In this document: in pieces, positions 1 through 64,000 of the stretch
Position numbering within the stretch: position 1 is the stretch's first letter
How the letters are laid out: each line of letters begins with the position of its first letter
Assembly: GCF_000827595.2 (NCBI RefSeq)
Contig: NZ_LN776180.1
Location: 1 to 64,000, forward strand
Direction of reading: 5' to 3'
Source: Necropsobacter massiliensis
Lineage (GTDB): Bacteria; Pseudomonadota; Gammaproteobacteria; Enterobacterales; Pasteurellaceae
DNA: 64,000 nucleotides
Position numbers and translations under genes: made by a program
The notes under the pieces: model-generated
Seen by the model: only the letters and a program-made list of their open reading frames with translations
Database searches by the model: none
Told to the model about the DNA's origin: nothing

Positions 1-145
1 AACAAAGTCAATCAACAAGTGCCCACACAGATTGTCTGATAGATTGTTAAAGAACAAAAAACAACGACGCGAGTCAGTTTCACTTTGCTTACAACGTCGC
101 GTCGTTGTGTGGGGCGTATTATAGGGATTTCATCAACCTTTGCAA
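1..145 (-). promoter_or_regulatory. rRNA operon promoter and leader (16S lies off the left edge)
   Basis: Read on the minus strand, a strong sigma-70 promoter is present: -35 TTGCAA (140-145), 16-bp spacer, -10 TATAAT (118-123), then a GC-rich discriminator typical of stringently controlled rrn promoters. An AT-rich stretch upstream (about 150-180) could be an UP element. Downstream come a perfect 12-bp inverted repeat (61-72 with 97-108), six Ts, a boxA-like antitermination element GTTCTTTAACAA (44-55), and sequence closely resembling the enterobacterial 16S leader (ATCAGACAATCTGTGTGGGC). Transcription leaves the window to the left, so no rRNA itself is seen. The element types are well known; the rrn assignment rests on this combination. 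Confidence 0.88.
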
Positions 146-225
146 GCGCTTTTTGGAAAAATTCTTATTTTTTTAATTAAGCGATGTTTTTTTATACGAA
201 ATAGTGATCAAGCCCCGCTTTATCG

Positions 226-1035
226 TTAATTATCAATATTCAATAAGCGCAACTCTTGAAATCCCCATAATGAAAGCGCTTGCTGAAATACGGCTTCATA
301 TTTAAAACTCTGCGTACAAAAAATCAAATTCCGGGTTTCGCTAATCGGTCTGACCGTAGTGTGAATATCCAGCAGTTTTTTTACTCTCATTGCAATGGCT
401 CTGCCCGGATCAACAAAATATTTGACTTGCGGCAGGCAGATCTGGATTTCATCCTTAATTAAAGGAAAATGCGTACAGCCCAGTATTACCGTATCCAGAT
501 CGTCTAACCCTCGCCAAATTTTCAACTCTTCATTCAAAGCGAGCAAATCCACCGAAGCCCCGCGCAATTTTTGTTCCGCAATTTCAGCCAAAACCGTACT
601 GCCCAGTTTTTCAACCCGGCAATGTGCGGCATAATTTTCAATTAATTCATTCACATATTGACGCTTTACGGTCCCTTTTGTCGCTAGCAGACCAATATGC
701 TTGCTAACCGACATTTCCGCGGCAGGCTTTATAGCAGGTACAGTACCGACAATAGGAATGGCGAAATGGCTTCTCAAGGTCGGCAGCACAACGGTACTTG
801 CCGTGTTACAGGCGATCACAATGAGATCTAAAGGGTATTGTCGGTCGATTTTCTGACAAATTGCCAACGTACGTTCGATAATCACCTCTTCAGCTTTCTC
901 GGAATAAGGAAAACCCGCATTATCAAAACAATATAGATACTGGTAATCCGGTAAAAGCTGTTTCACTTCCTTATAAACACTAAAACCGCCGACGCCGGAA
1001 TCAAAAAACAGGATTGTCGGTTTTAAACTCATCAT
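226..1035 (-). CDS. murI: Glutamate racemase
   Basis: Makes D-glutamate from L-glutamate in the cytoplasm for peptidoglycan. About 269 residues, normal for the family. The N-terminal DSGVGG motif and both catalytic cysteines are visible: ACNTAS (Cys about 76) and GCTHFP (Cys about 187), so the enzyme looks intact. A longer frame exists from a TTG, but a GGGA ribosome site sits 9 nt before the ATG at 1035, so that start was chosen; the next codon is also ATG. It lies about 50 bp downstream of recG on the same strand with an uptake signal between, and may be its own unit or the last gene of the spoT-recG transcript. Confidence 0.95.
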
Positions 1036-1087
1036 ACTATTCAATCCCAAAAACGTTTAAATTTATGACCGCACTTTTTAAATTCTA

Positions 1088-3169
1088 TCAGGCATTGGAA
1101 TATATTGCCCGATTATTCAGCCAACGCCGAATCAGCTGCTCAGCCACATCCGGGTGACGTTGGATTAACTCACGGGCATAATGCTGAACCTGCGGGATCA
1201 TTTTACGATCACGCATTAAATTTGCCACTTTAAATTCGGCAATGCCTGTTTGCTTTGTGCCTAATACTTCACCCGGTCCGCGAATTTCCAAATCTTTTTC
1301 CGCAATATAAAAACCGTCCTGACTTTCACGCAAAACCTGCAAACGTTTTTGCGAAATTTTGCCTAATGGCGGTTTATACATTAATACGCAAAAAGACGCC
1401 GTGCTGCCGCGACCGACTCGACCGCGTAACTGATGCAGCTGAGACAATCCCAACCGTTCAGCATTTTCAATAATCATCAGACTGGCGTTCGGCACATCGA
1501 CACCAACCTCAATAACAGTTGTCGCCACCAGTAAATCCAGTTCAGCCTGTTTAAAACTTTCCATGACCGCCTGTTTCTCCGCTGCTTTCATACGACCATG
1601 AACCAAGCCGATTCGCAAGTGCGGTAAACTTTTGCGTAAATCCTGCGCGGTTGCTTCCGCTGCCTGTGCCTCTAGCACTTCGCTTTCGTCAATGAGCGTA
1701 CATACCCAATAGGCCTGTCGTTTTTCATGCGCGCAGGCATGATGTACGCGAGCGACAATTTCGGCGCGGCGCTCTTCGGACACCGCAATGGTCGTCACCG
1801 GCGTACGCCCCGGCGGCAGTTCGTCAATAACGGAAGTATCCAGATCCGCATATACCGTCATCGCTAGCGTGCGGGGAATTGGCGTCGCCGTCATAATTAG
1901 CTGATGAGGATAACAGCCGGCTTTTTCGCCTTTTTCGCGCAACATCAGGCGTTGATGCACGCCAAACCGGTGTTGTTCGTCAATAATCACCAGCGCCAGA
2001 TCGGCAAAAACGACATCTTGCTGAAACAACGCATGGGTACCGATAATCATACTTACGCCGCCGCTGCCGATTTGAGCCAACGCCTGCTGCCGAGCTTTGC
2101 CTTTTACTTTCCCCGCCAGCCAGCCGACCTCAATGCCCAAAGGCGCAAACCAATTGCGAAAATTTGCGGCATGCTGTTCCGCCAGAATTTCGGTTGGCGC
2201 CATTAATGCAACCTGTTTGCCGTGGTCGATAGCCAACAGCGCCGCCAATGCCGCCACCAGCGTTTTACCGGAACCGACATCGCCCTGCACCAAGCGCATC
2301 ATCGGATAATTTTTACCTAAATCCCGTTCAATTTCTTCACTGACGCGAAGCTGCGCGCATGTCGGTTGAAATGGTAATTGGGCTAAAAATCGTCGGGCTA
2401 AATCTGTTTGTCGGTGCAGCGGCAATGCAGAAAACTGTTGCATTCCCGACCGCACTTTTTGCATTGCCAAATTGTGCGCCAACAGTTCTTCAAAAATCAA
2501 TCGCTGCTGGGCGGGATGTTTGCCCTCCTCCAGCTGCGACAAGGAAATCTCCGGCGGCGGTCGATGCAGAAAACGAATTGCCTCTTTCAAACTGAAAGGA
2601 TATGGATTAAACCCGTCGGGGAGAATTTCTGCAACCTGAATATTCTCCAATAATGCCAGTGCCTGCTCCGTCAACTTACGCAGGGTGGTCTGCTTTAACC
2701 CGTCTGTCGTCGCATAAATCGGTGTGAGGGTTTCTTCCAATATGAGCGGCGCTTTATCGCGAATAATCCGATATTCGGGATGATGAATTTCCGCCATAAA
2801 CCGCCTGCGTTTCACTTCGCCAAACGCCTGCACGCGGGTACCGGTCTGAAAACTGTTACGCATCGCCGCATTAAAATTAAAAAAGCGCAATGTTATTTTC
2901 GATGTGCCGTCGGACAGCGTAACGGTTAAAATCGGACGACGACCGAATTGTACCGTGCAGGTTTGCACAATTCCTTCAATGGTGGCATAGCGCTCAAGGC
3001 GTAAATCGGCAATAGGCGTAATGCGAGTTCGATCCTCATAGCGAATCGGTAGGTGAAAAAGCAAATCTCGCAAATTATCAATACCGATGCGGCTTAATTT
3101 TTCGGCAATGGCCGCTCCCACACCAGATAGCGAGGTCAGCGGTACCGCATCAAGTATTCGACTATTCAT
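1088..3169 (-). CDS. recG: ATP-dependent DNA helicase RecG
   Basis: Remodels stalled replication forks and Holliday junctions. 693 residues, full length for RecG. The N-terminal wedge/OB region is followed by superfamily 2 helicase motifs: Walker A GDVGSGKT (about residue 295), the DEQH box IIDEQHRFG (about 398), and motif VI-like LHQLRGRVGRG. Its ATG directly abuts the spoT stop codon (no spacer), so translation is probably coupled and the gene shares the rpoZ-spoT transcript. This order is conserved in gammaproteobacteria. Confidence 0.96.
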   Translation of the reverse strand: MNSRILDAVPLTSLSGVGAAIAEKLSRIGIDNLRDLLFHLPIRYEDRTRITPIADLRLERYATIEGIVQTCTVQFGRRPILTVTLSDGTSKITLRFFNFNAAMRNSFQTGTRVQAFGEVKRRRFMAEIHHPEYRIIRDKAPLILEETLTPIYATTDGLKQTTLRKLTEQALALLENIQVAEILPDGFNPYPFSLKEAIRFLHRPPPEISLSQLEEGKHPAQQRLIFEELLAHNLAMQKVRSGMQQFSALPLHRQTDLARRFLAQLPFQPTCAQLRVSEEIERDLGKNYPMMRLVQGDVGSGKTLVAALAALLAIDHGKQVALMAPTEILAEQHAANFRNWFAPLGIEVGWLAGKVKGKARQQALAQIGSGGVSMIIGTHALFQQDVVFADLALVIIDEQHRFGVHQRLMLREKGEKAGCYPHQLIMTATPIPRTLAMTVYADLDTSVIDELPPGRTPVTTIAVSEERRAEIVARVHHACAHEKRQAYWVCTLIDESEVLEAQAAEATAQDLRKSLPHLRIGLVHGRMKAAEKQAVMESFKQAELDLLVATTVIEVGVDVPNASLMIIENAERLGLSQLHQLRGRVGRGSTASFCVLMYKPPLGKISQKRLQVLRESQDGFYIAEKDLEIRGPGEVLGTKQTGIAEFKVANLMRDRKMIPQVQHYARELIQRHPDVAEQLIRRWLNNRAIYSNA

Positions 3170-5293
3170 TTAACTGTTGGTGTTACGTTCAATACTCACA
3201 AAGCCTGGGATAGTTTTAATTCTGCGGATAATATTGGCCAGATGATGAGTATTTTTGGTGGTTAATAATACTACAATTTGGTACAAACGCCCGTCCTGTT
3301 CCTCTGTCCAAATACTGTGGATATTGCTGTCCAGCGCAGAAATCGCCGAGGTCAGATTCGGTAACGCGCCTTGCTGGTTAATCATTTCAATGCGTAATTC
3401 TGCCTCAAATTCCATTTTGTTATCGCTTTGTTCCCATGTCACCGGCGTATAATGTTCAGGATCGTCTTTGCGCTTTTTCAGATTCATACAGCATTCGTGA
3501 TGAATCACCAACCCCTTGCCCGGACTGGCATAAGCCACGATTGGATCGCCGGGAACCGGATGACAACATTGGGCAAATGTCGTCAGTAGCCCTTCGCTGC
3601 TTTTGATTTCTAACGGGTTTTTATTGTTGTTCAGTTCGCCGTCGGTATCAATTTCTATCGCCTCGCCCAATAACCGATAAGCAATCACGGCACTCATTTG
3701 ATTACCCAATCCGATCTCGGTCAATAGCGCATCAAAATTATCTAATTTTAATTCCGCCAGCAATTCGTTAATTCGCAGCGGGTCAATATCGCTTAATTTT
3801 TTCGGCAACAATGCGTTGATTAGCTGGCGTCTGCCCAGCACTAAGGCAGTATCGGCGCGCAAATCCTTCAGCGCGTGGCGAATATTGGTTCGCGCCTTTG
3901 CCGTAACGACAAAATTTAACCAACCCGCATTCGGTTGTGCAGTAGCCGAGGTGATAATTTCAATCGTTTGTCCTGATTGTAACGCCTGTGATAACGGATA
4001 AGGCTTGCGATCCACATTTGCCGCCACGCAGGAACTGCCAATATCGGAATGCACGGCATAGGCGAAATCCACCGGTGTGGCACCAGCTGGCAATTCTACG
4101 ATACGTCCTTTCGGCGTAAACACATAAATTTCTTTCGGGAAAAACTCCGATTTAACGCTTTCGATAAACTCAAAAGAATTGCCCACACTCTGCTGTAATT
4201 CGATCAGACTTTGCAACCAGCGTTGCGCGCGGATCTGGGCGGTCGTACTGTCGTTTTTGCCGCCCTGTTTATAGGCCCAGTGAGCAGCGACCCCCATTTC
4301 CGCCATTTGATCCATTTCCTCCGTGCGGATCTGAACTTCCACCGGCACGCCATGCGGCCCGATCATAGACGTATGCAAAGATTGATAACCGTTGGCTTTA
4401 GGCACGGCGATATAATCCTTCACTCTGCCCGGACGCGGTTTATACAAACTGTGCATTTGTCCCAGCACGCGATAACAGGTATCCACATCTTTGACTATTG
4501 CACGAAAAGCATAAATATCCATAATGGAATGGAACTGCTGATCTTTCAGGCGCATTTTTTGATAAATCGCATAAAGATGTTTTTCCCGCCCGAATACTCG
4601 TGCGTCAATTCCCATATCGTCCAATCGCCCTTTGATTTCGTCGGCGATACGCTGAATCATATCTTTACGGTTACCGCGCGCAATTTGAATAACCTTCTGT
4701 AACACCGCATAACGCTGCGGATACATGGCTTCAAAACCGAGATCTTCCAGTTCATTTTTAATATGTTCAATACCGAGACGATGCGCCAGAGGGGCATAAA
4801 TTTCGAGGGTTTCTTTGGCGATACGGCGGCGCTTATCAGGACGTAGCGCACTCAGTGTACGCATGTTATGGGTGCGGTCGGCAAGTTTTATCAGCACCAC
4901 GCGAATATCGCGTGTCATGGCCAAAATCATCTTACGGAAATTTTCCGCTTCGGCTTCTTTGCGAGTGCGGAATTTCAGTTTATCCAGTTTAGATACGCCT
5001 TCTACGATCTCGGCGACGCTGGTGCCGAATTCGGCTTTCAGCTGCTGTTCCGTGTATGGCGTGTCCTCAATCACATCATGCAACAAGGCGGCCATTACCG
5101 CTTCGTGATCCAGCCGCATTTCGGCAATAATCGATGCCACCGCCACCGGATGCGTGATATAAGGCTCGCCGCTTGAGCGTGTTTGTCCTTCGTGCGCATC
5201 TCTGGCGATAATAAATGCACGTTTTACCAATTCAATTTGTTCAGTCGGCAAATAGCCCTGAATGATTCGCTCTAAACTTTCAAATAAATACAA
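3170..5293 (-). CDS. spoT: Bifunctional (p)ppGpp synthase/hydrolase SpoT
   Basis: Controls the stringent-response alarmone (p)ppGpp in the cytoplasm. 707 residues with the usual order: HD hydrolase domain (HDVIEDT, about residue 72, so hydrolysis is expected), synthetase domain (about 235-340, including YQSLHTSMIGP), TGS domain (about 385-445, IYVFTPKGRIVELP), a conserved Cys/His-rich helical region (CCHPVPGDPI), and a C-terminal ACT domain (about 630-705). The intact HD motif identifies SpoT rather than RelA. It lies between rpoZ and recG, which is the conserved arrangement. Confidence 0.97.
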   Translation of the reverse strand: MYLFESLERIIQGYLPTEQIELVKRAFIIARDAHEGQTRSSGEPYITHPVAVASIIAEMRLDHEAVMAALLHDVIEDTPYTEQQLKAEFGTSVAEIVEGVSKLDKLKFRTRKEAEAENFRKMILAMTRDIRVVLIKLADRTHNMRTLSALRPDKRRRIAKETLEIYAPLAHRLGIEHIKNELEDLGFEAMYPQRYAVLQKVIQIARGNRKDMIQRIADEIKGRLDDMGIDARVFGREKHLYAIYQKMRLKDQQFHSIMDIYAFRAIVKDVDTCYRVLGQMHSLYKPRPGRVKDYIAVPKANGYQSLHTSMIGPHGVPVEVQIRTEEMDQMAEMGVAAHWAYKQGGKNDSTTAQIRAQRWLQSLIELQQSVGNSFEFIESVKSEFFPKEIYVFTPKGRIVELPAGATPVDFAYAVHSDIGSSCVAANVDRKPYPLSQALQSGQTIEIITSATAQPNAGWLNFVVTAKARTNIRHALKDLRADTALVLGRRQLINALLPKKLSDIDPLRINELLAELKLDNFDALLTEIGLGNQMSAVIAYRLLGEAIEIDTDGELNNNKNPLEIKSSEGLLTTFAQCCHPVPGDPIVAYASPGKGLVIHHECCMNLKKRKDDPEHYTPVTWEQSDNKMEFEAELRIEMINQQGALPNLTSAISALDSNIHSIWTEEQDGRLYQIVVLLTTKNTHHLANIIRRIKTIPGFVSIERNTNS

Positions 5294-5367
5294 AGGACAC
5301 CTGACTTTTCATTAAGACGAAACCAATTGTCTGATAAATTAAAGAAAAACTGACCGCACTTTTCCGT

Positions 5368-5634
5368 TTATTCGGACAACAAAGACACCGCGTGCAGTTC
5401 CGCCGACTCCTGTTCCAAGGCATCATGACGGTCTTGTGCGTTCATGATGTCATTATTGATCAAACCTTTTTCGATTTCGCGCAAAGCGATAACCGTCGGT
5501 TTATCGTTATCTTCCGGCACTAGCGGTTCACGGACATGCAATTGCAACTGTCTTGCACGACGCGCCGCGGTTAAAATCAAATCAAAACGGTTGCCGATTT
5601 TTTCAACCGCATCCTGCACTGTTACACGAGCCAT
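5368..5634 (-). CDS. rpoZ: RNA polymerase omega subunit
   Basis: Small subunit that helps assemble beta' into RNA polymerase. 88 residues beginning [19 protein letters not shown], the diagnostic omega N-terminus, followed by ARRARQL. Same strand as spoT and recG, with a 74-bp gap before spoT that contains an uptake signal. The rpoZ-spoT linkage is conserved and couples polymerase with ppGpp metabolism; omega forms part of a ppGpp site in other bacteria. Confidence 0.97.
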
Positions 5635-5700
5635 AAATTACTCCACCAATAAATTAATCTTTAAAAATAAAAAAGGGTGATTATGATACTAAAACGCCGC

Positions 5701-6327
5701 TTATTTTGCCAGTAATTGATGCAGTAACGCGGTATTTTGTGTCTGCTGGTAATCAAGGGTCAGGCGTTCTGCGCGCAGTATATGCACCAAATCCGCCAAC
5801 GCCCGCTCAAAATCCTCGTTAATGATAACGTAATCATATTCGTCATAATGAGACATTTCATCTACCGCTTGCGCCATGCGTGCGGCGATCACCGTCTCGC
5901 TGTCCTGCCCGCGCCCGATTAAACGGCGTTCCAGCTCCGATATGGACGGCGGCAGAATAAAAATGCTTTTCACCGTAGGCAGTTTGGCGCGAATTTGCTG
6001 CGCGCCCTGCCAATCAATATCAAGAAAAACATCAATACCGCGCGCCAGATTTTGCTCGATTGCTGGCAATGAAGTGCCATAATAATTATCGCCAAACACT
6101 TTGGCATATTCTAAAAATAAATCCTGCGCAATCAGCGCTTCAAACTCACGATGCGAGACAAAATGGTAATGAACGCCGTCGATCTCGCCCGGGCGCGGAT
6201 TGCGGGTGGTATGCGATACCGAAACCATCATCTCGGCGCCGTTGTTCTTTTCCAGCAACGCGGCGATTAATGAGGATTTTCCCGCGCCGCTCGGTGCGGA
6301 AATAATATACAAATTGCCTTTACTCAT
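5701..6327 (-). CDS. gmk: Guanylate kinase
   Basis: Phosphorylates GMP to GDP. 208 residues from the chosen ATG at 6327. An upstream in-frame extension (to 6435) exists, but AGGA sits 9 nt before this ATG and the P-loop [10 protein letters not shown] then falls at the usual residues 9-18. The GMP-binding stretch [17 protein letters not shown] follows. It lies upstream of rpoZ on the same strand and is divergent from gapA. Confidence 0.96.
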
Positions 6328-6472
6328 AATACTCGTCCTTTTCAAATAGCGATAATGCCGTTCATTATGCCGATAAATCCATAAAAAATCAGCAAAAGTG
6401 CGGTGCTTTTTTGGCAAATTTATACCGAATCGCATTTTATTTTTGAATCACTTAGCCAAACCTCGGAATAAT

Positions 6473-6488
6473 TTTGACATAGATCACA
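6473..6488 (+). promoter_or_regulatory. Candidate CRP (or FNR) site upstream of gapA
   Basis: TTTGA-CATAGA-TCACA differs by one base in the left half from the CRP consensus TGTGA-N6-TCACA. The same bases read TTGAC-ATAG-ATCAC, 8 of 10 positions of an FNR site. It sits about 155 bp before the gapA start, in the 314-bp region between gmk and gapA (6328-6641). That region also holds a -10-like TATAAT at about 6551 and a GGTGAAA ribosome site before the ATG. Which regulator binds cannot be decided by eye. Confidence 0.4.
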
Positions 6489-6623
6489 AAAAGGTTATCT
6501 GTTATAGTTTTCCGCCTAGTGCGGTTTCATCCCCAAAAGAAACCGTGCTATAATCTGCAACCGACGGATAGCGGGGTAACGCTTGGCGGCATCCTGTGAA
6601 ACGTAAGAATTTGTTTAACTTAA

Positions 6624-7646
<1,023 letters not shown>

Positions 7647-8595
7647 GTGCGACAAGTGTCGTGCTTACTGGGGTTAAATCCTTATATATCAAGGGTTTAG
7701 CTCAAGGGGAAAACAGTATTATTACTGTTTTCCCCGACTATTCAATACTACAATAGTGGTAATTGGGTAGCAGGCTAGAAAAGGAGCGTTGCTCAAGATC
7801 TAGTTCTAAGTTGGTAAAGGTAAATCGACCAACTCTAATAACAATAAGGTATGATCTTCACTCTGATGTACTTAATCTTGAAGTTATGGGATTAAGGAGA
7901 GTAGGAAAGCAAGATCCGTTGTTAGAAAGTTACTTCTTAGTTTATTTCCAAATAAAAGGGAATAAAGAGCAGCACAGCATACACTAATGTATATGCAAAT
8001 TGGCTTAGGGTATTTAAACCTCAGATTAGAGAATGCATTTACAAACCTACTATAAATAAAGCCCAGAGTTCCGTCAGCCTCTAGAAAACGGAACAGAACT
8101 AAGCACTGGTAATGCTTAGTGAGGAGAGGCGTATTTTTACCAATAAATTTTATCTTCACTAAGGGAAGTCTTCTACCGAAGCCCCATTTCAATTAAGTGG
8201 TTGAACCGTGTATTTGCTTGCGGAAATGAGTAAGCGATGTCGTTCGACCTGAATTCTACCAAGAAAACATCTAATATAAAGGACACCCTTGAACTATCCC
8301 AAATTTACCTTAGGGAGATTTTGAGTAAAAGTGAGAGATGTAGCGCCTTATAATTAGTATTACTATTGGTTGCGAACGGAGTTAGAAATAACGAAAGGTA
8401 AATTTATGAAGTATACGGCAAGGGCTTATTTAGTACTGGAATAGGAACTAACTTAGTTAAGTATGAGTAAGCTGTTATTACTATTGTTACAATTTATTTT
8501 GAAGTGGATATATGCTGTTACGGAAAGATAAATGAGTGTAACCTGTTATGTGACTAACAGTAACCTAGGGATAGCGCATTACTGACAACGGTTTT
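7647..8595 (+). ncRNA. Structured 5' segment of the intron, origin unclear
   Basis: About 950 nt without a credible gene but rich in perfect hairpins: CGAC-AAGT-GTCG at the 5' end, a 13-bp stem with TTAT loop (7707-7736), GTTGGT/ACCAAC (about 7810-7835), GTTCCGT/ACGGAAC (about 8065-8095) and CTAAGCA/TGCTTAG (about 8098-8120). Its end meets a second group II-like start, GTGTGGAGC (8596). Part of it (about 7852-7890, ATCTTCACT...) resembles the domain I text at about 8846-8885. It could be an expansion of domain I, or the remains of a second intron joined in tandem. No domain V is recognisable in it. Confidence 0.45.
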
Positions 8596-9256
8596 GTGTG
8601 GAGCTTCCTGACAATGCCCCCCGATAAGGTTATTAATATTGTGAGATATTAATAAAATACTCGAAACGACCATTGGGTTGAGGGGCTAGGTTGGATAGAA
8701 AGATAAACGTAAGTGAATAGTCGTAATTCTCGTTATGTAGAACAAGCCTACGGTCGCTATCGGCTTGAACCAAAAGGTATGCAGTGGGTTATCTCATTTT
8801 AGCCTTGGGATACGTCACCATAACACTGTCGGGAAACAGACTATATCTTCACTATTCGTGTAGTAATAATGGAACTTGGTAAACCTATATTTCCGCCTGA
8901 AAAGGCAGGCAAAGCGTAAGCAATGCTGTTGGGGGTGTAGGTAAGAGAGGTTAGAGAAAGCGAATGCTGTACTGTAATGGCGCAGATAGGGTGTGAAATA
9001 TAACCTAACCCGAAAGGGTGCAGACTTCTAACTGGTCTTTCATCGCAAGATGTCTGACTAATTCCTTAAAAGTTTAAACGGGACAAAGCGAGCGTTGGCT
9101 TGCTGATTAGAAATAATCAAACAAAACCAACGCAAGCACTCTTTATCCTTAGTGATAACAACTATTGGTAATGATAGCAACTCTTGAAAGTTTTCACAGA
9201 CCAGAAAGAGGAACTATCTGTTTACCAAGAAAACTTATCTCTAAACGGAGGTAAGT

Positions 9257-9930
9257 ATGAAAGAGCGGATTCATCATACTAAGAAATTAGTAAATAATCC
9301 AGCTCCAGCGACCCCGAACATATCAAAATGGCATTATATCGATTGGTATAAAGCAAATCGATATGTGAAAGGAATGCAGGTGCGGATTGCGAAGGCGACA
9401 CAGGAAAGCAATTGGCGTAGAGTAAAAAACCTACAAAGAATGCTGACCCACTCATTTTATGCAAAAGCATTAGCAGTAAGACGAGTGACTGAAAAGAGAA
9501 ATACTTTTGTTCAAATAGTACTCGAAATTGGATTTTTGGTACGGTAACCAATGATAAACAGGGCAAACTAATCCCAATAGATTTAATTTATTGTGGGTAC
9601 GTTAAAATTAAACGGCACCAAAAGGTAAAATCACAATACAAGCCATTTTTACCCGAATGGGAATTGTATGGGAAAAATCTTGTTCAAAAAAGTAGAATGT
9701 ATGATGAACAATCACACAGACGACAATGGCAAGTCTTGTACAAAGAGCAAAAAGGGAAATGTGTATTATGTGGTTTTCCAATTACAAAAGAAACGGGCTG
9801 GCACGATCACCATATTATTTACAAAGTGTATGGTGGAAAGGATACGCTAAACAATAGATGTTTGGTACACCCTGAGTGTCATCGTCAAATTCACCGCCTG
9901 AATTTGAAAGTAATGAAGCCGACTGCCTAG
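9257..9930 (+). pseudogene. Group II intron reverse transcriptase/maturase, internally deleted and frameshifted
   Basis: A strong ribosome site (GGAGG) precedes ATG 9257. The first about 80 residues match the N-terminus of bacterial intron proteins (WHYIDWYKANRYVKGMQVRI, then LQRML, AKALAVRRVTE: the RT-0 region). The frame then shifts near 9520-9530. The second frame, from about 9523 to 9930, carries the C-terminal part: RNWIFGTV, KRHQKVKSQYKPFLPEWELY, and an HNH endonuclease with CVLC, HDHHI, YGGKDTLNN and HPECHRQIH. RT motifs 1-7 and most of domain X, roughly 350 residues, are absent, so no active reverse transcriptase can be made. It lies in intron domain IV. Confidence 0.9.
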
Positions 9931-10042
9931 CAGTTAATAGAAAGGCTTGAGCTGTATGCAGAGAAATTTGCTTGTACAGTTCTTAGGGGGCTAAGCTGTA
10001 GCAATACAGCTTGGCTACCCGATTCAACTTTTTCTCATATTC

Positions 10043-10070
10043 AACCGCCCTTTTACGGGCGGTTTTTTAT
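10043..10070 (+). terminator. Intrinsic terminator of gapA (displaced by the intron)
   Basis: Stem AACCGCCC / GGGCGGTT with a TTTTAC loop, followed by six Ts. It lies 20 bp into the 3' exon of the intron, so after splicing it would sit about 20 nt behind the gapA stop codon, a normal place. Confidence 0.85.
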
Positions 10071-10167
10071 CGCCAGCAAAATATATTTTACACTTCGCGC
10101 CGCTGTATCTGCACATTGCCGCCCTCCTGCTTTTCGAAAAAGCTGAACAACTGTATTCATTAGAAAA

Positions 10168-10183
10168 TGTTATCAACATCACA
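10168..10183 (+). promoter_or_regulatory. Candidate CRP site upstream of the acyl-CoA ligase
   Basis: TGTTA-TCAACA-TCACA differs from TGTGA-N6-TCACA at one position. The core ATCAACATCACAAAAT recurs before nrdD (12194-12209), which suggests a shared regulator. It is 144 bp before the ATG at 10327. Confidence 0.35.
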
Positions 10184-10326
10184 AAATCTATAATTTACTT
10201 ACTTTTTTTGTTTTTTCTACTGGAATTTTGTTTTGTTAACCATTATATTAGCGCACAAGTGTTCGCTTAAATTATAAGAATGACCGCAACCGCATAAAAT
10301 TATTGTTAAGGGGAAGCAAAGAAAAC

Positions 10327-12123
10327 ATGGAGCAACTTGATTTTCACTTCATTAACCGCATTCATCATCAAGCAAAAACATTAGCTGATCGCACCGCACT
10401 TCGTTACCACGAACATAACGGTTGGAAAGATATCTCTTGGTCGACTTTCCAGCAGCAAATCGACGATGTATCGCGAGCATTGCTGGCAAATCATATCGGC
10501 ATACAGGATAAAATCGGTATCTTCGCACATAATATGCCACGCTGGACGATAGCAGACATCGGCGCATTACAGATTCGTGCGGTAAGTGTACCCATTTATG
10601 CCACCAACACCGCGCAGCAGGCAAAATTCATCATTAATGATGCTGATATTAAAATTTTATTTGTCGGCGATCAGGAACAATACGAACAAGCCTTGGCTAT
10701 TGCCGAACAATGTCCGCAGCTACAGCGCATTGTCGCGATGAAAGACAGCATCCGCCTGCTGGATAACGCGATTGCCTGTTACTGGCAGGATTTTATCGCC
10801 GACGGTTCTGAACAAAATCAATCCGAGCTAACATCTCGTCTGGCAGATAAACGGCTGAGCGATTTATTTACTTTAATTTATACCTCCGGCACGACCGGAG
10901 AGCCCAAAGGCGTGATGCTGGATTATGCGAATCTCGCTCACCAGTTACAAGCGCACGATAAAGCACTGCAACCAATCGATATGCAGGATATATCACTGTC
11001 GTTTTTACCATTTTCGCATATTTTCGAGCGCGCATGGGTCGCCTATGTGCTGCATCGCGGTGCGATGAATTGCTATATTGAAGATACCAACCAGGTACGT
11101 TTTGCATTAAATGAAATCCGTCCGACATTGATGTGCGCAGTACCGCGCTTTTATGAAAAAATCTATGCCGCTATTCACGATAAAGTGCAGCGGGCGCCTT
11201 TTCTTCGCCGGACACTCTTTAACTGGGCAATAAAGGTTGCTCAACATTATTTTCAATTGACCGCCAATCGACAGCGCGTTTCATTGCTTACCCGCAGTCA
11301 ATTTCTATTGGCTGATCGATTGGTGTTGAGCAAACTGAGAAATCTGTTGGGGGGGCGAATCCGTATGATGCCGTGCGGTGGCGCAAAACTGGACCCGTCC
11401 ATCGGGCTGTTTTTCCAGAGTATCGGCATCAATATCAAGTTGGGCTACGGCATGACGGAAACCACCGCAACCGTTTCCTGCTGGCAGGATGGGCATTTCG
11501 AACCAAACTCAATCGGCGAGCTGATGCCCGGCTGCGAAGTGAAAATCGGCGCCGATAACGAAATTCTGGTACGCGGCGGTATGGTTATGCGCGGTTACTA
11601 CAAAAAACCGGCAGAAACCGCCGACGCCTTCACTGCCGACGGCTTTCTGAAAACCGGTGACGCCGGGCAGTTCGACGCGCAGGGCAATCTGTATATCACC
11701 GATCGCATCAAAGAATTAATGAAAACTTCTAATGGCAAATATATCGCGCCGCAATATATTGAAGGCAAAATCGGCAAAGACAAATTTATTGAGCAAATTG
11801 CCGTGATTGCCGATGCGAAAAAATACGTCTCAGCCCTTATAGTACCTTGTTTCGCTTCATTGGAAGAATACGCCAAACAGCTGAATATCAAATACCAAGA
11901 TCGTCTCGAACTGGTGAAACATTCCGATATTATTCAACTGTTTGAAAAACGGATTAACGAGTTGCAAAAAGAGTTGCCGAGTTTTGAGCAAGTGAAAAAA
12001 TTTACCCTGCTACCGCAGGCGTTCACTACTGCGATGAATGAAATCACTCCGACCCTGAAACTGCGCCGTAAAGTAATTCTTCAGCGCTACAAGGAACAAA
12101 TCGAATCCATGTATAAATCGTAA
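10327..12123 (+). CDS. Long-chain acyl-CoA synthetase (AMP-forming, FadD/FAA type)
   Basis: Activates long-chain fatty acids to acyl-CoA through an acyl-adenylate, at the inner face of the membrane. 598 residues from ATG 10327; a TTG 24 bp upstream is also in frame, with AAGGGG just behind it, so the start is slightly uncertain. Adenylate-forming motifs are complete: [11 protein letters not shown] (about residues 185-195), [12 protein letters not shown] (about 370), GDAGQFD and the ligase motif [17 protein letters not shown] (about 470-485). It resembles the H. influenzae gene next to gapA. A single gene followed by its own terminator. Confidence 0.92.
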
Positions 12124-12127
12124 TCCC

Positions 12128-12160
12128 AAAAGTGCGGTAAAAATCACCGCACTTTTTTTG
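12128..12160 (+). terminator. Terminator built from two inverted uptake signals
   Basis: AAAAGTGCGGT (12128-12138) pairs perfectly with ACCGCACTTTT (12146-12156), with further Ts after it. Pairs of uptake signals in opposite orientation commonly double as terminators in Pasteurellaceae. Confidence 0.85.
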
Positions 12161-12188
12161 CTTATGATTTAAGCGACACAATAAATAA

Positions 12189-12204
12189 TATGATCAACAT
12201 CACA
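12189..12204 (+). promoter_or_regulatory. Candidate CRP site upstream of nrdD
   Basis: TATGA-TCAACA-TCACA has one mismatch to the CRP consensus. It lies about 186 bp before nrdD, upstream of the Fur-like and NrdR boxes. Confidence 0.35.
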
Positions 12205-12220
12205 AAATATAAATTTTAGT

Positions 12221-12235
12221 TGAGAATAATTCTCA
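12221..12235 (+). promoter_or_regulatory. Candidate Fur box upstream of nrdD
   Basis: TGAGAAT-A-ATTCTCA is a perfect 7-1-7 palindrome, matching the Fur motif TGATAAT-N-ATTATCA at all but the two symmetrical G/C positions. It would make anaerobic reductase expression respond to iron. A nearly identical box lies at 34768-34782. Confidence 0.55.
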
Positions 12236-12305
12236 TAAAAAATCGATAATTTCCCCAGTAAAACCAATCACTAACCCATAGTTTGCATAAAAAACCGACG
12301 AAAAA

Positions 12306-12352
12306 ACACTATATCTAGTAGTTGAAATAAAAATAATATCTATATATAGTGT
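12306..12352 (+). promoter_or_regulatory. Tandem NrdR boxes upstream of nrdD
   Basis: Two 16-bp boxes, ACACTATATCTAGTAG (12306-12321) and TATCTATATATAGTGT (12337-12352), match the NrdR consensus ACACWATATNTNGTGT well. The centre-to-centre distance is 31 bp, the three-helical-turn spacing known for this repressor, which senses ATP/dATP and controls ribonucleotide reductase genes. They end 37 bp before the nrdD ATG. Confidence 0.85.
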
Positions 12353-12389
12353 ATCGCGAATTTAACAGGCAGAACATGCAGAGGTAGTT

Positions 12390-14513
12390 ATGGGCACATT
12401 TTTCGTAATCAAACGTGACGGCTCACGAATCGGATTTGAAATTCAGCGTATTATCAACGCCATAAAAAAAGCAGCACTCGCTGTCGGCATCAATGACGAC
12501 CGCTATTGTTACAGTATTGGTCAGCAGGTATGCGATGAAATTTTCGCGCATCATCAACAGGAAATCGACATCAGCCGTATTCAGCAAATTGTTGAAAATC
12601 ATCTGATGTCAAGCCAGTACCCGCAAATCGCCCGCGCGTATATCGAATACCGCCACGACAGAGATCTGGCGCGTGAAAAGCGCAGTAATCTGACCAAAGA
12701 GATTGAGGGATTAATTGAACAAAGCAATGTCGAACTGCTGAACGAAAACGCCAACAAAGACGCCAAAGTGATTCCTACTCAACGGGATTTGCTGGCGGGG
12801 ATCGTCGCCAAACATTACGCCAAACGCTATATTCTGCCGCGCGATGTGGTAGCGGCCCATGAAAAAGGCGAAATCCATTATCATGATCTAGACTATGCAC
12901 CGTTTTTCCCAATGTTCAATTGCATGCTGGTGGATTTAAAAGGCATGTTGACCAGCGGATTTAAAATGGGCAATGCGGAAATTGAACCGCCGAAATCCAT
13001 CGGCACCGCAACCGCAGTTACCGCGCAAATTATCGCGCAGGTTGCCAGCCATATTTACGGCGGCACGACAATTAACCGTATTGATGAAGTGCTGGCGCCT
13101 TATGTGCAGTTAAGTTATGAAAAACACTTAAAAACCGCCGCACTTTGGCAGATTCCGCAACCGGAAGCCTATGCCAAGGCGTTAATCGGAAAAGAATGTT
13201 TTGACGCCTTTCAATCGCTGGAATATGAGGTCAATACGCTGCACACCTCAAACGGTCAAACTCCGTTTGTCACCCTCGGTTTCGGGCTGGGTACCGGCTG
13301 GCAGGAACGGCTGATTCAGCAATCCATTTTGCGTAATCGCATTCGGGGATTAGGTAAAAACCATAAAACGCCGGTCTTCCCGAAATTGGTATTCACCATT
13401 AAAAACGGCGTGAACCATAGCAAAACCGATCCGAACTACGATATCAAACAGCTGGCGCTGGAATGTGCCTCTAAACGCATGTATCCAGATATTTTAAATT
13501 ATGATCAGGTGGTGAAAGTCACCGGTTCGTTCAAAGCGCCGATGGGCTGCCGCAGTTTCCTCGGCGCTTATCAAGAAAACGGCGAATATGTGCATGACGG
13601 GCGCAATAATCTGGGCGTGGTCAGTCTCAACCTGCCGCGTATCGCATTGGAAGCCAAGGGCGATGAACAGCGCTTTTACGATATTTTGGAACAGCGTCTG
13701 GCGCTGGCGAAAAAAGCGCTGATGACACGTATCGCCCGGCTAGAAAATACCAAAGCCCGAGTAGCGCCGATTCTGTATATGGAAGGCGCCTGCGGTGTGC
13801 GCCTGAAAGCCGATGACAATGTGGCGCAAATTTTCAAAAACGGACGCGCCTCAATTTCGCTGGGCTATATCGGTATCCATGAAACCATCAATGCGCTCTA
13901 TCATCACCATATTTATGACGATGAACAGCTGCGCCAAAAAGGGCTGAAAATCGTCGAACGGCTCAGCGAGGCAACTAAACAATGGCGGGCGGAAACCGGC
14001 TATGCGTTCAGTTTATATTCTACACCGAGCGAAAACCTGTGCGACCGTTTCTGCCGGCTGGATACGCGCCAGTTCGGCATTATCGACGGTGTGACGGACA
14101 AAGGTTATTACACCAACAGCTATCATTTAGATGTTGAGAAAAAAGTCAATCCTTACGACAAACTGGACTTTGAAATGCCTTATCCAGCATTAGCCAATGG
14201 CGGTTTTATCTGCTACGGCGAATATCCGAATATCCAGCATAATCTGAAAGCGCTGGAAGATGTGTGGGATTACAGCTATGCGCGCGTGCCTTATTACGGC
14301 ACGAACACGCCGATTGATGAATGCTACGAATGCGGCTTTACCGGCGAATTCGAGTGTACCAGCAAAGGCTTTACCTGTCCGAAATGCGGTAATCACGACA
14401 GCGAAAAAGTGTCGGTCACCCGCCGAGTCTGCGGTTATCTCGGTAGCCCGGACGCCAGACCGTTTAACGCCGGCAAGCAGGAAGAAGTCAAACGCCGGGT
14501 TAAACATATGTAA
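12390..14513 (+). CDS. nrdD: Anaerobic ribonucleoside-triphosphate reductase
   Basis: Reduces NTPs to dNTPs without oxygen by a glycyl radical mechanism. 707 residues. An ATP-cone allosteric domain occupies about residues 1-95 (starting VIKRDGSRIGFEI). The C-terminus has the four-cysteine zinc site (CYECGFTGEFEC and CPKCG) and the radical motif RRVCGYLGS, with Gly682 the expected radical site. GAGGT precedes the ATG. nrdG, encoding the activase, follows after 241 bp. NrdR boxes and Fur- and CRP-like sites lie upstream. Confidence 0.97.
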   Translation: MGTFFVIKRDGSRIGFEIQRIINAIKKAALAVGINDDRYCYSIGQQVCDEIFAHHQQEIDISRIQQIVENHLMSSQYPQIARAYIEYRHDRDLAREKRSNLTKEIEGLIEQSNVELLNENANKDAKVIPTQRDLLAGIVAKHYAKRYILPRDVVAAHEKGEIHYHDLDYAPFFPMFNCMLVDLKGMLTSGFKMGNAEIEPPKSIGTATAVTAQIIAQVASHIYGGTTINRIDEVLAPYVQLSYEKHLKTAALWQIPQPEAYAKALIGKECFDAFQSLEYEVNTLHTSNGQTPFVTLGFGLGTGWQERLIQQSILRNRIRGLGKNHKTPVFPKLVFTIKNGVNHSKTDPNYDIKQLALECASKRMYPDILNYDQVVKVTGSFKAPMGCRSFLGAYQENGEYVHDGRNNLGVVSLNLPRIALEAKGDEQRFYDILEQRLALAKKALMTRIARLENTKARVAPILYMEGACGVRLKADDNVAQIFKNGRASISLGYIGIHETINALYHHHIYDDEQLRQKGLKIVERLSEATKQWRAETGYAFSLYSTPSENLCDRFCRLDTRQFGIIDGVTDKGYYTNSYHLDVEKKVNPYDKLDFEMPYPALANGGFICYGEYPNIQHNLKALEDVWDYSYARVPYYGTNTPIDECYECGFTGEFECTSKGFTCPKCGNHDSEKVSVTRRVCGYLGSPDARPFNAGKQEEVKRRVKHM

Positions 14514-14754
14514 TTTGCCATCACCCCGAACAAGGCGGCGGGAAAGCGGATGCCGTTTTTCTCCCGCCCCTTTGCTCAAAAGACGGGATGTTAACAATAG
14601 ATATTTTCTACCGTAACGACATAACGTCTTTATATTCCGTCAATGCGGTTTGCTATGCGTTTGCCGCGCAATATTGAAAAATAAAAAAAATTCACCGCAC
14701 TTTAAGCTAACAAAGACGTTACTTTATAATGTCCGAGCATTAACACGAAAACAA

Positions 14755-15243
14755 ATGAACTATTTACAATATTACCCCGTTGATATCGTCAATGGTGAAG
14801 GCACGCGCTGTACCTTGTTCGTCAGCGGCTGCACCCATCGTTGCAAAGGCTGTTACAATCAGAAAAGCTGGTCCTTTTCCGCCGGGGTATTGTTCGATCA
14901 AGCCATGGAAGATCAAATCATCAACGATTTGCAAGACACCCGTATTAAACGCCAAGGGCTCAGTCTGTCCGGTGGTGATCCGCTGCATCCAAACAATATT
15001 CCGACCTTGTTAAAGTTGGTACAACGAGTAAAACGCGAATGTCCGGATAAAGATATTTGGCTGTGGACGGGTTATAAACTGGATGAACTCAATGCTCAGC
15101 AACAAACCATGTTGCCTTATATCGATGTTCTCATCGACGGCAAATTCATTCAGGCGCAGGCCGATCCGGCGCTGGTTTGGCGCGGTTCCGCCAATCAGGT
15201 GATTCACCGTTTCAGCGCCGATAAAATTCGCTCAGGCAAATAG
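14755..15243 (+). CDS. nrdG: Anaerobic ribonucleotide reductase activating protein
   Basis: Radical SAM enzyme that installs the glycyl radical in NrdD. 162 residues. The cluster-binding CTHRCKGC (Cys26, Cys30, Cys33, a CX3CX2C motif) is intact, followed by SLSGGDPL. Start chosen at ATG 14755 (MNYLQYYPVDIVNGEG), the family N-terminus, although the ribosome site is weak (GAAAA). A -10-like TATAAT lies about 30 bp upstream (near 14726), so it may have its own promoter besides read-through from nrdD. Its 3' end overlaps the convergent tatD-family gene by 12 bp. Confidence 0.95.
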   Translation: MNYLQYYPVDIVNGEGTRCTLFVSGCTHRCKGCYNQKSWSFSAGVLFDQAMEDQIINDLQDTRIKRQGLSLSGGDPLHPNNIPTLLKLVQRVKRECPDKDIWLWTGYKLDELNAQQQTMLPYIDVLIDGKFIQAQADPALVWRGSANQVIHRFSADKIRSGK

Positions 15244-16026
15244 CTGCACACTGTTGTGCCAAAGCGCTTGCGCAATAACGTGCGCCGCTTCGGGACGCAA
15301 CTGACACAGCGCCTTGAAAGTCTCGACAATTCGCTCGGGGCGATTCGGTTGTCCCTGAAAACCGAACACCGGCATATCGGGGCTGTCGGTTTCCAGTATC
15401 AAGGCATCAAGCGGTAATTTTGCAATCGTCTGCCGAGTTTTATTGGCACGTTGATAGCTAATCACACCGCCAACTCCGATTCGATAACCGAGATCCACAA
15501 AACGCTTCGCCTGCTCATAGCTGCCGGCAAAACCGTGCACGACACCACATTTCGGCAGATCCGCCCGTTTAAGGAAGGCATACAGTGGCTCATGGGCTTT
15601 GCGCGAATGCAGATTGACCGGCAACCCATATTGTTTGGCAAAACTTAACTGAGCAGAGAAAAAATCCTGCTGTTTTTGCCATAATGCCGTGCTTAATAAT
15701 TCGGGCTTAGCACGTTCCAAGCCGATTTCCGCCACCGCCGTACATCCGCGCGGACGCTGTGCCAGCAATCGGTTCAGCCGCTCCAAGTCCGCCTGCGTAT
15801 GCTGTCGAATATATAACGGATGCAGCCCCAAACCATAATACAGCCGTTGCGGATAAAGTGCGGTCATTTTTGCCAGCGTTTCAAAGTCTTTTTCCATCAC
15901 CGCAACGATCAGCATTTTTCGCACCCCTGCCTGCGCCGCATTTGCCATTAGACGGGATAAGGGCTCGCCGCTCATGCGCAGCAAATAATCCAGATGCGTA
16001 TGGGTATCAAAAAATGTCATCATCAA
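15232..16026 (-). CDS. yjjV: TatD-family metal-dependent deoxyribonuclease (YjjV-like)
   Basis: Metal-dependent hydrolase of the TatD family, probably acting on DNA ends. 264 residues (starting MMMTFFDTHTHLD). Metal ligands are visible: DTHTHLD near the N-terminus, EIGLE (about residue 97), NLHSRKAH (about 140), HGFAGS (about 164) and ETDSPDMP (about 213). Its 3' end overlaps nrdG convergently; its start overlaps the end of the Nudix gene by 4 bp (ATGA), so both are likely translated from one message. YjjV rather than TatD is inferred from gene order. Confidence 0.85.
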   Translation of the reverse strand: MMMTFFDTHTHLDYLLRMSGEPLSRLMANAAQAGVRKMLIVAVMEKDFETLAKMTALYPQRLYYGLGLHPLYIRQHTQADLERLNRLLAQRPRGCTAVAEIGLERAKPELLSTALWQKQQDFFSAQLSFAKQYGLPVNLHSRKAHEPLYAFLKRADLPKCGVVHGFAGSYEQAKRFVDLGYRIGVGGVISYQRANKTRQTIAKLPLDALILETDSPDMPVFGFQGQPNRPERIVETFKALCQLRPEAAHVIAQALWHNSVQLFA

Positions 16027-16643
16027 TCAAACAAGGTTTTCCAGCTTGGCGCATAGTGCGCCTCAAAACACATGCGCACCTGCGCTTCATTATTTTTTTC
16101 CGTACACAGCGGCGGCAATGCTTCCAGGCTAAAATAGCCGCTGTCAATGGTTTCGTTATTCGGTCGGAACTCACCGCCAAGTGCGGTACAATAAACGAAC
16201 GTTTTACACACTTTGTGCGCCATTTTTGGCAGATTATGTTTATCCCGATCCAAAATGGCGATAATAAAATCGGCGCTCACTGCCAAGCCCGCCTCTTCCT
16301 TCACTTCTTTAATAGTATTTTCCTTAATGGACAGATCCACATCCACCCAACCGCCGGGCAGCGACCACAAACCGTTTTCTTCCTGCACCAGCAAAATCTG
16401 ATCCTGACGGAAAACGGCCGCCCGCGTATCCAGTTTCGGAGTCTGAAAACCCGTTTCATTGCAAAATAGATCTTTGACTTTTTGTGCCGAAAGCCCCGAT
16501 TTATACTGAATAATATCCGCACTGATTTCGCGAATACGCTGAAAACGCTCAATATCAAATTTATTCGGCGAATAAAACAGCCCCGCCTGCGCCAGACTTT
16601 GCAGTTCCACCGCCCATTGCAGCCAGCGCTCCTCTTGTTGCAT
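16023..16643 (-). CDS. Nudix hydrolase with N-terminal helical domain
   Basis: Probably cleaves nucleoside-diphosphate-linked substrates; the true substrate is unknown. 206 residues from ATG 16643, chosen because GGAGG lies 6 nt before it. The first about 65 residues are a helical domain as in the Nudix subgroup with an X-linked nucleoside diphosphate hydrolase N-terminus; the Nudix fold follows (LPGGWVDVDLSIKEN...EVKEEAGL). Within the Nudix box the first conserved Glu is Leu and the Arg is Lys, while the metal-binding EVKEE is kept. It overlaps the yjjV-like gene by 4 bp. Confidence 0.85.
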   Translation of the reverse strand: MQQEERWLQWAVELQSLAQAGLFYSPNKFDIERFQRIREISADIIQYKSGLSAQKVKDLFCNETGFQTPKLDTRAAVFRQDQILLVQEENGLWSLPGGWVDVDLSIKENTIKEVKEEAGLAVSADFIIAILDRDKHNLPKMAHKVCKTFVYCTALGGEFRPNNETIDSGYFSLEALPPLCTEKNNEAQVRMCFEAHYAPSWKTLFD

Positions 16644-16654
16644 GCTCACCTCCA

Positions 16655-16680
16655 ATAAAAAAGCGGGCTGACAGCCCGCC
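16655..16680 (-). terminator. Intrinsic terminator of ppiB
   Basis: On the minus strand GCGGGCT / AGCCCGC (16663-16669 with 16673-16679), then six Ts. It falls between ppiB and the Nudix gene. Confidence 0.85.
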
Positions 16681-16687
16681 GAACCAA

Positions 16688-17200
16688 TTAGTCTTCCAGC
16701 GTAACGGATTCAATCACCACATCATCCTGCGGCACATCTTGATGAAATCCTTTATTGCCGGTTTTCACGCTTTTGATTTTATCTACCACATCCATACCGT
16801 CAACCACTTCGCCGAACACCGCATAGCCCCATTCCTGCACGACCGTCTTGCCGAACATTTCTTTCGCGCGGTAATCCAAAAAGCTGTTATCCGCCACATT
16901 AATAAAAAACTGTGCAGTCGCGGAATGCGGATCAGAGGTGCGCGCCATGGCGATAGTGCCGCGTTTGTTGCTCAGCCCATTAGCGGCTTCATTTTGAATC
17001 GGCGCCTCGGTGGCTTTTTCGCGCATGCCCGCTTCCATGCCGCCGCCCTGAATCATAAAACCGTCAATTACCCGATGAAAAATCGTGTTGTTATAAAACC
17101 CTTTTTTGCAGTAATTTTCAAAATTTGCGGCAGTCAGCGGTGCCTTTGCGTGATCCAATTTAATCCGGATATTGCCGAAGTTTGTATGTAATGTAATCAT
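16688..17200 (-). CDS. ppiB: Peptidyl-prolyl cis-trans isomerase B (cyclophilin)
   Basis: Speeds proline isomerisation during protein folding. 170 residues from ATG 17200, preceded by AGGAA. Begins [15 protein letters not shown] with no signal peptide, so cytoplasmic. Cyclophilin core motifs [13 protein letters not shown] (about residues 40-52), [11 protein letters not shown] and [14 protein letters not shown] are present. Divergent from cysS, a pairing also seen in E. coli. Confidence 0.95.
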
Positions 17201-17327
17201 TTTCTTATTCCTGTCAAATATAAAGGCGTTTATTATTCCATAAAAGCCCAATAAGTGCTATAAATTACGCTTTAAAGTGCGGTCGGTTTTGCCCGCATTT
17301 TTATGACCTTTTCACGAGAACAACACA

Positions 17328-18707
17328 ATGCTAAAAATTTTTAATACATTAACCCGAGAGAAAGAAATTTTTAAACCCATTCACGACAATCATGTGGGGA
17401 TGTATGTGTGCGGCGTCACCGTCTATGATTTATGTCATATCGGACACGGACGCACCTTTGTTTGTTTCGATGTGATCGCGCGTTACCTGCGTTATCTGGG
17501 CTATCATCTGACTTATGTGCGCAACATCACCGATGTGGACGACAAAATCATTAAACGCGCGCTGGAAAATCAGGAAAGCTGTGAACAGCTGGTGGACCGC
17601 ATGGTAGGCGAAATGTATCGGGATTTTGATGCACTGAATATCCTGCGTCCGGATTCCGAACCGCGCGCAACGCACCATATCGCAGAGATTATCGCGCTGG
17701 TAGAAAAGCTGATTCAGCGCGGTCACGCCTATGTAGCGGAAAACGGCGATGTGATGTTTGATGTGGAAAGTTTTCAGCAATACGGTAGACTGTCTCGTCA
17801 GGATCTTTCTCAGCTACAAGCCGGTGCGCGGGTGGAAATTTCGGAAATCAAGAAAAACCCGATGGATTTCGTGTTATGGAAAATGTCCAAACCGCACGAG
17901 CCGAGCTGGCAAGCACCATGGGGAGCCGGTCGCCCGGGCTGGCATATCGAATGTTCGGCGATGAACTGCAAACAACTGGGCGAACACTTTGATATTCACG
18001 GCGGCGGTTCAGATTTAATGTTCCCGCACCATGAGAATGAAATCGCCCAATCCTGCTGCGCGCACGACGGCAAGTACGTCAATTACTGGATTCATTCCGG
18101 TATGATTATGGTCGATAAAGAAAAGATGTCGAAATCACTGGGCAATTTCTTTACTATTCGTGATGTGCTGAGCCATTATGATGCGGAAAGCGTGCGTTAT
18201 TTCTTATTAACCGCCCATTATCGCAGCCAATTGAATTACAGTGAAGAAAATCTGAATCTGGCATATGGCGCGCTGGAACGCCTGTACACCGCACTACGCG
18301 GCACCGATCGCAATGCGCCGGCCGACGGTGGAGAGCATTTTGTTGCCGCCTTTAAAGACGCTATGGACGATGATTTTAACACGCCGAACGCCCTTTCCGT
18401 TTTATTTGAAATGGCGCGTGACATCAATAAACTGAAAACCGACAATATGGCGCAGGCTAACGGTCTAGCCACCCGTATGCGCGAACTTGCCGGCGTGCTG
18501 GGGTTGCTGGCACAAGAGCCGGAACACTTTTTGCAATCCGGTTCCGATGCCGATGAAGTGGCCAAAATTAACGCCCTGATCCAACAGCGTAATAACGCCC
18601 GCGCGGCTAAAGACTGGGCGCAAGCGGATGCTGCTCGTGATGCGTTAAATGCAATGGGTGTTGTGCTGGAAGACGGTCCGAACGGCACAATCTGGCGCAA
18701 ACAATAA
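17328..18707 (+). CDS. cysS: Cysteinyl-tRNA synthetase
   Basis: Charges tRNA-Cys. 459 residues, the usual length. Class I signatures are intact: HIGH (residues 37-40) and KMSKS (about 266-270), with zinc ligand Cys28 in YVCGVTVYD and the further ligands in the [20 protein letters not shown] region. Single gene with a terminator hairpin 7 bp behind the stop codon. Confidence 0.97.
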
Positions 18708-18713
18708 TCCCTG

Positions 18714-18739
18714 ACGGCACGCTACATCGTGCCGTTTGT
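18714..18739 (+). terminator. Intrinsic terminator of cysS
   Basis: ACGGCACG (18714-18721) pairs with CGTGCCGT (18728-18735), loop CTACAT, followed by TTGTT. It lies between the convergent cysS and recC. Confidence 0.75.
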
Positions 18740-18748
18740 TGACGTTGT

Positions 18749-21700
18749 CTAGTGCTGCAAATGCTCGCTCATCAACGCAAACCACGCTTGCATACGTCGG
18801 TTCATGACTCGGATTTGCAACTCGCTCGGCGGTATGTGAGCAAAAACCCGCTGCCAGTAAAGATCCTGCCGGGTATAGGCAGTGCCACGAATAAGACTGT
18901 CCAGCTTCTGCGCGCAGGCTGCGAGATCAACGGCGTCTTCCGCTTTAAACACCGAGCTTTTATCGACGCGGAGTAAATTCAGATAGCCATCAATCGCACT
19001 TGTGATAACCGGCAAGGGTTGGCATTGCCCCTGAATAAAATCTTGTACATACACCGCCAACTGCGCAAGTGCGGTGTTTTTTTCCAGTGTTTTGAAGGTG
19101 ATCTTCTCTTTTTTAGCATAATAACGCGCAGGCGCCGCATTATGCTGTGCGGCACATTGCAACAGATAATACACCCAGCTTTCAATCACGTCCTGATCTC
19201 TGATCGCACCGACTCGCCAGCACACCCGTTGCAACATACCGTTTTCCTGCGCATATAAATGATCCAAATCGCCGTATAAACGGACCGTTCCGCTTGCACA
19301 TTCAACAAACAATTCTATCGCTTGTCGCTGCCCATCCCGAGTCAGATAATCCTCCACACATGCTTTTAACTCCTGAATATCGCGTTTCAGTTGTTTTTCA
19401 TAAACCTGCGCAAAACTGCCGCGCGGCATCACGCCTTTAATCATCAGCGCAGTAAAAAATGCCTCCTGCGCCGACTCATCACAATAGAGTAATTGTTCAT
19501 GAATACAATATTGATCCAGATTATTCAGACTAAAATTCTCACTGTCTGCAATTAACGGATTTTCATCATTAAAACTTACGCCCAGTCGTTGCTGCAAAAA
19601 ATACTTCAGCGGATGTTGGACAAATGCAATTAAATCAGGCAACGCGATCTCGCTTATCGGTGCAACTTCCGGCGCCAGCGGCTGCATAAAATCCGGCGTA
19701 TCAGCATGCTGCAAACGTCTTGCCAACGGCAGCCATTTGCGCGCAAAAGTGCGGTCGTTACCGCGGAAGTTTTGTTCGCTGAATGCGGTCATCGCATGTT
19801 GTTTTACTAGCAACGCGCGCCAATCCTGCGGCGAGTTATCTGTATCTTCACCATCCGCCGCACTCAGGTTTTCCGCCACATAATCCAATAACTGGCTAAC
19901 CAGTACAGAAGGTTCTTTGGGTTGGTCGTCCACCACGGAACGCCCAACATAGCTGATATAAAGATAATCTTGTGCCGACAACAACGCTTCTAAAAAAAGA
20001 TAGCGATCATCATCGCGGCGGAAACGATCGCCTTTCTGATGATGATATTGCATTAAATCAAAACTGTTCGGCGTATGTCGGCGCGGATAATCGCCCTCAT
20101 TCATACCGAGCAGACAGACTACTTTAAACGGAATGGAACGCATCGGCAACAACGTACAAAAATTCACCTTGCCGGCAAGGAACTTCAGGCTGTTCGGACT
20201 ATCTTGCAAATATCCGTCCAACACGTCGCTAACCACTTCGATACTAAGCGGTTCATCAAAATTCGCCGCTTGTAATTGTTCGGTGAAGCGCTGAATACAA
20301 TCTTTCAAATACCACAAGGTTTCATTGTTCTGCTCATCGGCGGCGAAAAACGTTTCGGTCAACGTCAACAAATGCTGCTGCCATTGCAACGCCTCGTGTT
20401 CTGCCGCCAGCACCTGCTGCCATTGCGACAGACTGTCGATAAATGCGGCCAGATAGCCCGCTAGCCGCCCGTTCAAGCCATAGCTGTTATCCAGCCCCAA
20501 GCTATCCTGCCAGACACCGTTTTCTTCGCGCAGGGCATATCCGAGCAACATGCGTTCCAGCCCCGCCTGCCAAGCATTATAATTATGCTGAGCGGCATCC
20601 GTATATTTATCCAGCCCAAAACGAATCCCGCTGTCAGCAACCCAATGATGAATCAGAACCAAATCGTCAGATTCAATCTGAAAGCGTGTGCGGATCGCCG
20701 GAATATCCAGCAGCGCCAGTATTTCTTCCGCCCCGAACAGGCTTTCTTTTAAGTTTAGCAAACTGAGAAAGCCGGAAATCAACACATCGCTTTCCGATAA
20801 CTTGTTATCGGAAATGGAAAAAGGAATATAGTGCGGCTCCTGACCGAACACGGCGCGGATATAAGGTGTGTATTGATCAATATCCGCCACCATAACCACA
20901 ATATCTTTCGGCGTAAGGCTGTTATCTTGACTAAACAAATGCAGCAAGTAATCGTGCAGCTCCTCCACTTCCCGCATGGCGCTGTAACAAGCATGAAAAC
21001 TCAGCGATTGATCCGTAGCCTGATAATGCAGCGGCTGTTTTCCGCTCGGCACTAAATTTAAGATGCGCGCTTGGATCTGCGACAGTAGATGATTTTCCGG
21101 CGGTTCGATATAAGCACTGATGTCATTAGCTTGTAGCTCGGTTAATAAATATAAAAAATCGCGCCCTTGTTTTCCCCACGCAGACAGCAAAGGATGCCCA
21201 ATCTGTAACAGCTCGTTGTCATAGGTATATTCAATTGCGTTGTTTTCCAGCTTGCGGACTTGCCGTGTCGAAAGCAGCGGTCGGGCGCACTTATCCGTAT
21301 ATAAAGTGCGGTGGCGAATCTGTAATTTTTGCCAATAGGACGGAGCGATAATATCGCCCCAATATTCTCGGCAGCCGTTATTAAAAAATAAATGCACGTC
21401 ACAATAAGCGCTGATCGCATGCAGTGTGTCCAGATAGGTCTTCGGTAAAGCGGAAATACCAAACACAAAAATCCGTGCTGGCAGCTTTTTCGGTGTGCCC
21501 TGAGCCAATAACGCTAAAAAGCGCTGGTGTAAGCGTGCCCGATGCTGGATTTCACCGCCGGTCTGCATCCGAATGTCTTCCGTCAGTGCGCGCCATAATG
21601 CGCCCTGCCATTGCACATGGCGAGTAATCTGGGCGAATAATTGCTGATTGCTGCCGTCGATCTGATGCCCGATTTGGCTGCTAACGGACGGATCGTTTCC

Positions 21701-22159
21701 CTGTTCCCAGGCGCTTATCCATGCTGGGCGATAAACTAAATATTGGTCGAATAAATCGGCAATCTTATGCGCCAGCTGATACAGTTTCTGCTGCTCCGCC
21801 TGCACGGAAGAGCTCAGATAACGGCGCAGCGGCTGAAACTCCGAACGGGATAAATGGTCGGGAATGAGTCGCATTAGCCGCCAAGTCATACTCTCTTTGT
21901 CAAACTGGCTTTGCTGTGCCACATCTGGTAGATTGTCCGCATATTGCCGCCAGATAAAGGTTGCCGGTAGCGGAAACTGTAAATTCGCGGCAATGCCTTG
22001 CTTTTCCGCAATTTGCCATTGCAGCCACTGCGCCATTCCCGGGCTTTGCACCAGAATCGTTTCTGCCTGCAAAGGATCATTCAACGGCTGTCGCTGCATT
22101 AAATGAATCAAAATCTCTTTTTGAATATCCAGTTGATTGGAATAATAAACGGTAAACAC
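18749..22159 (-). CDS. recC: Exodeoxyribonuclease V gamma subunit
   Basis: RecC scaffolds RecBCD and recognises Chi during double-strand break repair. 1136 residues, full length. It begins MFTVYYSNQLDIQKE on a GTG with AGGAA before it; an inactivated helicase-like fold is expected (QSPGMAQWLQWQIAEKQGIA near the N-terminus). recB and recD are not in the window. It follows the pseudopilin genes by 12 bp and probably shares their transcript, as in H. influenzae where recC follows comNOPQ. Confidence 0.95.
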   Translation of the reverse strand: MFTVYYSNQLDIQKEILIHLMQRQPLNDPLQAETILVQSPGMAQWLQWQIAEKQGIAANLQFPLPATFIWRQYADNLPDVAQQSQFDKESMTWRLMRLIPDHLSRSEFQPLRRYLSSSVQAEQQKLYQLAHKIADLFDQYLVYRPAWISAWEQGNDPSVSSQIGHQIDGSNQQLFAQITRHVQWQGALWRALTEDIRMQTGGEIQHRARLHQRFLALLAQGTPKKLPARIFVFGISALPKTYLDTLHAISAYCDVHLFFNNGCREYWGDIIAPSYWQKLQIRHRTLYTDKCARPLLSTRQVRKLENNAIEYTYDNELLQIGHPLLSAWGKQGRDFLYLLTELQANDISAYIEPPENHLLSQIQARILNLVPSGKQPLHYQATDQSLSFHACYSAMREVEELHDYLLHLFSQDNSLTPKDIVVMVADIDQYTPYIRAVFGQEPHYIPFSISDNKLSESDVLISGFLSLLNLKESLFGAEEILALLDIPAIRTRFQIESDDLVLIHHWVADSGIRFGLDKYTDAAQHNYNAWQAGLERMLLGYALREENGVWQDSLGLDNSYGLNGRLAGYLAAFIDSLSQWQQVLAAEHEALQWQQHLLTLTETFFAADEQNNETLWYLKDCIQRFTEQLQAANFDEPLSIEVVSDVLDGYLQDSPNSLKFLAGKVNFCTLLPMRSIPFKVVCLLGMNEGDYPRRHTPNSFDLMQYHHQKGDRFRRDDDRYLFLEALLSAQDYLYISYVGRSVVDDQPKEPSVLVSQLLDYVAENLSAADGEDTDNSPQDWRALLVKQHAMTAFSEQNFRGNDRTFARKWLPLARRLQHADTPDFMQPLAPEVAPISEIALPDLIAFVQHPLKYFLQQRLGVSFNDENPLIADSENFSLNNLDQYCIHEQLLYCDESAQEAFFTALMIKGVMPRGSFAQVYEKQLKRDIQELKACVEDYLTRDGQRQAIELFVECASGTVRLYGDLDHLYAQENGMLQRVCWRVGAIRDQDVIESWVYYLLQCAAQHNAAPARYYAKKEKITFKTLEKNTALAQLAVYVQDFIQGQCQPLPVITSAIDGYLNLLRVDKSSVFKAEDAVDLAACAQKLDSLIRGTAYTRQDLYWQRVFAHIPPSELQIRVMNRRMQAWFALMSEHLQH

Positions 22160-22171
22160 ATCTGTTCCTTT

Positions 22172-22477
22172 TTATAATACGATTTCGCCCGCCGGATAAT
22201 GTACCGTCACTTGCGCCGACGAACAGCTGATACGAAAAGTGAGCTGATTTTGTTCAACGCGCGACTGACACGCCAAACCTAAAAATAATCGTTGCCGCTG
22301 GTTTTCTGCGATCTGTATTGCTTGATATCGCTGATAAATTTCTACCGCACTGTGGCGCTGTACCGCAATCCATTGATTAACGGACAGAAAAATACCACTA
22401 AATAAGGTTAAAGTCACTAACAGGGAGAGCAAATTGATGCCCGGATAATTCACCGCACTATAAGGGTTCGACATCAT
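22172..22477 (-). CDS. comQ: Pseudopilin-like protein, ComQ/PpdC type
   Basis: 101 residues. A prepilin-like N-terminus (YPGINLLSLLVTLTLFSGI) has a glycine before a hydrophobic helix, as cut by prepilin peptidase, but lacks the usual Glu at +5. The rest is short with two cysteine-containing strands. It overlaps the preceding gene by about 20 bp. By position (fourth of four pseudopilins before recC) it corresponds to comQ of H. influenzae, part of the type IV pilus-like DNA uptake machine. Symbol assigned by gene order. Confidence 0.75.
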   Translation of the reverse strand: MMSNPYSAVNYPGINLLSLLVTLTLFSGIFLSVNQWIAVQRHSAVEIYQRYQAIQIAENQRQRLFLGLACQSRVEQNQLTFRISCSSAQVTVHYPAGEIVL

Positions 22478-23135
22478 ACCAGCTTTTCTCCGCTAACTGC
22501 CATCGGCTGTATTGTCTGACAATATTAGTCACCGTCTCTTTATGGTAAGTAATCTGCACTTGTTCGCTTTTGTGAAATTTTCCGCCGGTGATCAAAGCGC
22601 CACTGATTTTGCCTTTGCCGGTAATGAGAAGGTCACCTTGTGCCACAATAACGGCATAAATATTGCCGTTAAGTTCCCATTCCGTTTGCTGCCGGTTAAA
22701 CCAATAAAGATGCCCCGTTTTGGCGCTTGGCAGGCTTGGCGGTGGCGGATGCAACTCAGCGGCAAACAAAGCTTCAAGTTCTGGTGCGAGATATTGTTCA
22801 AACCCGCCCAGGTTCAACGCTTTTTTCGGCGCCTGTTGAAACAGCGACAGCCGCTCGCACCAAACAAAATGGAAAGTGCGGTGATTTTTTTCATTGTTTT
22901 CAAAGCGGATGCGCCGGGTTTTATCATCATTATCTAAAGGCACGCTATTACATTCGGCATGTGCCTGTTCGTGGCTGATATGCTGTAATTCTAGTTGCGC
23001 CTGCAAATACACTTGACGCTGTGAGGGCAAAGCGGAATACAGGCGTAACAGATCGTCATCAAACCGCATAAACATCACCAACAATGCGCTAAGTAGCATC
23101 AACAGCGTGAGAGTCATTATACCGCGATATGCCAT
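22458..23135 (-). CDS. comP: Competence pseudopilin-operon protein, ComP type
   Basis: 225 residues. The N-terminus YRGIMTLTLLMLLSALLVMF is a pilin-like helix after glycine, again without the +5 glutamate. The remainder is periplasmic; a C-terminal region rich in beta strands (ALITGGKFHKSEQV) is visible. It overlaps the gene before it by one base and the next by 20 bases, so the cluster is a tight operon. Assignment follows gene order beside recC. Confidence 0.72.
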   Translation of the reverse strand: MAYRGIMTLTLLMLLSALLVMFMRFDDDLLRLYSALPSQRQVYLQAQLELQHISHEQAHAECNSVPLDNDDKTRRIRFENNEKNHRTFHFVWCERLSLFQQAPKKALNLGGFEQYLAPELEALFAAELHPPPPSLPSAKTGHLYWFNRQQTEWELNGNIYAVIVAQGDLLITGKGKISGALITGGKFHKSEQVQITYHKETVTNIVRQYSRWQLAEKSWYDVEPL

Positions 23136-23854
23136 TATTCCGCCTCTTGATTGATTAACGGCACAATAATGCCGGTGTCATAACGTATCTCTGGTCGTTT
23201 TTTTAAGCGCCCCGCCAACCGCACTTCCACCGCCTTTCCCGCAATCAACCAGTCGAATTGCAAATGCGTAATGGCAATTTCGCTATCGTCCAGTAAATCT
23301 ACCCAGCCACCGCTGTTGCAAGCCGGCTGTTGTATATAGCTGCGACACTGCTCCTGAGTACAGTATTGGTGCACAGTATTTTTATAGGTCAGACGGGTTT
23401 CCAGCATACTATCATGCAACCGATAGCCGAATAATTCGCGTTCAATTTCTCTGGCACTGTTTTGCCCCGCTGACAAACAAAGACCGGACTTATAACCGGT
23501 ACCGATACACCCTGTGGCATCCAAATCATAGAAAAACAAGATACAACTATTCGGTTTTTCGCCGTCTGCCTGCGCAATCACAACACTGCGCCCCCGCTCA
23601 TCCTGTTCAAATAACATCAGATTATTGCGAGTTAATTTCTCCGCAACGGCACGGAAGCCGACGCGACGTAAATCTTTGCCGATAAGCTGCACCGTGCGTT
23701 GCAATTCACTTTGTAAATGCAGTTGAAATAAGATGTCTTGATTTTGCCGTCGGGTCTGTCCGTAAAACTGGATCACCACCAGCAATAACAGTGAAGAGAG
23801 GGAAAGAGACAACATCAACCCGATCAAACTTTGCCCGTGATATAAGGAGCGCAT
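23135..23854 (-). CDS. comO: Competence pseudopilin, ComO/PpdB type (PilW-like)
   Basis: 239 residues. Prepilin motif HGQSLIGLMLSLSLSSLLLL with the cleavage glycine and a hydrophobic helix resembles PilW-type minor pilins (QSLIELM), with Gly in place of the common Glu. Several cysteines (CTQEQC, CNSGGW) suggest disulphides. Probably a minor subunit priming the uptake pseudopilus. Second gene of the operon. Confidence 0.75.
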   Translation of the reverse strand: MRSLYHGQSLIGLMLSLSLSSLLLLVVIQFYGQTRRQNQDILFQLHLQSELQRTVQLIGKDLRRVGFRAVAEKLTRNNLMLFEQDERGRSVVIAQADGEKPNSCILFFYDLDATGCIGTGYKSGLCLSAGQNSAREIERELFGYRLHDSMLETRLTYKNTVHQYCTQEQCRSYIQQPACNSGGWVDLLDDSEIAITHLQFDWLIAGKAVEVRLAGRLKKRPEIRYDTGIIVPLINQEAE

Positions 23855-23857
23855 ACT

Positions 23858-24400
23858 CTATGCCTCATCCTTCACGCAGGCGCTCAATGCCTGATCACCC
23901 TTCAGTTTCAGACTGCCGATATTAAAAAACGAAAACAGGGTTCGACTGTCCCCCGCTTGCAACACCATGCAGGCAGTCGATGTGGTATTACGAATACCGT
24001 TCAGTCGAGTGATTTCTGTCGGGTAATAAGATTTACTGATCAACATGGTTTTATCGGCATAATCAGGATAGTAAAACTGTGCCGAAAGCTGGACGGAGCA
24101 ATGCTGCGGTGCCAAACAATCACAAATCTGTTCGTTTTTTATCTGCGCCGTAAGACACCAGCGCTGTCGATAGCTATCCCGATTGGCAATCAACAGCCAA
24201 ATATCGTTGGAATTCTCTGCTCGAGCCTGAATATAGCGCAGAAATAAATACAGCTTGCGCTGTTCTCTTTCTAAAATCGCCCGATCGCCGCTATGCTGCC
24301 AAGCTGGTAAAGCCAACAACATCACACTGCTAAGAATCACCAATACGGTCAACATTTCCAATAAGGTAACCCCTTTCGCCACATTATGCCCCATTCTCAT
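23858..24400 (-). CDS. comN: Competence pseudopilin, ComN/PpdA type
   Basis: 180 residues. A clear type IV pilin N-terminus: KGVTLLEMLTVLVILSSVM with Glu at +5, followed by a globular part with cysteines (CDCLAPQHC). First gene of the four-gene pseudopilin cluster before recC. A CRP-S-like site lies about 80 bp upstream. Inner-membrane anchored until assembled. Confidence 0.8.
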   Translation of the reverse strand: MRMGHNVAKGVTLLEMLTVLVILSSVMLLALPAWQHSGDRAILEREQRKLYLFLRYIQARAENSNDIWLLIANRDSYRQRWCLTAQIKNEQICDCLAPQHCSVQLSAQFYYPDYADKTMLISKSYYPTEITRLNGIRNTTSTACMVLQAGDSRTLFSFFNIGSLKLKGDQALSACVKDEA

Positions 24401-24480
24401 CTTGCATAGTTAAAACGTTGTGTTTTAACACCGCACTTTAAATATGAAAAAATCTTTTAGCGACAAAATCATCACATTTC

Positions 24481-24496
24481 TGGAATACAGATCGCA
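24481..24496 (-). promoter_or_regulatory. Candidate CRP-S (Sxy-dependent) competence site
   Basis: On the minus strand TGCGA-TCTGTA-TTCCA: the left half is the CRP-S half-site TGCGA, preceded by four further Ts; the right half is degenerate (TTCCA for TCGCA). It is placed 80-100 bp before comN, where competence-regulon genes of Pasteurellaceae carry such sites. Confidence 0.5.
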
Positions 24497-24557
24497 AAAA
24501 CAAAAAAAGAATTGAGATAAAAATGTCGGAATACGTTGGAATAACAAGAAAAACTGT

Positions 24558-24632
24558 TGGTGGGTCGTGAAGGATTCGAACCTTCGACCAACGGATTAAG
24601 AGTCCGCTGCTCTACCACTAAGCTAACGACCC
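24558..24632 (-). tRNA. tRNA-Lys (anticodon CTT)
   Basis: 75 nt with encoded CCA. Cloverleaf is intact; the anticodon loop reads CTCTTAA, so anticodon CTT (reads AAG). It is nearly identical to the three neighbours except anticodon base 34 and the D-arm (AGCTTAGTGG, one base shorter, with a T-G pair closing the D stem). Last gene of the tRNA transcript. Confidence 0.9.
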
Positions 24633-24663
24633 ATATAATCTTAGGCGGATAGTTTCAACTAAT

Positions 24664-24739
24664 TGGTGGGTCGTGAAGGATTCGAACCTTCGACCAACGG
24701 ATTAAAAGTCCGCTGCTCTACCGACTGAGCTAACGACCC
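24664..24739 (-). tRNA. tRNA-Lys (anticodon TTT), copy 3
   Basis: 76 nt including CCA; anticodon loop CTTTTAA. Standard D-arm AGCTCAGTCGG. Identical by eye to the next two copies. Confidence 0.96.
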
Positions 24740-24770
24740 GAAAATATATTTAAGGAATATTACCGTTAAT

Positions 24771-24846
24771 TGGTGGGTCGTGAAGGATTCGAACCTTCGA
24801 CCAACGGATTAAAAGTCCGCTGCTCTACCGACTGAGCTAACGACCC
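24771..24846 (-). tRNA. tRNA-Lys (anticodon TTT), copy 2
   Basis: 76 nt including CCA, same sequence as its neighbours, separated by about 30-nt spacers that are themselves similar (GGAATRTTAC). Confidence 0.96.
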
Positions 24847-24877
24847 GTAAGTATATTTACGGAATGTTACGTTTGAA

Positions 24878-24953
24878 TGGTGGGTCGTGAAGGATTCGAA
24901 CCTTCGACCAACGGATTAAAAGTCCGCTGCTCTACCGACTGAGCTAACGACCC
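24878..24953 (-). tRNA. tRNA-Lys (anticodon TTT), copy 1
   Basis: 76 nt including CCA. First gene after the promoter of the cluster. Confidence 0.96.
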
Positions 24954-24982
24954 ATGAAGATATCATCGCGTAACGGAGGCTT

Positions 24983-25010
24983 ATAATACTGGTTTTATTT
25001 TAATAATCAA
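24983..25010 (-). promoter_or_regulatory. Promoter of the tRNA-Lys cluster
   Basis: -35 TTGATT (25005-25010), 16-bp spacer, -10 TATTAT (24983-24988), then a GC-containing discriminator before the first tRNA about 30 bp on. Confidence 0.7.
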
Positions 25011-25087
25011 TAAAAATTTTTGATTTTTTATTCATTTGAATGAATACTCGCCAGATATAATAAGAAACAAACGGTTTTTGCGCAGAT

Positions 25088-25118
25088 AAAAACCGAGCCT
25101 GTTCGGGCTCGGTTTTCA
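25088..25118 (-). terminator. Intrinsic terminator of the tol-pal operon
   Basis: AACCGAGCC (25091-25099) pairs with GGCTCGGTT (25106-25114); T-runs flank both sides, so it could act in either direction. It sits 25 bp behind pal. Confidence 0.9.
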
Positions 25119-25141
25119 TATTAAAAAGGAATGCGTAAAAA

Positions 25142-25606
25142 TTAGTATGCTAACACTGCACGACGGTTTTTCGCATAGGCTGCTTCGTCATGACCTAACT
25201 CAGCTGGTTTTTCTTCACCGTAAGAAACGGTTGAAACCTGACCAGCTTGAACACCTTTAGCTGATAAGAAGTTTTTAACAGCATCTGCACGACGTTGACC
25301 TAATGCAATGTTGTATTCCGGAGTACCGCGTTCGTCAGTATTACCTTCAACTAACACTTTAGATGCAGGAGTTGCATTTAAGTATGCCGCATGCGCATCT
25401 AAGATCTGTTCGTATTCGCCTTCGATGTTGTATTTATCGAAACCAAAATAAACAGTGTTGTAACGTTGCTGTAAATCCTGAACGGAGTAACCGCCGAAGG
25501 TTTGAGCATTTGCGTCAGCGCCAGCGCTTTCATTTTTGGATGAACTACAAGCTGCTAATACTGCTACAGAGCCAGCTACGACTAATAATTTTGCAAAGTT
25601 TTTCAT
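25142..25606 (-). CDS. pal: Peptidoglycan-associated lipoprotein Pal (P6-like)
   Basis: Outer-membrane lipoprotein that binds peptidoglycan and, with TolB, links it to the Tol complex. 154 residues. The lipobox LAAC (Cys at about 20) ends a signal peptide; the OmpA-like domain carries the diaminopimelate-binding [18 protein letters not shown]. Matches the H. influenzae P6 antigen family. Last gene of the operon, 11 bp after tolB. Confidence 0.97.
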
Positions 25607-25617
25607 TAACTTTTCTC

Positions 25618-26916
25618 CTAGTTTTTACTCAAATATGGTGACCAAGCTGGAAATTTAACTTGTCCATCACTTCCTGGTAGACGGGCTTTGAATCGACCGT
25701 CAGCAGAAACCAATTGTAGCACCTTTCCTAAGCCTTGTGTAGAGCTATAAATAATCATAATTCCGTTCGGCGAAATGCTCGGGCTTTCATCCAAGAAAGT
25801 GGAACTTAGCATCTCGGTTTCCCCTGTCGCCAAGTCTTTTTTCACGATATGATCGCCTGAAATCATGATTAACGTACTACCGTCGGCGGAAATTTGCCCG
25901 CTATAACTACGGCCGCCCGAGCTAACCAATGAGGCACCACCACCTGACGCACTCATACGGTAAACCTGCGGCGATCCGCTTCTGTCGGAAGTGAACACGA
26001 TTGACTGTCCGTCCGGAGACCAACCCGGTTCGGTATTATTACCGGCGCCGCTGGTCAACTGAGAGACTTGTCCACTACCTAAATTCATGACATAAATATT
26101 TAACACACCGTCTTTGGAAGAAGCAAACGCCAATCTTGAACCGTCCGGTGAAAATGCTGGCGCACCGTTATGCCCTTCAAAGGAGGCGGCAACTTTACGC
26201 GCACCAGAATGCAGATCATGTACCACTAACTGAGCCTTTTTCTTCTCAAAGGAAACATACGCCAGTTTGCCGCCGTCCGGTGACCATGCCGGAGACATCA
26301 ACGGCTGGGAACTTTGCGTTACGATAAACTGGTTGTGTCCGTCATAGTCCGCCACGCGCACCTGATAAGGGCGAGAACCGCCGTTTTTCTGCACAACATA
26401 AGCGATCTTAGTTCTGAATGCACCGCGAATGGCAGTCAGCTTTTCAAAGACTTCATCGCTGACCGTATGCGCGCCCAATCGAGTTGCATTGGCGGGCACG
26501 GCATATTGGTTCTGACTCAAAACGGTACCTGCTGTACCTGACGCCCCGATAGTATCGACCAGTTGATAAGCGATGCTATAACCGTTTCCGTTCGGCGTTA
26601 CCTGACCGACTACAATGGCATCAATCCCCAAAGACGACCACGCATCCGGCGTCACTTCGGATGCCGCACTCGGTTGCTGCGGCATGCGGCTTACCGGAAT
26701 CGGATTGAATTTCCCGCTGTTACGCAAATCGGCGGAAATAATATCCGCGATATCCGCCGGTGCAGCACCGGAACCGTTCCATTTAAAAGGGACGACGGCA
26801 ATTGGGCGTGCGCTGTCAACCCCTTCATCAATTACAATACGGACTTCGTCATCGGCAAAAGCTGAATTCGCCAATAACAGAAACAGCATTGTCAACAAAC
26901 TCATTATACGTTTCAT
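25618..26916 (-). CDS. tolB: Tol-Pal system protein TolB
   Basis: Periplasmic protein with an N-terminal signal peptide (about 21 residues, ending ANSAFA). An N-terminal alpha/beta domain (to about 165) is followed by a six-bladed propeller with repeated [14 protein letters not shown]-type motifs. It binds Pal and TolA. 432 residues, full length. Confidence 0.97.
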
Positions 26917-26959
26917 GTCGCTTTCCTCAGGTTAAATTACTTTCCTAAAACCATACCAG

Positions 26960-28165
26960 TTATTTAATATCAAAATCAATAATCGGGGCTTTATATTTAC
27001 TATAAACCGCATCAGACGGTGCCGCCGGCACTTTTTTAGTTCGCGCAACCGCACTTAATGCCGCAGTACAAATATCATCCGGTCCGGAAACCTTTTGGTA
27101 ACCGGAAATGGTACCGTCACGTTCCAACTGAATTTTAATCCGGCAAACTTTACCGGCAAAGCTCGGATCTTTTAAGAAACGGCGTTGAATTTCCTTTTTA
27201 ATTACACCAGCATATTGATCACCGACTTTACCGCCGTCACCGCTACCTAATCCGGCGCCGCGTCCCTGGCTCCCCTGCCGATTGGTGTTACCACCAACAG
27301 AGGCGCTGCCGCCGCCGATATCACCGCCGTTTAAAAAGTCGTCCAATGCTGCCTGCTCCGAACGCCGTTTTGCCGCTGCCGCCTCCGCTTTTGCCTTGGC
27401 GTCGGCTTTGGCTTTCGCCTCCGCATCGGCTTTTGCTTTCGCTGCTGCTTTGGCTTCCGCCTCCGCTTTCGCCTTAGCATCGGCTTTCGCTTTAGCATCA
27501 GCCTTCGCTTTAGCGTCCGCTTCAGCTTTCGCTTTCGCCTCTTTTTCCGCCTTAGCTTTTGCCTCTGCCTCGGCTTTCGCTTTTTGAGCCGCTTCTGCCG
27601 CAGCTTTTGCCTTAGCCTCTTCCTCAGCTTGTTTTGCCGCAGCCGCCAACCGCTTGGCTTCGGCATCAGCTTTCAGTTTTGCCGCCTCGGCCGCCTGTTT
27701 GGCTTTGGCTTGTTCAGCCTCTTTCTGTTTTTGCAACGCCTCTAATTTGGCTTTTTCTTCTTGCTGTTTTTTCTGCTGCTCAGCAAGCTCTTTCTGACGA
27801 GCCTGTTCTTTTTGCTGTTCTAACGCTTTCTGACGTTCCTGCTGCTTTTCACGTTCTAATGCCTGCTGGCGTTTTTGTTCTTCAAGCTGTTCCTGCTTAT
27901 CTTGCTTTTGTTCATCAATCGGTTCCGGTTGCTTTGGCTTGTCGGCATCACCTTTTTTCTGTTGCTGTAAACGCCCCCATTCCTGCGCAGCCGATCCGGT
28001 ATCGACCATTACCGCGCCGATAACATCACCGTCTCCTTCACCGCCGCCCATAATTTCGACATTGTGATAGAAAGAACCTAATATCAACAAACCAAACAAG
28101 ATAATGTGCAGTACGATAGAAACAATGACCGCATCGATACCTTTATTTTGCCGATTATTCCGCAC
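26960..28165 (-). CDS. tolA: Tol-Pal system protein TolA
   Basis: Inner-membrane protein that spans the periplasm. 401 residues: one membrane helix (about 11-33), a long Lys/Glu/Gln/Ala helical domain (about 65-275, with many AKAKAEAEAK-like units encoded by low-complexity DNA), a Gly/Ser linker, and a C-terminal domain with two conserved cysteines (KVCRIKI, DDICTAAL). The repetitive section makes length variation likely between strains. Confidence 0.96.
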   Translation of the reverse strand: MRNNRQNKGIDAVIVSIVLHIILFGLLILGSFYHNVEIMGGGEGDGDVIGAVMVDTGSAAQEWGRLQQQKKGDADKPKQPEPIDEQKQDKQEQLEEQKRQQALEREKQQERQKALEQQKEQARQKELAEQQKKQQEEKAKLEALQKQKEAEQAKAKQAAEAAKLKADAEAKRLAAAAKQAEEEAKAKAAAEAAQKAKAEAEAKAKAEKEAKAKAEADAKAKADAKAKADAKAKAEAEAKAAAKAKADAEAKAKADAKAKAEAAAAKRRSEQAALDDFLNGGDIGGGSASVGGNTNRQGSQGRGAGLGSGDGGKVGDQYAGVIKKEIQRRFLKDPSFAGKVCRIKIQLERDGTISGYQKVSGPDDICTAALSAVARTKKVPAAPSDAVYSKYKAPIIDFDIK

Positions 28166-28181
28166 AATTATACCTACTTAG

Positions 28182-28604
28182 TTAAATCGGGTTAGTCATT
28201 AAACCGACGGATTTAATGCCCGCAAGGTGGAGCAGATTCAGCGCTTTGATGACTTCCTCATAAGGCACATCTTTCGCACCGCCCACTAAAAACATCGTGT
28301 TGTTATCTTTGTCATATTCCTGTTTAGTCATTTGAGTGACCATTTCTTCCGTTAGCCCCTCACTGCGCTCGCCTCCCACGGAAAGCGTATATTGACCGAT
28401 ACCCGATACTTCCAGAATCACCGGCACTTTATCTTCATTCGATACGTTCTGACTGTCGACCGCATCCGGCAGTTCAACTTGTACGCTCTGGCTGATAATC
28501 GGTGCGGTCGCCATAAAAATCAGCACCAGTACTAATAATACATCTAAAAAAGGCACGATATTAATTTCGGATTTAATATCGCGACGTCTGCGACGATAAG
28601 ACAT
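28182..28604 (-). CDS. tolR: Tol-Pal system protein TolR
   Basis: Part of the proton-driven TolQ-TolR motor, ExbD family. 140 residues with one membrane helix (about 17-35); the essential membrane Asp21 is present in PFLDVLLVLVLIF. A small periplasmic domain follows. 16 bp before tolA. Confidence 0.96.
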   Translation of the reverse strand: MSYRRRRRDIKSEINIVPFLDVLLVLVLIFMATAPIISQSVQVELPDAVDSQNVSNEDKVPVILEVSGIGQYTLSVGGERSEGLTEEMVTQMTKQEYDKDNNTMFLVGGAKDVPYEEVIKALNLLHLAGIKSVGLMTNPI

Positions 28605-28633
28605 AGTTGCCTCTAAAAAACTTTTCTAAAACC

Positions 28634-28653
28634 GACCGCACTTTTGTGCGGTC
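28634..28653. repeat. Uptake-signal dyad between tolQ and tolR
   Basis: Perfect 8-bp inverted repeat GACCGCAC-TTTT-GTGCGGTC in the 64-bp tolQ-tolR gap. Contains one full uptake signal (28635-28643). On the minus strand it is followed by GGTTTTAG, so it may be a weak attenuator. Confidence 0.75.
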
Positions 28654-28668
28654 AACCTGCAATCTCAA

Positions 28669-29358
28669 TTAGTTATGATGATTACGACCGAACACCTGAC
28701 GATGCAAAATGGTGGTGAATTCATCAATAAAGTTACCGTAATTCTGTTCCAACTTGTTGACGCGCAAACTTAAACGGTTATATGCCATCACCGCCGGAAT
28801 CGCGGCGAATAAACCGATTGCGGTGGCAATCAGCGCTTCCGCAATCCCCGGCGCCACCATTTGCAAGGTTGCCTGTTTGGCGCCACTTAATCCCATAAAC
28901 GCGTGCATAATCCCCCACACCGTACCGAATAAACCGATATACGGGCTGATGGATGCGACGGTCGCTAAAAACGGTACGCGGGTTTCTAAATCTTCCACTT
29001 CTCGGTTCATTGCCAGATTCATGGCACGCGAACTGCCCTGAATAATGGATTCCGGTGAATCCGGATTAGCCTGTTTCAAGCGGGAAAACTCTTTAAAACC
29101 GACATAAAAAATCTGTTCGCTGCCGGACAATCCGTCACGACGATTGGACAATCCTTCATACAATTTATGCAGATCTTCACCCGACCAGAAACGGTCTTCA
29201 AAGGCGGAGGATTCTTTCAGCGCTTTCGTTAGTACGCGACTGCGCTGAATAATGATCGCCCAAGAGGCAATCGAGAATGAGACCAAAATTAAAATTACAA
29301 TTTGAACAACAATACTTGCTTTTAGAAACAGCTCTAAAAAGTTCAATTCAGTAGTCAT
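28669..29358 (-). CDS. tolQ: Tol-Pal system protein TolQ
   Basis: Proton-channel subunit of the Tol motor, ExbB family. 229 residues with three membrane helices (about 13-38, 130-160, 170-195); the conserved [16 protein letters not shown] and [16 protein letters not shown] segments are clear. Second gene of the operon, 33 bp after ybgC. Confidence 0.97.
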
Positions 29359-29391
29359 TAGATAACTCCGAGAAATTAATATACCTAAACG

Positions 29392-29793
29392 TCAGTTCAT
29401 CTGAAACGCAGACTTGATCTCAACAGGAATCGCCATCGGTTTCATTTTACCCAGATTAACACAAGCCACTTTAACGGTGGCTTTGCATAAAATCACATCA
29501 TCTCTTCTTAACCGTTGTGTAAACAAAATCGTTGCGCCTTTGACTTCGGTTACGTCAGTTTCTACCGCCAGCAAATCATCCAAGATTGCCGGAAAACAGT
29601 AGTCAATCTGCATTGATTTGACCACAAATGCGATATTACGTTCATGTAATAACGCGTACTGCGAAAAATTCAGCATGCGTAAATACTCTGTTCGCGCGCG
29701 TTCAAAAAAATGCAGGTAACGCGCATGATACACTACTCCGCCGGCATCGGTATCTTCATAGTACACGCGTACCGGAAACGAAACTATACTCAT
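29392..29793 (-). CDS. ybgC: Acyl-CoA thioesterase YbgC (Tol-Pal associated)
   Basis: Hotdog-fold thioesterase, 133 residues. The active-site motif YYEDTDAGGVVYHARYL carries the catalytic Asp. Start at ATG 29793; a TTG 12 bp upstream is in frame. First gene of the ybgC-tolQRAB-pal operon; in related bacteria it acts on acyl-CoA or acyl-ACP and is co-transcribed with tol. Confidence 0.94.
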   Translation of the reverse strand: MSIVSFPVRVYYEDTDAGGVVYHARYLHFFERARTEYLRMLNFSQYALLHERNIAFVVKSMQIDYCFPAILDDLLAVETDVTEVKGATILFTQRLRRDDVILCKATVKVACVNLGKMKPMAIPVEIKSAFQMN

Positions 29794-29994
29794 ATCAGCA
29801 TTCAACCTTGAGAGCTATCGACAGTATTTTATCAGGAAGAAAATTCGCGTATTTTAGAGCGACTGGCTCGGATTAGCAAGCAATAAAGTGCGGTCGAAAT
29901 TAATTATTTTTTATAAAAATTAAACAATTTTCATAATCTGTCATTATCCAATAACAGACATTATCAATCTCATACACAGCGCTATAGATAAAAT

Positions 29995-30020
29995 AAAAAA
30001 GTGGGTGCATCCCACTTAGG
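29995..30020 (-). terminator. Terminator of the cyd operon
   Basis: AAGTGGG (29999-30005) pairs with CCCACTT (30011-30017); the minus strand continues into six Ts. It lies just behind ybgE and insulates tol from cyd. Confidence 0.85.
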
Positions 30021-30024
30021 CGAG

Positions 30025-30309
30025 TTATAGCAGGTTATGCAACAGCGCAATGAGCGCAATCAGATAGCCGAATGGCGGAAAAAACACGCTTTTCCAGACA
30101 ACAGAACGAATGTCGAATCCGATTCCGTGAATCCATAAGATCATGGTCGCCCAGATCACCGCCATCACCCAAAATGGTGAAACAACGCGCAGCTGAGATG
30201 CAAACTCATTGATATTAAAGAAAAAGAATAAGGTGATAAGCAGCGCAATAATAAATGAAAGGGCCCGCCAAGAGCCCTTATTTACCATTTGATACAATGT
30301 AGTAATCAT
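30025..30309 (-). CDS. ybgE: Cyd operon protein YbgE
   Basis: Small inner-membrane protein of unknown exact role, encoded with cytochrome bd oxidase. 94 residues from ATG 30309, which sits 4 bp behind the cydX stop; an upstream in-frame start overlapping cydX is possible. Three membrane helices are visible (about 14-33, 42-62, 70-92). Last gene of the operon. Confidence 0.9.
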   Translation of the reverse strand: MITTLYQMVNKGSWRALSFIIALLITLFFFFNINEFASQLRVVSPFWVMAVIWATMILWIHGIGFDIRSVVWKSVFFPPFGYLIALIALLHNLL

Positions 30310-30313
30310 TGAC

Positions 30314-30412
30314 TTACTCGTCAAATTTACCTGTTTTTTCAATACCGATCGTAATCACGGCACTGATCATAACGGCGAACAAAACACCCACTACCCATAA
30401 CACATAAAACAT
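30314..30412 (-). CDS. cydX: Cytochrome bd oxidase small subunit CydX
   Basis: 32 codons beginning MFYVLWVVGVLFAV, one membrane helix, ending GKFDE. GGAG lies 7 nt before the ATG. Size, sequence and place between cydB and ybgE match the E. coli CydX subunit needed for bd oxidase stability. Too short for most gene finders. Confidence 0.95.
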   Translation of the reverse strand: MFYVLWVVGVLFAVMISAVITIGIEKTGKFDE

Positions 30413-30423
30413 AATTTATCTCC

Positions 30424-31560
30424 TTAGTATAATGAGTTTTTGTTTTCTTCAATGAAATCACTGTCAAGACGACCAAACATCTTCATATATGCCCAAATCG
30501 TATACGCCAGTAAAATCACAACGAATACTAATGCCAATCCAAGCATCAACGTCAGAGTCAATTCACTTGAAGTGGCATCCCACATCAGTAAACTCATTTC
30601 AGGATGTGTAATTGACGGCATAATGAACGGGAACATGGAAATACCGCAGGTCAGAATAATACCCGCCATGGTTAATGACGAGAACAGGAACGCCAATCCG
30701 CAGCGATTCGCCTTTGATGCCAGAATATTCAACAATGCGCCGCCCACCGCCAATGCCGGGAAGAGCAACAATATCGGTGCCGCCTTGTAATTATCAAACC
30801 ATGCGCCGGCTTGAGTCACCACTTCTTTGCCAAGCGGTGAAGACGGTGCGTTGTGATCAAGCACGCTGGTCACGACAAAACCGTCTTTAAAATACAACCA
30901 AACGCCGGCCAACACGAAAGTAATCAAAGTTGCAAATGCACCTACCTGCGTAATAACACGAGCACGCTCGCGCAATTCAGAGGTAGTTTTCATTTGCAGC
31001 CATGCGCCGCCGTGTGTGGTTAACATCGCTAAACTAATCAGACCGCACAATAAAGCAAATGGATTCAATAACGCAAAGAATGAACCGGTGTAAGTAACCT
31101 GCATTAATTCGTTGAATTCAAACGGCACACCTTGTAATAAATTACCAAATGCGACACCGAACACCAATGACGGCACAAAACCGCCTAAGAACAAGCCCCA
31201 ATCCCATGCGCTACGCCATGTCGGATTGTTGATTTTGGCACGATATTCAAAACCTACCGGACGGAAGAATAAGGCGGCAAGCACCAGAATCATCGCAATA
31301 TAAAATCCGGAAAATGAGGTGGCATAAACAATCGGCCAAGCGGCGAACATTGCACCGCCGGCGGTTAATAACCAAACTTGGTTGCCGTCCCAGTGCGGTG
31401 CAATTGAGTTGATCATAATGCGTTTTTCCACCTCTTTTTTACCTGCGAAAGGCAATAGCGTGATAACGCCCATATCAAATCCATCAGTTACTGCAAATCC
31501 AATAAGCAATACACCGACTAAGATCCACCAAACAAAACGTAGCAATTCATAATCAATCAT
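30424..31560 (-). CDS. cydB: Cytochrome bd ubiquinol oxidase subunit II
   Basis: Inner-membrane subunit of the high-affinity quinol oxidase. 378 residues from ATG 31560 (AGGAG ribosome site; the longer reading adds only 11 atypical residues). Begins MIDYELLRFVWW with GFAVTDGFDMG, the subunit II signature, and has about eight membrane helices. 13 bp after cydA, 11 bp before cydX. Confidence 0.97.
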   Translation of the reverse strand: MIDYELLRFVWWILVGVLLIGFAVTDGFDMGVITLLPFAGKKEVEKRIMINSIAPHWDGNQVWLLTAGGAMFAAWPIVYATSFSGFYIAMILVLAALFFRPVGFEYRAKINNPTWRSAWDWGLFLGGFVPSLVFGVAFGNLLQGVPFEFNELMQVTYTGSFFALLNPFALLCGLISLAMLTTHGGAWLQMKTTSELRERARVITQVGAFATLITFVLAGVWLYFKDGFVVTSVLDHNAPSSPLGKEVVTQAGAWFDNYKAAPILLLFPALAVGGALLNILASKANRCGLAFLFSSLTMAGIILTCGISMFPFIMPSITHPEMSLLMWDATSSELTLTLMLGLALVFVVILLAYTIWAYMKMFGRLDSDFIEENKNSLY

Positions 31561-31573
31561 AGTGCGCTCCTGC

Positions 31574-33139
31574 TTATTTAGATGATTGTTCAAAATAGTA
31601 ACGACCGGTCTTTAACGAACTTGGACCTAGACGACCATATTTGAACATTAAGTACATTTCGACTACAAGGAATATGGTGTACAAGGCACAAATTAAGCCG
31701 ATAGAGAACCACAGATCGCCCGTCGTTAAATTAGAAGCGGCGACACCGACCGGCAGAACATCATAGATTGCCCACGGCTGACGACCGTATTCGGCTAAGA
31801 ACCAACCGCTTTCAATGGCAATCCAAGGCAACGGCAGCCCCCATAATAAGGCTTTCAGCAATAACGAGCTGCGACCTACGGTTTTACGTACGTTCTGCAC
31901 AAAGGCTGCAAGCATCAGAAGTAAAATCAAACCGCCGCACAGCATCATCACGCGAAATGACCAGAAAGTCGGTCCGACATTCGGAATAGTATCCGCAGCC
32001 GCAGCTTTGATTTGCGCATCCGTCGCATCCACAACGTTATCGGTGTAGCGTTTTAACAATAAGCCAAAACCAAGATCATTTTTAACCGCACTAAACTGGG
32101 CTTTTAGCTCGTCGCTTACTTGACCTTGCGCTTTTTTCTCCGCTTTTAGCTGTTGTAATAAGCCGTAGGCGACAATACCATTGCGTACACGCGCTTCATT
32201 GCGCGATTGTAAATCAACTAAACCGGCGAACTGTTTATCAATAGAACGGGTCACAATTAATCCCGCAGCATAAGGGATCTGAATGGCAAAATCATTTTTC
32301 TGCTCCGCTTGATTCGGAACAACAACCATATTCCACGACGCCGGTGCTGGCTGAGTATGCCACTCCCCTTCCATCGCGGCTAATTTTACCGGTTGTGTCT
32401 GACCGATTTCATAACCGGACTCATCCCCCATCACCAATACGGTAAGTGCGGAAATTAAACCGAATACCGACGCAACGGAGAAAGAACGTTTGGCAAAACC
32501 AAGATCGCGTCCTTTTAAAATATAGTATGCGCTGATACCCAATACAAAGAACGCACCGGATACATAACCGGCGGATAAGGTGTGTAAGAATTTACTTTGT
32601 GCTACCGGATTTAACCACAACTCCATAAAGCTGGTCATTTCCATACGCATGGTTTCAAAATTAAACTCGGAACCAATCGGATTCTGCATCCAGCCGTTTG
32701 CCACCAAAATCCACATTGCCGATAAGTTTGAACCGAAAGCCACACAATATGTTGTTAACAAATGTTTGCCTTTTGATAAACGATCCCAGCCAAAGAAGAA
32801 CAACCCGACGAAAGTTGACTCTAAGAAAAATGCTAACAATGCTTCAATCGCAAGCGGTGCACCGAAGATATCACCGACATAATGAGAATAATATGACCAG
32901 TTGGTACCGAACTGGAATTCCATCGTAATACCAGTGGTGACCCCCAGAGCAAAGTTAATACCAAATAACTTACCCCAGAATTTTGTCATATCTTTATAAA
33001 CTTCTTTGCCTGTCGCTACATAAAGCGTTTCCATTATCACCAGAATAAAGGATAATCCCAGCGTTAACGGCACAAACAAAAAGTGATATAACGCAGTTAA
33101 TGCAAACTGCAATCTAGAGAGTTCAACAACGTCTAACAT
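31574..33139 (-). CDS. cydA: Cytochrome bd ubiquinol oxidase subunit I
   Basis: Binds the three haems and oxidises quinol. 521 residues, close to E. coli CydA. The haem ligand His19 (LYHFLF) and the region with the second histidine ([10 protein letters not shown]) are present; the long Q-loop (about residues 255-385) and the [12 protein letters not shown] signature near the C-terminus are intact. The operon probably starts far upstream (promoter near 33440), giving a leader of about 270 nt. Confidence 0.97.
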
Positions 33140-33598
33140 CTCAACTCCTTGTAAATGCTACAAGTTCTTCACAAATGATTACCATGTAATCACCCCATAC
33201 GCTTAAAAGAATGTTCCTTAAGCAAGCTCCATTGAATTACCTTTATAATTATTACTACAACATAAAATTCACACTATTTTTACAGCCAGTAATTAATTAT
33301 TATCATAGGTACCCCAAGACAGGTACGTATTCTACTACTAAAGATAAGGATAAAAAACAGTAAAAATGCAATACCGATCACATTTTTGTATTTAAATCAA
33401 AAATAATAATAAATAGGTATAATATTATCTATTGATATAGGTCAAATTGTATATCCTATTAACATTTTTACAACATTTATTATGCGCATGATCACAAGAC
33501 GGAATAAAAAACCAACCAATACTAGACATTGCCCCGATATTCTGATAACTTTCGTTGCGTTTGATTTTTAGTATTTAAAAATTAATAAAGGGGTCTTA
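33140..33598. other. Long AT-rich intergenic region between cydA and the secreted-protein gene
   Basis: 459 bp without a gene. Towards cydA it holds a long leader with short hairpins (GATTAC/GTAATC at about 33180 and CTTGTA/TACAAG at about 33150-33167, the latter adjoining the GGAG ribosome site). A promoter with an FNR-like box lies at 33417-33445. The right part presumably carries the promoter of the gene at 33599, which I could not place with confidence. Confidence 0.7.
33417..33445 (-). promoter_or_regulatory. Candidate cydA promoter with overlapping FNR site
   Basis: Minus strand: -35 TTGACC (33440-33445), 17-bp spacer, -10 TTATAC (33417-33422). TTGAC-CTAT-ATCAA (33432-33445) matches the FNR motif at 9 of 10 positions and covers the -35, a location suited to repression in the complete absence of oxygen, as known for E. 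coli cydAB. Confidence 0.55.
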
Positions 33599-33916
33599 AT
33601 GAAAACAACAATAAAATCAGTGCTGACGGCTTTTTTCGCAGTTGCCGCACTCACCGCGGTTTCGTTATCAGCACAGGCACAGCCGACAGAAAAACAAAAA
33701 GAAATTCAGGCATTACCGCAGCAGTGTGAAAAGCTGTTTAAAGAAACAGAAAATCTGATTGCCGAAGCAGAAAAACAACCGGGCACCCACACCCAGTTAC
33801 GTAAAATTAAAAGCAAATTGAACCAAAGCAAGCAGCAAATTCTTGAAATGGAACTTGCCACCCAAATCCGAAGTTGCGATATCGGATTAGCGAAGCTAAC
33901 GTCTAAACAACAATAA
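33599..33916 (+). CDS. Small secreted protein, DUF5339-like
   Basis: 105 residues with a clean signal peptide (cleavage after AQA, about residue 27). The mature part is helical and charged with two cysteines (QQCEKLF and IRSCDIGLAKL), which likely form a disulphide. AAAGGGG lies before the ATG. Function unknown. It resembles the lipoprotein at 39823-40089 in pattern (C-x3-[LY]F near the start, C-x3-[GR]L-x-[KQ]LT at the end). The family name is from memory. Confidence 0.7.
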   Translation: MKTTIKSVLTAFFAVAALTAVSLSAQAQPTEKQKEIQALPQQCEKLFKETENLIAEAEKQPGTHTQLRKIKSKLNQSKQQILEMELATQIRSCDIGLAKLTSKQQ

Positions 33917-33928
33917 ACAGCCATATGG

Positions 33929-33970
33929 AAAAAAGCTTGCGAATCATGCTCAGAGCGCAAGCTTTTTTCT
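33929..33970. terminator. Bidirectional terminator
   Basis: AAAAAAGCTTGCG (33929-33941) pairs with CGCAAGCTTTTTT (33956-33968). It serves the gene at 33599 on the plus strand and hpt on the minus strand. Confidence 0.9.
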
Positions 33971-34004
33971 TTTGGTCTATTCAAAACATAACGCTATTGC
34001 AGCG

Positions 34005-34544
34005 TTATTCCTCCAGCACCACTTTACCGATATAACCTAAATTACGGTAGCGTTGTGCATAATCAATGCCATAACCAACCACAAACTCATCAGGAATAGA
34101 AAATCCGACCCAATCCACCGGCACCTCCACCTCGCGCCGGGAAGGCTTATCCAACAGGGTACAGATCGCCAGCGATGCCGGTTCACGTAAATTTAAAATC
34201 TCACGCACTTTTTGCAAGGTATAACCGGTATCAATAATATCTTCCACAATCAAAACATGCTCGTGTTTAATATCGCCGTCCAGATCTTTGCTGATCTTCA
34301 CATCATGATTTGACGTCATACCCGAACCGTAGCTTGCGGTTGTCATAAATTCGATTTCCACCGGCAGCTGGATTTCGCGTACCAAATCCGCCATAAACAT
34401 AAAAGAACCGCGCAGCAGACCGACGATAATCACTTTATCCGCCCGTTTATGTCGGTAAAATTGCGTGATTTCACGTCCCAATTCCTGAATACGGGTTTTG
34501 ACCTCTTGCTGCGGAATTAAAATATCAACATGATGTTTTTTCAT
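34005..34544 (-). CDS. hpt: Hypoxanthine phosphoribosyltransferase
   Basis: Salvages hypoxanthine to IMP with PRPP. 179 residues. The PRPP-binding motif [14 protein letters not shown] (about residues 98-111) is intact, and the family's flexible loop (TTASYGSGM) is present. Single gene on the minus strand, downstream of the small RNA candidate and followed by the bidirectional terminator. Confidence 0.95.
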
Positions 34545-34602
34545 TACTATCCCTTTATCAATAAGTTATCTCTGTTCTACGGATGAGCGCGCGTATTGTA
34601 GC

Positions 34603-34733
34603 AAAAAAAAAGCTGAAGTATAAACTCCAGCTTTTCAAATACCCTAACGAATTTACTTTCTACTCTACTTTTGTTTGGAGTATCCTAAAAATGACCTCTA
34701 CCCAATCACTTTTAACCGCAATACTTAACAAAC
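34603..34733 (-). ncRNA. Candidate Fur-regulated small RNA
   Basis: A self-contained transcription unit between pmbA and hpt. Minus strand: promoter with -35 TTGACA (34762-34767), 16-bp spacer, -10 TAAAAT (34740-34745); a Fur-like palindrome abuts the -35 (34768-34782). The transcript of about 130 nt ends at a hairpin (34610-34618 with 34625-34633, one mismatch) followed by eight or nine Us. No convincing open frame exists on that strand. The design (Fur box, strong promoter, U-rich terminator suited to Hfq) is that of RyhB or the H. influenzae HrrF RNA; orthology is not shown here. Confidence 0.72.
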
Positions 34734-34739
34734 GCGCTC

Positions 34740-34782
34740 ATTTTAACAAAATCGTCATTATTGTCAATAAGAATTATTCTCA
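34740..34782 (-). promoter_or_regulatory. Promoter and Fur box of the small RNA
   Basis: TGAGAAT-A-ATTCTTA (minus strand, 34768-34782) is a 7-1-7 Fur-type palindrome with one imperfect position. It directly adjoins a near-consensus promoter (TTGACA, 16 bp, TAAAAT), so Fur binding should block RNA polymerase when iron is plentiful. Confidence 0.7.
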
Positions 34783-34796
34783 TTTATGAAATTAAT

Positions 34797-36152
34797 TTAA
34801 TTGCCCGAAATTTTCATTGTCGCCAGTAATACCGAGCCGGTTTGAATATTCGAGCGGTGCTCAATATCATCCGCCACCGCAATCATATTACGCAGCATAT
34901 CCGTCAGCTGACCGGCAATTGTAATTTCAGCCACCGGATATTGAATCTCGCCGTTTTCCACCCAAAAACCGCTTGCGCCACGGGAATAATCGCCGGTCAC
35001 CGGATTAACCCCTTGTCCCATTAACTCGGTAACCAGCAAACCGCGCCCCATTCGGCGTAAAAGTGCGGTCAATCCGCCACTTAAATTCGGCTTGACCAAC
35101 CAATTATGAATCCCACCGGCATGACCGGTAGTCTGCATTCCCAGTTTGCGCGCACTGTAACTGGTCAGCAAATATGTCTGCAAGATCCCCTGTGTAATAA
35201 TCTCGCGCGAAACCGTTTTAACGCCTTCGCTGTCAAAAGGAGATGATGCCAGCTGCCCGATTAAGTGCGGTCGCTCGCTTAACTGAAACCAATCCGGCAA
35301 AATCTGTTTACCCAACTGATCTAACAAAAAGCTGGCTTTACGATACAAGCTGCCGCCGCTTATCGCCGCCGCCAAATGCCCGAATAAACCGGTCGCCACA
35401 TCATTTAAAAACACCACCGGCACTTCCTGCGTTGCGATTTTCTGCGGTTGCAAACGCGCCAGGGTTTTCTGCGCGCAGTGAGTTCCAACCCAATCCGCGC
35501 TTTCCAGCCGGTGTATATTACGCGCCACCGTATATTCATAATCACGCTCCTGCTGCGCACCATGGGCGGCGATCATAGAACAAGATAACGAATAGCGGCT
35601 CGACAAATAACTTTGCAGCATGCCATAACTGTTACCATACACCCTGACGCCGGTATGAGAATTAAACGCCGCACCTTCGCTGTTTACGATCCGCTTATCA
35701 TAATCCAGCGCGCGCTGTTCCGTTCGCAGTGCCAGCTCCGCCGCGCGCTCCACATCAATATCCGCGGGATGATACAATTCTAGCTCCGGCGCCTCAAAAG
35801 CCATTAATTCCCGCGCGGCTAAGCCTGCACAATCATCAGGAGAGGTATATTTCGCAATTGCCAACGCCGCTTCCACCGCACTTTTAATTGCGCGGTGACT
35901 TAAATCGGAAGTTGAGGCATTGCCTTTTTGCTGCCCCAGATATACCGAAATGCCCAGCGCACCATCATTATTAAACTCCACATTTTCAATTTCCTGCAAA
36001 CGGGCGGAGACTGACAGCCCGCTGACTTTCGTTACCGATACTTCCGCGCTGGCACCGGCTTTGCGTGCCGTATCAAGTGCATATTCCACCGCCTCGCGCA
36101 ATGCTTGTTCTTGCTGTTTTAAAAGTGCGGTCGAATTTTGTTGATTTTCCAT
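34797..36152 (-). CDS. pmbA: Metalloprotease PmbA (TldE)
   Basis: Partner of TldD in a cytoplasmic metalloprotease that matures microcin peptides and degrades CcdA in E. coli. 451 residues, full length. PmbA-type features include [20 protein letters not shown] near the N-terminus and the C-terminal [20 protein letters not shown]. tldD is not in the window. Divergent from darP. Confidence 0.95.
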
Positions 36153-36268
36153 AATGAAACCTTTGTATTAAACATGTTACGCATTTTAGCTTATTTTGCG
36201 CCGTCTCGCTAATTCGGGCGAAATTATGCTAAACTAACGCGGTTTTTATTTTAATGCAGGACGTAATA

Positions 36269-36799
36269 ATGGCAAAACGCAAAAAAGACGTATTTGATTG
36301 GGAAGAACAGCAAGAAGAAATTATCTGGGTCAGCAAAAGCGAAATCAAGCGAGATGCCGAAGTGTTAAAGAAGCTGGGCGAAAAACTGGTGAATTTAACC
36401 CAAACCAACTTAGCTAAAATTCCGCTGGATGACAACCTGTCGGATGCGGTGGAACTTGCCCGCCGTTTGCAGAAAGAAGCCAAACGTCGGCAGCTGCAAT
36501 ATATTGGCAAACTCTTGCGCAACACCAATGTCGCCCCGATTCAGGAAGCGCTGGATAAAGTCGAAAACCGACACAATCATCAACAGGCGATGCTGCATAA
36601 ATTAGAATTGCTGCGTGATGAACTTCTTGCCAAAGGCGATGACGCCCTGAGCCAGCTACTTACCGATTACCCGCAAGCAGATCGCCAGCAATTACGCAAC
36701 CTAATCCGCGCGGCACAAAAAGAACAGGAACAAAACAAGCCACCGAAAGCTTACCGGGAAATTTACCAATATTTAAAAACATTAATCTTAGTAGAATGA
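36269..36799 (+). CDS. darP: Ribosome-associated protein YjgA (DarP)
   Basis: Assists late assembly of the large ribosomal subunit. 176 residues from ATG 36269 with AGGA before it. Charged and helical, starting [17 protein letters not shown] and containing [17 protein letters not shown], which is typical of the DUF615 family. pmbA lies divergently, the usual E. coli neighbour too. Confidence 0.94.
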
Positions 36800-36831
36800 A
36801 AAACCGGGTGAAGAAATTCACCCGGTTTTGT
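36800..36831. terminator. Bidirectional terminator
   Basis: AAAACCGGGTGAA (36800-36812) pairs with TTCACCCGGTTTT (36817-36829). Between the convergent darP and hflC. Confidence 0.9.
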
Positions 36832-36841
36832 TATCTGCCGA

Positions 36842-37726
36842 TCATTTCGGCGCCTGCATAAAGCGGAAGAAGTCGCTGTCCGGTTTCAGAATCATCATAT
36901 TTTCCGATTCGGCAAAGCTATTCTCATAGGCTTTCATGCTGCGCACGAAACTGTAAAATTCCGGTTCACTGCTGAATGCCTCAGCATACAATTTCGCCGC
37001 TGCGGCATCACCGTTACCACGCAATTCCTGTGCGGTTTTATTCGCATTGGCAAGAATCAGGGTCACTTTACGGTCAACATCCGCCTGAATAAACGCCGCT
37101 TTTTCTTTCCCTTGCGAACGGTGCTCGCGAGCAACGGCATCACGTTCGGCGCGCATGCGCTGATAAATGGAAGAAGACACTTCGTCCGGCAAATTTATCT
37201 GTTTTACTCGCACATCAATCACTTCGATACCCAGTTCCGATGTGCTGTCCTGTCCGTTATTTAAGGCTTTTTTGGCACCTGCCATTAATTCGCCACGCGT
37301 GCCGGAGACAATATCCTTAATAGTTCGAGAACCGATTTCGGAACGCAGCCGGTCGTTGACTTTACGACGCAGTAAATTCGACGCCTGAGTATAATCTCCG
37401 CCGCCGGTCGCGGTGAAGAAACGCCCGAAATCACTTACCCGCCATTTTACATAGGAATCCACCAGCAAGTCTTTTTTCTCCACGGTGACAAAACGATCCG
37501 CCTGTCCGTCTAAGGTGCGAATGCGGGCATCCAGCACGGTGATACTGTCGATAAACGGAATTTTAAAATGCAGTCCCGGATTATACACCGCCACCTTATT
37601 ATCGGCATCACGCTGCACCTTACCGAAACGCAACATAATACCGCGCGTGCCTTCATCGACGATCACAATGCTTGAATAAATTACGGCGATCAGAACAATA
37701 ATGATCGGAGTTAACAATTTACGCAT
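36842..37726 (-). CDS. hflC: FtsH protease modulator HflC
   Basis: SPFH/band-7 membrane protein that forms with HflK a cage around FtsH. 294 residues. One N-terminal membrane helix (about 5-22), then the SPFH domain (VDEGTRGIMLRFGKV) and a coiled coil. Its start overlaps the hflK stop by one base, so the two are coupled. Confidence 0.96.
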   Translation of the reverse strand: MRKLLTPIIIVLIAVIYSSIVIVDEGTRGIMLRFGKVQRDADNKVAVYNPGLHFKIPFIDSITVLDARIRTLDGQADRFVTVEKKDLLVDSYVKWRVSDFGRFFTATGGGDYTQASNLLRRKVNDRLRSEIGSRTIKDIVSGTRGELMAGAKKALNNGQDSTSELGIEVIDVRVKQINLPDEVSSSIYQRMRAERDAVAREHRSQGKEKAAFIQADVDRKVTLILANANKTAQELRGNGDAAAAKLYAEAFSSEPEFYSFVRSMKAYENSFAESENMMILKPDSDFFRFMQAPK

Positions 37727-38955
37727 TAATTAAATCTCCCTTGACGATTTTCCGAATTGTGTGGTGCATGAGATGGCGGATTGTTTTCCCCATAAACCGG
37801 CTTCGCACTGACCGCACTTTGTGATAGGTCATTTTTCGATTGCGCGCTCGGCGTCGCTTTTGCCTGTTTACCAGTCAAAATCTGCTCCAGCGGCAACACG
37901 GTTAGGTTATTGCCGTTATTACCATCCAGCATCACTTTCGGCGTATTCGCCATTACTTTTTCCATGGTTTGAATATACAAACGTTCGCGCAATAAATCCG
38001 GCGCAGCTTTAAACTCCGGCAATAAACGGCGGAAACGTTCTACTTCCCCCTGCGCATTCAACACAATTTGATCTTTATACGCGGTCGCCTCTTCAATAAT
38101 ACGTTGTGCATCACCGCGAGCAATCGGTTCCTGCTCACGGGCATAGGCTTCCGCTTCACGGATATAACGCTGTTCGTCCTCTTGCGCTTTAATCGCGTCA
38201 TCAAACGCAGCTTTGACTTCTTCCGGCGGGCGCGCAAACTGGAAGTTCACATCTAGAATATCCAGCCCCATATTGTACGGCTGAATAATATCTTTCAGAG
38301 CTTTCCAAGTGTTTTCACGCACAATAGCCCGTCCGGTGGTTAAAATATCATCCATTGACATATGTCCGATTACATAGCGCAACGCACTGTCCGTCGCTTG
38401 ATTCAAGCTGTCGTCCGCATTGCTGACACTGAACAGATATTTGGCGGGATCCTGCACGCGGTATTGCACCGTCATTTCGACTTTCACCATATTTTCATCC
38501 TGCGTTAACATGGAACCCTGCGTTCTCAGCTCCTTGACTTGTTCCACATTAACCGGTACCACGCGATCAACAAAAGTCGGTTTCCAATTCAAACCGGGCT
38601 GCACAATCGAATGCAACTCGCCAAAACGCAATACTACGCCGCGTTCCGCTTCCTTGACCGTATATAATCCGCTCACACCCCACAGAATAACCCCGGCGGC
38701 AACGGCAATCGGCAACAGTTTACCGGCATTGAACGACGGTTTTTTGCTGCCGCCGTTTCGATTACCGCCACCCAATTTTTTCAGCAAATTACCGAATACT
38801 TCTTCGAGATCGGGCGGCGACTGCTGATTATCACGGGGCGCGTCATCATTCCAATTCGGCTTTTGTTTACCGTCATTCGGCTGATTGTGCTCGGGCTTTT
38901 TTCCGTTACTGCCCGGCTTACCCCAAGGATCTTGATCTGAACCGTTAAAGGACAT
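37726..38955 (-). CDS. hflK: FtsH protease modulator HflK
   Basis: Partner of HflC. 409 residues from ATG 38955, which has GGAGA before it. Gly/Asn/Pro-rich cytoplasmic N-terminus (about 1-60, with DPWGKPG), membrane helix (about 75-97), SPFH domain (VVLRFGELHSIVQPGLNW), coiled coil, low-complexity C-terminus. An uptake signal lies inside the 3' part. Confidence 0.96.
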   Translation of the reverse strand: MSFNGSDQDPWGKPGSNGKKPEHNQPNDGKQKPNWNDDAPRDNQQSPPDLEEVFGNLLKKLGGGNRNGGSKKPSFNAGKLLPIAVAAGVILWGVSGLYTVKEAERGVVLRFGELHSIVQPGLNWKPTFVDRVVPVNVEQVKELRTQGSMLTQDENMVKVEMTVQYRVQDPAKYLFSVSNADDSLNQATDSALRYVIGHMSMDDILTTGRAIVRENTWKALKDIIQPYNMGLDILDVNFQFARPPEEVKAAFDDAIKAQEDEQRYIREAEAYAREQEPIARGDAQRIIEEATAYKDQIVLNAQGEVERFRRLLPEFKAAPDLLRERLYIQTMEKVMANTPKVMLDGNNGNNLTVLPLEQILTGKQAKATPSAQSKNDLSQSAVSAKPVYGENNPPSHAPHNSENRQGRFN

Positions 38956-39067
38956 GCTTCTCTCCATTTGTCAAAAAATTGTTACACAGTCTAAACAAAA
39001 TATCACGCTAAGTCTAATGAAAGTCGCTATTATTTAAGGTCGATTTTGTGATTTTAAAGAGGGCAAT

Positions 39068-39784
39068 TCAATGATTTACCGAATAGACTATCGAATGCTC
39101 CAGCTCTTCCGCTGCTAAACCGTCTTGACCCCAGCGAAAACAATGGGCTACAACCGGTTCGTCATTGGCGAAAAAGGCTAAATAAAAAGGGAATTGGGCA
39201 CTGAAAATCAGCTGCCCGCGCGGACAATATGCCGAGTGAAGTGATAAACACAGCGGATCATGGCGTACTTCCGACAGTTTCACAATCCCCACACCTTGCG
39301 ATTTCAGTAGCGCTTCGCGCAAACACCAGATACGATAAAAACTGCCCGTCGCATCTTGCTGACGCATAAACCACTGTTGCTCAGCTTCGGCGGCAAAATG
39401 ACGTAAAAGTGCGGTGTAATTTCGCGGCTTTTGCGCATATTCAATATCAATCCCCACTACACTGTCAGAGGATGCCCGTTTTATCTGTAAAATAACTGCC
39501 ACCCAATCGCCGGAATGACTGATGTTGAAATCAATATGACGCAGCGAAAACTGAGGACGACCGCTTACAGTACGCGAAATATTGCCTAAAAGTGCGGTAT
39601 CAATTTGCGCTTTTTTTAGCAGTTCCCACAATAGAAAATGCGCCACCCAGCGACAACGATGACGCTGGCGCACGCGAGGATTCTCATTCGGCTGGAATAA
39701 TAATTCATCGGTTAATAAATCGGCGGGTATATCCTGTAGCGGATAATGTTGTTGAATATTGCCGCAGGCAATCAATAATGTCAT
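39068..39784 (-). CDS. 4'-phosphopantetheinyl transferase (Sfp/AcpT type)
   Basis: Adds the phosphopantetheine arm to carrier proteins. 238 residues. Family motifs are visible: FNISHSGDWV (about residue 105), the magnesium motif GIDIE (about 130) and WCLREALLKSQG (about 175), where the usual Lys of WxxKEA is Arg. Sfp/AcpT type rather than AcpS by length and motif. No carrier-protein or synthase gene is nearby, so the target is unknown. Confidence 0.88.
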   Translation of the reverse strand: MTLLIACGNIQQHYPLQDIPADLLTDELLFQPNENPRVRQRHRCRWVAHFLLWELLKKAQIDTALLGNISRTVSGRPQFSLRHIDFNISHSGDWVAVILQIKRASSDSVVGIDIEYAQKPRNYTALLRHFAAEAEQQWFMRQQDATGSFYRIWCLREALLKSQGVGIVKLSEVRHDPLCLSLHSAYCPRGQLIFSAQFPFYLAFFANDEPVVAHCFRWGQDGLAAEELEHSIVYSVNH

Positions 39785-39822
39785 GCTTTATTCCAAGAAC
39801 AGTCGCAAAATACGGGCGGATA

Positions 39823-40089
39823 TTATTTTTTCTGCCGCGTCAACTGCGCCAGACGCGCTTTGCAAATACGCTCCTGCCCCGCAACGGACAGCGTTTTTAG
39901 CCCGGCTTTGGTGTTGTCAAATCCGCGCGCAATCGCCGCCAGTTTATCCGCCGCCAAGGTGGAAGCCGCTAAATTCCGTTCGATATGCGCAAAATAAAGC
40001 TGACAACTTGCAGATAATTTTTCTGTTTTATAACCGCTCATTGAACAGGCTGATAACAAGAAAAGCGCCGCGAACAGCATTTTTTTCAT
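39823..40089 (-). CDS. Small lipoprotein, possibly DUF5339-like
   Basis: 88 residues. Signal peptide with lipobox LSAC (Cys about 15). Mature helical part has two more cysteines (SASCQLYFAHIE, RICKARLAQLTRQ). The pattern resembles the secreted protein at 33599-33916. Function unknown. Lies between the transferase gene and htpG. Confidence 0.7.
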   Translation of the reverse strand: MKKMLFAALFLLSACSMSGYKTEKLSASCQLYFAHIERNLAASTLAADKLAAIARGFDNTKAGLKTLSVAGQERICKARLAQLTRQKK

Positions 40090-40168
40090 AAGTCGTCCTT
40101 ATAAAACGTGCAAAAAATAAGTGCTGCCGCCTCCAAGACGCACAACACTTATATTCTATCCAAATTTA

Positions 40169-42049
40169 CTAAGATAACAACCGGTTTACACGCTTAATGA
40201 ACGCCGACGGATTCTCCAGCGCACCGCGTTCTGCCAGCATCGCCTGTTCCAGCAGCAGTTCCACCCAATCGGCAAACTCGTCCTGATCGGCGATATCGGC
40301 GGTTTTCTGCACCAACGGATGCTGCGGATTCAGTTCGAAAGTATATTTCACTTCCGGCACGCTCTGACCTGCGGCAGCAAACAGTTTTGCCATTTGAGTG
40401 GTCATTTGATCGTTATCGGTGGACACTAGCGCCGGCGTATCGGTCAAACGATGCGTTAAACGCACCGCTTTTACTCTGTCGCCAAGCAAGGTTTTCACCC
40501 GTTCCACAAATGAACCGAGCGCGTCATCCTGTGCTTTTTGTGCGTCCTCCTCTTTATCCGCCAGCTCGCCTAAATCCAGATCGGCTTTGCTAATCGGCTG
40601 CAACGGCTTGCCGTCGAATTCGGTTAAATAGCTTAACATCCATTCGTCGATCCGATCTGATAACAGTAACACTTCAATATCTTTCTTGTTAAACAGCTCC
40701 AAGTGCGGGCTATTTTTGGCGGCAATATAACTGTCAGCGGTAATATAATAGATCGCTTTCTGCCCTTCTTTCATGCGCGCCACATAATCTTCCAGCGACA
40801 CATTCTGCTCGCTGCTGTCTTGTTTGCTAGAAGCGAAACGCAATAATTTGGCAATCGCGTCTTTATTGGCGAAATCTTCCGCCGGACCTTCTTTCAATAC
40901 CAAGCCGAATTCTTTCCAGAATTGCAGATATTTTTCTTTGTCGTCTTGCGCCAGTTTTTCCAGCATTTGCAGCGAACGCTTGGTCAGCGCCTTACGCAGC
41001 GCCGCGGTGACTTTGTTATCCTGTAAAATTTCACGGGAAACATTCAACGGCAGATCATTACTGTCAATCAAACCGCGCATAAAACGCAGGTAATTGGGCA
41101 TAAACTGTTGTGCATCATCCATAATAAACACGCGTTGTACATAGAGCTTCAACCCGTGTTTATGGTCACGGTTAAACAAATCCCAAGGCGCTTTCGACGG
41201 CACATACAGCAGGCTAGTATATTCCTGATTGCCTTCCACTTTATTGTGCGCCCACAGCAGCGGATCGGCGAAGTCATGACTTAGATGTTTGTAAAATTCT
41301 TTGTATTCGTCATCCGAAATATCGCTTTTTGCTCGCGTCCACAATGCCTGCGCTTTATTGATTTTTTCCCATTTAACGCCGCTTTCTTTGCCTTCTTCAT
41401 CATATTCTTTAGCTAGAATTTCAACCGGCAGACCGATATGATCGGAATATTTACCAATAATTTCGCGCAACCGCCATTCACTAGCAAATTCTTTTTCTTC
41501 ATCGCGCAGATGTAATGTAATTTCCGTACCGCGCGTTTTTTTCTCGATATCCGCAACGGTGTAATCGCCTTCGCCGGCGGACTCCCATAAGACGCCGCTA
41601 TCCGCGCTTGCCCCGGCAGCACGCGTTTTCACGCTGACTTTATCGGCAACAATAAAGGCGGAATAAAATCCCACCCCGAACTGTCCGATTAACTGGCTGT
41701 CTTTCGCCTGATCGCTGCCAAGTGCGGTTAAAAATTCCTTCGTTCCGGATTTGGCGATCGTGCCTAGATGATCAATCGCCTGTTCACGCGTCATACCAAT
41801 ACCGTTATCGCTGACGGTTAGCGTGCCTTTTGCCTCATCAAAACTGATGCGTACTTTTAAATCACCGTCGCCCTCATACAATTCCGGTGCCGACAACGCT
41901 TTAAAACGCAATTTATCCGCCGCATCCGAGGCGTTTGAGATCAATTCGCGTAAGAAAATTTCTTTATTGGAATACAACGAATGAATCATCAAATGTAGCA
42001 GTTGTTTGACTTCCGACTGAAAACCGCGGGTTTCTTGATTTTTACTCAT
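40169..42049 (-). CDS. htpG: Chaperone HtpG (Hsp90)
   Basis: ATP-dependent chaperone. 626 residues, full length. GHKL ATPase motifs [11 protein letters not shown] (about residues 38-48), DNGIGM and [11 protein letters not shown] are intact; the middle and C-terminal dimerisation domains follow. The USS in it is in frame. Confidence 0.97.
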
Positions 42050-42186
42050 AATAATATCCTCTGTGACTGAATGTTGTTGTATATAGGAACAAAAGCGAGG
42101 ATTTCAAGCATGATTACGTGGCTAATCGCTGATTTTTTCAGCGAACGGGAACAGGAAAACAGGAGAAAATAAACGACAGTGCAGCC

Positions 42187-42220
42187 AAAAAGTGCGGTAA
42201 AAATTACCGCACTTTTTGCA
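42187..42220 (-). terminator. Terminator made of paired uptake signals
   Basis: AAAAAGTGCGGTAA (42187-42200) pairs perfectly with TTACCGCACTTTTT (42204-42217). It follows the Opa-like porin gene. Confidence 0.88.
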
Positions 42221-42231
42221 TAACCAAGAAA

Positions 42232-42810
42232 TCAGAATGTGTAACGCAAACCGACTTTGGCACCGTATTGATTGATTTTGACATCATTGATTTTGCCTAA
42301 ACGATTATATTCAACCGTTCCGGTCAATGCCCAATCTGGCGCCAGCTGATAACTCGCACCGGCAAAAGCGCCGTAGCCGAATTTGGCAGTATCTTCACTG
42401 TAGGTATACACAGTGCCGCTTCCGTGGCGATAATGTTCGTCCAGCTCAACCACGTTTGAAGATAAGCGAACCCCGATATAAGGTTGCAGATCCGTATTTA
42501 AATGCAGATCGTAAATCGCGGAAAGCCCAAATCCTTGAATCTTCATCTCGCCGTTACCGACCACGCCGTTGCCGCTATAACTGTATTCCGATTTACCGTA
42601 ATGGGTATAGTCCACAGCCAAACGCCAGTCGATAAATTTATAGCCGACGCTCACACTTGGGGTGAACTTACTTTTATTAATTTCCCCATAATTCAGCCCG
42701 GAAGTTTTGATTTTAGAATAGCCTAAATCACCTTCAACATACCAGTTTGCAGCCGCCGTTGACGCCACGCCTGATGCCGCAATAACGATAGCCAATAATG
42801 ATTTTCTCAT
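42232..42810 (-). CDS. Opacity-family outer-membrane porin
   Basis: 192 residues with a signal peptide (cleavage near TAAA, about 21) and alternating beta strands ending in the outer-membrane C-terminal signature GLRYTF. Sequence and length fit the eight-stranded Opa/OmpW-like barrel class; GYKFIDWRLAVDYTHYGK and PYIGVRLSSN are typical. Likely surface exposed, with variable loops. Monocistronic. Ligand unknown. Confidence 0.85.
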   Translation of the reverse strand: MRKSLLAIVIAASGVASTAAANWYVEGDLGYSKIKTSGLNYGEINKSKFTPSVSVGYKFIDWRLAVDYTHYGKSEYSYSGNGVVGNGEMKIQGFGLSAIYDLHLNTDLQPYIGVRLSSNVVELDEHYRHGSGTVYTYSEDTAKFGYGAFAGASYQLAPDWALTGTVEYNRLGKINDVKINQYGAKVGLRYTF

Positions 42811-42875
42811 GCACTTACTCCTTTTGATTAGTCATTAAGCGTGAGAAATATAGCACACCTGCTGCGTAAATTCAT

Positions 42876-43388
42876 CTAATTATTCGGATTGACTAAGGAT
42901 AACGGCTGATGGCATTTGCGGCAAAAATAAACCGCACTTTTTCGCTGAATCTTGTTATGTCGTCTTACACTTAACTGATGTTGGCGGCAAGCGCATTGAT
43001 AAATAAAGGTTTTTCCCTGCACGTTTGCCACATTAAAGCGGTGACAGGTTTCCGCTGGCAGCTGAAAAAGCTCGGTCATCAGCGCTCGCCACTGAGTTCC
43101 ATGCGGTTTCACCCGTCCAAACACCTGATACACGATAAGATGCGCCAATTCATGCGGCACTACCTGCGCAATAAACGCCTGCGGATTTTCCAGTAATAAA
43201 GTGCGGTTCAATCTGATTTCGTTTTGCGCCGGATAGGCGACGCCGGCTTTTACACCGCGCAGGCGATAATTTACCGTCGGCGGCGGAAAAGCGCGCTCAA
43301 AATGCTGTTCGGCAAGCTGCAAACAGGCGTGTAATTTACGCTGCACCTGCATATTAAGATGACGAAATTGGGTATCTTGATCGGACAT
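42876..43388 (-). CDS. sprT: SprT-like zinc metalloprotease
   Basis: 170 residues. Zincin motif HELAH (about residue 74) and a C-terminal zinc-ribbon (CACRQH ... CRKCH). The start at ATG 43388 is chosen by similarity; there is no clear ribosome site. E. coli SprT is of this size. 52 bp after metK on the same strand. Substrates unknown. Confidence 0.88.
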
Positions 43389-43440
43389 AAGAAAAAAGCA
43401 AAGGCGCAAACAAATTGTCCGCGCCAATCAATCAAACTAC

Positions 43441-44595
43441 TTATTTTAGCCCCGCGGCAGCACGCAGTTCCTGTGCGCGATCGGTTTTTTCCCAAGGGAA
43501 CTGTTCACGCCCGAAATGCCCGTAGGCGGCGGTTTGACGATAAATCGGTCGAATTAAATCCAGCATATTGATTAAGCCGTAAGGGCGCAAATCAAAAAAT
43601 TCGCGCACTAATTTCACCAATAAGGCTTCGCTGACTTTTGCGGTGCCGAAAGTTTCGATCATAATCGAGGTCGGTTCGGCAACGCCGATAGCATACGACA
43701 GTTGAATTTCGCAGCGCGCCGCCAGCCCCGCAGCAACAATATTTTTCGCCACATAACGGGCGGCATAAGCGGCGGAACGGTCAACTTTCGACGGATCTTT
43801 ACCAGAAAACGCACCGCCGCCGTGACGTGCCGCACCGCCGTAGGTGTCCACAATAATTTTACGCCCGGTTAAACCGCAATCGCCCATTGGTCCGCCAATC
43901 ACAAAACGTCCGGTCGGATTAATAAAAAACTTGGTTGACGCGGACAACCACTCGGCCGGCAACACCGGTTTAATAATTTCTTCCATGACGCCTTCATGCA
44001 CGGTTTTCTGGCTGACCTCATCGCTATGCTGAGTGGAAAGCACCACCGTATCCACACCAACAATGCGATTATTGTCATATTTCAGCGTAAGCTGGCTTTT
44101 GGCATCGGGACGCAACCAAGCCAGCGTACCGTTTTTACGCACCTGTGCCTGACGTTCCATTAAACGGTGAGCATAAGTAATCGCTGCCGGCATCAACACA
44201 TCCGTTTCATCGGTGGCATAACCGAACATAATGCCCTGATCGCCTGCGCCCTGCTCGAGCGGATTGCCACGATCAACGCCCTGATTAATATCGGAAGACT
44301 GCTTACCGATCGCGTTTAATACCGCGCAGGAATGCCCGTCAAATCCCATATCAGAATGTTCATAACCAATCTCGCAAATAACCTGACGGGTTAAGTGCTC
44401 AATATCCACCCAAGCGGAAGTCGTGATTTCGCCGCCAACCAGCGCCATGCCAGTTTTGACATAGGTTTCGCAGGCAACGCGCGCGTTTGGATCCTGTTTT
44501 AAAATTGCGTCTAATACCGCATCCGAGATCTGATCGGCAATTTTATCGGGATGACCTTCCGATACGGATTCGGAAGTAAATAAATATGATGACAT
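43441..44595 (-). CDS. metK: S-adenosylmethionine synthetase
   Basis: Makes SAM from methionine and ATP. 384 residues. Signature motifs [30 protein letters not shown] and [14 protein letters not shown] are intact. A promoter and MetJ-like operator lie upstream. Confidence 0.98.
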
Positions 44596-44621
44596 AAGAT
44601 TCCTTTATTCGCTGTTCGTTT

Positions 44622-44673
44622 AGATGTTTTTCCGTCTGGACGGCTATAATACGCTTTTTTGCTTAAAAGGCAA
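44622..44673 (-). promoter_or_regulatory. metK promoter with MetJ-like box
   Basis: -35 TTGCCT (44668-44673), 16 bp, -10 TATTAT (44646-44651) on the minus strand. Just downstream, AGACGGAAAAACATCT (44622-44637) resembles two adjoining met boxes (consensus AGACGTCT), the arrangement MetJ represses. Confidence 0.5.
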
Positions 44674-44763
44674 GCGCTATTTCCGCACCGAAATGGATTA
44701 GCGCTGATGCGCGAAAACAGCGAGCAGCCGCGAATATCTTAAGTAATAATCAGCTGCGTTGCC

Positions 44764-44801
44764 AAAAAATAGCGCCGCATAATGTGTTGATTATGCGGCG
44801 G
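44764..44801 (-). terminator. Terminator of ndk
   Basis: GCCGCATAAT (44774-44783) pairs with ATTATGCGGC (44790-44799), with a T-rich run on the minus strand (44764-44769). Confidence 0.85.
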
Positions 44802-44843
44802 TTAAAAATTCAGCGCTGATTATCTGTTGCGTAAGGCATGGTT

Positions 44844-45269
44844 TTATCGCGGGCAAATCTCTGAATCGACAAAGAAATAGGCAATTTCACGCGCCGCACT
44901 GTCTAGGCTATCGGAGCCATGTACGGAATTCCGGCTTTTACTCTGCGCAAATTCATGGCGCAAAGTGCCTTGCTCTGCCGTTGCCGGGTCGGTTGCGCCC
45001 ATTAAAGTGCGGTAATCTTTCACTGCGTTTTCTTTTTCCAACACGCAAACCAGCACCGGCGCCGAGGTCATATAGTCCACCAGCGCGGCAAAAAAACTTT
45101 TGCCTTCGTGCTCGGCATAAAATCCTTGTGCCTGCGCTTTCGTCAAATGCACCATTTTTGCGGCAACAATGCGAAATTCATGTTGTTCTAATTGCGCCAA
45201 AATCCGCCCGATTAAATTGCGCTCCACCGCATCCGGCTTGATAATGGATAACGTTCGTTGCTGCGCCAT
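44844..45269 (-). CDS. ndk: Nucleoside diphosphate kinase
   Basis: Transfers phosphate between NTPs and NDPs. 141 residues from ATG 45269, with GGGGGAA before it. Begins [15 protein letters not shown]; the catalytic histidine lies in NSVHGSDS. 17 bp behind pepB, probably in one transcript. Confidence 0.97.
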
Positions 45270-45286
45270 AAATTCCCCCTTTTGCG

Positions 45287-46591
45287 CTATCCGTTCGCTT
45301 TCAATAATAAAAAATTCGCCAGCGTCTGCACCCCGATCCCGGTGGCGCCGACAGCCCACAGATCGTTCGCTGATTTACGATACGTCGCTGAACAATCGAT
45401 ATGCAGCCAGTTTTTCTGATATTGCGCGACAAAATAAGATAAAAATGCCGTGGCAGTACTGGCGCCCGCGCTCATCGGCACAGCGCCGATATTACCGATA
45501 TCGGCAAAATTTGAGCTGATCTGTGCACGGTGAAATTCCTCAAACGGCAAACGCCAGAAAGGCTCCTGCACACATTTCGCCGCCTCAAACAATTGTGCGA
45601 CCAACGCGTCATCCATAGACAGCACCGAGTGATAATCATTGCCCACCGCCACTTTCGCAGCACCGGTTAATGTCGCGCAGTCAAGAATCAACTGCGGATG
45701 TTGCTTATCTGCTTCAATCAAACCGTCTGCCAGCACCAAACGTCCTTCCGCATCCGTATTCAACACTTCCGCGCTGACGCCGTTGGCATAAGTGATAATA
45801 TCGCCCAGTTTCATGGCATCTGCGCTGACCATATTTTCCGCGCAGCATAAATACAATTTCACCCGTCGATTCAGCCCGCCGGCAATCGCCATGCCGAGCG
45901 CACCGGTCAATAATGCCGCGCCGCCCATATCGGTACGCATCGTGCTCATGGTTTCGCTTGATTTAAGGCTGTAACCGCCACTGTCAAAGGTGATACCCTT
46001 GCCGACCAAACAGGCAAAAACCGGTGCTGTTGGGTCGCCGCTCGGATTAAAATCCAGCTGCAACATTGCCGGTTTGTTGGCTGAGGCTTTACCGACCTGC
46101 CAAATCCCCTGATAACCTTGCGCCGACAAGGCTTCGCCGGAAATAATCTGAAAAGACACCGCACTTTTATCGGCATATTCCGCCGCTTGTTCGCTAACAA
46201 ACGCCGCCGCGCGCTGTGCCAGTTCCTGTGGTGTCACCACCGATGCCGGCAAATTAATGATTTCCCGCACAAAATCACCGCATTGAATACGCGCCAACAA
46301 TTCCGCCTGCGGCTCATCATCCAAATGCGGAAATTCAACCGAATAATCTTGCTTTGCGGTATAAAATCCCTGATAAAACGCCCAACAAAACTCCAGCCCC
46401 CATTGTTCACCAACCAGATCGACCGCCTTAATCCCCTGCCCGCGCAACTTACGCGCTGCCTTTTGAATTAAAGTGCGGTCTGTTTTTTCATCGCTTTTTA
46501 CATGAATCACCGCCTGATTATCGCTGAAACTGAGCAACGCACCGCTACCCCAACCGTCAGATGCGGGCGAAAAAGAAAGCAACACCTTCAT
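45287..46591 (-). CDS. pepB: Aminopeptidase B (leucyl aminopeptidase family M17)
   Basis: Cytosolic metallo-aminopeptidase. 434 residues. The signature [14 protein letters not shown] and the metal-ligand region [15 protein letters not shown] are complete. Length fits PepB rather than PepA (about 500). Precedes ndk, as in H. influenzae relatives. Confidence 0.94.
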
Positions 46592-46607
46592 AACTTGATA
46601 TCCTATA

Positions 46608-46645
46608 CAAAAAAACCGGTACAGCGGAACTATACCAGTTTTTTC
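46608..46645 (-). terminator. Terminator of rmlB
   Basis: AAAAACCGGTA (46611-46621) pairs imperfectly with TATACCAGTTTTTT (46631-46644), T-rich on both strands. It separates the polysaccharide locus from pepB. Confidence 0.75.
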
Positions 46646-46715
46646 AATTTGTGTCTTAATTGTTAAGAAAAAATTAAATGGGATGTTTTACAAACACGCT
46701 GACAAACAGAACGCT

Positions 46716-47741
46716 CTAACGATAAAATTCAGCATTTTGACTATTCAGATACCATTCCACAGTTTTACGCATAGCACTTGCAAACGTCTCTACCGGTTTC
46801 CACCCTAACTCACGCCGAATTTTAGACGCATCAATAGCATAACGGCTATCATGTCCCGGGCGATCGGCAACATAAGTAATCAAATCTTCGTATTTTGCCA
46901 CGCCGAGTGGCTTATTCGGCGCCAGTTGCTCCAATAAGTCGCAGATCATACGCACTACCGCTATATTGGTTTTTTCATTATGCGCACTAATATCGTAGGT
47001 TTCGCCGATCTTGCCTCGTATTAAGACTTGATATAATGCACATGCCAAATCTTCCACAAATAACCAATCACGAACTTGCATACCATTGCCGTAAAGTGGC
47101 AATCTTTTACCATTCAGCGCATTTAAAATCACTAATGGAATCAGCTTTTCTGGAAATTGATAAGGTCCGTAACAATTGCAGCTATGCGTTACTATAACAG
47201 GCAGACCATAAGTACGAAACCACGCACGCACCAGATGATCACTTGAGGCTTTAGAAGCGGAATAGGGACTGCTCGGCGCATAAGGTGAAAACTCTGTGAA
47301 AAAACCGACCGCACTTTTTAAATCGCCATAAACTTCATCGGTGGAAATATGGTGAAAACGGAACGCCGCCTTGCGAGTAACCTCCAAGCTCTGCCAATAA
47401 CGGCGCGCCACTTCCAAAAGCTGAAACGTACCGACGATATTGGTTTGGATAAACTCGCCTGCGCTGTTAATTGAGCGATCTACATGAGTTTCTGCCGCCA
47501 AATGCATTACCGCATCAGGCTGATGCCGTGCAAATACAAGCTCTAATGCCACAGAATCGCAAATATCCACGTTTTCAAAAAAATAACGCGAATTATCTGT
47601 GATAGAAGTCAGAGAAGATAAATTTCCGGCATAAGTCAGCTTATCAATATTCACCACAATATTCTGCGTATTATTGATAATATATCGAATAACAGCAGAA
47701 CCGATAAAACCTGCGCCGCCGGTGATGAGTAGAGTGTTCAC
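46716..47741 (-). CDS. rmlB: dTDP-glucose 4,6-dehydratase
   Basis: Converts dTDP-glucose to the 4-keto-6-deoxy intermediate of rhamnose and related sugars. 341 residues. NAD-binding [18 protein letters not shown] and the catalytic YSASKAS are intact. The rest of the pathway (rmlA, C, D) is not in the window. It carries an uptake signal and looks less AT-rich than the genes upstream, so it may be older. A 269-bp gap with no gene precedes it. Confidence 0.93.
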
Positions 47742-48010
47742 TATTTTTCCAACTACTTAAAGAAGTATAACAAAACCTGTTCTATCAAATAACATAATAA
47801 AGCCGAAGAGCTTCCTCCTCCTATTCTCCCTACCTGACAAATATTCACTCACCATTTATACAAAATATGCTAAATAAACATCTAACCTATAATATTTCGT
47901 TTAATATTTTCTGCTATATTCGGACCTACTACATATTATCCCCAAATGCTAACTAGAAGAAAGCCAACTACTTTTCTTTTCATAAATTAACCTTTCAAAA
48001 GCTTATATAT

Positions 48011-49090
48011 CTAGGTATATTTTACTCGTAACGACATAAAAGGTTTCTCAATAACATAAAATGTAAAAAATGAAACTAAAATAATAGGAATTATCTTAAC
48101 TAATGTCAGAGATAAAGAATCTATAACATTTGTTGCTGGAGGAAAATTCAATATTTTTTGGATCATATTACCTAATGGCAAGTGCAAAACATATAGAGAA
48201 AAACTAATTTCTCCCAACTTAGCTAATCCTATATCTATAAACTTTATATTAGGCAACTTCACAGTAAAGTAAGCAACTGTAACTAGTCCCCAACACACAG
48301 CCTCAATTGTAAAAGAAAAATATACATAAATCGAGTCTGTCTTCTCAAAGGAGAATAAATACATTAAAACAGAAATAGACATTATTATAATGAAAGAAGA
48401 AACCAATTTAAACTTAAATAAATAAAAATAATTTCTCTTCCATAACACTGCAAAAATCATTCCCAAAACAAACTGATCTAAGCGCCCCAAAATAGTATGA
48501 TAAAAATTCCAATACATAGGTCTATCTACTAAATTCGCAATATTAAATCTTAATGCTACCGATAATATAATCACTGCAAATAAATACTTTAAACCATATT
48601 TAGCCAAAAATAATGCAAGAAAAGGAAACAATAAATAAAACTGGAATTCAACAGCTATTGTCCATATCGGACCTGAAGGATAAGCCTCATGCCCCCAACC
48701 AGTATAGGAATGCCCGGTATTAAGCTGTAATGTCAATATCCGGAAAATATCCATCGGTGTAGAATGCGCTCTGTTCACAGAAATAACAATAAAAACCATT
48801 AACACCATCAGAGGAAAAATACGTAAAATCCGATTATAAATGAATCCTCTATATTGAATTTTTTTATCACCATATCCACTAATAATACAAAACAAAAAAC
48901 CAGTTAAAAACAGGAATAAACTAACTCCTGTGGAACCATTTATTAACCATGTTCTAACAAAATAATCCCCAAAATTTGTTGCACTATCTAAAGTCAACTT
49001 ACCTCTAAAATGATGAAAGATCACAAGCATTGCTGCAAAAAAACGAAGATGATCTATTCTAGAAAAATAATTTGTATTAAGTGATTTCAT
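48011..49090 (-). CDS. Membrane acyltransferase (acyltransferase 3 family)
   Basis: Probably O-acetylates a surface sugar. 359 residues from ATG 49090 (GGAAC before it); an in-frame extension overlapping the preceding gene is possible. RIDHLRFFAAMLVIFHHFRG holds the family's conserved Arg and His. About ten hydrophobic helices. Very AT-rich. Acceptor unknown. Confidence 0.87.
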   Translation of the reverse strand: MKSLNTNYFSRIDHLRFFAAMLVIFHHFRGKLTLDSATNFGDYFVRTWLINGSTGVSLFLFLTGFLFCIISGYGDKKIQYRGFIYNRILRIFPLMVLMVFIVISVNRAHSTPMDIFRILTLQLNTGHSYTGWGHEAYPSGPIWTIAVEFQFYLLFPFLALFLAKYGLKYLFAVIILSVALRFNIANLVDRPMYWNFYHTILGRLDQFVLGMIFAVLWKRNYFYLFKFKLVSSFIIIMSISVLMYLFSFEKTDSIYVYFSFTIEAVCWGLVTVAYFTVKLPNIKFIDIGLAKLGEISFSLYVLHLPLGNMIQKILNFPPATNVIDSLSLTLVKIIPIILVSFFTFYVIEKPFMSLRVKYT

Positions 49091-49106
49091 ATAAGTTCCA
49101 ACAAAT

Positions 49107-50522
49107 TTAATATGCTCCGCTTCGTTTAAAAACAACCTTCACTGTTTTAAACAAAATTGCAATATCATTCCAAAGTGACCAGTTTTTTACATACCAAGAG
49201 TCAAAATAAACCCGAGTTTCATAATCTACATCATTTCGTCCACTAACCTGCCAAAGCCCTGTCATTCCTGGTTTTGCCATTAGATAATAATCCACATCTT
49301 CTTGATAACGCTCAAGCTCGTCTTTCACAATTGGGCGTGGACCAACTAAACTCATTTCGCCTCTTAATACGTTAAAAAGCTGCGGCAGTTCATCTAAACT
49401 GGTTTTACGAATAAAATGCCCTATTTTAGTAATACGGGGATCGTTTTTTAATTTAAAATCCTTTTCCCATTCAGCGCGAGCCTCCGGATCATTTTTCAAT
49501 AAATCATCCAAAACCTCTTTTGAATTAACAACCATAGATCTAAATTTTAAACACTTAAAAATTTTACCATTTCTACCTACTCTGGGATGCCCATATATTG
49601 CATTTCCACCATCCTTTTTAACAGCAAAATAAAGATAAAGTAAAATAGGAGAAATAAGAATAATAATACTTAACGCCCCCAATATATCCATTATTCTTTT
49701 TAAGAATCGGGAAGTTCGTTTTGCTAAATTATTATTTACACGCAACAGCATTACTTCATAGCTGAATAAAAATGACATATCGGTACTATACAACGGTAAT
49801 CCACGTAAAGTAGGAATAACAGAAACAGAACGATATTTTCTTGTTGAGAAATAACGTAGCCATGTATTGCGCAATTCAGTTTCATCTTCTTCAAGTGCAA
49901 TAATAAATTGATCTGATTTTTTAATCGATGACTTCCATAAATTATCACTTTCATTAAGAACAGGAATATTAACATCCTTTAACATCTCATTCTGTTGTGG
50001 TGAAATAAAATATTTTACATTAAACCCTAAATATGGCTCACTCATTAAAGCGTAATATGCGTCTAGTGCATTTTGACCTCCGCCAATAATAACTGTATCC
50101 CGTAAATACATTCCTGATTTAATCAAAAGTTTTTTCAGAAATACTCGCATAAGAGGAGCAATTATAATAGCGACGACCCACGTCAATATCCATAAATACC
50201 GCGAAAAATATAGTTTTGAGAATGCAACTGTAGCTAATTCAATAACGGCTAAAATAACAATAGTTCGTAAAACCTCTTTTAATTCAAACCAAAACGGTTT
50301 TCGATAGGTGTAATGGCGTAAACGAACCCAGAACCATCCCATACCAATAAAAGACAGAATGATATGAATTAAGAAACGCTCTTCTATTTGCTCTGTAGGC
50401 ACATAACGGCTGAGTTGACCTGTCCATGCTTCAAGCAAATAAAAAGCAAAAATAATAGATAAACTCAGACATATAAAATCACTTAAGGCAAGGGTAAATT
50501 TACAAAAAAAGATTTTTTTCAT
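49107..50522 (-). CDS. wbaP: Undecaprenyl-phosphate sugar phosphotransferase (WbaP-like)
   Basis: Starts the repeat unit by adding a sugar-1-phosphate (galactose in WbaP) to undecaprenyl phosphate. 471 residues: four N-terminal membrane helices, a nucleotide-binding-like middle (VIIGGGQNALDAYYAL), then the catalytic domain (KFRSMVVNS, LDELPQLFNVLRGEMSLVG, PGMTGLWQVSGR). The length matches full-size WbaP rather than the short C-terminal form. Sugar specificity is inferred. Confidence 0.92.
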   Translation of the reverse strand: MKKIFFCKFTLALSDFICLSLSIIFAFYLLEAWTGQLSRYVPTEQIEERFLIHIILSFIGMGWFWVRLRHYTYRKPFWFELKEVLRTIVILAVIELATVAFSKLYFSRYLWILTWVVAIIIAPLMRVFLKKLLIKSGMYLRDTVIIGGGQNALDAYYALMSEPYLGFNVKYFISPQQNEMLKDVNIPVLNESDNLWKSSIKKSDQFIIALEEDETELRNTWLRYFSTRKYRSVSVIPTLRGLPLYSTDMSFLFSYEVMLLRVNNNLAKRTSRFLKRIMDILGALSIIILISPILLYLYFAVKKDGGNAIYGHPRVGRNGKIFKCLKFRSMVVNSKEVLDDLLKNDPEARAEWEKDFKLKNDPRITKIGHFIRKTSLDELPQLFNVLRGEMSLVGPRPIVKDELERYQEDVDYYLMAKPGMTGLWQVSGRNDVDYETRVYFDSWYVKNWSLWNDIAILFKTVKVVFKRSGAY

Positions 50523-50538
50523 TCATAATTCCCTATTA

Positions 50539-51639
50539 TTAGGCAAAATGCGAATTTACACATTCTAAAGCTTCAGCAATAATATTATGCATATCAAAAT
50601 ATTTATATTGCGCTAAACGTCCACCAAAAATCACATTAGGTTTGGCATCAGCAAGCGCTTTATATTTTGCATAAAGTTCATTATTACGTTCATCATTAAT
50701 TGGATAATACGGTTCATCCCCTTCTTCATATTCTTTTGAATGTTCACGAGTAATCACGGTCTTTGGCTGTGTACCATATTCAAAATGCTTATGTTCGATA
50801 ATACGAGTATAGGGTACTTCCGGTTCAGTATAGTTAACTACTGCATTACCTTGATAATTCGACATATCTAAAACTTCGTTATCAAAATGTAAACTGCGAT
50901 ATTCCAATTTACCAAATTGGTAACCGAAATACTCATCGATCATTCCCGTAAAGACAATTTTTTCAGCAAGATTTTCATAATCTTCACGTTCAGCAAAAAA
51001 ATCTACACCAAGTTTTACTTCAATGCCGTCTAACATTCTTTCAAAGATCCCCGTATAACCACCAATCGGAATACCTTGGTAAGTATCATAGAAGTAGTTG
51101 TTATCATAAGTAAAACGCACAGGTAAACGTTTAATAATAAACGGCGGGAGCTCAGTACATTTACGTCCCCATTGTTTTTCAGTGTAACCTTTAATGAGTT
51201 TTTCATAAATATCACGACCAACCAGAGAAATAGCCTGTTCCTCTAAGTTCTTAGGCTCTGTAATATTTTCTTTTGCAATTTGTTCTTTAATTTTCACCTC
51301 TGCTTCTTGCGGTGTAATCACGCCCCACATTTTATTGAAGGTTAGCATATTAAATGGCAGGCTATAGAGTTCATCTTTATAGCGTGCAACAGGTGAGTTT
51401 GTAAAACGATTAAATTCAGCAAACTGTTGAATATAATCCCAAACTACTTTATTACTAGTATGGAAAATATGTGCACCATACTTATGCACATTAATACCTT
51501 CAATGTTTTGGGTATAGCAATTCCCACCAATGTGGTCACGTTTTTCGATAACTAAGCATTTTTTGCCGCGTTTAGTCGCTTCATAGGCAAAGATAGAACC
51601 AAAAAGTCCTGCACCAACGATAAGATAATCGTATTTCAT
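50539..51639 (-). CDS. glf: UDP-galactopyranose mutase
   Basis: Flavoenzyme making UDP-galactofuranose. 366 residues. FAD-binding motif IVGAGLFGSIFAYEA at residues 6-20 and GGRLAQYKYFDMHNII near the C-terminus are complete. Its presence predicts galactofuranose in the polymer. It reads less AT-rich than its neighbours wzy and the acyltransferase gene. Confidence 0.96.
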   Translation of the reverse strand: MKYDYLIVGAGLFGSIFAYEATKRGKKCLVIEKRDHIGGNCYTQNIEGINVHKYGAHIFHTSNKVVWDYIQQFAEFNRFTNSPVARYKDELYSLPFNMLTFNKMWGVITPQEAEVKIKEQIAKENITEPKNLEEQAISLVGRDIYEKLIKGYTEKQWGRKCTELPPFIIKRLPVRFTYDNNYFYDTYQGIPIGGYTGIFERMLDGIEVKLGVDFFAEREDYENLAEKIVFTGMIDEYFGYQFGKLEYRSLHFDNEVLDMSNYQGNAVVNYTEPEVPYTRIIEHKHFEYGTQPKTVITREHSKEYEEGDEPYYPINDERNNELYAKYKALADAKPNVIFGGRLAQYKYFDMHNIIAEALECVNSHFA

Positions 51640-51663
51640 ATATTTTAAACCTTCTAAAAATTA

Positions 51664-53004
51664 CTATTTTGATACAGCATTCACTTTATTTGCTAAGTCT
51701 TCTTTAAAGTTATAGAAGAAATACAATCCTAGAACCACACATATTAAGACTACAAACTCTAATGAGAAAAATTTATAAAGGTCACCATCTTTAACACCTT
51801 TTCTCAGAATATAAAAGAATCTTGAAGAAATTATAGATAATAGTAAGTCCCCCATCATAATTGAAGCAAAAACTAACTTTAACCATAACCCAGATATAAC
51901 ACCTAACATGAACATCGCAACCATTCCCAGATAACTACCAAAGTGATAGAAAATTAGTGCGGGCGTTGAATAGGTAAAACGAGATAATTTAGCTAATTTC
52001 CACTCAAACCTCTCAGGGGTTGTATTTAGTTGCATAACTTTATACATACCAACATCATATTGATTTACATCATTATAGTTAAGATAAGTATTAAATTCTT
52101 TAGTTATTTCATCCAATCTTAGTTCATCAGAATAATTTTTATAAGTTGACCACCATAGCTGTCCTTCTTGAGATAAACGTTGTCTTGCGTAATCCATTGG
52201 TTCGAATGACGGGAAATAATATACATTGATACTAATTGCAGCAATAATAAAAACTGCTAACCCTGAACCAATAATAAAGATTAATTTTAAAACTTTTTTT
52301 CTAAAAATATATATAGAAAAAGGAATAAAAAACAGAAATAATATTTCAACTAAATTCCAAAACTTATGCCCTTTTAATAAGAAGGCAAATAAGACAAGAA
52401 ATAAAAGACATAGATACAATTTTTTCTTTTCTTTAAAGAACAAAATCCCCAGCCCTAGAGAAAAATAAAACAAGATATTAGTAATTTGACCAAAAATCCC
52501 CAATACATCTTTATCATATGCAAATCTATCAACGCCAAGCATAGGAGCTGGCTTATATTTTAAGATAACCACATAAGTTAAGACTAATAAAGAAACCAAT
52601 AAAATAAGAAATACTTTTTTATAATTAATACTACCTATATATAATTTATCGATACTTTTCTCCTTGATAATTAGAAAAATACCTATTAAAAAAGAGTATT
52701 GATATAAAAAAAGAAGAGGTAGACTACCCTCATGACTAATCCATTGCTCAATCTCATAAAGATAATAACTCGTAGTAGCATGCTCAATAGCGAAAACACC
52801 AAAGATATTTAATACAATTGTAATAACTACTAATATATTAACGAACGTCCTCCTAGGATTTATTATTAATTCCAGAAATAGAATTAATAAGAATAAACCT
52901 AATAGGACAAAATCATTAATATAAAATATTTTTTCTAAAGAAAGTAAAGCCAGAACAATAAAAGCAAGAACTAAAATAAACTTCATTAGTTTTGTTAATA
53001 ACAT
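51664..53004 (-). CDS. wzy: Multi-pass membrane protein, likely O-antigen/capsule polymerase
   Basis: 446 residues from ATG 53004, chosen because GGGGGTGTA stands just before it. About 11-12 hydrophobic helices and a large loop (about 255-335) fit the Wzy polymerase class, which is recognised by topology and position rather than sequence. Lies between the CDP-glycerol transferase and glf. The call is an inference; very AT-rich. Confidence 0.7.
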   Translation of the reverse strand: MLLTKLMKFILVLAFIVLALLSLEKIFYINDFVLLGLFLLILFLELIINPRRTFVNILVVITIVLNIFGVFAIEHATTSYYLYEIEQWISHEGSLPLLFLYQYSFLIGIFLIIKEKSIDKLYIGSINYKKVFLILLVSLLVLTYVVILKYKPAPMLGVDRFAYDKDVLGIFGQITNILFYFSLGLGILFFKEKKKLYLCLLFLVLFAFLLKGHKFWNLVEILFLFFIPFSIYIFRKKVLKLIFIIGSGLAVFIIAAISINVYYFPSFEPMDYARQRLSQEGQLWWSTYKNYSDELRLDEITKEFNTYLNYNDVNQYDVGMYKVMQLNTTPERFEWKLAKLSRFTYSTPALIFYHFGSYLGMVAMFMLGVISGLWLKLVFASIMMGDLLLSIISSRFFYILRKGVKDGDLYKFFSLEFVVLICVVLGLYFFYNFKEDLANKVNAVSK

Positions 53005-53032
53005 TACACCCCCAAAAGAAATATTTTTGACT

Positions 53033-54127
53033 TTATAAATCATTCTCATAAGGAGAAAATATTTCATTTTTCATCTTTATATAAGATTCGGTTCTTATGA
53101 GCTCAAACAATTCCGAAGATACGCAAGTTAATGAAAATGGTAAAATATTAATATCGCAATAAAATTCTCTACTATTCTTCAAATAATTATCTAAATCAGG
53201 ACAAAATAATACTATTGGAATGTCACAATACATACAATCAAACATTACTGACGAATAATCTGTAATTACTAATTTAGCATTTTTTACTAAAGAGTAAAAA
53301 TCTTCAGATAATTCTGCTAGCTTAATATTACTATATGCTTTATCTAAATGTTGCATTTTATCTGATGGATGAGGTTTAACTAAACATATCAAATTTTTCT
53401 CAGCCATTAATACATTTAACTTATCTAAATCACAGCTTTTATAAAATTGAAAAGAGGCGTCATCCCGCCACGTTGGAGCATAAATAACAAGGTTCTTTGA
53501 TTGAGATGATTCATAATCTGCTTTCAATGTCTTTAATCTTGGAGGAAACGCTTCAACAAATGAGCTATTTAATACATCAAATGCGGTTTTAAAACATCGT
53601 TTTTCATATTCAGAACAAACTAGCAATTCATCTGGGCGAACATATAAATATGGGAATATATATTTAAAAATAAATTCATATTTATTTCTAATTGAATAAA
53701 ATCCTGTTGTAACATCTCGTTCAATTTTTTTCAAAGGTGTACCATGCCATACATTGAATAATTTAGCACCTTTTGATAGCCAATAATTAATATCAGAGAC
53801 GTAGCTAGAATAAATAAAATGTTTTGCAGTTAAAATATGATATAAACCCACTATACTAGATGCAGAAAAAAACAAATATTCTCCATTTACATTTAGCCGT
53901 TCTAGACTAAATTTAATTTTCTCATTCTTATAAATAAAAATTTTTTTATATCCAACTTTGTAACTATCATCTAAATAAAGGCTTTTCACATTACCTGAAA
54001 AAGTCCCTGTGTGGGTTCCAAAAACGATTTTCTTTTCATCTCGGTTAAAAAAGCCCGATAAAAAATACATAACCCATCCACCAAGAGCAACAAAAGTGGC
54101 AATAAATAACTTAATTAATCGCTTCAT
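53033..54127 (-). CDS. CDP-glycerol:polysaccharide glycerophosphotransferase (TagB/TagF family)
   Basis: Transfers glycerol phosphate from CDP-glycerol. 364 residues. Starts with a membrane-like helix; family motifs NVWHGTPLKKIERD (about 125-140), YAPTWRDD (about 222-229), KPHPSD (about 255) and TDYSSVMFDCMYCDIPIVL (about 290) are intact. Overlaps tagD by 4 bp (ATGA), so substrate supply and transfer are coupled. Confidence 0.9.
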   Translation of the reverse strand: MKRLIKLFIATFVALGGWVMYFLSGFFNRDEKKIVFGTHTGTFSGNVKSLYLDDSYKVGYKKIFIYKNEKIKFSLERLNVNGEYLFFSASSIVGLYHILTAKHFIYSSYVSDINYWLSKGAKLFNVWHGTPLKKIERDVTTGFYSIRNKYEFIFKYIFPYLYVRPDELLVCSEYEKRCFKTAFDVLNSSFVEAFPPRLKTLKADYESSQSKNLVIYAPTWRDDASFQFYKSCDLDKLNVLMAEKNLICLVKPHPSDKMQHLDKAYSNIKLAELSEDFYSLVKNAKLVITDYSSVMFDCMYCDIPIVLFCPDLDNYLKNSREFYCDINILPFSLTCVSSELFELIRTESYIKMKNEIFSPYENDL

Positions 54128-54582
54128 TCTAAATCACGCTTCAATTGTTCTAGAATATCAAAAGCTTTAAGAATTTCATCTTTTGAAATAGAAAAACTTT
54201 TTAGTGTTTGTTTTAATTGGGTCGAAGAAATTCCCGTCGTTCTCTCTAAATAAACAACTTCACAATATTCTTTTAAGAAATCAAATTTCCCCTCCCAGTC
54301 ATTCCCTATGGCAAAAATATCCACATCATATTTTTCAACATCAATAATCTTTTGTTCCCAACTGGATTCAGGAATAACTAAGTCAACGCATTTAATATTC
54401 GCAACAATTTCTGCGCGTTGCTCATAAGGAATAACTGTTGTCTTCCCTTTCCCCGCATTAAATTCATCCGTGGAAACTGCAACAATCAATTTATCTCCTA
54501 ACGACTTTAATCGTTGTAGTAACTTGAGATGACCAATATGAAAAAGATCAAAGGTACCATAGGTTATAACTGTTTTTGCCAT
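54124..54582 (-). CDS. tagD: Glycerol-3-phosphate cytidylyltransferase (TagD-like)
   Basis: Makes CDP-glycerol. 152 residues. The nucleotidyltransferase motif GTFDLFHIGH and RTTGISSTQLK are intact. The last 20-25 residues form an extra helical tail compared with Bacillus TagD (about 130). It overlaps the flippase gene by 19 bp and the next gene by 4 bp. Confidence 0.92.
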   Translation of the reverse strand: MAKTVITYGTFDLFHIGHLKLLQRLKSLGDKLIVAVSTDEFNAGKGKTTVIPYEQRAEIVANIKCVDLVIPESSWEQKIIDVEKYDVDIFAIGNDWEGKFDFLKEYCEVVYLERTTGISSTQLKQTLKSFSISKDEILKAFDILEQLKRDLE

Positions 54583-55820
54583 AATTTGTTGCCTCTTATT
54601 TTCATAATACGATAAATAAAAACAAATGATTCTGTTATTAACACCATATAAGCTACGGAATATAATGAAATTTTATTAAATAAAATTAATAATCCCAAAC
54701 CAACTATATGCAAAATTGATGCATAAATAACACTCAGATTAGCCTCTTTTGAATAGCCTAATGCACCTAAAAATGGATAACCTAACAAAATGCTAGGCAC
54801 AACAATTAGCGAAGCGACTAAAAATATATTAAATACAGAGATAGATTCTACACCAATCTTCTGGGTAAAAAGAATTGCAAACACATCTTTTACAATAAAG
54901 AAAAGAGTAAATATACCCACGATATTTAGAAGAACTGATGCTTTAAAGATTTTTTTAAATAAACCAATATTTCGTTCTTTTGCAATATAGGGATATAACA
55001 CCTGCGACAAAGGGGTATAAAATGCTTGTAATGCTTTATAAAGTTGATCAGCTATCGCATAGTAACCAACTATGGTATTTGAAGAAAACAAACCGAGAAC
55101 AAATGAGTTTGCAGAAGTATACATACTCAAAGAAGCCCGGGATAAAAAGAATGTTGAACTTTGTTTAAAATAGAACCACAATGTTGAATATTTTTGCCAA
55201 CGAATTTTTTGTTTTAAGGAAATATGAACAATCCATAATGAAATCACTGCGGCAATCACTAAGCCAAGACCATTAAATAAAGGAACGAATAAATAATCCG
55301 AATTTTCTTTTACAAAAAGGAAAATACATCCGGTAAACAAAAATTTCGCCACAATATTTACTATGGTAATGTATTTCATTTTTTCGATTCCTTGGAAATA
55401 CCAAACAGGAAACAATGCCTGACCTACCACCCAAAGAAAACTTAAATAATAAACTGTTTTATCCTCAGAAAATCTATCTGATAAATAGATAATTAACGTT
55501 AATAATATTAATGATACCAACATTAATAAACATTTAATTATCATGACTGAGCTATAAACTTCTGTAAGTTTTACCCTATCATCTCGATAGATCGAAACAT
55601 CTTTTGTTGCAGATAAATTAAAGCCGAAATCTACTAATATATTAAAAAAGATAATAAATGACTGCGCAAACATCACTAAACCATAAGTTCCCACATCAAG
55701 CACACGAACTAAATAAGGCAATGTTAGAAGTGGTAAGACATAGTTAACCATTTGTAAAATAGTTAATGAAAAGAAATTACCAAATAATCTCTTTTTATGC
55801 GCAGCTTCAATATTACTCAT
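54564..55820 (-). CDS. wzx: Polysaccharide flippase (Wzx-like)
   Basis: Moves the lipid-linked repeat unit across the inner membrane. 418 residues with about 12 helices; the N-terminus LFGNFFSLTILQMVNYVLPL and the PYLVRVLDVGTYGL segment are typical of Wzx in the MATE-like superfamily. Eight bp behind the DUF4422 gene. Confidence 0.9.
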   Translation of the reverse strand: MSNIEAAHKKRLFGNFFSLTILQMVNYVLPLLTLPYLVRVLDVGTYGLVMFAQSFIIFFNILVDFGFNLSATKDVSIYRDDRVKLTEVYSSVMIIKCLLMLVSLILLTLIIYLSDRFSEDKTVYYLSFLWVVGQALFPVWYFQGIEKMKYITIVNIVAKFLFTGCIFLFVKENSDYLFVPLFNGLGLVIAAVISLWIVHISLKQKIRWQKYSTLWFYFKQSSTFFLSRASLSMYTSANSFVLGLFSSNTIVGYYAIADQLYKALQAFYTPLSQVLYPYIAKERNIGLFKKIFKASVLLNIVGIFTLFFIVKDVFAILFTQKIGVESISVFNIFLVASLIVVPSILLGYPFLGALGYSKEANLSVIYASILHIVGLGLLILFNKISLYSVAYMVLITESFVFIYRIMKIRGNKLWQKQL

Positions 55821-55828
55821 ACTATTGA

Positions 55829-56632
55829 TTAAAAACTCTTCTCATACTTCTTGCCAAAAAATTTAGCCATTAAAAACGCACTACCTTTCTTCAACCAATT
55901 AATTTTCTCACCATAAACAAATGGAATAGCTTTCACTTTTAATGGATTAGATTTTGAATATTGCTTCATCCATACGTTAAATAGTAATTCACTCACTCGA
56001 CCATAAAAACGGGCGTGGAATGAAGAATATTGGTCTGAAGGAATACGTTTTTCTAATTCAAAAAGCACTGGGAATAACCAAGAACAATAGTTATTTACTA
56101 ATTCTTTTGACATGATAAACATATTAAACATATGTCCACCACGCTGCTTCATTACCTCATCAAAACTTGCTAAAAAATCACCGCACTTTTCAGCGATAAT
56201 GTCGCGAGTCACATCTAAATGCTCTGCATGTAATGTGTTTGCATAATGAGAATAGAGAGTTTCAATATAGTAATTACGACGTTTTGGCACAATTACATCA
56301 TATTCTTCAAGCAGTTTTGAGGCTTCTTCGGTAGTTAAATATAAGGTTTCAAGTGGCTGATTACGACGCGCTAAACGGTTTTTCACACTAAAAAAGCGGC
56401 GATAGTGAATTAAACCTAAATAATCATTCACTAGATTCTTCCATGCCCAATAAAGTCCCGTTAATTCGCAGAAACTTGCATTTTTAGCAGAAATATTTTC
56501 ACCAGTGTCATCACCTTGATAACCTAAATCTTGTTTGCCTAGTTTACCCACATGCAACGGTAAATACATGTTATCAGAAGGCATAAAATGCTGCTTATGA
56601 GTGGCGATGATAATTTTAATATCTTTATCCAT
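55829..56632 (-). CDS. DUF4422 glycosyltransferase-like protein
   Basis: 267 residues. Contains HYRRFF and LYWAWKN motifs found in capsular/O-antigen transferases of the DUF4422 group; no signal peptide. Probably adds one sugar to the repeat unit; donor unknown. It contains the only full uptake signal I found between 47.7 and 57.7 kb (near 56181). Overlaps wzz by about 8 bp. Confidence 0.82.
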   Translation of the reverse strand: MDKDIKIIIATHKQHFMPSDNMYLPLHVGKLGKQDLGYQGDDTGENISAKNASFCELTGLYWAWKNLVNDYLGLIHYRRFFSVKNRLARRNQPLETLYLTTEEASKLLEEYDVIVPKRRNYYIETLYSHYANTLHAEHLDVTRDIIAEKCGDFLASFDEVMKQRGGHMFNMFIMSKELVNNYCSWLFPVLFELEKRIPSDQYSSFHARFYGRVSELLFNVWMKQYSKSNPLKVKAIPFVYGEKINWLKKGSAFLMAKFFGKKYEKSF

Positions 56633-57752
56633 TTTTATTACCAAACAGTGACTTCACTAAAACCCAAATAGAACCAATCAAACCACCCAGCACTGCACCA
56701 ATTAAAAGTAGCAAAACTCGTTTCGGCCAATCTCTTTTTACCGGGTAATCCGGAGATGCCTGATAACTAAACGTATCTGCTTTTACTTCTTTTGTTTTTG
56801 CTAACAGTGGTTCCAGCTCTTTGAGTAATTCCGTTACCTGATAATATCTTGGCGGGTAAATCACGCCTTTCTCTTTAATAACATTAATCTGGGCTTTTAA
56901 ATAATTCTCACCAAGCATGAAAAGATATGTACCGTCACTTAATTTAGAATCGGATAACGGAATTTTAGTTTCTGACATAGCTACGGCTTGAAGCGCAGTA
57001 TCATTAGCCAAACCAAAAGATTTTGAATAGTCTTTTATTCCTGCCTCTTTTGCAATATTAAATGCATTATTCAAGTTTTCAAGCTGTACTGTTCTTTGAA
57101 TGGTTAAGTCTCTTTCAAATTTTGTTTTTTCATAGTTTAAATCGGAAACGATTTCATTAAAGTAAATTAAGAAATTATCTAATTCCTGTTGATATGCAGA
57201 TTGATTTGTAAAAGAAATAAACTGTTGTAGTGTTTTTTGCGCGTCCTCAGGCGTTTCTGCGCTAAAACTGATTCTTCGTCCCACTAAATCAGGTTCTTTT
57301 TTAGGATCCGGCTTCGTGATACTGATATCTTTGCTGATAAGCTCTGAAAGAATTGTTCTTTGAGATTCTTCATCTTCCCCTTTAGCCAATTTTTTATACC
57401 ATTCGGATTGTATAAAAAACTCTCTACGTCTATCCAAAGATTCTGACAGTAAATTAAATTTTCCGAACAATCCGCTCGCTAGTGCACCAGCATCAAATTC
57501 CCCGCCTAAGATACGGGCGTATTCTTTACGTATATTAAAATAGTTTCCTAAATCAATGGTCTTTGGAGCAATCACCTCGGCTTTTGATGTCCATTGCTCC
57601 TTGGCGGTAAAAGCATAGATCCCAGCAATCAAGGTAAAAACAAAAGCGGAAAGAATAATCAAAACCTTCTTATCCCATAAAACTTTAATTAATTCAATAA
57701 GATCGATTTCATCATTGCGCTTTTCATTCAAAGAATGCTGATCTGTTACCAT
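56625..57752 (-). CDS. wzz: Chain-length determinant protein (Wzz)
   Basis: Sets polymer length. 375 residues: N-terminal helix (about 30-50, after DEIDLIELIKVLWDKK), a long periplasmic helical domain, and a C-terminal helix (about 345-366, LLLLIGAVLGGLIGSIWVL) preceded by a Pro-containing segment. First gene of the polysaccharide operon; its promoter must lie in 57753-57971. Confidence 0.9.
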   Translation of the reverse strand: MVTDQHSLNEKRNDEIDLIELIKVLWDKKVLIILSAFVFTLIAGIYAFTAKEQWTSKAEVIAPKTIDLGNYFNIRKEYARILGGEFDAGALASGLFGKFNLLSESLDRRREFFIQSEWYKKLAKGEDEESQRTILSELISKDISITKPDPKKEPDLVGRRISFSAETPEDAQKTLQQFISFTNQSAYQQELDNFLIYFNEIVSDLNYEKTKFERDLTIQRTVQLENLNNAFNIAKEAGIKDYSKSFGLANDTALQAVAMSETKIPLSDSKLSDGTYLFMLGENYLKAQINVIKEKGVIYPPRYYQVTELLKELEPLLAKTKEVKADTFSYQASPDYPVKRDWPKRVLLLLIGAVLGGLIGSIWVLVKSLFGNKNG

Positions 57753-57929
57753 CGCAATACTCCCACATAATTCAAATAATTAAAAAATAAGCAAGGGCAA
57801 TTCTAATGGTTTTTCCATCAATAACCAAGCTATATCTTCAAAATTTACACTTTCGAAAAACGCACTACTATCTGGTCAAAAATAATTTTCCCACAAAGCT
57901 CTTTTAGAAAAGACGTTAAAAGAGTATAA

Positions 57930-58190
<261 letters not shown>

Positions 58191-58205
58191 TGGGTTCGCG
58201 TGATG

Positions 58206-58233
58206 AACACCAAGTCCGGTACTTGGTGTTTCG
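58206..58233 (+). terminator. Terminator of infA
   Basis: AACACCAAGT (58206-58215) pairs with ACTTGGTGTT (58221-58230), followed by a short T stretch. Confidence 0.7.
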
Positions 58234-58249
58234 GTGAAACGCGAAAAAT

Positions 58250-59788
58250 TTAGACCGCACTTTTTACCAGTCGGCGTTTGAGCACAACGCCTGCTCCCCG
58301 CAATAAAATCAGCACCGCACTTAACAGATACAACGGCATTGTACCCAATACGGCATAAGGCGTTTTGCCTTCTGTTGGGGCAATGCGGTGAGTCAGTACG
58401 GTTTCGGTAAATTGTGGCGCCTGCGCGACAATCTTGCCCTTTTCGTCAATAAAGACCGTAATGCCGGTGTTTGTAGCGCGAATCACCGGTTTGCCGGTTT
58501 CCAGTGCGCGCATTCTCGCCATTTGTAAATGCTGCCACGGACCAATGCTGTCGCCGAACCAAGCATCGTTGGAAATCGTTAGGATAAAATCGCTTTCCGC
58601 CGTCAGATTCTGTTGTAGCTGAGCGCCAAAAATAATTTCATAACAAATCGCTGGAGTAAATCGGCGATTTTTAGCCAACAGCGGCGGCTGAATTTTATCG
58701 CCCTGCTGGAAAGCCGACATCGGCAGATTAAACACAGTGCCCAGCGGACGCAATAAATGTTCCAGCGGTACATATTCACCGAAAGGTACCAGATGATGTT
58801 TACTGTAACGGTTTGCCGTATCGGGGCGATAAGGCAATGTCGGATTACCGATATTGATAATGGAATTTAATAGCTTACCGCGCGTTTCGTCTTCATACAC
58901 CGTGCCGATAAGCAGCTCACTGCCCGCCCGTTGCGCCGCCTGTTGTAAGGTATCGAAAAACGGCCGAATCTCATTTTCCCACACCGGCAGCGCCGCCTCG
59001 GGCAGAATAATCAGATCAGTTTTCCCCAGCTGTTGATTGATTAATTTACTGTAAATCTCAAAGGTTTGATAAGCATAGGCGGGATCCCATTTCAAATTCT
59101 GTTCGATATTCCCCTGCACAAGGCTAATGTTCAGCGCTTTATCTTCCACCTTGCGCACATAATCCAAGTTGGAAGAAAGCGCGCTTAATCCGCCAATCAC
59201 AAGCAGCAGAACAGTATGAGCCAGCGCGATATTCAGCTTTTTCGGCGCGTTCAGCAGTGCGGAAACGATACTGAAAAGCACCGCACTTACCCACATCACA
59301 AAAAAGCTCAGTCCTTCCACGCCGAACAGTGGCGCCAGCCCGGCAAAGGGGCTGTCAATCTGCGTATAACCGAATTGCAGCCACGGAAAACCGGTAAACA
59401 ACCAGCCGCGCAAAAATTCGGTCAATGTCCAAATCACCGGAAAAACCGCCGCGCCACGCACCTGAAAGCGCTGCACCAAATAGGCAAACAGCAGCGGATA
59501 TAAAGACAAATACGCCGCCAGCAGCGCCACCAGCAAATAGCTAATCAGCAGCGGCGCCCCACCGAATTGGTGAATACTGACGTGCAGCCAGTTTACGCCA
59601 AAAGTGAAAAAGCTCATTCCCCATAAAAAGGCACCGAAAAGTGCGGTCTTTTTTCGTTCCGTTTTTGCCACAAACAGCAAGCCGATTAACGATAGGTAAG
59701 CAACGCCCCACAGATCAAAAGGGGAAAAGGCGAATACGCCCAATCCCCCGCTGATTAACGCGATAAAATAGATAACATAATTTTTCAT
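58250..59788 (-). CDS. lnt: Apolipoprotein N-acyltransferase
   Basis: Adds the third acyl chain to lipoproteins such as Pal. 512 residues, about seven membrane helices, then a nitrilase domain: catalytic Glu in LPEAALP (about 265), Lys in [14 protein letters not shown] (about 335) and Cys in AICYEIIFG (about 385). Overlaps the corC stop by 4 bp. Confidence 0.96.
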
Positions 59789-60687
59789 GAATGATCGTCA
59801 GTCTTTTCTTCCGCTTTTTCCATTTCCGCCAGCTGTGCATCCGGCACGGTCACACGCAGTTGGATAATACGGCGGCTGTCTGCCGAGGTTACCTTAAATT
59901 CCAGATTGTCCAACTTAATTTCCTCGCCACGTTTCGGCAGATAACCGAACGCCTGCATTACCACGCCGCCGATGGTATCCACTTCCTCATCGGCAAAGCG
60001 GGTGCTGAATTGTTGATTGAAATCATCAATATCGGTCAGGGCGCGCACGGTGTAGGTATGACGTGAGAGCTGGCGAATATCCACCACATCCTCCTCATCA
60101 AATTCGTCTTCAATATCACCAACGATCTGCTCCAGAATATCCTCAATTGTCACTAGCCCGGACACCGCCCCGAATTCGTCCACCACAATCGCCATATGAA
60201 AGCGTTCGGAACGGAAATCTTTCAACATACGATCCACTCGCTTGCTTTCAGGCACAATCACCGCCGGACGCAACAACGGCAACAAATCAAATTCTTGTGC
60301 ATCGGAATGCAGAAATTTGAGTAAATCTTTGGCATGCAAAATCCCAGCGATATTGTCACGCTCACCGTTAATCACCGGGAAGCGGGAATGCGCGCTTTCA
60401 ATAATGGTTTGCAGGCAAGAATCCTGATCCTGCGAGGTTTCAATAAAGATAATCTGCGAACGCGGGATCATAATATCGCGCACGCGCAATTCAGCGATTT
60501 CCATCACGCCTTCGATCATTTCGCGCGTATCCAGATCGATTAATTCATTCTGTTCGGAATCTCGGATCACTTCCACCAATTCGTCACGGTTTTTAAGTTC
60601 GCCTTGGAAAAAGCGTCCGAAAAGAGATTGGAAAAAATTTTTTTTAGCGGTATTTTCAGATTGGTTTGAATTTTCTTCGTTGTTCAT
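59785..60687 (-). CDS. corC: CBS-domain protein CorC (YbeX)
   Basis: Linked to magnesium/cobalt homeostasis. 300 residues: tandem CBS domains (about 70-195), then a transporter-associated C-terminal domain. The [18 protein letters not shown] stretch is a family hallmark. It lacks the membrane helices of the CorB class. ybeX-lnt order is conserved; the genes overlap. Confidence 0.95.
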
Positions 60688-60751
60688 AGTTTAGTTAAAA
60701 CATTGCCGTCGTATCGACAGTGGAAAATTATCATATTTTATCATTGATCGC

Positions 60752-60786
60752 AAAATAAAAACGCCTCCGGATTTGCCGAAGGCGCA
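60752..60786 (-). terminator. Terminator of the gal operon
   Basis: CGCCTCCGG (60762-60770) pairs, with one mismatch, with CCGAAGGCG (60776-60784); T-rich behind it on the minus strand. Directly after galM. Confidence 0.85.
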
Positions 60787-60803
60787 GTCATTATCAAACA
60801 ACA

Positions 60804-61829
60804 CTAGCAAAAGCGATATTCCGTCCAGTGGTGATACGGTTGTCCGGCTTTGCTGATGCCGCCAAAACGCAGCCATTCAGGATGATTCGGTGTATCCGGC
60901 AGCGCCTGGGTTTCCAGCGCGATGCCAGCATAGTCGGCATACTCGCCGCCATCACGATTCGGTGTGCCGGCAAGATAATTTCCGCTATATACCTGCAGTG
61001 CCGGCTGTGAAGTAAATACCTGCAAACTCACCGAACGGTCAAGTGCGGTCAGTATTGCGCAAGGTTTGTCCGTTTGCGGATTAAGCAAAAAAGCGTGATC
61101 ATACCCTTTAGTAAGCCGCTGCTCTTCCTGCATAAAATCCAGCCCGATAGGCTTTTCTTCAGTAAAATCAAAGCTGGTATATTGTACCGATTTCAACGGC
61201 GCATTAGGAATACCGTCGCTGTCTACCGGTAAAAAATAATCCGCATTCAGCTGCAAAGCATGTCCGCGGATATCTGTACCGCGCCGCGCATCGTTTAAAT
61301 TAAAATAGGCATGATTGGTCAGATTCAGCGGCGTATCGCGATCCGCCAGCCCGTCAAATGTTATCTGTACGCAGTTATCCTCGGTTAAACGATAGGTTAC
61401 AGAAATCTGTAGATTGCCCGGAAAGCCCTGATCGCCGTGCGCTGAAAAAAGGCAAAAACGCACGAAATTTTCACCGCACTTTTCCACCGCCCAGCGCCGC
61501 TTATCAAACCCGTAGCCGCCGTGTAACTGATGCACGCCCTGATTGGCGGTAAGTTTCACCGTTTCAGCATTTAAGCGAAAACGCGCGCTGGCAATCCGAT
61601 TGGCATAACGCCCGATGCTGGCTCCCAGATAAGCCTGCTGGCGCGGATAATCCGCCGGCTTACAACCCAGCAGCATTTCTCGCGCCTGCCCATTCACCGG
61701 CACGCAGCAAGAAAGCCAGCTGGCGCCCCAGTCCATAAGGCTAATGTGCATACCCGTGCCATTGGTTAAGGTGAAAATGCGAAACGGTCGACCGTCCGGC
61801 GCCGTCGCTTGTGCATACTCTCTTAACAT
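60804..61829 (-). CDS. galM: Aldose 1-epimerase
   Basis: Interconverts alpha- and beta-galactose. 341 residues from ATG 61829 (AAGGAG before it). Active-site regions [19 protein letters not shown] and [12 protein letters not shown] are present. Start overlaps the galK end by 7 bp; last gene of galTKM. Confidence 0.95.
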
Positions 61830-62980
61830 ACGCGGACTCCTTGTGAAGCGGTACATACATAAAAGTCTTCTTTCAGCCCGGTTTGTTTTTCGTAATTATC
61901 GGCAATGATTTTACGCACCGCCTCCACTTTATCACCCGGCGCCAACGCCACGATACAACCGCCGAAACCGCCGCCGGTCATACGCGCCCCACCGCTGTCA
62001 CCGATTGCGCGCTGCGCCAGTTCAACCAGATAATCAATTTCCGGCACGGTAATTTCAAAATCATCACGCATTGAGACATGCGATTGCGCCATCAGCTTGC
62101 CTAATCGGGATAAATCGCCTTGCTGCAAAGCCTCAACCGCTTCCAACACGCGCTGATTTTCGGTCACGACATGCTTCGCCCGTTTCGCTGTTTCCGCATC
62201 CAGTGCAATCAACGCCTGCTCTTGGCATTTGAACTGTTCAAGCGAAACATCACGCAACGCGCTAACCCCGAAAAATGCCGCGGCGCGCTCACACTGCCGA
62301 CGCCGCGTATTATATTCGCCACTGACCAGATCATGTTTTACGTGTGAATTGACGATCATCACCGCCACATTTTCCGGCACCGGTGTCGGTGTGGCGGCAA
62401 GCGTGCGGCAATCAATCAGCAAGAGATGATCTTTTTGCCCCAGCGCGGAAATCAGCTGATCCATATTGCCGCAGTTGGCGCCGACAAATTGATTTTCCGC
62501 TTGTTGCCCGATCAACGCAATATCCGTATCAGTTAGCGGTAAATCGCCGAGCTGCTGACAGAATTTGCCAACCGCCACTTCCAGCGAGGCGGAAGAACTT
62601 AAACCGGCGGATAACGGCACATTTCCGCTGATAACCAAATCCGCTCCCTGCTTAAACGTCGGACAGCGCGCCTGAATAAATTTCACCACGCCGCGCACAT
62701 AGCCCGTCCATTTTTCCGCCGTATTCGGCACAATTGCCTGCTCCAGAGAAAACGCATCAAACTGTTCAAAATCTGCCGCATAAACCCTAAATAGATTGTC
62801 TTCTCGCTTCGCACCGCTGATTGCCGTACCGTAATTAATCGCGCAAGGCATCACAAAGCCGTCGTTGTAATCGGTGTGTTCGCCGATAATATTCACTCGA
62901 CCGGGCGCATAAACGGTCAGTTCACAAGTGCGGTTGAATTTTTCGTTAAATAGTCGCATTGCACTTTGTTGAGGTGTCAT
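61823..62980 (-). CDS. galK: Galactokinase
   Basis: Phosphorylates galactose. 385 residues from ATG 62980 (GGAGA before it). GHMP motifs are intact: [31 protein letters not shown] and [12 protein letters not shown]. Confidence 0.97.
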
Positions 62981-63034
62981 AATATTCTCCAAATAAATCA
63001 ATATATTGAAAACACTGAAAGGTCGCCGTGATAG

Positions 63035-64000
63035 TTATTTTTGCGTATAATGCCGTTCGCTGAGTGCACGCAGACGCGCTGCCGCCTGTTCTGCGGTCAA
63101 ATCGCGCTGACTTTCGCCCAACATTTCGTAGCCGACCATAAATTTGCGCACCGTTGCCGAACGTAATAACGGCGGGTAAAAATGCGCGTGCAGCTGCCAG
63201 TGTTCGTTGTTTTGATGGTTAAACGGTGCGGCATGAAAGCCCATAGAATACGGAAAAGACACTTCAAACAGGTTGTCGTATTTTGTGGTCAAGGTTTTTA
63301 GCGCCAATGCCAGATCGCGGCGCTGTGCTGCGTCCAACTCGGTTAGCCGCATAATATGCGCTTTCGGCAACAACAGCGTTTCAAACGGCCAGACCGCCCA
63401 ATAAGGCACTAACGCCACCCAATGTTCGGTTTCCGTCACAATGCGTTCTTTCAGCGCCAACTCACGCCGGACATAATCAAGCAAAAGTACCGAACCATGC
63501 CGGTGCAGATAGTTGCGTTGTGCGATGTCTTCGCGCGCCACTTCATTGGGTAAAAAACTGTTAGCCCAGATCTGTCCGTGCGGATGCGGGTTTGAACAGC
63601 CCATTGCTGCGCCTTTATTTTCAAAAATCTGTACCCATTGATACTTCTCTCCGAGCTCATTCAGCTGTTGCTGCCACACCAAAATCACATCGTTGATTTC
63701 ATCTACGCTGAGCAACGGCAGCGTTTTACTGTGATCCGGTGAAAAACAGATCACTCTGCTTTCCCCCCGTGCCGGTGCGGTTCTAAATAGCGGATCGACA
63801 CTTTCCGGCGGCGCCGGCGTATCTTCCAGCAAGGCAGAAAAATCATTTTTAAAGACAAAAGGTTTGCGGTAAGTCGGGTTTTGTTCACCGCTAATTCGCG
63901 TGTTGCCCGGGCAGAGATAACAGGCAGGATCATAGCTTGGTTTATGCTCTTCCGCGGTTTTCTCCTGCTGCCCCTGCCAAGGGCGTTTGGCACGGTGGGG
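63035..64000 (-). CDS. galT: Galactose-1-phosphate uridylyltransferase, cut by the window edge
   Basis: Exchanges UDP between glucose-1-P and galactose-1-P. 321 residues are visible; the frame stays open to base 64000, so about 28 N-terminal residues are missing. Zinc ligands CYLCPGN and the active-site [11 protein letters not shown] are intact. First visible gene of the gal operon. An upstream galE or regulator lies outside. Confidence 0.96.

Follow-up and report, generated by a model that had tools for sequence, protein, structure and literature searches.

A locus between pmbA and hpt in Necropsobacter massiliensis is predicted to encode the Fur-regulated small RNA HrrF

We report that the gap between pmbA and hpt in Necropsobacter massiliensis almost certainly (with a probability of roughly 95%) carries the gene (hrrF) for HrrF, a small RNA (sRNA) of the Pasteurellaceae that is regulated by Fur; the assignment comes from sequence comparison, and transcription of the locus is predicted. 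The locus lies in a 64,000-nt stretch of contig NZ_LN776180.1 (positions 1 to 64,000 of the forward strand), which we refer to as the window. The predicted RNA is ~131 nt long and is placed on the minus strand at 34603..34735, where it has a match to the Rfam HrrF model (RF02728), and its predicted 5′ end is at 34732-34735. It is very probably an ordinary further member of a known family and not a new RNA class.

HrrF of nontypeable H. influenzae (86-028NP) was described by Santana et al. (2014; PMC4144887) as a Fur-repressed, iron-responsive RNA of ~97 nt, with a length of ~126 nt given for more distant, non-Haemophilus relatives. A homolog of the H. influenzae sRNA in A. actinomycetemcomitans is reported to be induced by iron restriction and to belong to the direct Fur regulon (PMC5156373), and H. 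influenzae is reported to express HrrF on epithelial cells (PMC12306180). The Rfam HrrF entry is mentioned in PMC5753348, and a study of A. pleuropneumoniae sRNAs cites the HrrF paper, with no HrrF in the accessible portion of its text (PMC4986893). For Necropsobacter itself, no sRNA is described in the open-access literature surveyed on HrrF and on Necropsobacter genomes, the latter represented by titles and the starts of abstracts. The present analysis places HrrF in a genus that the default Rfam threshold misses, and provides a closer description of the family, including its frozen letters, its covarying helices, and the lineages without a detectable copy.

Identity of the locus

The RF02728 model aligns to positions 34605-34735 over its entire length (model positions 1-116 of 116) with 73.6 bits and an E-value of 2.2e-13, and the alignment accommodates an 11-nt insertion within the variable 5′ half of the RNA. 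Because this score is below the gathering score of 77, which is an annotation threshold and not a biological trait, a default Rfam scan omits the window hrrF; the homologs in two sister genomes score 72.4 and 72.6 bits, also below 77. When the model was run against the complete genome of the same organism it gave this single match, and 14 control genomes gave none. A search for plasmid matches to the stretch returned none.

Upstream of the predicted RNA is a 451-aa ORF (34797..36152, minus strand) with matches in 139/140 genomes of the family, and downstream is a 179-aa ORF (34005..34544, minus strand) with matches in 138/140. We take these neighbours to be pmbA and hpt, respectively, from the gene arrangement of H. 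influenzae. That arrangement is described in PMC4144887, where hrrF sits between the two genes; pmbA, hrrF and hpt follow one another on the minus strand of the window, and the gap is the same one. The original prediction had left it undecided whether the RNA is a counterpart of HrrF or a new one, and had proposed an alignment to HrrF. With the end-to-end RF02728 match, the shared gap, a core that is 26/27 identical to that of H. influenzae (L053, probably strain HI-5290), and the joint conservation of core and Fur box, the first possibility appears to hold, and a new RNA is very unlikely.

Beyond the gap and the core, the likeness to H. influenzae HrrF extends to a Fur box beside the promoter, the distance to the transcription start, a 5′ hairpin and a terminator, as far as the H. 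influenzae RNA is described in PMC4144887. The differences are that the window RNA is longer (~131 nt vs ~97 nt), owing to a more extended apical part of its 5′ hairpin, and that a single Fur block was recognised at the locus whereas three are predicted for H. influenzae hrrF. H. influenzae is also reported to have a 3′ extended form, hrrFL.

In outline the locus also recalls RyhB of E. coli, which is likewise Fur-repressed, short and ended by a terminator, and one may postulate that an RNA of the RyhB/PrrF/NrrF type arose independently in this gap, unrelated to HrrF but built to the same design of Fur box, short RNA and terminator. We give this scenario next to no credence. An Rfam scan of this stretch at E-values up to 10 ranked HrrF first and reported no RyhB match, while PrrF reached only 13.6 bits, over the promoter; Santana et al. 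report that HrrF is without similarity to RyhB, PrrF or NrrF (PMC4144887). The full-length HrrF match and the shared core speak strongly against an independent origin and for HrrF. RyhB and HrrF may differ in a further respect: the original prediction had labelled the RNA Hfq-type, a label that is doubtful here, as the stability of HrrF in H. influenzae is reported to be independent of Hfq (PMC4144887). Hfq is encoded in the Necropsobacter genome. Iron- and Fur-regulated RNAs of the same bacterial family also include JA01-JA04 of A. actinomycetemcomitans (RF02729-RF02732), as far as these are described; they are separate Rfam families, none of which matched the window at gathering score.

Promoter and Fur box

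A sigma-70 type promoter of the form TTGACA-16-TAAAAT, with a TG before the -10, is present on the minus strand at 34740..34767 and matches the consensus at 11/12 positions; its -35 (TTGACA) occupies 34762-34767 and its -10 (TAAAAT) 34740-34745, with a 16-bp spacer. Touching it at 34768-34782, on the same strand, is a 7-1-7 Fur-type box, TGAGAATAATTCTTA, in which we count 6/7 arm pairs by eye. This pairing of palindrome and promoter had been claimed in the original prediction, and both elements are present on the minus strand where it placed them. The pmbA stop lies ~52 bp before the hrrF -10. In H. influenzae, hrrF transcription starts 63-65 bp past the pmbA stop and Fur binds upstream (PMC4144887); the same distance past the window pmbA stop corresponds to 34732-34734, where the promoter predicts a start. 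Among relatives, the script-readable hrrF stretches have a -10 at a spacing of 16-17.

Box, promoter and terminator are each weak evidence when taken singly. The pattern TGATAATNATTATCA, with at most three mismatches, has 10 matches in the window compared with 6.3 +/- 2.65 in shuffles, and the 7-1-7 box alone was rejected as evidence, being near chance level in the window. Within 1.5 kb, promoter-like sites number 5, with 2.6 +/- 1.9 expected from shuffles, and terminator-like sites 2, with 1.8 +/- 1.5 expected. The window has a single copy of the 23-nt block AATGAGAATAATTCTTATTGACA and 0/100 shuffles have one, a result that speaks to uniqueness only, the pattern having been copied from the window. 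It is the recurrence of the wider block that exceeds chance: the conserved Fur box and -35 block, AAATGAGAATAATTCTTATTGACA (34762..34785, minus strand), is found with at least 19/24 letters in 63/101 stretches read, and its occurrence is above chance because it recurs at the same position after pmbA across the family.

From the predicted start, ~131 nt without a convincing gene lead to a 13-bp hairpin with nine Ts, which bears out the earlier description of about 130 nt followed by a hairpin and a run of Us. No ATG-led ORF of at least 25 aa was found on the minus strand inside 34603-34733, and a coding reading of hrrF was rejected on this ground. A TTG-led ORF of 26 aa (34558-34638) overlaps the end of hrrF, and the opposite strand holds a 68-aa ORF at 34583-34789. 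A Fur-family protein is encoded in the Necropsobacter genome, as in 10/10 genomes tested, those without hrrF included.

RNA structure and conserved core

The predicted fold of the window RNA has an energy of -32.8 kcal/mol, compared with -21.3 +/- 3.1 for shuffled sequences (z -3.75; 0/200 shuffles as good), and the folds of the RNAs of seven relatives have z-values from -3.05 to -5.85. In these predictions, 5′ hairpins and a terminator hairpin stand on either side of a mostly unpaired core. The 5′ hairpin (34673..34733, minus strand) has a GUUUG...CAAAC closing stem and an apical part whose length and sequence vary across the family; the core, GTAGAGTAGAAAGTAAATTCGTTAGGGTA, is nearly invariant in the alignment (34640..34668, minus strand); and the Rho-independent terminator (34603..34636, minus strand) consists of a 13-bp stem within the hairpin 34607-34636 and nine Ts that extend to 34603. 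A small hairpin of 4 or 5 pairs close to the core's 3′ end appears in most minimum-energy folds and not in all centroids.

The terminator covaries: two-sided changes are seen at 10/10 predicted pairs of the 30-sequence consensus, and 0 to 4/30 sequences break a given pair or are gapped. RNAalifold, run on the 30-sequence alignment, did not report the 5′ stem. One pair of this stem is C-G in 29 and T-A in 9 of 38 readable stretches (L033 is ambiguous), an alternation that lends the predicted stem modest support, given that the pair was read via sequence anchors that select stretches with the expected flanking motifs and that kinship is uncorrected.

In an alignment of core and terminator from 40 sequences, nine columns of the core do not vary at all, and conservation is at least 90% in most of its other columns. 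The core is 27/27 identical in the sisters L012 and L013, whose pmbA proteins are 90 and 96% identical to that of the window, and in L023 (probably A. actinomycetemcomitans DSM 8324). Drift of the Fur box or the terminator in close relatives had been named as an observation that would count against the locus; both sisters keep box, core and terminator. The predominantly single-stranded core is probably the region that pairs with mRNAs, judging from the predicted folds. Two candidate pairing stretches had been suggested originally, and they fare differently: AGTAGAGTAGAAAG falls within the conserved core, whereas GGGTAGAGG falls in the variable apical part of the 5′ hairpin and is not supported as a pairing region.

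Distribution across the Pasteurellaceae and beyond

At E <= 0.001, RF02728 matched 97/140 family genomes, with 62 above the cut-off and 35/97 without any match above it; the filters of this survey lose some weak matches, and some of the weakest matches are not near pmbA and may be due to chance. One of the genomes surveyed, G005, is incomplete. We read the stretches that follow pmbA or surround a displaced match in 99 genomes (the window and 98 of the other 139), which gave 101 stretches, and called a Fur block where at least 19/24 letters agreed. Fur block and core were present together in 60/101 stretches by script and in 61 by eye, the core of L030 having been missed by the script. Two stretches (L042 and L043) contain the core with Fur blocks of 17 and 16/24, which is shuffle level, and a Fur-like repeat can be seen by eye in the spacer; two more contain the Fur block without a normal core, which is degraded in L022 and diverged in L076. 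Neither element was found in 36/101, including both G083 stretches and the pmbA flank of G131. Fur box and core largely travel together across the family.

In L022 (genome G013), box and promoter are intact after pmbA and the core is degraded, which could represent a remnant of hrrF or a new Fur-controlled RNA. In G131, hrrF and its Fur box (L097) are on a different contig from pmbA, probably as a moved copy.

We also built a model, R1, from 40 core and terminator sequences, and ran it on 48 genomes, of which 43 have no RF02728 match; the window itself scores 87.3 bits by construction, as it belongs to the training set. Among the 43 Rfam-negative genomes, R1 recovered hrrF clearly in G132 and weakly in G097 (E 0.01), in both cases after pmbA, while 13 further genomes had only chance-like matches (E 0.016-0.09) and 28 had none. 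Across 394 genomes of the order, R1 matched 22 Pasteurellaceae and one outsider, G266 (43 bits, E 5e-4); both R1 searches used stricter filters, at which weak matches are lost. The G266 match was rejected as HrrF, as it consists of the end of a short ORF and a terminator, and the best Fur block within 2 kb has 16/24 letters, which is shuffle level. An exact 26-base core pattern was found in 41 records of a species collection, 40 of which have Pasteurellaceae-looking names. From these searches, HrrF appears to be confined to the Pasteurellaceae. The 41st record, L123, is titled Pseudomonas stutzeri NCTC11607, contains a Pasteurellaceae hrrF core and is probably mislabelled; it probably corresponds to G128, a genome assigned to the Pasteurellaceae by the genome search.

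Within the family, hrrF went undetected in some lineages, partly inside hrrF-bearing genera (g14 and g38), by loss or by strong divergence. Such lineages are natural comparisons for the role of HrrF in iron economy, and several of the HrrF targets were found puzzling by Santana et al. (PMC4144887). This pattern also bears on whether the window copy could be decaying, that is, kept by recent common descent and unused. The absence of hrrF from some lineages and the degraded core that accompanies box and promoter in G013 (L022) would fit such decay; in the window, however, none of the four elements (box, promoter, core and terminator) is damaged, and all three Necropsobacter genomes have the same core, the pmbA proteins of the other two being 90 and 96% identical to that of the window. 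We consider decay of the window copy extremely improbable, and a maintained hrrF remains the preferred reading.

Terminator and hpt promoter

Directly abutting the hrrF terminator is an extended -10, TGCTACAAT (34595..34603, minus strand), which is the probable hpt promoter. Defined by the pattern TGNTANN[AT]T or TTGTANNAT, an extended -10 follows the terminator directly in 34/49 hrrF stretches that have hpt within 200 bp, compared with 2/13 that do not. Two genomes, G041 and G043 (L040 and L041), are without box and core but still have, ahead of hpt, a hairpin with Ts and a -10, an arrangement that looks like an internal deletion of hrrF. These observations suggest that the terminator region may also serve the hpt promoter.

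A terminator between the two genes with an extended -10 immediately after it, and the persistence of hairpin and -10 before hpt in G041 and G043, would also be expected if there were no free sRNA at all, and the stretch were instead the 3′ end of pmbA joined to an hpt leader, the terminator ending pmbA and the Fur box tuning hpt by read-through. The prospects of this explanation are slim. It does not account for a near-consensus promoter past the pmbA stop or for a conserved core outside the terminator, and a separate ~97-nt RNA is reported from H. influenzae (PMC4144887). Moreover, in each of the five g2 genomes read, pmbA is still followed by box, core and terminator, with hpt absent from the stretch; G003 gave no hpt match at all at the limit used. 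These observations are better accommodated by a free-standing HrrF.

Proposed mechanism and targets

By analogy with H. influenzae, Fur binding, an iron response and target regulation would most likely apply at this locus as well, the conserved box adding to the analogy in the case of Fur. Iron-loaded Fur would bind the box overlapping the -35 and block RNA polymerase; as iron falls, Fur would leave, and an RNA of ~131 nt ending at the hairpin would be made. Its mostly single-stranded core would then most likely pair with mRNAs and change their stability or translation. In H. influenzae, HrrF is reported to lower modABC and to raise asnA, asnC and nrdB, and a predicted HrrF-modB contact is mentioned (PMC4144887, which also gives HrrF nt 29-64 as 100% conserved).

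In the Necropsobacter genome, the modB start pairs with the core at -18.3 kcal/mol, and 1/55 background starts is as low; for the starts of modA, asnA and asnC, 15, 41 and 52 of 55 background starts, respectively, pair at least as well, where asnC was identified by eye and the asnA and asnC pairings were computed with correct orientation in this genome only. Orientation-corrected duplex energies at the modA and modB starts of up to 30 genomes revealed no conserved pairing. The modB starts of the sisters reach -12.7 and -13.4, whereas those of the hrrF-less G103 and G137 reach -18.6 and -19.0 kcal/mol, and the mean modB energy is -13.9 in 20 genomes with hrrF vs -16.8 in 4 without, modB having been assigned by position, as the long ORF that follows modA, and not by homology, and found in 24/30. 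Because the sisters pair poorly and hrrF-less genomes pair better, these data provide no evidence of a conserved modB site. A near-perfect complement to 18 core bases occurs at one place in the genome besides hrrF, with 3 mismatches, compared with 7 places for a reversed control. The original prediction had called for target prediction; carried out at modA and modB in up to 30 genomes and at asnA and asnC of Necropsobacter, it yielded no conserved or remarkable pairing.

One may speculate that the core is a protein docking site or an RNA sponge and not an ordinary antisense seed, and that the terminator is tied to the hpt promoter; we regard this combination as unlikely. If the core had such a role, its near-invariance and the absence of conserved modA and modB pairing would both be explained, and if the terminator were tied to the hpt promoter, loss of hrrF would leave a terminator-promoter piece.

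Other features of the window

A perfect 7-1-7 palindrome, TGAGAATAATTCTCA, is located at 12221-12235, in the gap that precedes the ORF 12390-14513, and is a possible Fur site; the ORF resembles an anaerobic ribonucleotide reductase, a name assigned by eye. Group II intron RNA matches are found on the plus strand at 8542-10023, comprising RF02012 (8542-8685) and RF00029 (9947-10023), and four evenly spaced tRNA genes stand in a row on the minus strand at 24561-24953.
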